Below, in pieces: positions 1 to 27,184 of a stretch of DNA of 27,184 nucleotides. Every line of letters starts with the position of its first letter. Position 1 is the first letter of the stretch. A program made the position numbers and the translations under genes. Location of the stretch: positions 1 to 27,184 of the IMG/VR virus record IMGVR_UViG_3300028569_000145, one strand, 5' to 3'. The DNA comes from a virus. Under the pieces are notes generated by a model. The model ran no database searches, had not been told where the DNA came from, and saw nothing but the letters and a program-made list of their open reading frames with translations.

Positions 1-591
1 AATGAGAATACTGGTACCAGATGCAAAGTTTCTTGTGCCACCACCAGATCCAGAACGAGTCTGTAGCACACCATTGACCCACAAGCACATGTCAGTGCCC
101 TTGCGTTGAATCACCACAAAATTCCAAGCAGCAGCTGGCCATGTTGTGCCCAGATCCCAGTAATCCAAGTCTGCTTGTTGGCGAGCAAAGATGTTGAGAA
201 AACGAGCATTGGCAGTGTTGAGACTGTTGGTGTTGTAGCTTTGAGCAAGACGGAAACCAAATCCACCTGAGGTGTCGTTTGACATCACATCGCAACTGGC
301 TGAGTGCCCAGATCCCACTGTGGGAATATAGATCCACATTTCAATGGTGAATTCACCTGTGCCAAAATTCATGTAACTGGGTGAGCCAGCTGTGGTGGCA
401 ATTTCATCAGAAGAAGTGGCCACATACTCGCTGGCAGTGCCAAACTTGTATTGTGCTGTGCTGGTGACAGCGCCACCAGCAGTGTAGGTGATGCTGGCAT
501 TGGTGCTGGCAGTGCCTGTGCGACGAGCATTGGCCGCAGCATAACTGCGCCATGCGGCTTGTTGAGCTGTTCTTGCGGCGCCTAGACTCAT
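1..591 (-). CDS. LamG/concanavalin A-like lectin-domain tail protein (partial, C-terminus outside window)
   Basis: Reading the minus strand from the ATG at 591 gives an open frame of 197 codons that runs off the left edge. The N-terminus is rich in Ala, Arg and Thr. From about residue 45 it shows a laminin G / concanavalin A-like jelly-roll signature: FGTGEFTIEMWIYIP, then an aromatic core, then FVVIQRKGTDMCLWVNGV. This pattern is typical of carbohydrate-binding domains in phage tail fibres and tailspikes. The start overlaps the stop of the upstream tail fibre gene as ATGA, which implies translational coupling and a shared role in host recognition. That this is a receptor-binding tip or accessory fibre is inference; the frame and the LamG-like pattern are visible directly. 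Confidence 0.82.
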   Translation of the reverse strand, partial: MSLGAARTAQQAAWRSYAAANARRTGTASTNASITYTAGGAVTSTAQYKFGTASEYVATSSDEIATTAGSPSYMNFGTGEFTIEMWIYIPTVGSGHSASCDVMSNDTSGGFGFRLAQSYNTNSLNTANARFLNIFARQQADLDYWDLGTTWPAAAWNFVVIQRKGTDMCLWVNGVLQTRSGSGGGTRNFASGTSILI

Positions 592-3500
592 GTGAATGTG
601 GGTGAAATAGAAGTAAGATAAGTGGTGGTACCACTAATTCTTATGGCCGTGATTGATATCATGGAGATGGAGCTGGCAGTGGAACTCACTGTGTTGGCAC
701 CATTGGCATACTTGTAAGTGGCTCCTGATGGCATGGTAATGGCTCGCCCTGTGGCATCCTGTATCACCACCAGTGTGACTGTGTCACCTTGCTCGTCTGT
801 GTTGACGCCATCGCTGGCAGAAGTCACAAAGTTACTGTAAGTTACTGAGGTGATAGCTTCCGTTGTTGTGAGTACTTGGAATTGTCCATTGAGTTTGTCC
901 ACAGTCAGCGCACCACTGGAACTTGACAAAGCATATGCAAATTCACTGTAACTGCGCAAACTGCCCAGTTGCACCTGTGCTGCATTGTCATCATTGCGGA
1001 ACGCATAGTAGTTGGTGGCAGCACGACCATTGCCTGAGCTGGCAAGACCAAAGCGGTTGGTGGTGTTGGCCACATAGTAGTGATACATGTTGTCTGGTAT
1101 CACACCGCTCCAGGAGGTGGCACTGTAGAAACCCACCTGGTTGTTGGCAATGGCGCTCACGCCACCACTGAGTGGACCCAGTGTCAAAATAGCAAGAGCA
1201 TTGCCCAGGCGTGAATTGGTGTCCACATTGGTTGAACTGGATATGCCTGTTGCAGCACCCAGTTGCAGGTTGGCTGAGCCTATGGTGGCACCATTGTTGC
1301 CTATGCTGACATTGTAGGCCGCAGCACGAACCAGATTGTAGCTGGTGCTGTTCATGCTGCCATTGCCCACTTGCACATCCACACGCATGCCTGTGGCACG
1401 CTTGTTGGTCCAGGTTGAGCCGCCCATGTCCACACTGAGCTGTGCGGCAATTGAACTGGCTCGTGTTATGGCTGAGGTCTGTGGCAGGCTCACTAGATCC
1501 ATGACACCAAATCTGTTGTCGCGAATCAATTCGCCACCCACATCATAGGTTGATGTGTAGTCGCCATTCCAGCCATTGCCCACAACAATTCTACCCTGAC
1601 CAATGGTGCTGATGTTGGCCTGCATGTTGCCCACAGTATTCATTATGGTACTGCCTTGACCAGCAGCAGCAGGACTAATGATCAAGTTGCCCACATTGGC
1701 TGTGGCTGATGTGGTGATGTTGGCTGTGCTCAGTATGGGATTTGATCCCAGAGCCGCCAGGTTGGCCACCACATTGGCATTGCCATAGCTGCTGACAATA
1801 CCAGTTAGTTGTGAACCATTGCCCAGGAAGAGGGCACCGGTGATGTTGCCACTTGCACTCACAGTGGTGGCTGACACAGCAGCTGGTGTCACATTGCCTA
1901 TCACCATGTTGTTGATGCTGCCAACATTGGTGGGTGCAATTTCTATTGCACCAGTGCCAGTGGGCTTGATGTGAACATGGCCAGAACCTGTGGGGCTAAT
2001 GTCTATTTGTGCATTGGCACCGTTCAAGTTGGTGCTGACTGACACAGCAAAGTTGTCGCCGCCACCTGCACCCCATGACGCTTGTGTTGCGCCTGATGCA
2101 TTTTTCAATGTGCCACCACCAGAATTCACAGCCTGGAATGTGCTGCTGAGAATGTTGCCACCGGTGATGTTGCCTGACACACTGAGACTGCTGAGTGTGC
2201 CCACTGAAGTAATATTGGATTGTGCAGCATCTGTGACTGTGGCAGCTGTGGTGGCCGATCCTGCACTCACAGCATAAGTGGCATTGGCCACAGTGCCTGT
2301 GACATTGGCACCGGTTAATGAACTAAGTCCTGCACCTGACCCCAGGTGTGTGCCTGAGATGTTGCCACCGGTGATGTTGCCCGTGGTTGATATGGTGTTT
2401 GAACCAAAATTGGCCAATAATGTGGTCACATTGGCATTGCTGTAGGTACCACTGATACCAGTGAGTTGACTACCATTGCCCAAGAAATAGCTGCCGGTGA
2501 CATTGCCCGTGGTCTGCAAATTACCAATCACATTGGCATTGCCTAGAAACACAGCATCCTGACCACGCACTGTGCCTGTGGCCGAAATGTCACCAATACG
2601 CAGTGTGCTGCCAATGGCATCAATGTTTCCTGCCACAGTCAATAATCCACCAATGTCAGCTGTGGTATCAGCATACACATAATTGCCTCGTATGACATTG
2701 CCACTTATGTTGCCTGTGGTTGTGGAAATATTGCCAGTGGCTTGAATATTGTTGCTGAGAATATTGCCATAGGCATTGAGCACACCATACACAGTGGCAG
2801 TGCCAGAAGTCTGAGTGTTACCACTCACACTCAAGCTACTCAAAATACCCACTGAAGTGATGTTGGGTTGTGCAGCATCGGTCACAGTATTGGCAGTCAA
2901 GGCCGAAGTGGCTGTTCCTGCACTCACAGCATAAGTGGCATTGGCCACTGTGCCTGTGACATTGGCACCGGTTAATGAACTCAATCCAGCACCTGATCCA
3001 TAATAGGTAGAGGTAATATTACCAGAAGTAATATTGCCACTCACACTTACGCTGCTTAAAATACCCACTGAAGTGATGTTGGGCTGTGCAGCATCGGTCA
3101 CAGTATTGGCAGTCAAGGCCGAAGTAGCTGTTCCTGCTGATCCTGCACTCACAGCATAGGTGGCATTGGCCACAGTGCCTGTGACATTGGCACCAGTTAA
3201 TGAACTCAATCCAGCACCTGATCCAAAGTGTGAGGCTATGACATTGGCAGCTGTGATATTGCCACTTGCACTGATTCTAAATGTGTTCACATTACCTGTC
3301 ACACTCACTGTGGTGGCAGACACCAGAGGTGTAGCAACTTCATTGCCAGCCACCATGAAAGGAGCAGAAACCAGATAGTTTGATCTCACCAGATCAGTGC
3401 CAAACACACTGTTTGCAGACACATTGGCAGTGGTTGTGATATTGCCTGTCATGGCTGTCATGGCACCAGTGTAAGTGGGCAAGAAAGCAGCCACATTGGC

Positions 3501-4196
3501 ATTGCCATAACTGCTGGCAATGCCTGTGAGTTGTGATCCATTACCAATGAAATAACCTGCTGTGACATTGCCCGTGGTTGATATGGGATTGTTGCCAAAT
3601 GCAGCTAGATTGGCTGCCACATTGGCATTGCCATAATTGGCTGGGAGACCAGTCAATTGACTACCATTGCCCAGAATGTAAGCACCGGTGATATTGCCCG
3701 TGGTTGATATAGTGTTTGAACCAAAATTGGCCAACAACGACACCACATTGGCATTGCCATATGCACCGGTGATATTGCCAGCTGAGATGTTGGATAATCG
3801 ACTGCCATCACCCACAAAGAATCCACTGGATGTCACATTGCCACTCACACTCACACTGGTCAGCGTGCCCACTGAAGTGATGTTGGGTTGTGCAGCAGTG
3901 GTCACAGTGCCTGCTGTGCCTGCTGTGCCTGCTGTGCCTGCGGTGACTGCATAGGTGGCATTGGCCACTGTGCCTGTGACATTGGCACCGGTGATATTGG
4001 ACAATCTGGAACCATTGCCTATAAAATATGCGCCCGAGATATTGCCTGTGGCTGAAATATTGCCAATTGTGTTGCCACCATCTGAGCCTGCGGCCAACAA
4101 CGACACCACATTGGCATTGCCATATGCTGTGTTTGGAATTGGAGTGGTAACACCACCGCTGTATAGGCCAGTAAAATTGGTTGAACTTGTTGTCAT
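588..4196 (-). CDS. long repetitive tail fibre protein (1202 aa)
   Basis: A 1202-residue protein made largely of degenerate repeats. Two modules alternate. One resembles GNGSQLTGI followed by YGNANV, LLA.FGSNTISTTGNITG. The other resembles GANVTGTVANATYAVSAG, VTDAAQPNITSVG, LSSLSVSGNI. The Gly/Asn/Thr/Ser-rich pattern with regular Val/Ile suggests an elongated beta-structured, probably trimeric fibre shaft; similar repeat fibres are common in aquatic phages. The last 350 or so residues are not repetitive and could be a head domain. AAGGA lies about 9 nt before the ATG, immediately after the connector stop. The next gene (LamG) overlaps by ATGA. Parts of the repeat are nearly identical at DNA level, so copy number may vary between relatives. 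The fibre role is fairly sure; the receptor is unknown. Confidence 0.85.
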   Translation of the reverse strand: MTTSSTNFTGLYSGGVTTPIPNTAYGNANVVSLLAAGSDGGNTIGNISATGNISGAYFIGNGSRLSNITGANVTGTVANATYAVTAGTAGTAGTAGTVTTAAQPNITSVGTLTSVSVSGNVTSSGFFVGDGSRLSNISAGNITGAYGNANVVSLLANFGSNTISTTGNITGAYILGNGSQLTGLPANYGNANVAANLAAFGNNPISTTGNVTAGYFIGNGSQLTGIASSYGNANVAAFLPTYTGAMTAMTGNITTTANVSANSVFGTDLVRSNYLVSAPFMVAGNEVATPLVSATTVSVTGNVNTFRISASGNITAANVIASHFGSGAGLSSLTGANVTGTVANATYAVSAGSAGTATSALTANTVTDAAQPNITSVGILSSVSVSGNITSGNITSTYYGSGAGLSSLTGANVTGTVANATYAVSAGTATSALTANTVTDAAQPNITSVGILSSLSVSGNTQTSGTATVYGVLNAYGNILSNNIQATGNISTTTGNISGNVIRGNYVYADTTADIGGLLTVAGNIDAIGSTLRIGDISATGTVRGQDAVFLGNANVIGNLQTTGNVTGSYFLGNGSQLTGISGTYSNANVTTLLANFGSNTISTTGNITGGNISGTHLGSGAGLSSLTGANVTGTVANATYAVSAGSATTAATVTDAAQSNITSVGTLSSLSVSGNITGGNILSSTFQAVNSGGGTLKNASGATQASWGAGGGDNFAVSVSTNLNGANAQIDISPTGSGHVHIKPTGTGAIEIAPTNVGSINNMVIGNVTPAAVSATTVSASGNITGALFLGNGSQLTGIVSSYGNANVVANLAALGSNPILSTANITTSATANVGNLIISPAAAGQGSTIMNTVGNMQANISTIGQGRIVVGNGWNGDYTSTYDVGGELIRDNRFGVMDLVSLPQTSAITRASSIAAQLSVDMGGSTWTNKRATGMRVDVQVGNGSMNSTSYNLVRAAAYNVSIGNNGATIGSANLQLGAATGISSSTNVDTNSRLGNALAILTLGPLSGGVSAIANNQVGFYSATSWSGVIPDNMYHYYVANTTNRFGLASSGNGRAATNYYAFRNDDNAAQVQLGSLRSYSEFAYALSSSSGALTVDKLNGQFQVLTTTEAITSVTYSNFVTSASDGVNTDEQGDTVTLVVIQDATGRAITMPSGATYKYANGANTVSSTASSISMISITAIRISGTTTYLTSISPTFT
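2820..3229. repeat. duplicated ~180-bp block inside tail fibre gene
   Basis: The block at about 2820-3000 recurs at about 3044-3229 with few base changes and a 9-bp insertion. Shorter parts recur at about 2160-2340 and 3840-4000. Identity at silent positions shows that the copies are recent or kept alike by recombination. Confidence 0.8.
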
Positions 4197-4207
4197 TGTG
4201 CGTGTCC

Positions 4208-5200
4208 TTATTTGATATTGTACTGGCGATACTGTCTAGGCTGCCAAACTGAAGTCAATCGGGTGTGCCCACCTGACCATTTGCCCAGGTTGTTTTGATC
4301 CATCACAATGTTGTAAGCGTTGTCATATTTGGCAGCGTAGATTCCGGCATCTTGATCATTGTGTCTTTTGATGTAGTATTCACGCAGGCTGCCATACACA
4401 TAGCCTTCACTCCAGGTCTGCAACACAGCATTTGACTGCACTGTTTGATTGGTCAGTGTGACATTGGTCACTGTGCCGGCTGTGGGTGTGGTGCCGCCGG
4501 TGGCTCTAAATGTTATTGAGGTGTTGCTGGGTATGGTCAGCACTGTGAACACACCTGCGCTGCTGCCCAGACTGCCTGTGCCAGCAGTGGCAGTGATGGT
4601 GTCGCCCACTGTGAGTCCTGTTGTGGTGCTCATGCCGGTGATGGTGGCAGTCCAAGGACCTGCACCTGATATTGAACCCACTGTGCCTGTGGTTGAGATC
4701 ACAGTGTTATCCACAGGTGCAAACAACAAGGGCCAGGCCTTGTAGTAGTAGAGATTGATTTCAGCGCCTTCGCCAATCCAGGGCAGGAAGTGGTATTTGT
4801 TGTACACTTCTGAAAACTTGCCGCGAATCACAGCCGGCACATTCACTGGGCTTAGATACAACTGAGCAATCATGCCCTGTGTGATGATGTCTCGATCACC
4901 AATGCGGTCATACACAATCCAGGGACCAGTGGGACTGGGAGTCTGACCACCCGGATTGCCCTGCTTGAAGAACAATATGGGCTTGTTCATGTCAGCAGGG
5001 ATATCAATATAACCCTCGGAGTCAGCTATGCCAATGTTTTCCACGGCATAAGGATCGCTGCGCAGGGCCGGCAACTCAATGTTGCGCATGCTGAGCTCAG
5101 CTAAAAAGATACATTGTTTAATTTCTTCATCATTGGTTGAACCTGTGAAATCTTTTAGATATTCAACCAGGGCATCAGCTGTGGGGATTTGGAATGACAT
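4208..5200 (-). CDS. head-to-tail connector/adaptor with inserted beta domain (330 aa)
   Basis: The N-terminal 160 residues are helical, with the look of podovirus head-tail adaptors of the P22 gp4 type (VEYLKDFTG, then acidic linker, IDIPADMNKPILFF, GKFSEVYNKYHFLPW, LYYYKAWPLLF). The C-terminal part (from about 258, VLQTWSEGYVYGSLREYYIKRHND) completes that fold. Between them, residues about 165-252 form a Thr/Gly/Ser-rich beta-type segment that breaks the adaptor sequence and looks like an inserted Ig-like or fibre-type domain. The gene starts just after the stop of the upstream gene, with AAGGGA about 10 nt ahead of the ATG, and is followed by the tail fibre. Such a protein would bridge portal and tail. 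The role is inferred from position and pattern; the insertion is read from the sequence. Confidence 0.65.
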   Translation of the reverse strand: MSFQIPTADALVEYLKDFTGSTNDEEIKQCIFLAELSMRNIELPALRSDPYAVENIGIADSEGYIDIPADMNKPILFFKQGNPGGQTPSPTGPWIVYDRIGDRDIITQGMIAQLYLSPVNVPAVIRGKFSEVYNKYHFLPWIGEGAEINLYYYKAWPLLFAPVDNTVISTTGTVGSISGAGPWTATITGMSTTTGLTVGDTITATAGTGSLGSSAGVFTVLTIPSNTSITFRATGGTTPTAGTVTNVTLTNQTVQSNAVLQTWSEGYVYGSLREYYIKRHNDQDAGIYAAKYDNAYNIVMDQNNLGKWSGGHTRLTSVWQPRQYRQYNIK

Positions 5201-5203
5201 ATT

Positions 5204-5791
5204 TTAGTGTCCCTTGAAAAACTTTTTTTCTCCTGCTCGAGCAGGATATGGCACATCCACAGGAATAGGCAATCGTCCACCTGGATAGCACACATATTGA
5301 GGATATTCTTGTTGTACCACTCGATAGAACTGTGCTTTGAGTGTGCGATCATGTTTAATTGCTTGCCAAGGCATGCCACCAAAATACTGATCACTGATTC
5401 TAATGCTGACAACATTGGGCAAGTCCATCCATTTGTAGCCCAATTTACCATCGGGCATGAGGGGTGCAAGTGGATCAGGGTGACCAGCTTCTGCGGCTTG
5501 ACGATATTCAGCACAGCGGCGTGCCACTGCTTCGGCATTCATTTGCTCGCGACGAATGTAAAATTTGCCGTCTTCGCGACCAGTAGTGGTCCGGATGTTG
5601 TTGCTGGCACTCCAGTCAGTTCTTGACCAGTCACCTTTTAATTTTCTATACAAATTGTTGTTTTTCAACAACTGATCAGCCACACCATTGTGTGTTGTGA
5701 CAACACCACCATGATCCTGGCGCCAGTAATTCAAGTTGCGCTCTGGGTCTGTGTCGTCTAGGTATTCGGGTTGGTTAATATCATCATTCAT
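5204..5791 (-). CDS. virion-associated protein of unknown function (195 aa), probably leaderless
   Basis: I chose the ATG at 5791 (MNDDINQPEYL). The open frame extends further upstream to 5872, but that stretch contains the terminator hairpin of the capsid gene and the CTAAATA box at 5796-5802. The chosen ATG lies 4 nt after the box and has no Shine-Dalgarno, so the mRNA is probably leaderless. The protein is hydrophilic, with Tyr/Trp-containing motifs (YWRQDHGGVV, KWMDLPNVVSIRISDQYFGGMPW) and a basic C-terminus (ARAGEKKFFKGH). I recognise no family. Its place between major capsid protein and connector suggests a head-completion, decoration or tail-attachment protein, but that is position-based inference only. 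Confidence 0.75.
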   Translation of the reverse strand: MNDDINQPEYLDDTDPERNLNYWRQDHGGVVTTHNGVADQLLKNNNLYRKLKGDWSRTDWSASNNIRTTTGREDGKFYIRREQMNAEAVARRCAEYRQAAEAGHPDPLAPLMPDGKLGYKWMDLPNVVSIRISDQYFGGMPWQAIKHDRTLKAQFYRVVQQEYPQYVCYPGGRLPIPVDVPYPARAGEKKFFKGH

Positions 5792-5795
5792 CGTG

Positions 5796-5802
5796 TATTT
5801 AG
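5796..5802 (-). promoter_or_regulatory. CTAAATA box (late-type promoter) before the 195-aa gene
   Basis: Minus-strand CTAAATA lies between the capsid-gene terminator and the ATG at 5791, with 4 nt (CACG) between box and ATG. This matches the core of T4 late promoters. No Shine-Dalgarno is available, so transcription would begin at or next to the start codon. Confidence 0.6.
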
Positions 5803-5836
5803 TGATACCAGTGATTTGGCGGGATAACTCCATGAG

Positions 5837-5858
5837 AAAAGGGGCCAAGGCCCCTTTT
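5837..5858 (-). terminator. terminator hairpin after major capsid gene
   Basis: An almost perfect inverted repeat: AAAAGGGGC paired with GCCCCTTTT around a 4-nt loop. It lies about 25 nt after the capsid stop and is followed on the minus strand by TCTC. The T-run is inside the stem, so it may work in both directions. It separates the capsid transcript from the next box-driven gene. Confidence 0.75.
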
Positions 5859-5882
5859 GGTGTTGACAGCAAATTCTACAAA

Positions 5883-7058
5883 TTATGCGTATGTAGAACC
5901 AGCGCCAGAGTTCACACGCTGTACAAAAGTACTTGTGCGTGGAGCAGTCACTGCTGCACCAGTTGTTGAAATGTTGTGTAACACACCAACGCCGGCTGGG
6001 TTGCGAACAATCAGGGTACCTTCCATCAAGAACTGATCTAGCGATGCATCGGCATTGCTGAACACTTCGTTGTTGGGTCCTAGATCACGCAGGCTACCCC
6101 ACTGCAACACATCTTCATTCAAGAAGTAGATCTGATCGCTTACGCCAGACTGGTCCATGATCCATGAATCATAGATTTCATATGTGTAATTGAAGTCGCC
6201 TTCATAAGTCTGGATTGTGTCGCCACGCTCGACATTACGACGGTTGATGCTGGTGTTTGAGTTCACAATGTTGTCCGAGATCATGGTACGCAGGCTTGTG
6301 GGAACAACCATGGTACGGATCTTGGCATTGTAACGCTGTTCAGCAGTTGTGACCAATTGCTTGTAAATCACAGGCTGGAACACCTGGTTGGTAAATGTTC
6401 CTGTGTAGAACTGTGTACCATTGGCCTGAATGTTCAAGTTACCCACATTGGCCGTCGCTGAGTCAGTGCTGGCGTTGTTGGTGCTTGTGGTGATGTTGGC
6501 TGCGCCAGCATTGGTTGGGTTAAAACTGTGGCTACCAGCAAATGAATTCAAGCTGCCCATGCGACGACCACCTGTCTGGCTAGTGCCAGGGTTGGTGATG
6601 GCTGTACCGCTCTGACCAGCATACTGTGTACCAATTTGGTCGGCACGCACAAGTTGTTGTTCCACATCAAACATGAGTTCGATCAGCTGTTTGACTTCTT
6701 GATATGCTTGTGGGTCACCACCAGCCTGCATCACAGCACGAGCTGTGCCTGAAGCAGCGATTGTGGTTTGGAAGATCTGAGTGTAGTTGCCCAGGTTGTA
6801 ACGGCTGTTGCTTGCAGCATTGCTTGAAGAAACAGCAGCACCTTCTTGCACGGCCTGTGCAGAAGGCAAGCGATAGATGTCATCTGTCCACAGTGGCAGT
6901 GTTGAGTTGACTTTGCGCTTTTTGCTCATACACATGTTTAACACAGGTGTATCATCTTTGACACGGTTGGACACATCTAGGTCCAGGTCTTTGACAACGA
7001 TATCCGAGCCATATGCTGTGGTACCATTACCAATTTGACTGGTTGTAATTTCTGCCAT
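5883..7058 (-). CDS. major capsid protein, SU10-like / DUF5309 type (391 aa)
   Basis: The pattern fits the DUF5309/SU10-like coat proteins, which have the HK97 fold. The N-terminus carries VKDDTPVLNMCMSKKRK, then LPLWTDDIYRLPSAQAVQEGA, SRYNLGNYTQIFQTTIAASGTARAV and a conserved EVKQLIELMFDVEQQLVRADQIG helix. The C-terminal half has TMVVPTSLRTMISDNIV, FNYTYEIYDSWIMDQ, DVLQWGSLRDLGPN and LMEGTLIVRNPAGVGVLHNIS. A Thr/Asn/Ala-rich stretch at about residues 175-225 may be a surface loop. Length is normal for the family. Strong Shine-Dalgarno AAGGAGA precedes the ATG, as expected for a very highly made protein. It follows the scaffold gene and ends in a strong hairpin terminator. Family call fairly sure. 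Confidence 0.88.
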   Translation of the reverse strand: MAEITTSQIGNGTTAYGSDIVVKDLDLDVSNRVKDDTPVLNMCMSKKRKVNSTLPLWTDDIYRLPSAQAVQEGAAVSSSNAASNSRYNLGNYTQIFQTTIAASGTARAVMQAGGDPQAYQEVKQLIELMFDVEQQLVRADQIGTQYAGQSGTAITNPGTSQTGGRRMGSLNSFAGSHSFNPTNAGAANITTSTNNASTDSATANVGNLNIQANGTQFYTGTFTNQVFQPVIYKQLVTTAEQRYNAKIRTMVVPTSLRTMISDNIVNSNTSINRRNVERGDTIQTYEGDFNYTYEIYDSWIMDQSGVSDQIYFLNEDVLQWGSLRDLGPNNEVFSNADASLDQFLMEGTLIVRNPAGVGVLHNISTTGAAVTAPRTSTFVQRVNSGAGSTYA

Positions 7059-7084
7059 TTTAATTCTCCTTGAATATTAGGCTA

Positions 7085-8236
7085 TTATCTACCACCTCGT
7101 GCTGAGCGAATCTGTGTGAGTCGCTGCATCAAAAGGTTGTCACCGGCTTTTATATCACCGGTCTTGGCTTGTTCACGAAGTTTTGCAATGTCACCATCGC
7201 TGTTGCGTCCACCTTGAGTGTTACCTCGACGACTGGTCAAGGCAGCTATGCTGGAACCTGCTTGTCGAGTGCTGGGTTTGCTACGGTATTTCAATCCGTC
7301 TCTAACCAGGCTCAACAAGTTTTCATCTGATGATATCAGGTCAATGTTGGGAATGCCCGGAATGATCTCGGCCTGAGCTTGTGGCCACAGTTTTGAAACC
7401 TTGTCGCGTAGTTCATTGTACACATATTCGTTTTTCAACTCCTTGTCTTTGAACTGGCGGCGATTGTTTTGCAAAACTTCCTGCACCTGCTGACTGCGTA
7501 TCTGTCGAAACTGATCCACTGCGGGTTTTAACTGTCCAATCATGGCCTGTTGCTGCTGAATGTATTGTTCATTCTGCCGCATGCTGGCTTCAATCCTGAC
7601 TCGTTGGCCGGGATCTTGCACAGCAGCAAGTTGCTGTTGGAACACAGTTTGGTAACCCTGTGTTTTCACTATCTCATCATATGCTTTTTGCAGTTGCGGT
7701 TGTACCGTAAACTCCATGGCAAGAGTCAAGCCTTCTTGGCGTGCCCGCGTTTCTTTGACATACTCATCAAATTCGCTGCGTTCTACCTTTAACTGGCGTG
7801 CATCTTCGTGTATGGCACCGCCTTGTCCCAGGATAGCTGCTGCCTTTTTAGCGTCGATTACAACTTCTTTGCCATTTCTGGTAAACTTGAATTTGGCATT
7901 GGGGTTTGAGTCCGCAAATTCAATAAAGTCAATTAATTCATCGCTGGTACTGTCTGTGTCTGACTCACTTACAGGTTGTTCCTGGGTGGTGTCTTCTTCA
8001 GCGGCTGCATCACTATCCGGTGCAAAACCGGATTCATCTTCTAACACCTCACCATCGGGTGTTACAGGGACTGTGGCATCTGCCTCACTCTCCACGGTAC
8101 CTGTCGCAGTGTTGTTGGTAGCTGGCACCTGGTTACGCATTGCGGCCATTTTGCTTGCTATATCATCCAGACTGGGCACTGCTGGTGAATCATTGGCCGT
8201 GCCCTGGGGGGCATTAGGCGTGATCGTTGTCATCAT
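7085..8236 (-). CDS. capsid assembly scaffolding protein (383 aa)
   Basis: The N-terminal third is acidic and low in complexity (many Asp, Glu, Ser, Thr, Pro), followed by an EFADSNPNAKFKFTRNGKEVVIDAKKAAAIL segment seen in phage scaffold-like proteins. A long Gln/Arg-rich helical region follows, with predicted coiled-coil character (FQQQLAAVQDPGQRVRIEASM, VDQFRQIRSQQVQEVLQN), then a basic C-terminus (QAKTGDIKAGDNLLMQRL). A basic C-terminal tail is how P22-type scaffolds bind coat protein. Lying directly before the major capsid gene, after portal, is the classical scaffold position. The start is ATG at 8236 with AGGAAA ahead; the ATG three bases later is an alternative. No protease motif is evident, so cleavage during maturation cannot be judged. 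Confidence 0.82.
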   Translation of the reverse strand: MMTTITPNAPQGTANDSPAVPSLDDIASKMAAMRNQVPATNNTATGTVESEADATVPVTPDGEVLEDESGFAPDSDAAAEEDTTQEQPVSESDTDSTSDELIDFIEFADSNPNAKFKFTRNGKEVVIDAKKAAAILGQGGAIHEDARQLKVERSEFDEYVKETRARQEGLTLAMEFTVQPQLQKAYDEIVKTQGYQTVFQQQLAAVQDPGQRVRIEASMRQNEQYIQQQQAMIGQLKPAVDQFRQIRSQQVQEVLQNNRRQFKDKELKNEYVYNELRDKVSKLWPQAQAEIIPGIPNIDLISSDENLLSLVRDGLKYRSKPSTRQAGSSIAALTSRRGNTQGGRNSDGDIAKLREQAKTGDIKAGDNLLMQRLTQIRSARGGR

Positions 8237-8284
8237 GTTATTTCCTAAATTGTTACAGAGGCCCTGGGGTTACTCTGTGTTGAT

Positions 8285-8291
8285 TATTTAG
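8285..8291 (-). promoter_or_regulatory. CTAAATA box before scaffold/capsid operon
   Basis: The minus strand reads TCAATCGCTAAATAAT here, and the same 16-mer occurs in front of the portal gene at 10968-10983. A small hairpin (ACCAG/CTGGT, 8299-8312) sits just upstream. The leader to the scaffold ATG is about 48 nt, holds a small ACAGAG/CTCTGT hairpin and ends with AGGAAA. It probably drives scaffold plus capsid. Confidence 0.62.
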
Positions 8292-8314
8292 CGATTGAAC
8301 CAGTAAACTGGTGT

Positions 8315-8656
8315 TTATTGTTCTGGTTGTTGCTCATAAGCCGCAATTCTGTTGCGGTGATACACAGCTCTCTTGAGGCTGGTGACAAAACCTTCTATTC
8401 CAGCCAGGTTGTTGGCCAGGGCAATTCTAGCAGCATTGTCATCTACACTGTGTCCAGTCAGATTGGCCAGGGCATCTGTGACTTCAAATTTGAAATGATG
8501 CACAAATTGAGCAAGGTCACGGTTTTTCAGCAGTGCTTCTGCTTGGCTGCCGTAGTTTTTAACTGTGTCTCGTTGAGCAGGTGTCAACTTTTTGATGTTG
8601 CTGGCATCAACTGTGAGGCGTGTGTTGTAGGCCTCAATGGCTTCTTCGCTGATCAT
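8315..8656 (-). CDS. small protein between portal and scaffold (113 aa), unknown
   Basis: A mostly helical, soluble protein without Cys, signal peptide or membrane segment. It starts at ATG 8656 with AAGGACC about 6 nt ahead, just after the portal stop, so it is co-transcribed with portal. Visible segments include KLTPAQRDTVKNYGSQAEALL and an amphipathic C-terminal helix with AGIEGFVTSLKRAVYHRNRIAAYEQ. Many podoviruses have a short unknown gene at this place between portal and scaffold. I do not recognise the family. It could be a scaffold accessory or head-assembly protein; that rests on position alone. Confidence 0.78.
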   Translation of the reverse strand: MISEEAIEAYNTRLTVDASNIKKLTPAQRDTVKNYGSQAEALLKNRDLAQFVHHFKFEVTDALANLTGHSVDDNAARIALANNLAGIEGFVTSLKRAVYHRNRIAAYEQQPEQ

Positions 8657-8677
8657 TTCTGGTCCTTAAAATTCAAT

Positions 8678-10945
8678 TCAACTGTACACCTTGGGATTGC
8701 CTGATGCCATGGCCATGTAGTCCAGTTGTGATTCAGCATCAAGGCCTTCCATTTCAGCCTTGATCTGTGCTGCTTTGGTGGCATTGAGATCAGCCACGCT
8801 GAGGCGTTGTTTGTCTTCAGGTGAGGGTTCTCGGTTGCCTTGAGCTTTTTGTCCTGCTTCAATCATGGCCCGAACTTCATCATCGCTGGGCAAGTAGGTG
8901 TCTGCTTCTTTCACGCCCAGCACATACAGGGTGTCAGCAAAGGGTTTCTTGATCTTGACATAGATTTCTGGTGTGAGCGTGCCGGCTTGCACCATGGCTT
9001 GTGTGGCCTGATAGAGATCGGTCTGACACTTCTGAATGATCTGCAGGCGACCCAGGGCATTTTCCTGACTCATCATGCCCAGAGCCAGTTCGGTTTGAAT
9101 GTGTTTGCGATCACAGAAGTTCATGTCATCCCAGGCCAGGTAGTCCAGGAACTCTGGCTTGCGATCAGGGTGATACTTGGCAGCCATTTTCTTCACACCA
9201 TAATCATCACCATATTGAATCAGGGTACGCCACACCAACCAAATGGCTTCTTTCAATCCATCAGCGGCATTGCGCACTGTGTTGTCTTGAATGATCTGAT
9301 TGGGTGTAAGAGCCATTTGAAGTTTGATACCTGAGTTGCCAGGTGCCATAACTTCAGGATTAAACACATCACTCGGCGTGGTCATGCCCACCATGGCCAT
9401 GGTATCTTGTTGGATACGATTCATGGCCACTTCCAGGAACTGCAGATTGCCCGAGGGAGGAGGCAACTGATAGATGTCCTTGGCAGGATCAAATTTTGAA
9501 TCAAGAATGAATATGGCTGACTCACCATCTTGCAGCATTTCAAAGTCTAGACGATCTGGTTTGACACCAATACGCGGAGTGGCTGTGAGCAAACCCAGTT
9601 GTATTTCGGCTCGGGCAGCTGAGGTGTTGTATTCCTGCATGGGAATCACACTCTCAGCAATGCTCATGCCATAGAAGTTGCCAGGTAGTGGCTTGGGACA
9701 CATGTTAGCCACAGGAATGAATTCAACTTCACGGGCTGATATGATGTATGATCCTGAATAGATCAGTTCTACCAGTTCCAGTTCACCGTCGCCGTCAATG
9801 TCGTAGCGGTTCCATACAGTAACAATGGAGATCTGGCGTGAATCAGGATCTGCTGACGCAGCCGAACTCACTGGTATGCCCATGACAGGCACTGAATCTC
9901 TGGCATGAATGGCTAGGTTGTTCAACACTGAACCTGCCTGATATGCACCGTTCATGTTGTATTCAGCAAAGCGTTCAAAAGCCGGCAGGTCAATGTCGGG
10001 ATACAGTTCTGTGGCTTCTTGTATGGTCATGGGGTCATAGTAGCCACAGAAAGGTTGGTCTTTCATTTCTGGCACAGTGGGGTCACAAATCCAAAAATGC
10101 TGTGCAATGGGATTGAATTTGATTTTTATATTGTAGCCAGTGAGTTTGTACCGGGCTGTGTAAATGGTGTTGCGATTCACAGCTTCGGTCAGGATGTCTT
10201 GTTGACCCTGAACACTCTGAGCCTGTTGTTCCTGTTGCATGGCTTCCAGGTCCATGTCATCTGATCCCAGACCCTCCAGCAGGGCATCCACCTGGCCCTG
10301 CATCTGAGTCTGTTCTTGATCACCCAGCAACTGTTGAACTTCGGCCATGACTGCTGGCATTCTAACTCCGGTGCGTCTGCGAGTCTGTCTCAGTGCTGTG
10401 AGTCCAGAATCTGCTGCCTGTTGCTCAAATGCCCGGAGCTCATCTTGTGTGCCAGAAGTTTCCACATAGCGTATGACTTGTTCACGCACCGGCATGATCA
10501 TCATCATGCCATTTTTGTGCATGTTGGCATCCATGACCCAGCGTTCTAGAATAAAGTGCGGATCATTCATTTCGTTTATGACATGGCTCACCATGTTGGT
10601 GGCCTGGTGCGCTGCTGCTTCATCTTCGGTGCCATCAGCCACAAATTCAAAACTGACTTCACCATTGGGCGCCAGGCCCTTGGTGATCACTGCTGTGGCA
10701 TAATCTACCACAGGTTTTACTGAAGGGTGAATGTAATCAATGCCATTCACCGGTGCTGTGGAGTCTGTCACAGCAAGACACAGGTAGTGATAGTCACTGG
10801 CTCGATTCACAGCATTCTTGGTGCCAAGATAACGCAGATAACTGGCCATTTTGACATCCATGAGATTCTTCATTCTCACAAAGTTGGCATTGATTTTGCG
10901 ATTCTGATTGATTTCATTGACTGGAATATTTTTAATATCTAGCAT
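8678..10945 (-). CDS. portal protein, P22-like (755 aa)
   Basis: A large portal with the P22-type layout: a helical N-terminus (INANFVRMKNLMDVKMASYLRYLG), a wing region with YIHPSVKPVVDYATAVITKGLAPNGEVSFEF and NDPHFILERWVMDANMHKNGM, then a long Gln-rich linker (residues about 190-260). The core follows, with QHFWICDPTVPEMKDQPFCGY, WNRYDIDGDGELELVELIYSG, PLPGNFYGMSIAESVIPMQEYN and LTATPRIGVKPDRLD. The C-terminal helical part resembles the P22 barrel region but is shorter. It would form the dodecameric ring through which DNA is packaged and ejected. Start ATG 10945 has AGGA about 11 nt upstream and the TCAATCGCTAAATAAT promoter box. Length and motifs fit the family well. Confidence 0.88.
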   Translation of the reverse strand: MLDIKNIPVNEINQNRKINANFVRMKNLMDVKMASYLRYLGTKNAVNRASDYHYLCLAVTDSTAPVNGIDYIHPSVKPVVDYATAVITKGLAPNGEVSFEFVADGTEDEAAAHQATNMVSHVINEMNDPHFILERWVMDANMHKNGMMMIMPVREQVIRYVETSGTQDELRAFEQQAADSGLTALRQTRRRTGVRMPAVMAEVQQLLGDQEQTQMQGQVDALLEGLGSDDMDLEAMQQEQQAQSVQGQQDILTEAVNRNTIYTARYKLTGYNIKIKFNPIAQHFWICDPTVPEMKDQPFCGYYDPMTIQEATELYPDIDLPAFERFAEYNMNGAYQAGSVLNNLAIHARDSVPVMGIPVSSAASADPDSRQISIVTVWNRYDIDGDGELELVELIYSGSYIISAREVEFIPVANMCPKPLPGNFYGMSIAESVIPMQEYNTSAARAEIQLGLLTATPRIGVKPDRLDFEMLQDGESAIFILDSKFDPAKDIYQLPPPSGNLQFLEVAMNRIQQDTMAMVGMTTPSDVFNPEVMAPGNSGIKLQMALTPNQIIQDNTVRNAADGLKEAIWLVWRTLIQYGDDYGVKKMAAKYHPDRKPEFLDYLAWDDMNFCDRKHIQTELALGMMSQENALGRLQIIQKCQTDLYQATQAMVQAGTLTPEIYVKIKKPFADTLYVLGVKEADTYLPSDDEVRAMIEAGQKAQGNREPSPEDKQRLSVADLNATKAAQIKAEMEGLDAESQLDYMAMASGNPKVYS

Positions 10946-10969
10946 TGTTGGAATTTTCCTAGGATGTAT

Positions 10970-10976
10970 TATTTAG
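10970..10976 (-). promoter_or_regulatory. CTAAATA box before portal
   Basis: CTAAATA embedded in TCAATCGCTAAATAAT, identical over 16 nt to the scaffold promoter. The box is 24 nt from the portal ATG, with AGGA between them. Confidence 0.62.
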
Positions 10977-10979
10977 CGA

Positions 10980-11008
10980 TTGAGCAAAAAGCACCAGCAA
11001 AGCCAGGC
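10980..11008 (-). terminator. weak terminator-like hairpin before the portal promoter
   Basis: Just after the stop of the 68-aa gene, the minus strand has AGCCTGG...CTGGTGCT, which can pair with two G-U wobbles and one bulge around CTTTG. TTTTGC follows. Stability is modest. The same order (hairpin, then CTAAATA box) recurs elsewhere in the window. Confidence 0.4.
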
Positions 11009-11215
11009 TCAAACCCCAGGCTGATCTCGATGTATCATAAAACAGGCTTGACATGCCACAGGGGGTTCAGAATCTGGAATCTCATACACTGTGGGATCAA
11101 GATCCAGGAGCATGGCTGTGATGGCAAATGACTGTGCATGGTCAGGACACAGTGCCGTGGCATTTTCGCCCACAGCAGCAAGAAACTCACCGCGTTGTAT
11201 CAGCAGGCTGCTCAT
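11009..11215 (-). CDS. small Cys/His protein (68 aa), unknown
   Basis: Starts inside the 3' end of the glycosyltransferase gene (29-nt overlap), with AGGAG about 10 nt before the ATG, which supports a real start. The protein has CPDH at about residue 23 and CQACFMIH near the C-terminus, so a Zn-binding C..H / C..C..H arrangement is possible but not proven. I recognise no family. It is the last gene before the portal promoter and appears to belong to the methyltransferase/glycosyltransferase transcription unit. Confidence 0.65.
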   Translation of the reverse strand: MSSLLIQRGEFLAAVGENATALCPDHAQSFAITAMLLDLDPTVYEIPDSEPPVACQACFMIHRDQPGV

Positions 11216-11933
11216 GTTCCAGGGCTCCTGTGATCAGATTGAACATTCCAGCCAGGAACTCACCGCGTGTGTGTGATCGTGTGCCATGATAGTGAATAAT
11301 CCTGGCATGTTCAATGGGCAAGGTGTTGAACTGTGCGTGTTGTGCCAGTTCAGGCAGATGAAGGCCTGTGGGGGCTTGCCAGTTCAGTTCAGGATGATGT
11401 GCATCTTCCCAGGTCAAACCTTGACTCCAAAACATTCGGTTAAAGATAATCTGCTCTTGGTCCCATATGGTCAAATCCCAGTTCTGTGCCATTTGATCAC
11501 CCAGTTCCCACACAGTTTCACTCATGCTGTGCGGATGGTACCGCACAGCAGCATTGAAGTAGTCGGGAAACTCAGCATGCTGGGCAGGTGTGGTCCAATT
11601 GAACAATCGATACTCTGGCCAGCGTCCAAACATTTCCACAGGTCGAACAAAGATTGCATCTGAATCCAGGTACAAGATGTTGCAGGGTTCTTGATGCCAC
11701 AAGGCATGGATGCGTTGCCAGTTGGCTTGAAACATTTCTACTCGGCTTGCAAATGTGCCACCAAATTCAATGCCTTGCCATGAACCGCGCAGAAACTTTC
11801 TGGCACTGGCCACACTGGCTTCAAACATGCGTTGATAGCTGGCACGCACACCAGGCTTGCCAGCAGCTTCAATGCCGTGTTGTGGTTGTTGTTCTGTGAT
11901 GTCACAGTTGGTCCATACTACATAATTTTTCAT
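11187..11933 (-). CDS. GT-A fold glycosyltransferase-like protein (248 aa)
   Basis: The segment NILYLDSDAIFVRPVEMF (DSD at residues 90-92) is the hydrophobic strand plus DxD motif that binds the metal and nucleotide sugar in GT-A glycosyltransferases. Further motifs fit the fold: FNAAVRYHPHS, WDQEQIIFNRMFW (about 157-169) and the C-terminal IIHYHGTRSHTRGEF, where a His often helps bind the donor phosphate. No membrane segment is present, so it should be cytoplasmic. The start overlaps the stop of the methyltransferase gene as ATGA. Substrate is unknown. It could modify phage DNA, a virion protein or host surface sugar. The fold call is good; the role is open. Confidence 0.75.
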   Translation of the reverse strand: MKNYVVWTNCDITEQQPQHGIEAAGKPGVRASYQRMFEASVASARKFLRGSWQGIEFGGTFASRVEMFQANWQRIHALWHQEPCNILYLDSDAIFVRPVEMFGRWPEYRLFNWTTPAQHAEFPDYFNAAVRYHPHSMSETVWELGDQMAQNWDLTIWDQEQIIFNRMFWSQGLTWEDAHHPELNWQAPTGLHLPELAQHAQFNTLPIEHARIIHYHGTRSHTRGEFLAGMFNLITGALEHEQPADTTR

Positions 11934-12529
11934 AGGGTTCCCCGAGTCACGGCTAGTATTCTATCATCAACACGATGCGTATATCCGCGATAGTAGTCCA
12001 CACGGTGTGGTTCCTGGCACCAGCTGCTGATGAATTCACGCAGGGCCTGGGTGTTGTCATTGTTTTCAATGTCTTCTATGAAATAAGTGCCACCAGGTTT
12101 CACAAACTTCCAGTAGTTTTTCAAGGTGCAGATCTGTGATGTGAGATCATGCGCACCATCATCAATCACAAACTGATGCTGATCCAGATCAGGCACTGCC
12201 CAGGCGTCGGTTGAATCCACACCCCAGTGCCACACAGTGTGAGTGAGTTGAGATTGAAATGGCAGCGACTTATTGAAACCCTGGCGTAGGTCAATGCCAG
12301 TGAGTGTGACACTGTCAAAGTACTGCTGCCACAACAGCTGACTGGCTCCGGTCATGACACCAATTTCCAGTATGCTGCTGACAGCACGATGTGGTTCAAA
12401 ATATCCTTCGTAGAACTCAATGTATGAGTGCTGGGTGCCTTTGTCTGAAAATTCAGTGACCAATTCACCTGAGTGGCCAGCAGCGTGTTCTGCCACCAGG
12501 TGGCTGTAAAGTTGTCTTAATGGTGTCAT
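11930..12529 (-). CDS. class I SAM-dependent methyltransferase (199 aa)
   Basis: The Rossmann motif I is ILEIGVMTGAS (residues 53-63), followed by LTGIDL (motif II acidic residue at 80), FVIDDGAHD (about 120-128) and FVKPGGTYFIEDI (about 142-154). This order resembles the TylF/cephalosporin-hydroxylase-like O-methyltransferases that act on sugars and small molecules more than DNA methylases; no NPPY or DPPY motif is present. I chose ATG 12529 because the longer frame upstream overlaps the end of the large terminase in another frame. The T4-late-like TATAAATA lies 26 nt ahead of it. No strong Shine-Dalgarno is visible. It is coupled by ATGA to the glycosyltransferase, so the two probably act on one substrate. 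Confidence 0.78.
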   Translation of the reverse strand: MTPLRQLYSHLVAEHAAGHSGELVTEFSDKGTQHSYIEFYEGYFEPHRAVSSILEIGVMTGASQLLWQQYFDSVTLTGIDLRQGFNKSLPFQSQLTHTVWHWGVDSTDAWAVPDLDQHQFVIDDGAHDLTSQICTLKNYWKFVKPGGTYFIEDIENNDNTQALREFISSWCQEPHRVDYYRGYTHRVDDRILAVTRGTL

Positions 12530-12555
12530 GATGTGCAGTTCTTTTGCATTACACT

Positions 12556-12563
12556 TATTTATA
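12556..12563 (-). promoter_or_regulatory. TATAAATA box before methyltransferase/glycosyltransferase unit
   Basis: The minus strand reads TATAAATA, identical to the T4 late promoter octamer. It lies in the 40-nt gap between the terminase stop and the methyltransferase ATG, 26 nt from the latter. Confidence 0.6.
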
Positions 12564-12569
12564 TTAATT

Positions 12570-14183
12570 TCAAGCAGCAGGATTATATGATTTCTTCCAG
12601 GCAGGCAAATTGGTCTCATCTCTAGTTCTGTAGACTTGATCGCGTTGTGCTGCCATGCGCTGTCGTGGAGAGAGATTGTCCCAGGGTTCAGCAATGCCCT
12701 GCAAACAGGCCAACAAGGCGTATCGTGCTGAGTCAATGCAGTCGTCTGGATCACTAAAGCGACCTTGAGTGTCCACAAAGTAGTTCTGTGCTTCACGCAA
12801 GAACTCCACACAGTTTTCATTGATCATGAGACTGCCCACTTCCAACATCTGTCGCATTTGGTTGATGCCATAACTTTTGTGATTGGTGGTGCGCCCTTGT
12901 GGGTCTGGTGGGTTCATGATGGCACCTGCGATCACATTGAGTTCGTACTGTTCAAACAATTCTCTAATACTGGTGCTGCTCATGGTGTAGCGTCCCGGCG
13001 TGGAAGCATCAGCTGGCAGCACAATGGGTGTGCCATGCACTTCGGGTCGCAGCAAGTGATTGATGTACTGTGTGGGCACAGCTTCTTCCACACCCTGCAC
13101 CACTATTTGTCGATGCAGCCAGGCTGACCGTTCATATGGATCCCAGTACATGAGACTGATCACTGTTTTGTCGTTGACCAAGCCCAGGTCAAGAGCAATC
13201 ACACGCTGGATGTTGCGCATTTCTTGGAATGGAATGTCACCAGTCCGATATGTGGGCCAGTCACGCAGCTGAAACACAGCACCTCGGCCCATGACAGGTT
13301 TGCCTTGCATACGAGCATCGCGTTCGTGTGGCAGGTAATCTCTGCTGAGTTGTTCGCGTGTGGATCGCAGCAGGAATGGTTCGCCCCAGAGATCATATTC
13401 AGGCACATCATCCCAGCTCACACGCACATAGTCATAACCTTGTTCACGGTTCCAGAACTTGCTGACAAGGCCATTGAGACCTTTGAGTGGTGTGAAACTG
13501 CACAGGATCCGGCCCTGTGTGGTGGCAGTGCGTGTGACTATTTCTGAAAAGAAGTCATCTGGTGGCTGCTCGTCAAACACAGCAAGGTCCAATTTGAAAC
13601 CCTGTAACTGACGCACTTCCTGTGTGTAGTTGGCAAACAACAAGTAGCTGCGGCCGCCTGCACTGTGCAGGATCTCTACACCAATACAGTTGGCACCATC
13701 ACTGCGCATGGTGTCTTGAACAATGGCTGACCTGGGAATGGCACCTGTGCCCATGTGATCACGCAGTTTGACATCTGGTGTGCCCAGCAGTTCTTGTTGC
13801 AGTACCAAGGCCACCTGACTCCAACCTTCACCTGCTACCATCACAGTCACGGGTCTGTCGTAGCGGTCACCTGACCACCACTCAGGATATTGACCAGTAA
13901 GGTGCATGGCGGTTTCATAACAGGTGCTCACAGTTTTACCAATACGGTTGGCAGCAAGAATGCCTCGACGGTCACTGCGAGTGTTGAAGAACCGTAATTG
14001 ATGCTCAAATGGTCTGAAGTAACGCAGTTGATTGTACTGCATGTCTTCACTCACAGCAATGGAGAGATCACGCAGGGTTGACTGCGTGTCATGATCAAAT
14101 TGTTTTAGTGCAGCAGGTGTGAGGTCATGCTGATCACACACATATCTCACAGCCCGCCGCATGAGCACGGCAGGATCCAGCAT
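12570..14183 (-). CDS. terL: terminase large subunit (537 aa)
   Basis: The ATPase domain has Walker A AANRIGKT (residues 77-84), Walker B LDLAVFDEQ with D203 and E204, and the coupling motif CSFTPLKG (about 228-235). The nuclease domain begins with RVIALDLGL (D331), and the C-terminal DDCIDSARYALLA carries further acidic metal-binding residues. HLTGQYPEWWSGDRYDRP after Walker A is typical of one branch of phage terminases. I chose ATG 14183, which overlaps the upstream stop as TGATG; the longer frame to 14234 lies within the preceding gene. It powers DNA packaging through the portal and cuts the concatemer. Length is normal. The cutting mode (headful or site-specific) cannot be read from this. 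Confidence 0.92.
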   Translation of the reverse strand: MLDPAVLMRRAVRYVCDQHDLTPAALKQFDHDTQSTLRDLSIAVSEDMQYNQLRYFRPFEHQLRFFNTRSDRRGILAANRIGKTVSTCYETAMHLTGQYPEWWSGDRYDRPVTVMVAGEGWSQVALVLQQELLGTPDVKLRDHMGTGAIPRSAIVQDTMRSDGANCIGVEILHSAGGRSYLLFANYTQEVRQLQGFKLDLAVFDEQPPDDFFSEIVTRTATTQGRILCSFTPLKGLNGLVSKFWNREQGYDYVRVSWDDVPEYDLWGEPFLLRSTREQLSRDYLPHERDARMQGKPVMGRGAVFQLRDWPTYRTGDIPFQEMRNIQRVIALDLGLVNDKTVISLMYWDPYERSAWLHRQIVVQGVEEAVPTQYINHLLRPEVHGTPIVLPADASTPGRYTMSSTSIRELFEQYELNVIAGAIMNPPDPQGRTTNHKSYGINQMRQMLEVGSLMINENCVEFLREAQNYFVDTQGRFSDPDDCIDSARYALLACLQGIAEPWDNLSPRQRMAAQRDQVYRTRDETNLPAWKKSYNPAA

Positions 14184-14506
14184 CAACCAGCCTCGTTGAT
14201 GGGCCAGTGCTGGCGAACCTGTTCCAGGTGCCACAGTGCAGCAGCAAGACTGGCCAATTCACCAGGCTGTGCAGGCCAAGTATCAGGTGCGCTGAGATCC
14301 GTGCCAGGCGGCTTGTTGAGACAATACTGTAGTCGTTCCATGACAAGTCGCATGACATGTTCCAGTTGTCCTGGCATGCGAGCCACAAAGGCTTCACGAT
14401 TCACAGCATTGACCTTTTGCATGATCTTGGTGTCATCCGCACGCCGTGTTTCCACTGCGTTGTGAATCATGCCATCACGCAGGTGGGGATTCGGAGCCGA
14501 GGTCAT
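14183..14506 (-). CDS. small protein directly upstream of terL (107 aa), unknown
   Basis: Joined to both neighbours: its ATG overlaps the upstream stop as ATGA and its TGA overlaps the terL start as TGATG, so the three are translated together. The protein is soluble and helical, with RADDTKIMQKVNAVNREAFVA, PGQLEHVMRLVMERLQYCLN and an Ala/Leu-rich C-terminal helix (GELASLAAALWHLEQVRQHW). Position would fit a small terminase, but no DNA-binding motif is visible and a better candidate lies at 16864-17223. It may be a packaging accessory. Family not recognised. Confidence 0.75.
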   Translation of the reverse strand: MTSAPNPHLRDGMIHNAVETRRADDTKIMQKVNAVNREAFVARMPGQLEHVMRLVMERLQYCLNKPPGTDLSAPDTWPAQPGELASLAAALWHLEQVRQHWPINEAG

Positions 14507-15300
14507 GACTCAAGATCCCAAGGGTTTTCAGCTGCTCGTTGATCCAGGCTGATGAAATCACGATCCACATACTTGACCCATTGATTTGAATCATTGTACT
14601 TGAATGTCTGCATCATGGCGCGGAGTCTGCGACCCACTGGTGTCAATGTGCCATCCTCACGCTGCACAATCTGTTCACCGGTTCTGGGATCTACCCATTT
14701 CATGATCTCGGGTCTGATGCGACCAAACTTGTCAATCTTTTCACCATGAGGTTTGGGTTCAATTGGACCCAGCACTTCGTATGTGATGCAACCATTGCGG
14801 TACTTGCGAAAGTTCACATGCATGCGTCGACCCTGAGCACGATACTGTTCGTCACTGTGTGGCACAAATGCAGTGTAGAATTCATTCTGTAAGTCAGTCA
14901 GTGGAGGAATAGCAGGATCTCTTGCGGGCAGGTCTTTCATGGGTTCTTCTGGCACCATGTCAGCACGGTCCAGGTAGGGATTGCCATCACCAATGAATCT
15001 GGGATCAACTTCCACACCGTTGAGCACATCCATGGCCACTTGATATTTGAGCTTGTTGGCACGACCCTTGAGGTTCAGCACCACACCGGTTTGGTCAAAC
15101 ACAAAGCGTTCCAGGTCCGTGGCAGTGGGAAAGTCTGTCATCAAGCCTTCGGTATCAAACTCGGCATTGCTCGTGGCCAGGTGTGGCACTGGCACAGCAG
15201 GAGTCTGGGGTGTGGGGGTTTTCTTTGGGGCTGCCACAGCGGCTTTTTTTGCTGTGGCAGGTGCGGGATTGTCATCCCATGGGTTGATTTCGTCAGTCAT
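14503..15300 (-). CDS. conserved-looking phage protein of unknown function (265 aa)
   Basis: The first 45 residues are a low-complexity Ala/Pro/Lys/Thr linker (KKAAVAAPKKTPTPQTP). A folded region follows with FPTATDLERFVFDQTGVVLNLKGRANKLKYQVAMDVLNG, a HSDEQYRAQGRRMHVNFRKYRNG strand-rich part and a C-terminal stretch YNDSNQWVKYVDRDFISLDQRAAENPWDL. No catalytic motif is obvious. AAAGGA about 7 nt before the ATG supports the start, and the terminator hairpin just upstream shows that it opens a transcript leading into terL. It may be a packaging or head protein. I do not recognise the family. Confidence 0.8.
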   Translation of the reverse strand: MTDEINPWDDNPAPATAKKAAVAAPKKTPTPQTPAVPVPHLATSNAEFDTEGLMTDFPTATDLERFVFDQTGVVLNLKGRANKLKYQVAMDVLNGVEVDPRFIGDGNPYLDRADMVPEEPMKDLPARDPAIPPLTDLQNEFYTAFVPHSDEQYRAQGRRMHVNFRKYRNGCITYEVLGPIEPKPHGEKIDKFGRIRPEIMKWVDPRTGEQIVQREDGTLTPVGRRLRAMMQTFKYNDSNQWVKYVDRDFISLDQRAAENPWDLES

Positions 15301-15329
15301 GTCTTGTCCTTTCTAAACAAATCAAAATA

Positions 15330-15354
15330 CTCCACACACCCTGTGCGTGTGGAG
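15330..15354 (-). terminator. terminator hairpin after the 88-aa gene
   Basis: An 8-bp stem, CTCCACAC with GTGTGGAG, around a short loop. On the minus strand it is followed by TATTTTGATTTG. It lies in the 72-bp gap between the 88-aa gene and the 265-aa gene. Confidence 0.65.
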
Positions 15355-15372
15355 TGGGGGAAACTAAATTCC

Positions 15373-15639
15373 TTAGGCTCGGTTGCCTTTGGTGGGTCCA
15401 CGACCAACATTGACCCGGGGCTTGAGTGGTTCAACGGTGCGGTCTCTAAATCCTTGCATTCCACGACCACGAGCCGCCACTGCGTCTGTGACCATGTCAG
15501 CTAGAGCACTGCGCTCTGAACCGCTCTTGCTCTTGGCAGCGATGAATTGATCACGCTTGCTGGCTGTGCCTGCATTGCCTGTGGTGGGGCCACGCTTTTG
15601 GTTTACGCTTTTGCTCTGCATGTTTTTGGTTGAAATCAT
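15373..15639 (-). CDS. small basic protein (88 aa), unknown
   Basis: A Lys/Arg/Gly/Ser-rich, probably largely disordered protein (QSKSVNQKRGPTTGNAG, RGRGMQGFRDRTVEP, VGRGPTKGNRA). GGAG lies about 10 nt before the ATG, which follows the upstream stop by one base. It is one of four short basic proteins between the small and large terminase genes. A nucleic-acid-binding or virion-associated role is plausible from composition but unproven. It ends in a hairpin terminator. Confidence 0.72.
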   Translation of the reverse strand: MISTKNMQSKSVNQKRGPTTGNAGTASKRDQFIAAKSKSGSERSALADMVTDAVAARGRGMQGFRDRTVEPLKPRVNVGRGPTKGNRA

Positions 15640-15640
15640 A

Positions 15641-15988
15641 TTAAATTACTCCGGGAGTTACGAACACTGAGCCTGTGGCTGAGTCACCTGCCGCGCTGAT
15701 GTAAAGACTGCCTGTGCGATAGGTTGAATCAATCTTTAACATCACTGTGCTGGCTGGACCAATAATGGTTCCTATACCGTTGGCACCCGAAGTTGGTATG
15801 GAGGCATTGGTGTCTAGTGCATTGAAACTGTAGTTCACTGCAACCACATTGGCCGCATCAGGATTCACAACCAGCAACACATTGGGCATGCCGTATTCAG
15901 CAGTGCTTAGGGTTACTGAGGTATCAGTTGAATCATCAGCATACGAAACAATAGCTGATGGTCCTTGTGGGATGAAAGGTATAGTCAT
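15641..15988 (-). CDS. small beta-rich protein (115 aa), possible virion decoration protein
   Basis: The sequence alternates short beta-type segments (SAIVSYADDSTDTSVTLSTA, MPNVLLVVNPDAANVVAVNYSF, STVMLKIDSTYRTGSLYISA, SVFVTPGVI) with Ala/Gly/Thr turns, and has no Cys and no charged helix. This looks like a jelly-roll or Ig-like surface protein. AAGGA precedes the ATG. It sits in the string of small genes between the terminase subunits. A decoration or head-fibre role is inference from the fold pattern; no family was recognised. Confidence 0.75.
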   Translation of the reverse strand: MTIPFIPQGPSAIVSYADDSTDTSVTLSTAEYGMPNVLLVVNPDAANVVAVNYSFNALDTNASIPTSGANGIGTIIGPASTVMLKIDSTYRTGSLYISAAGDSATGSVFVTPGVI

Positions 15989-16000
15989 TGTGCTCTATCC

Positions 16001-16462
16001 TTAGTATTGGCTCTTGGGACCATAGTTGAAGTTGCTACGACCAGAAGCCACATCGGGTCGTGAACCTTTTTTCACTGCACCATAGTCTGGACCACCTGAC
16101 TGACCCATGCGAATCTGGTCTGGATTGGCTGGTGATTTAGGCATGACACCACCTGCACCACGGTACTGTTGACCACGGTTGATGTTGTCTCTCGTGCTGC
16201 CTTGTGCAGGCAACCGGGGCATGGGTGATGTCATGGGCCGGCGGTCTGTGTCGCGTGTGACTGAAGCACCAACATTCTTTGGCAAGTCGCATGAACCATC
16301 ATTGCCTGTGCGGTTTGGTGCTTGTGGTTTCTGTACCAGGCGTCCATCGTTTGAATGTCCTGACCATTGGTTGTGGGCAAAGCGGCTGGAACCTTTCTTG
16401 GGTCCATCGCCAATGCCGTCAAACTGCATGTTTCGGTCTGTTTGTGTTCCTGCTGGTTTCAT
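16001..16462 (-). CDS. basic, Gly/Pro/Arg-rich protein (153 aa), unknown
   Basis: A hydrophilic low-complexity protein rich in Gly, Arg, Asn, Pro and Gln (KKGSSRFAHNQWSGHSNDG, RRPMTSPMPRLPAQGSTRDN, PDYGAVKKGSRPDVASG), likely disordered. The start is ATG 16462 with AAGGAAAGA ahead and overlaps the upstream stop as ATGA. It has hardly any hydrophobic core, so it may be a DNA- or capsid-bound protein. I recognise no family. Confidence 0.72.
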   Translation of the reverse strand: MKPAGTQTDRNMQFDGIGDGPKKGSSRFAHNQWSGHSNDGRLVQKPQAPNRTGNDGSCDLPKNVGASVTRDTDRRPMTSPMPRLPAQGSTRDNINRGQQYRGAGGVMPKSPANPDQIRMGQSGGPDYGAVKKGSRPDVASGRSNFNYGPKSQY

Positions 16463-16632
16463 TTTGTCTTTCCTTGTGATTTGGATTTTTTTGCAGTCTT
16501 TGCACTGGCACGAAATGCCGCTGCTGTGGGAGCGCCCTTGCTACCAGTGGGTCTCATGCGTTCACCTGAACCTGACGCAATGCGTTCACGCTTGGCTCTG
16601 ATGTTGGCATACAATCCTGGTTTCTCTTTCAT
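16459..16632 (-). CDS. small basic conserved phage protein (57 aa)
   Basis: I start this at ATG 16632 (MKEKPGLYANIRAKRERI) rather than at the far upstream start, which overlaps the neighbouring gene in another frame. The sequence KPGLYANIRAKRERIASGSG and MRPTGSKGAPTAAAFRASAK is a pattern I have seen in many phages next to a DUF6321-like protein, as here. It is very basic with a Lys/Ser-rich tail (KTAKKSKSQGKTK). The function is unknown; DNA binding or head association is possible. Two bases separate it from the upstream stop, and its own stop overlaps the next start as ATGA. Confidence 0.78.
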   Translation of the reverse strand: MKEKPGLYANIRAKRERIASGSGERMRPTGSKGAPTAAAFRASAKTAKKSKSQGKTK

Positions 16633-16633
16633 C

Positions 16634-16855
16634 TCAACACTTCCATCTTGCTCTGGCGGCCTTGCCGCGTTCTCCGGTCCAACCTCGGCTACGGGCACAA
16701 AAACTCTCATGTCTTGGTCCTGTGGCAGTGGGTGCCTTAAGATTGCTACCGGTGGCCTTGTTGTACTTGGCACGACCTTTGGCTGTGAGACCAGCACCTT
16801 TGGCCACTGACAATTTCTCGCCACGCCCTACACTGAGTTTCACATTCTTCTTCAT
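16634..16855 (-). CDS. DUF6321-like small phage protein (73 aa), leaderless start
   Basis: The pattern KGAGLTAKGRAKYNKATGSN, then LKAPTATGPRHESFCARSRG and a C-terminal RARWKC matches a family found widely in phage genomes (I recall DUF6321) but without known function. The conserved FCARS Cys and the C-terminal Cys are both present. The ATG at 16855 comes 5 nt after CTAAATA (16861-16867) and has no Shine-Dalgarno. That box overlaps the stop codon of the upstream small terminase gene. It is followed closely by the 57-aa basic gene, its usual partner. Confidence 0.82.
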   Translation of the reverse strand: MKKNVKLSVGRGEKLSVAKGAGLTAKGRAKYNKATGSNLKAPTATGPRHESFCARSRGWTGERGKAARARWKC

Positions 16856-16860
16856 AATAC

Positions 16861-16867
16861 TATTTAG
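16861..16867 (-). promoter_or_regulatory. CTAAATA box before the DUF6321-like gene
   Basis: CTAAATA followed by GTATT and then ATG, a 5-nt spacing. The TAA inside the box is also the stop codon of the preceding gene, so coincidence is possible here, but the spacing equals that at three other genes. Confidence 0.5.
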
Positions 16868-17223
16868 TCTTTGTTGGCTATACCAGTGATTTGAGCTATG
16901 GCTTGTGCAAATGCTGCTTGCTTGAGAGCCAGGGCGTCTTGTGAGTCAGTGACTTCCACAGTGGCCAGGGTTGAAAGGATCTTGCCTGATATGAGGTTGT
17001 GATACTTGTGTATGAGATGATTGTCATTGCCCTGTCGTGCAGCAAGAAAATCACTCACCAAGAGTTCTTCATAGCCAGTGCCAGTCTGAGTCTCAATGGC
17101 AGCCAAGAGATCCTGCACAGTGACCTTGTTGCGTGTGCCTGGAGGACGGCCTGCACCTTTTCTAGCACCGCCACGGCTGGAGACCTTGACCTTAGATTTT
17201 TTCTGAATCAATTCCGTTGTCAT
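16864..17223 (-). CDS. terS: putative terminase small subunit (119 aa), leaderless start
   Basis: The N-terminus has GGARKGAGRPPGTRNKV, a signature common at the start of small terminase-like and related phage DNA-binding proteins, followed by a helix (TVQDLLAAIETQTGTGYEELLV) and HLIHKYHNLISGKILSTLATVEVTD. The basic GRPPG part can contact the minor groove like an AT-hook. In packaging, the small subunit binds phage DNA and activates the large subunit. The ATG at 17223 lies 5 nt after CTAAATA and has no Shine-Dalgarno; a strong terminator precedes the box. It is separated from terL by seven genes, which is unusual, so the assignment stays putative. Confidence 0.65.
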   Translation of the reverse strand: MTTELIQKKSKVKVSSRGGARKGAGRPPGTRNKVTVQDLLAAIETQTGTGYEELLVSDFLAARQGNDNHLIHKYHNLISGKILSTLATVEVTDSQDALALKQAAFAQAIAQITGIANKD

Positions 17224-17228
17224 GCAGA

Positions 17229-17235
17229 TATTTAG
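17229..17235 (-). promoter_or_regulatory. CTAAATA box before putative terS
   Basis: GCTAAATA followed by TCTGC and ATG, a 5-nt spacing with no Shine-Dalgarno. It sits directly after the T-run of the upstream terminator, so the next transcript must start here. Confidence 0.62.
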
Positions 17236-17236
17236 C

Positions 17237-17267
17237 GGAAAAGAAAAAGCCCTGCGGTTAACAGGGC
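17237..17267 (-). terminator. rho-independent terminator before terS promoter
   Basis: On the minus strand, GCCCTG pairs with CAGGGC around a 7-nt loop (17249-17267), followed by TTTTTCTTTT. It ends the transcript of the two small genes at 17298-17766. Confidence 0.85.
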
Positions 17268-17297
17268 CAAAACCTATAAACTTGGAGGCTTTAGGTT

Positions 17298-17531
17298 TTA
17301 ATCATCATCTTGATCAGGTTTGTATAACCTAAATTGAGTTGCCAAATCAGATTCAAGATCTTGTTCAGAATAATAGTTTATAATTAGATATTGAGTGCTA
17401 AACAAAAACATCAGTTCAGCAATAGCATCTAATCTGGTGTCATTGGGATCTTTAGGTTGGTAATTTTTTACTTGTTGTTCCCACCAAGACTTGATTTCAT
17501 CAAGCATTGCTTGGTTTAACTTTGTATGCAT
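17298..17531 (-). CDS. small acidic protein (77 aa), unknown
   Basis: The sequence is more AT-rich than its neighbours. It has a helix with two Trp (LDEIKSWWEQQVKNYQ), a hydrophobic stretch AIAELMFLFSTQYLIINYYSE and an acidic end (KPDQDDD). The hydrophobic stretch is short and mixed with polar residues, so a membrane role is uncertain. AAGGAAG sits about 6 nt before the ATG. The gene is second in the unit driven by the sigma-70 promoter at 17800-17828, so it is probably expressed early. No family recognised. Confidence 0.72.
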   Translation of the reverse strand: MHTKLNQAMLDEIKSWWEQQVKNYQPKDPNDTRLDAIAELMFLFSTQYLIINYYSEQDLESDLATQFRLYKPDQDDD

Positions 17532-17551
17532 TACATCTTCCTTTTATGAAC

Positions 17552-17569
17552 AAAGCCCTTTCGGGCCTT
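17552..17569 (-). terminator. hairpin with GAAA tetraloop between two early genes
   Basis: On the minus strand, AAGGCCC pairs with GGGCTTT (one G-U) closed by GAAA, 6 nt after the stop of the 63-aa gene. Only a short T-rich tail follows on that strand. The plus strand has CTTTTTATTT after it but a mismatch in the stem. It may attenuate rather than stop transcription. Confidence 0.5.
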
Positions 17570-17574
17570 GCTTT

Positions 17575-17766
17575 TTATTTGTTTGCTATCTTTTCTAGAT
17601 TCTTTGCAATACTGTTTAGACTCTCTCCTAACCAACTAATCAAATTGTATGTATCTGTTCCAAATTCAACTGTTCGGCTTGAGTCACTGTCTAAGTCCAA
17701 CTCTCTTACCGCTTGTACTAGGTTTTTTAATGTATCTAGTGTTTCTACTTCGTGTGCTGTTTGCAT
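17575..17766 (-). CDS. small protein (63 aa) first in sigma-70-driven unit, unknown
   Basis: Start chosen at ATG 17766 (MQTAHEVETLDTL) because a perfect AGGAGG lies 6 nt upstream; the longer frame would begin inside that leader. The protein is acidic and amphipathic-helical (LKNLVQAVRELDLDSD, LISWLGESLNSIAKNLEKI). Codon and base use are AT-richer than the structural genes. Promoter, operator-like palindrome and strong ribosome site suggest an early, regulated gene, for example an anti-host or regulatory factor, but no family was recognised. Confidence 0.78.
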   Translation of the reverse strand: MQTAHEVETLDTLKNLVQAVRELDLDSDSSRTVEFGTDTYNLISWLGESLNSIAKNLEKIANK

Positions 17767-17778
17767 TGTAAGCCTCCT

Positions 17779-17791
17779 ATTGTTTAACAAT
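17779..17791. promoter_or_regulatory. palindromic operator-like site at the sigma-70 start site
   Basis: ATTGTTTAACAAT is an inverted repeat with 6-nt arms and one central base. It lies just downstream of the -10 box, around the expected transcription start, and upstream of AGGAGG. It could bind a repressor or form a small RNA hairpin. Confidence 0.45.
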
Positions 17792-17799
17792 GTGTAGCA

Positions 17800-17828
17800 A
17801 TTATAACAGAGATTTCAGTTGCAGTCAA
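17800..17828 (-). promoter_or_regulatory. sigma-70 promoter (TTGACT-17-TATAAT)
   Basis: On the minus strand, the -35 box TTGACT (17823-17828) and a perfect -10 box TATAAT (17800-17805) are separated by exactly 17 nt. It drives the 63- and 77-aa genes. It is the only near-consensus host promoter I noticed, and probably acts early in infection. Confidence 0.85.
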
Positions 17829-17837
17829 ACAATAAGG

Positions 17838-17844
17838 TTAAATA
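17838..17844 (+). promoter_or_regulatory. TTAAATA box, divergent from the sigma-70 promoter
   Basis: Plus-strand TTAAATA, then CACAC, then ATG at 17850: the same 5-nt spacing as the leaderless minus-strand genes. It lies 10 nt from the -35 box of the opposite promoter. Confidence 0.58.
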
Positions 17845-17849
17845 CACAC

Positions 17850-18206
17850 ATGAAACTGCCCAAATTGAAATATTATTACTATGCAATGACACCCGAAGAC
17901 TATGTGAAATTTGAAGTCAGTCGTGAACTCACTGTGAGTGCCCAGTTGCGGGTTGATGTGATCCGTGGCACAGTGTCAGGGCGCACTGTGTTGATCCTGG
18001 CAGACTCAGTGACAGAAATAGATGAACATTTCCGGCGTGCTCATCGCTGGCGATCTGCTGTGTATGTGCTGCGCATTCCTCGTGAGCTGGTTCAGCGTGA
18101 CCGCTTGCTGCGGGCCAGTGATCACTTGTATGAATATCGTGCCTGCATCACCATCCCGCACTGTGGTGTAGAACGAGTAGAACCTGCTGCCCTGACATGC
18201 AAGTGA
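17850..18206 (+). CDS. unknown protein (118 aa), leaderless; faint ADP-ribosyltransferase-like pattern
   Basis: I chose ATG 17850 over 17790 because the longer form would read through both divergent promoters, and because the ATG sits 5 nt after TTAAATA. The protein is basic. Its order of segments, YYYYAMTPEDYVKFE, RTVLILADSVTEIDEHFRRA, SAVYVLRIPRELV and a C-terminal strand YRACITIPHCGVERVEP, loosely recalls ART/KptA-like folds that use NAD. I cannot point to a confident catalytic triad, so this is only a hint. The first gene of a plus-strand island, it could be a late or middle accessory gene. Family not recognised. Confidence 0.7.
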   Translation: MKLPKLKYYYYAMTPEDYVKFEVSRELTVSAQLRVDVIRGTVSGRTVLILADSVTEIDEHFRRAHRWRSAVYVLRIPRELVQRDRLLRASDHLYEYRACITIPHCGVERVEPAALTCK

Positions 18207-18445
18207 CCTTGTATCGCTGGCGAGCAGGCACCTGGCAGTGGCATCGGTGTGATGATGTGGCTGTGCCAGACCAGGTGCGTGACCGATTCATGACATGGTG
18301 GCAGGCTCATGAAAAATCTGCCAAAAATCATTCGCGGCCGCAGCGTCGGGAACCATTTCAATCTCCCAAGGCGTGCCCTGACACCAGCGATTCCAACGAC
18401 CCAACATGGCATCTGGTAAATCACGACCCAGACTCAATTGTGTGA
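18197..18445 (+). CDS. possible small protein overlapping the convergent 137-aa gene
   Basis: Its ATG overlaps the stop of the preceding plus-strand gene by 10 nt. The first 30 residues (LYRWRAGTWQWHRCDDVAVP, then VRDRFMTWWQAHEK) look like a real Trp-rich protein and fill a gap otherwise without genes. The remaining part runs antisense to the 137-aa minus-strand gene and has shadow-like composition (HSRPQRREPFQSPKACPD). Either the gene truly overlaps tail-to-tail by about 160 nt, or it has lost its own end. Low confidence. Confidence 0.35.
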   Translation: MQVTLYRWRAGTWQWHRCDDVAVPDQVRDRFMTWWQAHEKSAKNHSRPQRREPFQSPKACPDTSDSNDPTWHLVNHDPDSIV

Positions 18446-18701
18446 GTATGTCTGTCATGAGTTCTTCACTGCTGTAGTATTCACCCCGGCGACTCTTGCG
18501 AAACTGCTTTAATGGCGCACTGTACCAGGCATCTATCTCGGCTGTGTGACCACACACCTGCATGATTTCCTGTGCTCGTTCTGTGAACCAGGTCAGCATG
18601 CGTTGATGTTCGGCTGCTGACTGTTTGTAGTACACAGTGGCATAGGTCACACCGGGTCTGGGTGTCATTGTTCGTGTGCTTTTATAGCGGAATTGTGGCA
18701 T
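18288..18701 (-). CDS. unknown protein (137 aa) coupled to the polymerase gene
   Basis: I chose ATG 18701 (MPQFRYKSTRTM) because AGGAGGAG lies about 7 nt ahead of it; the longer frame starts inside the polymerase gene. It overlaps the polymerase stop by 20 nt, so translation is coupled. The protein is helical, with HQRMLTWFTERAQEIMQVCG, IDAWYSAPLKQFRKSRRGEYYSSEELM and LSLGRDLPDAMLGRWNRWCQGTPWEIEMV. No known motif is visible. Tight coupling suggests it works with the polymerase, perhaps as a partner or accessory subunit, which is inference only. Confidence 0.78.
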   Translation of the reverse strand: MPQFRYKSTRTMTPRPGVTYATVYYKQSAAEHQRMLTWFTERAQEIMQVCGHTAEIDAWYSAPLKQFRKSRRGEYYSSEELMTDILTQLSLGRDLPDAMLGRWNRWCQGTPWEIEMVPDAAAANDFWQIFHEPATMS

Positions 18702-20238
18702 GGGTATTCTCCTCCTGGGTTTCAAAATAAGGATCAAGTTCTGGGTCATATTCCTGTGTGCCGTCATGTCCGGCACCGGTGTAATGATCTGTTCGGGCTG
18801 CGGAATCCCAGCGCCAATGGCGTTGAGCGATCACTGCTTCTTGCGGATCATAAAATGGATCTGTGGGCAACACAGGCGCTTCCCAGCCATATGCACCATG
18901 CTCCTGATGTTCTAGGCGGTAGAACTCACCAAACGCTCTGATGCCAGCACGAAATTCTGCCAGCTGCACTGGTCTGCGTGTGTAGATGCAGTCATGCACA
19001 GTAAGCAACACTTCACGATCTTCACAGAACTGTTCAGCCCAGTCCAAGATTTCTCGTTCAGCATGTTGATACAAATAACTCACAACTGAATTGCCTTTGA
19101 GTTTCCGGCCGCCCTTTTCCCACAGCTCAGGCACTGATTTTAATTCAGCTGCCATGTTTACTCGAGCCAGGGCCACAATGGCATCATTCATGCTGTTTTG
19201 TTCTTGAACAAACTCCTGCACCCAGGCGTCGGTCATGGCACGATCCAGTCGGTTTTTTGCTGTGATAATCTGTGCCAGGGCTGGCTTTTGGTATCGACCA
19301 TCAGCAACATATCCCGCTCCACGCAGCGGAGCACCAAATCCAATGGCAGTAACAAACTCTTTAACAAGTTTAACAGCCCAGTCTTGTGTGGTATCAAACA
19401 CAGCCTGTGCCAGTCGCTGTCGAATGGCCTGTTTGTGATCCAAATATTCCAGTGTGGCTGGCATGGAGATTGTGGTGTTGTGTACAGCACAGATCTGTTG
19501 GAACCAGCTGAGCTTCCAGGCAAACACACTTGATTCAATATCATATTCATGACAGCGACCCAGCGCCGCATGTCGCACTATTTTGGGTGTGTTCTGCAGA
19601 TTGGGCCCTTTGTAGTATCTGCGACCAAATGCACTTTCATTGCGAATCTGCAACAACTCTCCACCACCAGCCTGGGCCAACATCCAGATTTTTTGTGCAT
19701 GCTTGAGATTGCGATCCCATTCTTCAATCAAGGCCTGTGATGCACGGGGATTGTCGCGATCATTTGCTAGATTTGATCGGATGTAGTTGCCAAGACTTTT
19801 CATATCAATGTGTGCAATATCATAATCATTGGTGAGGATTTCTTGTGAGAATTGTCCAGGGTATATTTCTTTCCAGAGTTCTTCTGGCGTACCAGCTGCC
19901 ATGATCACATCTTCCATGGTGTATCGTGCTTGTGCCATGCTTAGTTCCTTGATTAAATTGTTACCAGTTGAGATTATATCAAAAATGCGTTCGGGAAACG
20001 ACTGAAATGTCTGCCAGACATAGAATCGCTTGCCCTTGATCATGATATCAGCAAGAGTGTTTTGAAGTTGAGTTTGGTTGATGTAATACCTGGATCCAGA
20101 TTGACTGGTGAAGTTATCACGCAACATTTGTAGGGCACACAACCAAATGTATTGTTGTGTGAATTTTTGAGCCTTGGCTGCGGTGCATCCTGTGGCTTCT
20201 TGAAAGCGAAGTTCAAGTCGAGTGCGGTTGATTGTCAT
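18682..20238 (-). CDS. compact divergent family A polymerase-like protein (518 aa)
   Basis: Start chosen at ATG 20238 (AAGGAA ahead). Family A motifs occur in order. FGRRYYKGPNLQNTP (residues about 204-218) aligns without gaps to GRLSSSDPNLQNIP of Taq, with R206 matching Arg573. Motif A is EYDIESSVF, with D233 as catalytic Asp. Motif B is KEFVTAIGFG, with K293 matching Lys663. Motif C is TVHDCIY, with D416 matching Asp785. Distances D-to-K (60) and K-to-D (123) resemble Taq (53 and 122). The steric-gate Glu is Val (238), the Phe667 position is Thr (297), the Tyr671 position is Phe (301) and the Glu after HD is Cys. The N-terminal 200 residues are helical and show no 3'-5' exonuclease motifs. 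It may be a DNA polymerase, a primase-like enzyme or an RNA polymerase; substrate is uncertain. Confidence 0.75.
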   Translation of the reverse strand: MTINRTRLELRFQEATGCTAAKAQKFTQQYIWLCALQMLRDNFTSQSGSRYYINQTQLQNTLADIMIKGKRFYVWQTFQSFPERIFDIISTGNNLIKELSMAQARYTMEDVIMAAGTPEELWKEIYPGQFSQEILTNDYDIAHIDMKSLGNYIRSNLANDRDNPRASQALIEEWDRNLKHAQKIWMLAQAGGGELLQIRNESAFGRRYYKGPNLQNTPKIVRHAALGRCHEYDIESSVFAWKLSWFQQICAVHNTTISMPATLEYLDHKQAIRQRLAQAVFDTTQDWAVKLVKEFVTAIGFGAPLRGAGYVADGRYQKPALAQIITAKNRLDRAMTDAWVQEFVQEQNSMNDAIVALARVNMAAELKSVPELWEKGGRKLKGNSVVSYLYQHAEREILDWAEQFCEDREVLLTVHDCIYTRRPVQLAEFRAGIRAFGEFYRLEHQEHGAYGWEAPVLPTDPFYDPQEAVIAQRHWRWDSAARTDHYTGAGHDGTQEYDPELDPYFETQEENTHATIPL

Positions 20239-20256
20239 GTTGGTTCCTTTCACTAT

Positions 20257-20264
20257 TATTTATT
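20257..20264 (-). promoter_or_regulatory. AATAAATA box before polymerase
   Basis: Minus-strand AATAAATA, 18 nt before the polymerase ATG at 20238, with the AAGGAA ribosome site between them. It matches the TAAATA core seen at other genes. Confidence 0.55.
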
Positions 20265-20265
20265 A

Positions 20266-20329
20266 TTTCACGGAATAAGTCAATAGTTTCTGGAGAAAAG
20301 CAGTCCGTAAAATGGCATTTTTCACGGAA
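20266..20329. repeat. TTTCACGGAA direct repeats plus inverted copy upstream of polymerase
   Basis: TTTCACGGAA occurs at 20266-20275 and again at 20320-20329. TCCGTAAAA at 20304-20312 is an inverted near-copy, and with the second repeat it forms a 9-bp stem with one bulged C. Three copies in 64 bp directly upstream of the polymerase promoter could be operator sites or replication iterons. Confidence 0.55.
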
Positions 20330-20355
20330 CTATTTGATAGTAAGATGTAGCAGTT

Positions 20356-20392
20356 GGGACATGGGGCATGTGGGGGGATCCAGATGGGAGGG
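20356..20392 (+). other. G-run cluster, possible G-quadruplex
   Basis: Five G-runs on the plus strand: GGG (20356), GGGG (20363), GGGGGG (20372), GGG (20386) and GGG (20390). Loops are 4, 5, 8 and 1 nt. One loop is slightly longer than the usual 7-nt rule. It lies in the non-coding region between the repeats and the structured RNA. Confidence 0.4.
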
Positions 20393-20436
20393 ATGCCAGC
20401 TTCTCGAGGGGAAAATCAGGTGTTTTTTTGTCAGGC

Positions 20437-20444
20437 AATAAATA
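20437..20444 (+). promoter_or_regulatory. AATAAATA box before the structured RNA
   Basis: Plus-strand AATAAATA. With the 4-5 nt spacing seen at leaderless genes, transcription would begin at 20449-20450, the first bases of the RNA's closing stem. Confidence 0.55.
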
Positions 20445-20448
20445 CATC

Positions 20449-20632
20449 ATCGCTGGTGTGTGGCCAATATCAATCGCGATGTTGGCCATAAACGCAGAGA
20501 CAGGTTGAGTCTCCCTCAATGACCCGTAGGTAAAGTGCCGGGCCACTTTTGAGTTCCTTTCAAGTTTGGACTACTTCAACCCGCACCAGCGATACCTGAT
20601 CAACAACCGGCCCTGGGCCGGTTTCATTTGTG
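20449..20632 (+). ncRNA. predicted structured small RNA with own promoter and terminator
   Basis: A 12-bp closing stem (one G-U) pairs ATCGCTGGTGTG at 20449-20460 with CGCACCAGCGAT at 20582-20593. Inside, hairpin 1 is an 11-bp stem (20461-20471 with 20478-20488, one G-U) with a 6-nt loop and stacks directly on the closing stem. Hairpin 2 has two exclusive forms, GAGAC/GTCTC (20497-20513) or TTGAG/CTCAA (20505-20519). Hairpin 3 is AAAGTG/CACTTT (20532-20549) with a CCGGGC loop. A weak fourth hairpin follows. The 8-bp GC hairpin at 20605-20623 would end it. No convincing plus-strand gene overlaps. It resembles no tRNA, tmRNA or hammerhead. The function is unknown; candidates are a regulatory, packaging (pRNA-like) or host-targeting RNA. 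Based on hand folding only. Confidence 0.55.
20605..20626. terminator. GC-rich hairpin ending the RNA and/or the HNH gene
   Basis: AACCGGCC pairs with GGCCGGTT around CTG, an 8-bp perfect stem, followed on the plus strand by TCATTTG. It overlaps or abuts the HNH stop codon, so it could serve both the plus-strand RNA and the minus-strand HNH gene. Confidence 0.65.
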
Positions 20633-20977
20633 ATCACGCCGACGCAATCGGCGCTGTAGATGTATTTCGTAGTGATCACCCAGGGTGAGATGTTGGGGAT
20701 TGCAACAGCCTGCACGGCCACAGGTGTGTATCACAAACTCTCTGGGCGAAAGAGGTCGATCCCAGTGAATCCTAGCAGCCACTCTATGCACTGTGGTCAT
20801 GATCTTGGCACCATCACTGCGTCGCCAGGCACCCATCATGCCATAGCCCTGACGATGTTGTGCAGCCGCCCACAAAATGCAATCTGAATTGGCGTCAGGC
20901 ACCTGATGTCTGCGATAGTAGTCTTCAAGTATTTCCAAGTCATGTACCTGGGTTCGGGGTTGTGGTCGTCTGGCCAT
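20624..20977 (-). CDS. HNH endonuclease (117 aa)
   Basis: I chose ATG 20977 (MARRPQPRTQ) because AGGA lies about 8 nt ahead; the longer frame runs into the divergent promoter region. The C-terminal half shows the beta-beta-alpha metal HNH pattern VIHTCGRAGCCNPQHLTLG, with H84, C86, C91, C92, N93 and H96, and an upstream TTVHRVAARIHW helix. This is the form common in phage HNH homing or nicking enzymes (..H.C....CCNP.HL..G..). The N-terminus is Arg-rich and may bind DNA. Lying beside the polymerase and a non-coding region, it could be a free-standing homing endonuclease that protects this locus, or it could act in DNA processing. Confidence 0.85.
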   Translation of the reverse strand: MARRPQPRTQVHDLEILEDYYRRHQVPDANSDCILWAAAQHRQGYGMMGAWRRSDGAKIMTTVHRVAARIHWDRPLSPREFVIHTCGRAGCCNPQHLTLGDHYEIHLQRRLRRRDHK

Positions 20978-20996
20978 AAAAATTCCTATGTTGAGG

Positions 20997-21004
20997 TATT
21001 TATT
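20997..21004 (-). promoter_or_regulatory. AATAAATA box before HNH gene
   Basis: Minus-strand AATAAATA, 19 nt ahead of the HNH ATG, with AGGA between. It abuts the plus-strand TATAAGTA box, giving a compact divergent promoter pair. Confidence 0.55.
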
Positions 21005-21011
21005 ATAAGTA
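21004..21011 (+). promoter_or_regulatory. TATAAGTA box before the plus-strand operon
   Basis: TATAAGTA differs from the T4 late octamer at one base. Five nt (TGTAC) separate it from ATG 21017, the same spacing as at the leaderless genes. Confidence 0.45.
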
Positions 21012-21016
21012 TGTAC

Positions 21017-21298
21017 ATGAAACCAAATAAGTGGAAAACTGGACCAGATCCCATGCTGCATCGCATGTATGTGGCATTTGGATATCATCGTGTGACATCT
21101 AGACTGCGTGGCGAAGGCTGGCATCTTGACTGGGAGACCTGGCGTGATCTGTGGCTACCTCACTGGCCACAACGAGGTCGCACTGCCCAGAGCCTGTGCA
21201 TGTGTCGCTGTGACATTGAAGGTGACTGGAGTGTACACAATGTGGAAATCATCACACGCCAAGAACATGGTCGTCGTGTGCGAGAGTACTACCAATGA
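21017..21298 (+). CDS. small HNH-like conserved phage protein (93 aa), leaderless
   Basis: The ATG at 21017 lies 5 nt after TATAAGTA; 21011 is an in-frame alternative inside the box. Visible segments are WKTGPDPMLHRMYVAFGYHR, WHLDWETWRDLWLPHW and a C-terminal DWSVHNVEIITRQEHGRRV. The last part, with Trp-Ser-x-x-Asn-Val-x-(Ile/Leu) and a terminal His, resembles the end of HNH/AP2-type phage endonuclease modules. One CMCRC cluster precedes it. I recall similar small proteins in podoviruses without known function. It begins an operon and is joined to the acetyltransferase by ATGA. Function unproven. Confidence 0.72.
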   Translation: MKPNKWKTGPDPMLHRMYVAFGYHRVTSRLRGEGWHLDWETWRDLWLPHWPQRGRTAQSLCMCRCDIEGDWSVHNVEIITRQEHGRRVREYYQ

Positions 21299-21789
21299 CA
21301 TGGTCATGGCATTCAACCACAGGTGTAGATGTGCAGCCCATTGTGAACATGGCTGTGAGTCATTTTCAATGTGAAGTAGATCAGCTGTTTGAGCCGGATC
21401 CCTTGGTGTATGCCAGGAATCTCACACTGGCCACCGTGGAACAATTTTACAATCCTGGTAGTCAGCTGTTAAAAGTTGCTAAAGAACACGAAACTCAGCG
21501 CATCTTGGCTTATACCTGGGCTATCTCCAACGAAAAAATGCCATGGTCAGATGAGGCCATGATCTGTGTGCGAATGGCGCATGTTGACTTGTCACTGCCT
21601 GTACGACAGAGATTACGCCTGATCACAGGCATGATTGTGTTGTGGGAAACCTGGGCAAGAGAATCGGGCATTGACATGGTGTGTTCAACCACCATGCGGC
21701 GTGATCAAACAGGATTTTTGGACATACATCGTCGACTGGGTTACGATGTGCGCGGCAGTTTGGCCTACAAAAGATTGGAAATCACATGA
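21295..21789 (+). CDS. GNAT-family acetyltransferase-like protein (164 aa)
   Basis: The C-terminal half has the GNAT pattern: MICVRMAHVDLSLPVRQR (strand 4), then a helix RLRLITGMIVLWETWARESGIDMVC where acetyl-CoA usually binds, then GFLDIHRRLGYDVRGSLAYKR, the typical strand 5-helix-strand ending. The classic Q/RxxGxG/A loop is not clear, so activity is uncertain. Phages often carry such short GNATs among virion genes. It overlaps both neighbours by ATGA, so all three plus-strand genes form one translationally coupled unit. The target could be a phage or host protein; unknown. Confidence 0.62.
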   Translation: MTWSWHSTTGVDVQPIVNMAVSHFQCEVDQLFEPDPLVYARNLTLATVEQFYNPGSQLLKVAKEHETQRILAYTWAISNEKMPWSDEAMICVRMAHVDLSLPVRQRLRLITGMIVLWETWARESGIDMVCSTTMRRDQTGFLDIHRRLGYDVRGSLAYKRLEIT

Positions 21790-22421
21790 GTTATATTGTG
21801 GCTTCAGTGCCGCCTGTGAAATGTTTTGTGCGTCGTGAGTTCTTGTACAACTTTACTCGGGGTCATGGCGAATTGGAACCTGCTGTTTGGGTCAGTATCA
21901 AGGCTCTGCGTGGACAGGTGTTTAGAATTGAAAGTCTGTTGCCTGCTTACGGTGCCTTGTATGACAAATTGCCCATACATGCTTATGTGTGGCACCGGGT
22001 GCCACACGGCGACCTGCCCATTGACACCCTGCAGTTATGGGATTGCATGGGCTACAATTTCACAGTGATTGAAAAGATTGGCCTGCGCAATCTAGGTGTA
22101 AAGTTCCTGGGCAAGGATCACGCCTGGCATTTTGGTACCTACATGTTCACTGTGGACTTTTGTGCAGATGGTCTGGATGTGGACACTGGCTTCTCAGAAC
22201 AAGCAGAAGAACACAAAAGCTTCAACTTTATTCGATTAGAAAATGGGCAGTTTGCTATTCAACCCAACAACCGATGCTTGTGGTATGATCAAAGTCTAGT
22301 GCCTGCAGAAACAAAGACTCCAGACTTTCAGGCTGCACAACACTTGTTCACTGTGGATGGCACACGCAAATGGAGCACAGGATCAGATTGGTTTTACGGC
22401 ATTCACTCTAGGCCAGAGTAG
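21786..22421 (+). CDS. conserved-type phage protein of unknown function (211 aa)
   Basis: A soluble mixed alpha/beta protein that starts by ATGA overlap with the GNAT gene. It is aromatic-rich: FVRREFLYNFTRGHGELEPAV, YDKLPIHAYVWHRVPHGDLP, LQLWDCMGYNFTVIEKIG, AWHFGTYMFTVDFCADG and a C-terminal KWSTGSDWFYGIHSRPE. Several His and Asp residues are present but no catalytic pattern I know. It ends tail-to-tail with the Dps gene, overlapping it by 14 nt. Coupling to the GNAT implies a shared pathway. No function can be assigned. Confidence 0.8.
   Translation: MSYIVASVPPVKCFVRREFLYNFTRGHGELEPAVWVSIKALRGQVFRIESLLPAYGALYDKLPIHAYVWHRVPHGDLPIDTLQLWDCMGYNFTVIEKIGLRNLGVKFLGKDHAWHFGTYMFTVDFCADGLDVDTGFSEQAEEHKSFNFIRLENGQFAIQPNNRCLWYDQSLVPAETKTPDFQAAQHLFTVDGTRKWSTGSDWFYGIHSRPE
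22405..22419. terminator. weak hairpin at convergent gene ends
   Basis: ACTCT and AGAGT pair around AGGCC exactly where the 211-aa gene and the Dps gene overlap tail-to-tail. No T-run follows on either strand. It may slow transcription from both sides, but the call is weak. Confidence 0.25.
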
Positions 22422-22839
22422 AATTCAGCATCCAAAGAGATTTTTCAATATCCAAGGCTTGGTCTTGTGCATAATTGGAGATTTCTTCTAGGCCTTCATC
22501 TGAGGCAATTTCAATCAGCTCTTTGTATTCGCTCAGCAAATGTTCCAGATCATCCCGTACCATTTCCAACAAAAAGTCAGCATCACCTGCAAGTTCACCG
22601 GTGTCAATTTGACTGAGTTCAATCACTTCTGCCAAGTCACAAGGCATGTATTCATTCATGGTGCGCAGGATTTCACCAATTTTATCAATTTCGGCTTGAC
22701 GGCGTTCATACACGCCCTGCAACAGTTTGTGATCTGAACGGAAGTTGCGACCTGTGATGTTCACATGTGCCACATGGCTGCGGAAGTAAGTGACAAAGTT
22801 GTCACGAAAGATTTGGGTGAGTTGTTCAGCTGTGTTCAT
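22408..22839 (-). CDS. dps: Dps-family mini-ferritin (143 aa)
   Basis: The ferroxidase ligands of Dps align exactly: H25 (HVNITGRNF), H37 (SDHKLLQG), and D52 and E56 (EIDKIGEIL). The spacing 12, 15, 4 is that of E. coli H51, H63, D78, E82. The usual Trp after the first His is Val. A C-terminal helix IEKSLWMLNS matches the family ending. Dps proteins form 12-subunit shells that oxidise and store iron with peroxide and may coat DNA. At 143 aa it is short, lacking the Lys-rich N-terminal tail used by E. coli Dps for DNA binding. AGGAAG precedes the ATG. It follows three putative ejection proteins on the same strand, so it may be made late and might even be packaged. Confidence 0.82.
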   Translation of the reverse strand: MNTAEQLTQIFRDNFVTYFRSHVAHVNITGRNFRSDHKLLQGVYERRQAEIDKIGEILRTMNEYMPCDLAEVIELSQIDTGELAGDADFLLEMVRDDLEHLLSEYKELIEIASDEGLEEISNYAQDQALDIEKSLWMLNSTLA

Positions 22840-22842
22840 AGA

Positions 22843-23559
22843 TTAAAAACTTCCTGGGGCTACAGGGCCCATTACTTTTTCATAGGCTTTCTTGCGAATG
22901 TTTTGACGCATTCTAGCATCTTCTTCTAGTATAGCACGCTCTTGAGGATTTACACCCAAAAATGGCATTTCTGCTACTGCTCGCATTTGATTGGCCCGAC
23001 CAGCTTTGCCCATGGTAGCAGCTTCACCTCGAACAACCTGTGCATAAGGATTGTATTGTAAACCAGGCGCATTGGGATTGGCACGAATCTTTTCTTGCTC
23101 ATAAGCAGCCATTTGATATGGCATTAAAAAAGCACTTTCAGGTGCGGCCATGGCCGAGCCAAGACCACGCAAGGCAGCACCAGGCATGGCTTTGAATGGC
23201 ATGTCCAAGACCTTGCCAGCCATAGGGTGTCCGGCAATGTATGCACTGGTCAAGTCCTTGACACTTTTAAATGGTGTAGATAAGAATTCACCCACAATGT
23301 TTGGTGTGACCTGACCGGCAATTTTTGCCAATTTATAAGCATCGCCTGCTTGAGCCGCAACAGCACCAGCCACTGGGCGAACTGCGGCAACGGCCGCTTG
23401 ATTCATGGCAACATTGCCCAGACTTGGATCTGGTTGTTTAATAGGAGTAGATGCTGGAGCAGGAGCACCTAGGCTACGGGCTGCTTCATCAATGTCTGCT
23501 TCTGTGGGTTCTTTTTCAAACTCCACACGCTGACCGTTGACTTCATAGATAAAAGCCAT
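22843..23559 (-). CDS. putative virion/ejection protein (238 aa)
   Basis: The N-terminus MAFIYEVNGQRVEFEKEPTEADIDEAARSLGAP resembles the short leader domain found at the start of many phage internal or ejection proteins (a beta hairpin followed by EPTEADIDEAA). An Ala/Pro/Gly-rich central part (VAMNQAAVAAVRPVAGAVAAQAG, MPFKAMPGAALRGLGSAMA) could include membrane-active helices. The end is basic. The start overlaps the stop of the 756-aa gene as TAATG. By position and composition it may be delivered into the host with the genome. The role is inferred. Confidence 0.7.
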   Translation of the reverse strand: MAFIYEVNGQRVEFEKEPTEADIDEAARSLGAPAPASTPIKQPDPSLGNVAMNQAAVAAVRPVAGAVAAQAGDAYKLAKIAGQVTPNIVGEFLSTPFKSVKDLTSAYIAGHPMAGKVLDMPFKAMPGAALRGLGSAMAAPESAFLMPYQMAAYEQEKIRANPNAPGLQYNPYAQVVRGEAATMGKAGRANQMRAVAEMPFLGVNPQERAILEEDARMRQNIRKKAYEKVMGPVAPGSF

Positions 23560-25829
23560 TATTGAACTCTCTTGTATTTGTTACCACTTGATGTGGTGCC
23601 AGCACCTGCTCCACCACCTTGTTGACCACCTGCACCAAATGTCCAGTCATTGCGACCGGCCTTGTCATAACGCTGTAAAATTGTTCGTAATGCATCCAAT
23701 GCAGCCAATCGATCTTCAACTGGCAGTTTGCGGTTGTTAAAGTCACCAGCAGCCTGCTTATACATTTGCACATCGATATCGCTTTGTGGGCCTTCGAAAC
23801 GCGGAATGTTGGCAAGAATGTTGTAACTCAACACATTCAAACGACTGATAGCCTTTGATCCTTCTGTGCTCTTACCAATCACAGCACCTAAAGTATCAAC
23901 ACCAGCACCAATGGTAGATCCAGTAGATTTTAATATCGCTTCATTGATTGGTTTGAATAGATCATAAGTGCGATCTGCAAATGCCTGATTTTTAATATCA
24001 ATTGCTGCTTGTTCACCTTCGGCCTTGGCACCTGGTTTGAGTTTTTCACGCTGAACAATAGCATTAGTTTCAATGTTGGTTTGTGCTTGTGTTTTTCCCA
24101 GGGCCATGTTTTGTTCTAATTGAGCAGGACTAATGTTGCTAGTAGAAACCCCGCCACCTGCAACTTTTTGTGTAGTTGTGCCTGCAGGAGGGGTAGTAAC
24201 TCTTGCTGGAGCTGCCTGTGCAGGTGCAGTTTGTGCTGGAGCTGCCTGTGCAGGTGCAGTTTGTGCTGGAGCTGCCTGTGCAGGTGCAGTTTGTGCTGGT
24301 GCGGCCGGTGGGCTGATCATCTGGCCAGACTCCAGGCTAATTTGTGGTGCGGCTCCACTCAATGAACTCAATGGATAATTGGTTCTATACTTGGCGTTGA
24401 ATTCGCCCAAGAACTTGTTGGCTGCTTCTGGTGCGGAACCTTGCACACGCATTTGCAGTTTGGCCCAATCTGTGGCCAAGTCAATGTTCTGACGCTGTAT
24501 TTGTGCAACTCGTTGTGCATCCAATGAACCACTACTACTTTGTGGTCGGAATCCAGCCATGGGCTTGCGACCTTCATCAGTTTGAATATAACTTGTACCA
24601 GTTTTCTTGTTAGACACCACACGACCAACCAAGGGCTGTCCATTTGCATCTTTCAATGTGTCGCTGACATAGGTTCCACCAACAATGTCAATGCTGCCAG
24701 TAGTCATGCCCACAGCACTGATTAATTCTTTTGCACCCAGTTTTTTACCTGTGGTGCTGTCGTAGCCTTCAATTGGTATTCCGTCACGGGTTTTATACAA
24801 AAAAGATTTTCCATCATCTGAAGAGCCCACTGCCCATTTGTCATTCAAGCCCAGTTTGGCAGCTTCTTTGCCGGCCAAGTCAGGACTGATAAAGCCCAAC
24901 AACAACATTTTGGCCCATGAACCTTCTTCGCTTTTGCTTTTAATCAGGCGAGCAATGTCGTTTTCACTCATGCTGGCTAGTTCTTCTTTGCCACGAGTTT
25001 CGCCCACTTGACGATTTAGCAATTCGCTAGCTTGCTTGCGAGCAATTAATTGTTGTTCTTTACCTATTGTGCTATCATTAGCAAGTTGCAATAGTTTCAT
25101 TGCATCAGTAGAAGCTTCAGTAAAGCGTGATTCAAATGTAGGTGCAGGTGCAGGTGCAGGAGCAGAAGTTACTGCTGCTTGTGCGCCAGCTTGTGCCAAA
25201 CTGGGTGCAGGTGCAGGCGCAGCCACTTGTGTTTGACCAGTGGGTGTTGTGGCCGGCGGTGCCAGTCGGGGCATGGGAGCACCGGGTGCTCCTGCTACTT
25301 GTACACCGGCACCAGGTTGTGGCAGTGGTGTGGGTGCAACAGCAGCCTGGGGTTGAGCTCCAGCCCGTGCCTGGGCCAGCTGCTGTTGAAACATCTGTTG
25401 ACGACGCTGAACTTCAGCAGCATCTGGAGGCGGTGCACTGGGCGCAGCCTGTGGTGCAGGTGCAGGTGCAGGTGCCTCAGGCATGGGTGGCATTGGCCGT
25501 GCCTGGATTGTGGGAGTTGCCACAGGAGAAGTCACTGCTGGTGGCATTTGGCTGGGAGCCACAGGTGCTGTCACAGTGGGTGTGCGTGGATTGGCAGCAC
25601 TGAGATCCTCAACACGGCCTTCAATTTTCATTGTTTGCTCGCCAGTGTCGGGATCAGTTGTAATTGTCTGCTTTACTGGTGTGGTTTTTGCAGCTTCTTG
25701 TTGTTGAATTAATAACTGTTGGCGTGCTTCTTCTTCTTTGCGCTTGCGTTCTTCTTCGGCTTGTGCATCAGTAGCTCCAAAAGAAAACATTCCTCCACCA
25801 GGTGAATATGGTGACATTGTAAATTGCAT
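23559..25829 (-). CDS. large Ala/Gln/Pro-rich putative internal virion protein (756 aa)
   Basis: The first 230 residues contain a charged coiled-coil start (AEEERKRKEEEARQQLLIQQ) followed by Ala/Pro/Gln low complexity. A folded domain at about 290-490 follows (LGLNDKWAVGSSDDGKSFLY, SIDIVGGTYVSDTL, GTSYIQTDEGRKPM). Then comes a tandem repeat of APAQTAPAQA, and finally a helical C-terminus (IETNAIVQREKLKPGAKAEG, NFNNRK-like and LDALRTILQRYDKAG). The pattern is that of podovirus ejection proteins, which are long, helical and low in complexity. AAGG lies about 9 nt ahead of the ATG. The 30-bp DNA repeat inside is perfect, so length may vary between strains. No lytic transglycosylase motif was seen. 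Confidence 0.72.
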   Translation of the reverse strand: MQFTMSPYSPGGGMFSFGATDAQAEEERKRKEEEARQQLLIQQQEAAKTTPVKQTITTDPDTGEQTMKIEGRVEDLSAANPRTPTVTAPVAPSQMPPAVTSPVATPTIQARPMPPMPEAPAPAPAPQAAPSAPPPDAAEVQRRQQMFQQQLAQARAGAQPQAAVAPTPLPQPGAGVQVAGAPGAPMPRLAPPATTPTGQTQVAAPAPAPSLAQAGAQAAVTSAPAPAPAPTFESRFTEASTDAMKLLQLANDSTIGKEQQLIARKQASELLNRQVGETRGKEELASMSENDIARLIKSKSEEGSWAKMLLLGFISPDLAGKEAAKLGLNDKWAVGSSDDGKSFLYKTRDGIPIEGYDSTTGKKLGAKELISAVGMTTGSIDIVGGTYVSDTLKDANGQPLVGRVVSNKKTGTSYIQTDEGRKPMAGFRPQSSSGSLDAQRVAQIQRQNIDLATDWAKLQMRVQGSAPEAANKFLGEFNAKYRTNYPLSSLSGAAPQISLESGQMISPPAAPAQTAPAQAAPAQTAPAQAAPAQTAPAQAAPARVTTPPAGTTTQKVAGGGVSTSNISPAQLEQNMALGKTQAQTNIETNAIVQREKLKPGAKAEGEQAAIDIKNQAFADRTYDLFKPINEAILKSTGSTIGAGVDTLGAVIGKSTEGSKAISRLNVLSYNILANIPRFEGPQSDIDVQMYKQAAGDFNNRKLPVEDRLAALDALRTILQRYDKAGRNDWTFGAGGQQGGGAGAGTTSSGNKYKRVQ
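24205..24294. repeat. three perfect copies of a 30-bp tandem repeat
   Basis: The unit begins GCTGGAGCTGCCTGTGCAGG and is present three times without change, followed by a degenerate partial copy. It encodes the Ala/Pro/Gln/Thr repeat of the 756-aa protein. Perfect identity points to recent slippage. Confidence 0.9.
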
Positions 25830-25832
25830 ATG

Positions 25833-26558
25833 TTATACCTTAATACCAAAATTAGCACCAAGATTGTAACTTGTACTGCTTGATGAAGTACCTGTTGGTC
25901 CAAGACCATAGCTGGCACTGGGTGTACCAAAGATCACTGATGCATATTGATTGTACAACTGCTGTGGAGTCATGCCTGCTGCAATGCCTTCTTTGGCAGC
26001 GCCAAGACTTTGACCAATGCCGCCTTGACCCAGTTGTGCCAGGGTGGTGCCAACTCCGGCTCGTTGAGCCGAAATGTCTTTGAGGATATTGGCAGCAGTT
26101 GCTGCCTGTGCGCTCTGTGTTTGACCAGCCAATTGACGCTCGGCCAGAGCCTGGCGTGCCGAACCCAGGTTGCCGGTGCCACCAAACTGTGCCTGTTGAT
26201 TCACTAGGTTTTGTTGATATTGTGCTTGAGCCGGCGCCATGGCCGCATTGAGTTGCTCTTGTGCATATTCAGGAGAGAACAAACTTTGCAGACCCGAAAT
26301 ACCAGTTCTCAGTGCAGACTCACCAGTTTCGCCCAGGCTCTGTTGTGCTTGACTTGCAGCACCTGCTAGATTTTGAGCAGCATTGGTCACGCCCGGCGCA
26401 GCAAGATTATAGATGTCAGTTGCACCTTTCACAGCACCTTGATAGGTGGGAGCAATGGTGCCAGTGAAGAACTCGTTTTGCGCTTTGATTTGTGCTCGTT
26501 GTTCGTCGGTTAATTGTGGTGTTGTGACATTTGTGCTGCCACCTTTGCCCATGCTCAT
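25833..26558 (-). CDS. putative virion/ejection protein (241 aa)
   Basis: A Gln/Ala/Gly-rich helical protein: TPQLTDEQRAQIKAQNEFF, then SQAQQSLGETGESALRTG, then GGTGNLGSARQALAERQLAG, and a Ser/Gly/Tyr-rich end. The segment with Gly-Asn-Leu-Gly-Ser-Ala-Arg followed by a Gln-rich helix recurs in podovirus internal proteins of the DNA-ejection type. AGGAGAT about 7 nt before the ATG is a strong ribosome site, and a CTAAATA box lies 22 nt further upstream. It leads the transcript with the 756-aa, 238-aa and Dps genes. The family is only loosely recognised. Confidence 0.7.
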   Translation of the reverse strand: MSMGKGGSTNVTTPQLTDEQRAQIKAQNEFFTGTIAPTYQGAVKGATDIYNLAAPGVTNAAQNLAGAASQAQQSLGETGESALRTGISGLQSLFSPEYAQEQLNAAMAPAQAQYQQNLVNQQAQFGGTGNLGSARQALAERQLAGQTQSAQAATAANILKDISAQRAGVGTTLAQLGQGGIGQSLGAAKEGIAAGMTPQQLYNQYASVIFGTPSASYGLGPTGTSSSSTSYNLGANFGIKV

Positions 26559-26580
26559 GGTTGATCTCCTGTCGATTTAA

Positions 26581-26587
26581 TATTTAG
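26581..26587 (-). promoter_or_regulatory. CTAAATA box before ejection-protein operon
   Basis: GCTAAATA on the minus strand, 22 nt before the 241-aa start, with AGGAGAT between. It sits in the gap after the proline-rich gene and would drive the operon that ends with Dps. Confidence 0.6.
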
Positions 26588-26619
26588 CGTATTCATGTTT
26601 TTGATCCTTTTTCAAGCAC

Positions 26620-27184
26620 TTAAACTCGTGGTGCTTGTGGTGTACTGTATGGTGCCTGAGTGGCTGCTCGTTGAACTCCAGCCAGCAATGACTGAATATT
26701 CTGTGTTTGAGGATTGTACATCTGTTGCAATCCCCAGGGTGATATTGGCGCAGGCACCTGTTGGTACAGTTCCCGGTTGAATGTGGCACCAGTTTGATAG
26801 GGATGTTGTCCCCAGTAAAACTGGCTTCGAACACCTTGTGGTTGATATTGTCTGGGCACATTGGTAATCCAACCAGGGTTCAAACCTGGTAGATTTACAG
26901 TGCCCACTTTGCCCCACTCCGTGGGTGGTAGTGGTGCCAAAGGTGGTGGTGTCACTGTGGGTGGCACAATAGGTGGCACATAGATTGGAGGTGCCACATA
27001 TGGTGGTTCTGGTACTACAGGAGGTTCTGGAGTCACTGGTGGTTCTACAGGAGGTTCTGGAGTCACTGGTGGTTCTACAGGAGGCTCTACAACAGGAGGC
27101 TCTACAACAGGAGGCTCTACAACAGGAGGCTCTACAGGAACAACTGGTTCAACCGGGGTTACTGGGCCTGTACCATCTCCGGGA
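26620..27184 (-). CDS. proline-rich virion-type protein (partial, N-terminus outside window)
   Basis: The frame is open to the right edge. The GTG at 27066 is an internal codon, not a likely start, since the Pro/Val/Glu repeat continues upstream of it. The N-terminal visible part is a tandem PPVVE/PPVTPE repeat, then Pro-rich linker (YVAPPIYVPPIVPPTVTPPP), then a compact region (PLPPTEWGKVGTVNLPGLN, YQPQGVRSQFYWGQHPYQTG, PISPWGLQQMYNPQTQNI). The extended Pro-rich arm and position upstream of the ejection genes suggest a structural or internal virion protein. No family recognised. It ends just before a CTAAATA promoter. Confidence 0.72.
   Translation of the reverse strand, partial: PGDGTGPVTPVEPVVPVEPPVVEPPVVEPPVVEPPVEPPVTPEPPVEPPVTPEPPVVPEPPYVAPPIYVPPIVPPTVTPPPLAPLPPTEWGKVGTVNLPGLNPGWITNVPRQYQPQGVRSQFYWGQHPYQTGATFNRELYQQVPAPISPWGLQQMYNPQTQNIQSLLAGVQRAATQAPYSTPQAPRV
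27079..27135. repeat. 15-bp tandem repeat coding for PPVVE
   Basis: The unit AGGAGGCTCTACAAC occurs 3.8 times, with related variants at 27001-27078. It codes for the Pro-Pro-Val-Val-Glu repeat. Confidence 0.88.

Follow-up and report, generated by a model that had tools for sequence, protein, structure and literature searches.

The window, as the whole stretch of 27,184 nucleotides analysed here is called, is identical with a virus record (27.2 kb). Between two of its genes lies a gap which a first-pass annotation had proposed to encode an undescribed, discrete structured RNA with its own promoter and terminator. The question raised by this locus is whether such an RNA exists and, if so, what it might do for the phage.

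Genomic setting

The genes which place the gap within the window are as follows.

8678-10945: SU10-type portal
12570-14234: LUZ24-related terminase
18682-20241, - strand: orphan protein gene, 519 aa, flanking the RNA upstream
20624-20977, - strand: small HNH endonuclease, flanking the RNA downstream, convergent
21014-22421, + strand: downstream operon (phrog_16521-like protein, protein with a weak acetyltransferase match, phrog_3704 protein)

The RNA is encoded opposite to both of its immediate neighbours, as had been noted, and the further structural-looking genes of the window lie on the - strand. The acetyltransferase assignment in the downstream operon is based on a weak match, in one relative; the operon is followed by a Dps/ferritin-like gene on the - strand. 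The 519-aa orphan protein has no match in Pfam, PHROGs, PDB sequences or GenBank phages and is unique among the related loci; a polymerase-like VHDCIY motif was read in it by eye only. A 22-bp direct repeat (TTTCACGGAA...) is present at 20266-20287 and 20320-20341 (77% identical, spacing 54), between the promoter of the orphan gene and that of the RNA. The HNH gene adjoins the RNA in only some relatives, and its arrival seems to be linked to a terminator after the RNA and to a new promoter for the downstream operon.

Predicted fold of the RNA

The closing stem, the hairpin stacked on it, the promoter box and the G+C hairpin downstream were all found where the first-pass annotation had placed them. 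The following parts are distinguished in the window copy, all on the + strand.

20449-20593, + strand: structured RNA, from closing stem to closing stem, 145 nt (covariance model, covariation, fold z-score)
20449-20460 with 20582-20593, + strand: P1, closing stem of 12 bp; 12 of 12 pairs changed on both sides (25 sequences)
20461-20488, + strand: P2, hairpin of 11 bp (20461-20471/20478-20488) stacked directly on P1; 6 of 6 basal pairs changed on both sides
20489-20497, + strand: joining segment TAAACGCAG, its final G being the first base of P3
20497-20513, + strand: P3, hairpin GAGAC/GTCTC (20497-20501/20509-20513); pairing at 100%, both sides changed in 4 of 5 stem pairs
20503-20508 with 20576-20581, + strand: pseudoknot of 6 bp between the P3 loop GGTTGA and TCAACC, the 3' strand abutting P1
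20515-20519 with 20549-20553, + strand: P4, CTCAA/TTGAG, enclosing P5
20523-20526 with 20539-20542, + strand: P5, CCCG/CGGG, covarying in MAFFT alignment A1
20528-20537, + strand: loop AGGTAAAGTG inside P4/P5
20555-20566, + strand: conserved segment TCCTTTCAAGTT, kept in most members and reading TCCTATAAA in the most divergent

The pseudoknot, the most informative element, was missing from the first-pass fold. Two mutually exclusive pairings had been proposed there for 20497-20519; covariation does not bear out this switchable hairpin and instead gives P3 with the pseudoknot, while 20515-20519 pairs with 20549-20553 to form P4. In most relatives a further hairpin, P6, follows TCCTTTCAAGTT; it is absent from the window copy. 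The P2 loop AATCGC (20472-20477) is the same in most relatives and is replaced by GAAA in some.

The minimum free energy of 20449-20632 on the + strand was -69.4 kcal/mol, against -51.6 +/- 4.3 kcal/mol for dinucleotide shuffles (z -4.15, 0 of 200), so that the fold is better than its shuffles, as had been anticipated. The complementary strand gave a similar score (z -4.28). Since both strands fold alike, energy alone holds no strand information, and the strand is given by the promoter, the terminators and the relatives.

Distribution and comparative support

With the window terminase as query, 80 related contigs were obtained. An nhmmer search using the gap alone returned the RNA segment, and mostly nothing else, in nine of the terminase-related loci, in the syntenic gap. 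A pattern built from two conserved parts gave 34 matches in IMG/VR, comprising further members and chance matches, and covariance model R1 recovered the divergent copies in L066, L067, L042, L174 and L194 (E about 1e-7 to 1e-15). The window RNA scored 127.8 bits against R1 (cmsearch), the window itself being among the 20 model sequences. Twenty-six non-identical phage loci share the fold, and a more divergent form of it is present in two contigs from a lineage unrelated to theirs; the RNA measures 124 to 193 nt in relatives.

On a tree of the nearby acetyltransferase-like gene, here called C0, the RNA is essentially restricted to one clade (3 changes against 19 shuffled). No convincing RNA copy was found elsewhere in the contigs of RNA-less relatives, which are fragments, or in a 41.8-kb relative (MW202484). 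Pattern matches in bacteria (L117-L150) look like chance, and whole-genome searches of 15 of those genomes gave no match. A search of 185 genomes of one class was likewise negative, a result which means little as it had no positive control.

Covariation was tested on a block alignment of 25 members and 29 base pairs. Standard pairs occupied 95.9% of the cells compared with 70.6% after shuffling, where the cells are not independent events because the members are related, and 28 of the 29 pairs had changes on both sides. The covariation score was 0.73, falling to at most 0.15 when the partner was slid by one to three columns. Compensatory changes are thus present in the closing stem and in the stacked hairpin, the two places singled out beforehand for this check, and the basal P2 strands, like the 3' strand of the pseudoknot, were placed by best match.

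In the case of the pseudoknot, 6 of 6 pairs are kept in all 26 members despite 11 different loop sequences; examples of loop and tail are GGTTGA/TCAACC, GATCGG/CCGATC, GGTGAG/CTCACC and GACTCA/TGAGTC. The 3' strand was taken as the best-matching 6-mer, and a permutation control with equal freedom of placement, in which loops were randomly reassigned, gave a mean of 14.2 and a maximum of 20 of 26 members with 6 of 6 pairs (2000 trials). P4 has weaker support: at least 4 of 5 pairs form in 24 of 26 members; 5 of 5 form in 12 members, where permutation gave 5.3 on average and 11 at most.

The segment TAAACGCAG is invariant in 25 of 25 aligned sequences, and its invariance is partly a matter of selection as it served as anchor of the pattern searches. 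The shortest member of the main lineage (L174, 125 nt) retains P1, P2, TAAACGCAG, P3 with the pseudoknot, and P4. GAAA tetraloops occur on the + strand in some members. A protein-coding reading was rejected, any one frame being open in at most 4 of 26 members. A role for TCCTTTCAAG as an anti-Shine-Dalgarno arm was rejected because it reads TCCTATAAA in divergent members. Based on the compensatory changes, the better-than-shuffle fold and the lack of a conserved frame, the claim of an undescribed structured RNA is upheld, and the existence of a structured RNA family is considered virtually certain.

A second phage lineage

The two contigs of the unrelated lineage, L261 and L309, have hardly any genes in common with the window: one small accessory gene, or two in a further comparison. 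In both, the portal, capsid and terminase belong to a different type (L261 carries a phrog_145 portal), related to that of small phages such as DSL-LC06 and pelagiphage HTVC111P. No copy of the RNA was found in the GenBank relatives DSL-LC06, HTVC111P and HTVC202P, the latter two being pelagiphages.

In both contigs TAAATA is in place, and P1, P2, TAAACGCAG, P3, the pseudoknot (GTGGA/TCCAC and GTAGC/GCTAC) and a strong terminator are present. The covariance scores are modest (31.8 and 36.7 bits). Both contigs were found through patterns containing TAAACGCAG; the support given by P1, P2, the pseudoknot and the terminator is largely independent of the search pattern.

Promoter

The box which had been proposed as the promoter of the RNA is the following.

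20437-20444, + strand: promoter box AATAAATA, ending 4 nt before the first paired base

It is preceded by an A/T tract (20412-20416) and a T tract (20423-20429). The core TAAATA occurs 11 times in the window where 4.4 are expected, as many being found in 1 of 100 shuffles. Besides the RNA's own box, 9 of the 10 sites closely precede an actual or plausible gene start; an internal ATG follows the site at 17839, and that at 5796 lies within a gene. A consensus was derived from 104 distinct sites at gene starts, taken from the window and the 80 loci (81 records). Counted from the first T of the box, it has an A/T tract spanning -26 to -24 and a T-rich one spanning -15 to -12, followed by (A/C)TAAATA. 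TAAATA starts 8-10 nt before P1 in every member. Scored with both tracts, the window box ranks in the top 2.4% relative to background TAAATA sites; the boxes of all members together have a slight margin over background (p 0.05). On these sequence grounds the box belongs to the general promoter type of these phages, CTAAATA/ATAAATA, and the predicted RNA has its own promoter, as the first-pass annotation had held. The P2 loop AATCGC was considered as a promoter mimic and rejected, since it precedes only 6 of the 104 promoters.

Late promoters read TATAAATA at -13 to -6 in T4 and CTAAATA in Aeh1 (PMC1524935). The box in these phages and its distance to the RNA start are about the same, and there is no -35 box. 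The phages described here, however, are not T4-like (SU10-type portal, LUZ24-related terminase), and in their promoters the box is preceded by A/T tracts at positions -26 and -15. Late use is suggested by the likeness to the T4 and Aeh1 late promoters and by the position before structural genes. Within the window the TAAATA signature spans 5796-26586.

Terminators and gene arrangement

Two elements downstream of the RNA bear on where its transcript would end and how the next operon would be expressed.

20605-20623, + strand: 8-bp G+C hairpin, 11 nt after the last paired base
21004-21011, + strand: TATAAGTA, a sequence match just before the gene starting at 21014

The hairpin is probably a weak terminator, judged by its T-poor tail TCATTTGTGA, and perhaps acts two ways with the convergent HNH gene. 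Strong hairpin-plus-T-run terminators were identified at the matching place in 13 relatives (L009, L033, L042, L087, L090, L095, L096, L097, L100, L101, L104, L261 and L309), while none is present in about 12 leader-type relatives. Of the proposed pair of signals, then, the promoter is backed by a genome-wide box and the terminator by its strong counterparts in relatives, whereas the window terminator itself is weak.

Two arrangements can be distinguished. The main-lineage terminated set comprises the relatives just listed apart from L261 and L309, with L009 counted as L009/L109; here a strong intrinsic terminator lies about 10-40 nt past the RNA, often followed by a convergent HNH gene. A second TAAATA on the + strand, at +610 to +724 and before the C0 operon, was seen in eight loci (seven of the terminated set and L066). 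The window belongs to this arrangement, with a weaker hairpin, and TATAAGTA is the probable, sequence-predicted separate promoter of the operon at 21014-22421. In the leader set, roughly half of the loci (L012, L028, L047, L056, L060, L086, L088, L106, L115, L158, L174 and L194), the operon comes next after the RNA; 12-20 nt separate the RNA from the following gene, and no further TAAATA intervenes. The view of the RNA as a discrete, terminated unit consequently fits many relatives but not this half, in which it stands directly upstream of a gene; in these 12 or so relatives the RNA is at least also a leader.

The chances that the RNA acts in trans are judged to be about even. Given the leader arrangement of about half of the loci, and since the two roles are not exclusive, the foremost rival is a cis-acting leader, similar to an attenuator or riboswitch, which would set readthrough or translation of the acetyltransferase-like late operon, terminated copies being derived or leaky. 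This reading draws on the 12 leader loci, where a T run often follows P1, and on the presence of C0 near the RNA in nearly all main-lineage loci where this is visible. In comparable loci the RNA is on the strand of C0, whose start is about 0.3-0.9 kb from that of the RNA with variable genes between (in L174 C0 is the next gene after the RNA), and in RNA-less relatives the promoter sits right at C0: 49 of 59 loci have TAAATA 24-43 nt ahead of it. Riboswitches are moreover commonly built around a pseudoknotted core which a stem such as P1 closes. Against it, the gene immediately downstream of the RNA differs among loci, the copies in the unrelated lineage are terminated, and in the terminated set a terminator, usually together with a convergent gene, stands between the RNA and the operon, which usually has its own box. 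A riboswitch would be expected always to lie in the 5' leader of the gene it regulates, and in the terminated set the RNA is separated from the operon. Pairing is nevertheless equally kept there: the terminated set alone, to which L066, the window and L261 were added, is 95.6% paired, with 27 of 29 pairs changed on both sides. Selection on the RNA is thus independent of the leader position, which favours a free trans-acting RNA over a riboswitch and leaves the leader, as the sole role, unlikely.

Relation to known RNA families

No Rfam 15 family (4227 families, at the gathering threshold and to E 10) matched over the RNA. BLASTN with three members and with the gap of the window as queries returned no match among 50,697 GenBank phages, and the papers retrieved deal with other families. 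The RNA is probably a new family within the known kind of structured phage noncoding RNAs; a large published collection of RNA structures predicted for viruses and phages may include it, without description.

GOLLD and ROOL are likewise phage-encoded, elaborate, supported by covariation and of unknown function. GOLLD RNA rises during lysis (PMC12286853). GOLLD is, however, several times larger, with many members above 800 nt, and often lies near tRNA genes, whereas the new RNA measures 124-193 nt (145 nt in the window), has no match to either family model, and was found in a window in which a tRNA search gave none. A likeness to c-di-GMP riboswitches found no support in Rfam.

Two other elements were noticed in related phages. 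Polynucleobacter-1 RNA (RF01718) is a structured RNA of Burkholderiales and of fresh water and estuary samples (PMC2864571). Five related phage records carry matches to it below the threshold (best 36.1 bits, cut-off 37), at a distance of 0.1-0.7 kb from the new RNA: L160 (1232-1378) and those behind L309 (of the unrelated lineage), L095, L090 and L033. The matches hint at Burkholderiales hosts and a shared RNA module. As an identity for the new RNA this family was rejected, being a separate, non-overlapping element with no match in the window. Sub-threshold matches to Atu_At1 (RF02496, a Rhizobiales sRNA; up to 53.5 bits, cut-off 60) were found in 15 of 40 related phage records (L173:111-218, L171:2726-2832, L161:2462-2569 and 12 further records) and are absent from the window. 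In the cases checked they lie in the gap between acetyltransferase-like and Dps-like genes and are possibly a second structured phage RNA; since this element is a separate one, elsewhere in the related phages, Atu_At1 was also rejected as the identity of the new RNA.

A self-cleaving ribozyme, or an element for 5'-end processing or stability, could be read into the pseudoknotted core with its invariant single-stranded segment, and where the RNA is a leader, as in half of the loci, it would be well placed to process the operon message. This is improbable, as no Rfam ribozyme family matches, conservation marks no particular bond at either end, and the terminated stand-alone copies leave nothing to process.

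The phi29 pRNA is roughly 120-180 nt long and has its ends closed by a helix. The similar length and closure of the new RNA, its position within a few kb of the genes for terminase and portal and its late-type promoter could speak for a packaging or virion-assembly RNA acting as a scaffold on the portal/terminase motor. A general resemblance in shape to the pRNA had indeed been remarked on at first, but it did not hold up: the pRNA model found no match over 20400-20660 to E 10, and intermolecular loop pairing defines the pRNA where an internal pseudoknot defines the new RNA. The RNA is absent from relatives with close terminases, and the two lineages which carry it, one with an SU10-type portal and a LUZ24-related terminase and the other with a different portal and terminase, have unrelated packaging proteins, which argues against such a role and makes it very improbable.

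A DNA-level palindrome or chance fold, to which the good folding of both strands might point, is refuted as far as sequence can do so by the loop-to-tail pseudoknot kept through 11 loops in 26 of 26 members, the near-fixed distance to the promoter box, the terminators, the + strand GAAA tetraloops and the recurrence in two lineages, and its probability is negligible.

Possible mode of action

For the trans-acting reading, the following course is proposed. Transcription would start at the closing stem, about 4-7 nt past the AATAAATA box; with the spacing of T4 and Aeh1 late promoters the start would fall at around bases 2 to 4 of P1. The RNA would then adopt a compact multibranched core, closed by P1, from which P2, P3 and P4/P5 (and P6 in most relatives) branch. 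Pairing of the P3 loop with the strand beside P1 would form the pseudoknot and lock the core around the invariant TAAACGCAG, and the transcript would often end just after P1. The resulting rigid RNA may bind a host or phage protein or complex during infection, for host takeover or late gene expression, and would not be a switch for the adjacent gene. The sequences themselves bear out the fold and its conservation, the type of promoter, the terminators of many relatives and, within the terminated set, the independence from the adjacent gene; we infer from them transcription as such, its start, end and timing, the action in trans and the existence of a partner.

Taken as a whole, the predicted picture of a new noncoding phage RNA family, made as its own transcript, locked by a pseudoknot and probably acting in trans, seems to us to have an even chance of being right. 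A narrower proposal is advanced tentatively and with some doubt: that this is a small pseudoknotted RNA effector, passed between unrelated lineages as a self-contained late gene and directed in trans at some machinery of host or phage (for takeover, counter-defence or catalysis).

Phages have yielded few noncoding RNAs of comparable complexity, and for most of those no function is known. This one is small enough to be synthesised and probed, and its fold is pinned by strong covariation. Natural variants down to about 125 nt indicate that P5 and P6 are dispensable, while P1, P2, P3 with the pseudoknot, P4 and TAAACGCAG are not. The alignment could enter Rfam. The RNA has also revealed a late-type promoter signature for an uncultured phage group, and, occurring as it does in two unrelated lineages, it is well suited to probing how phages put RNA to use against, or inside, their hosts.
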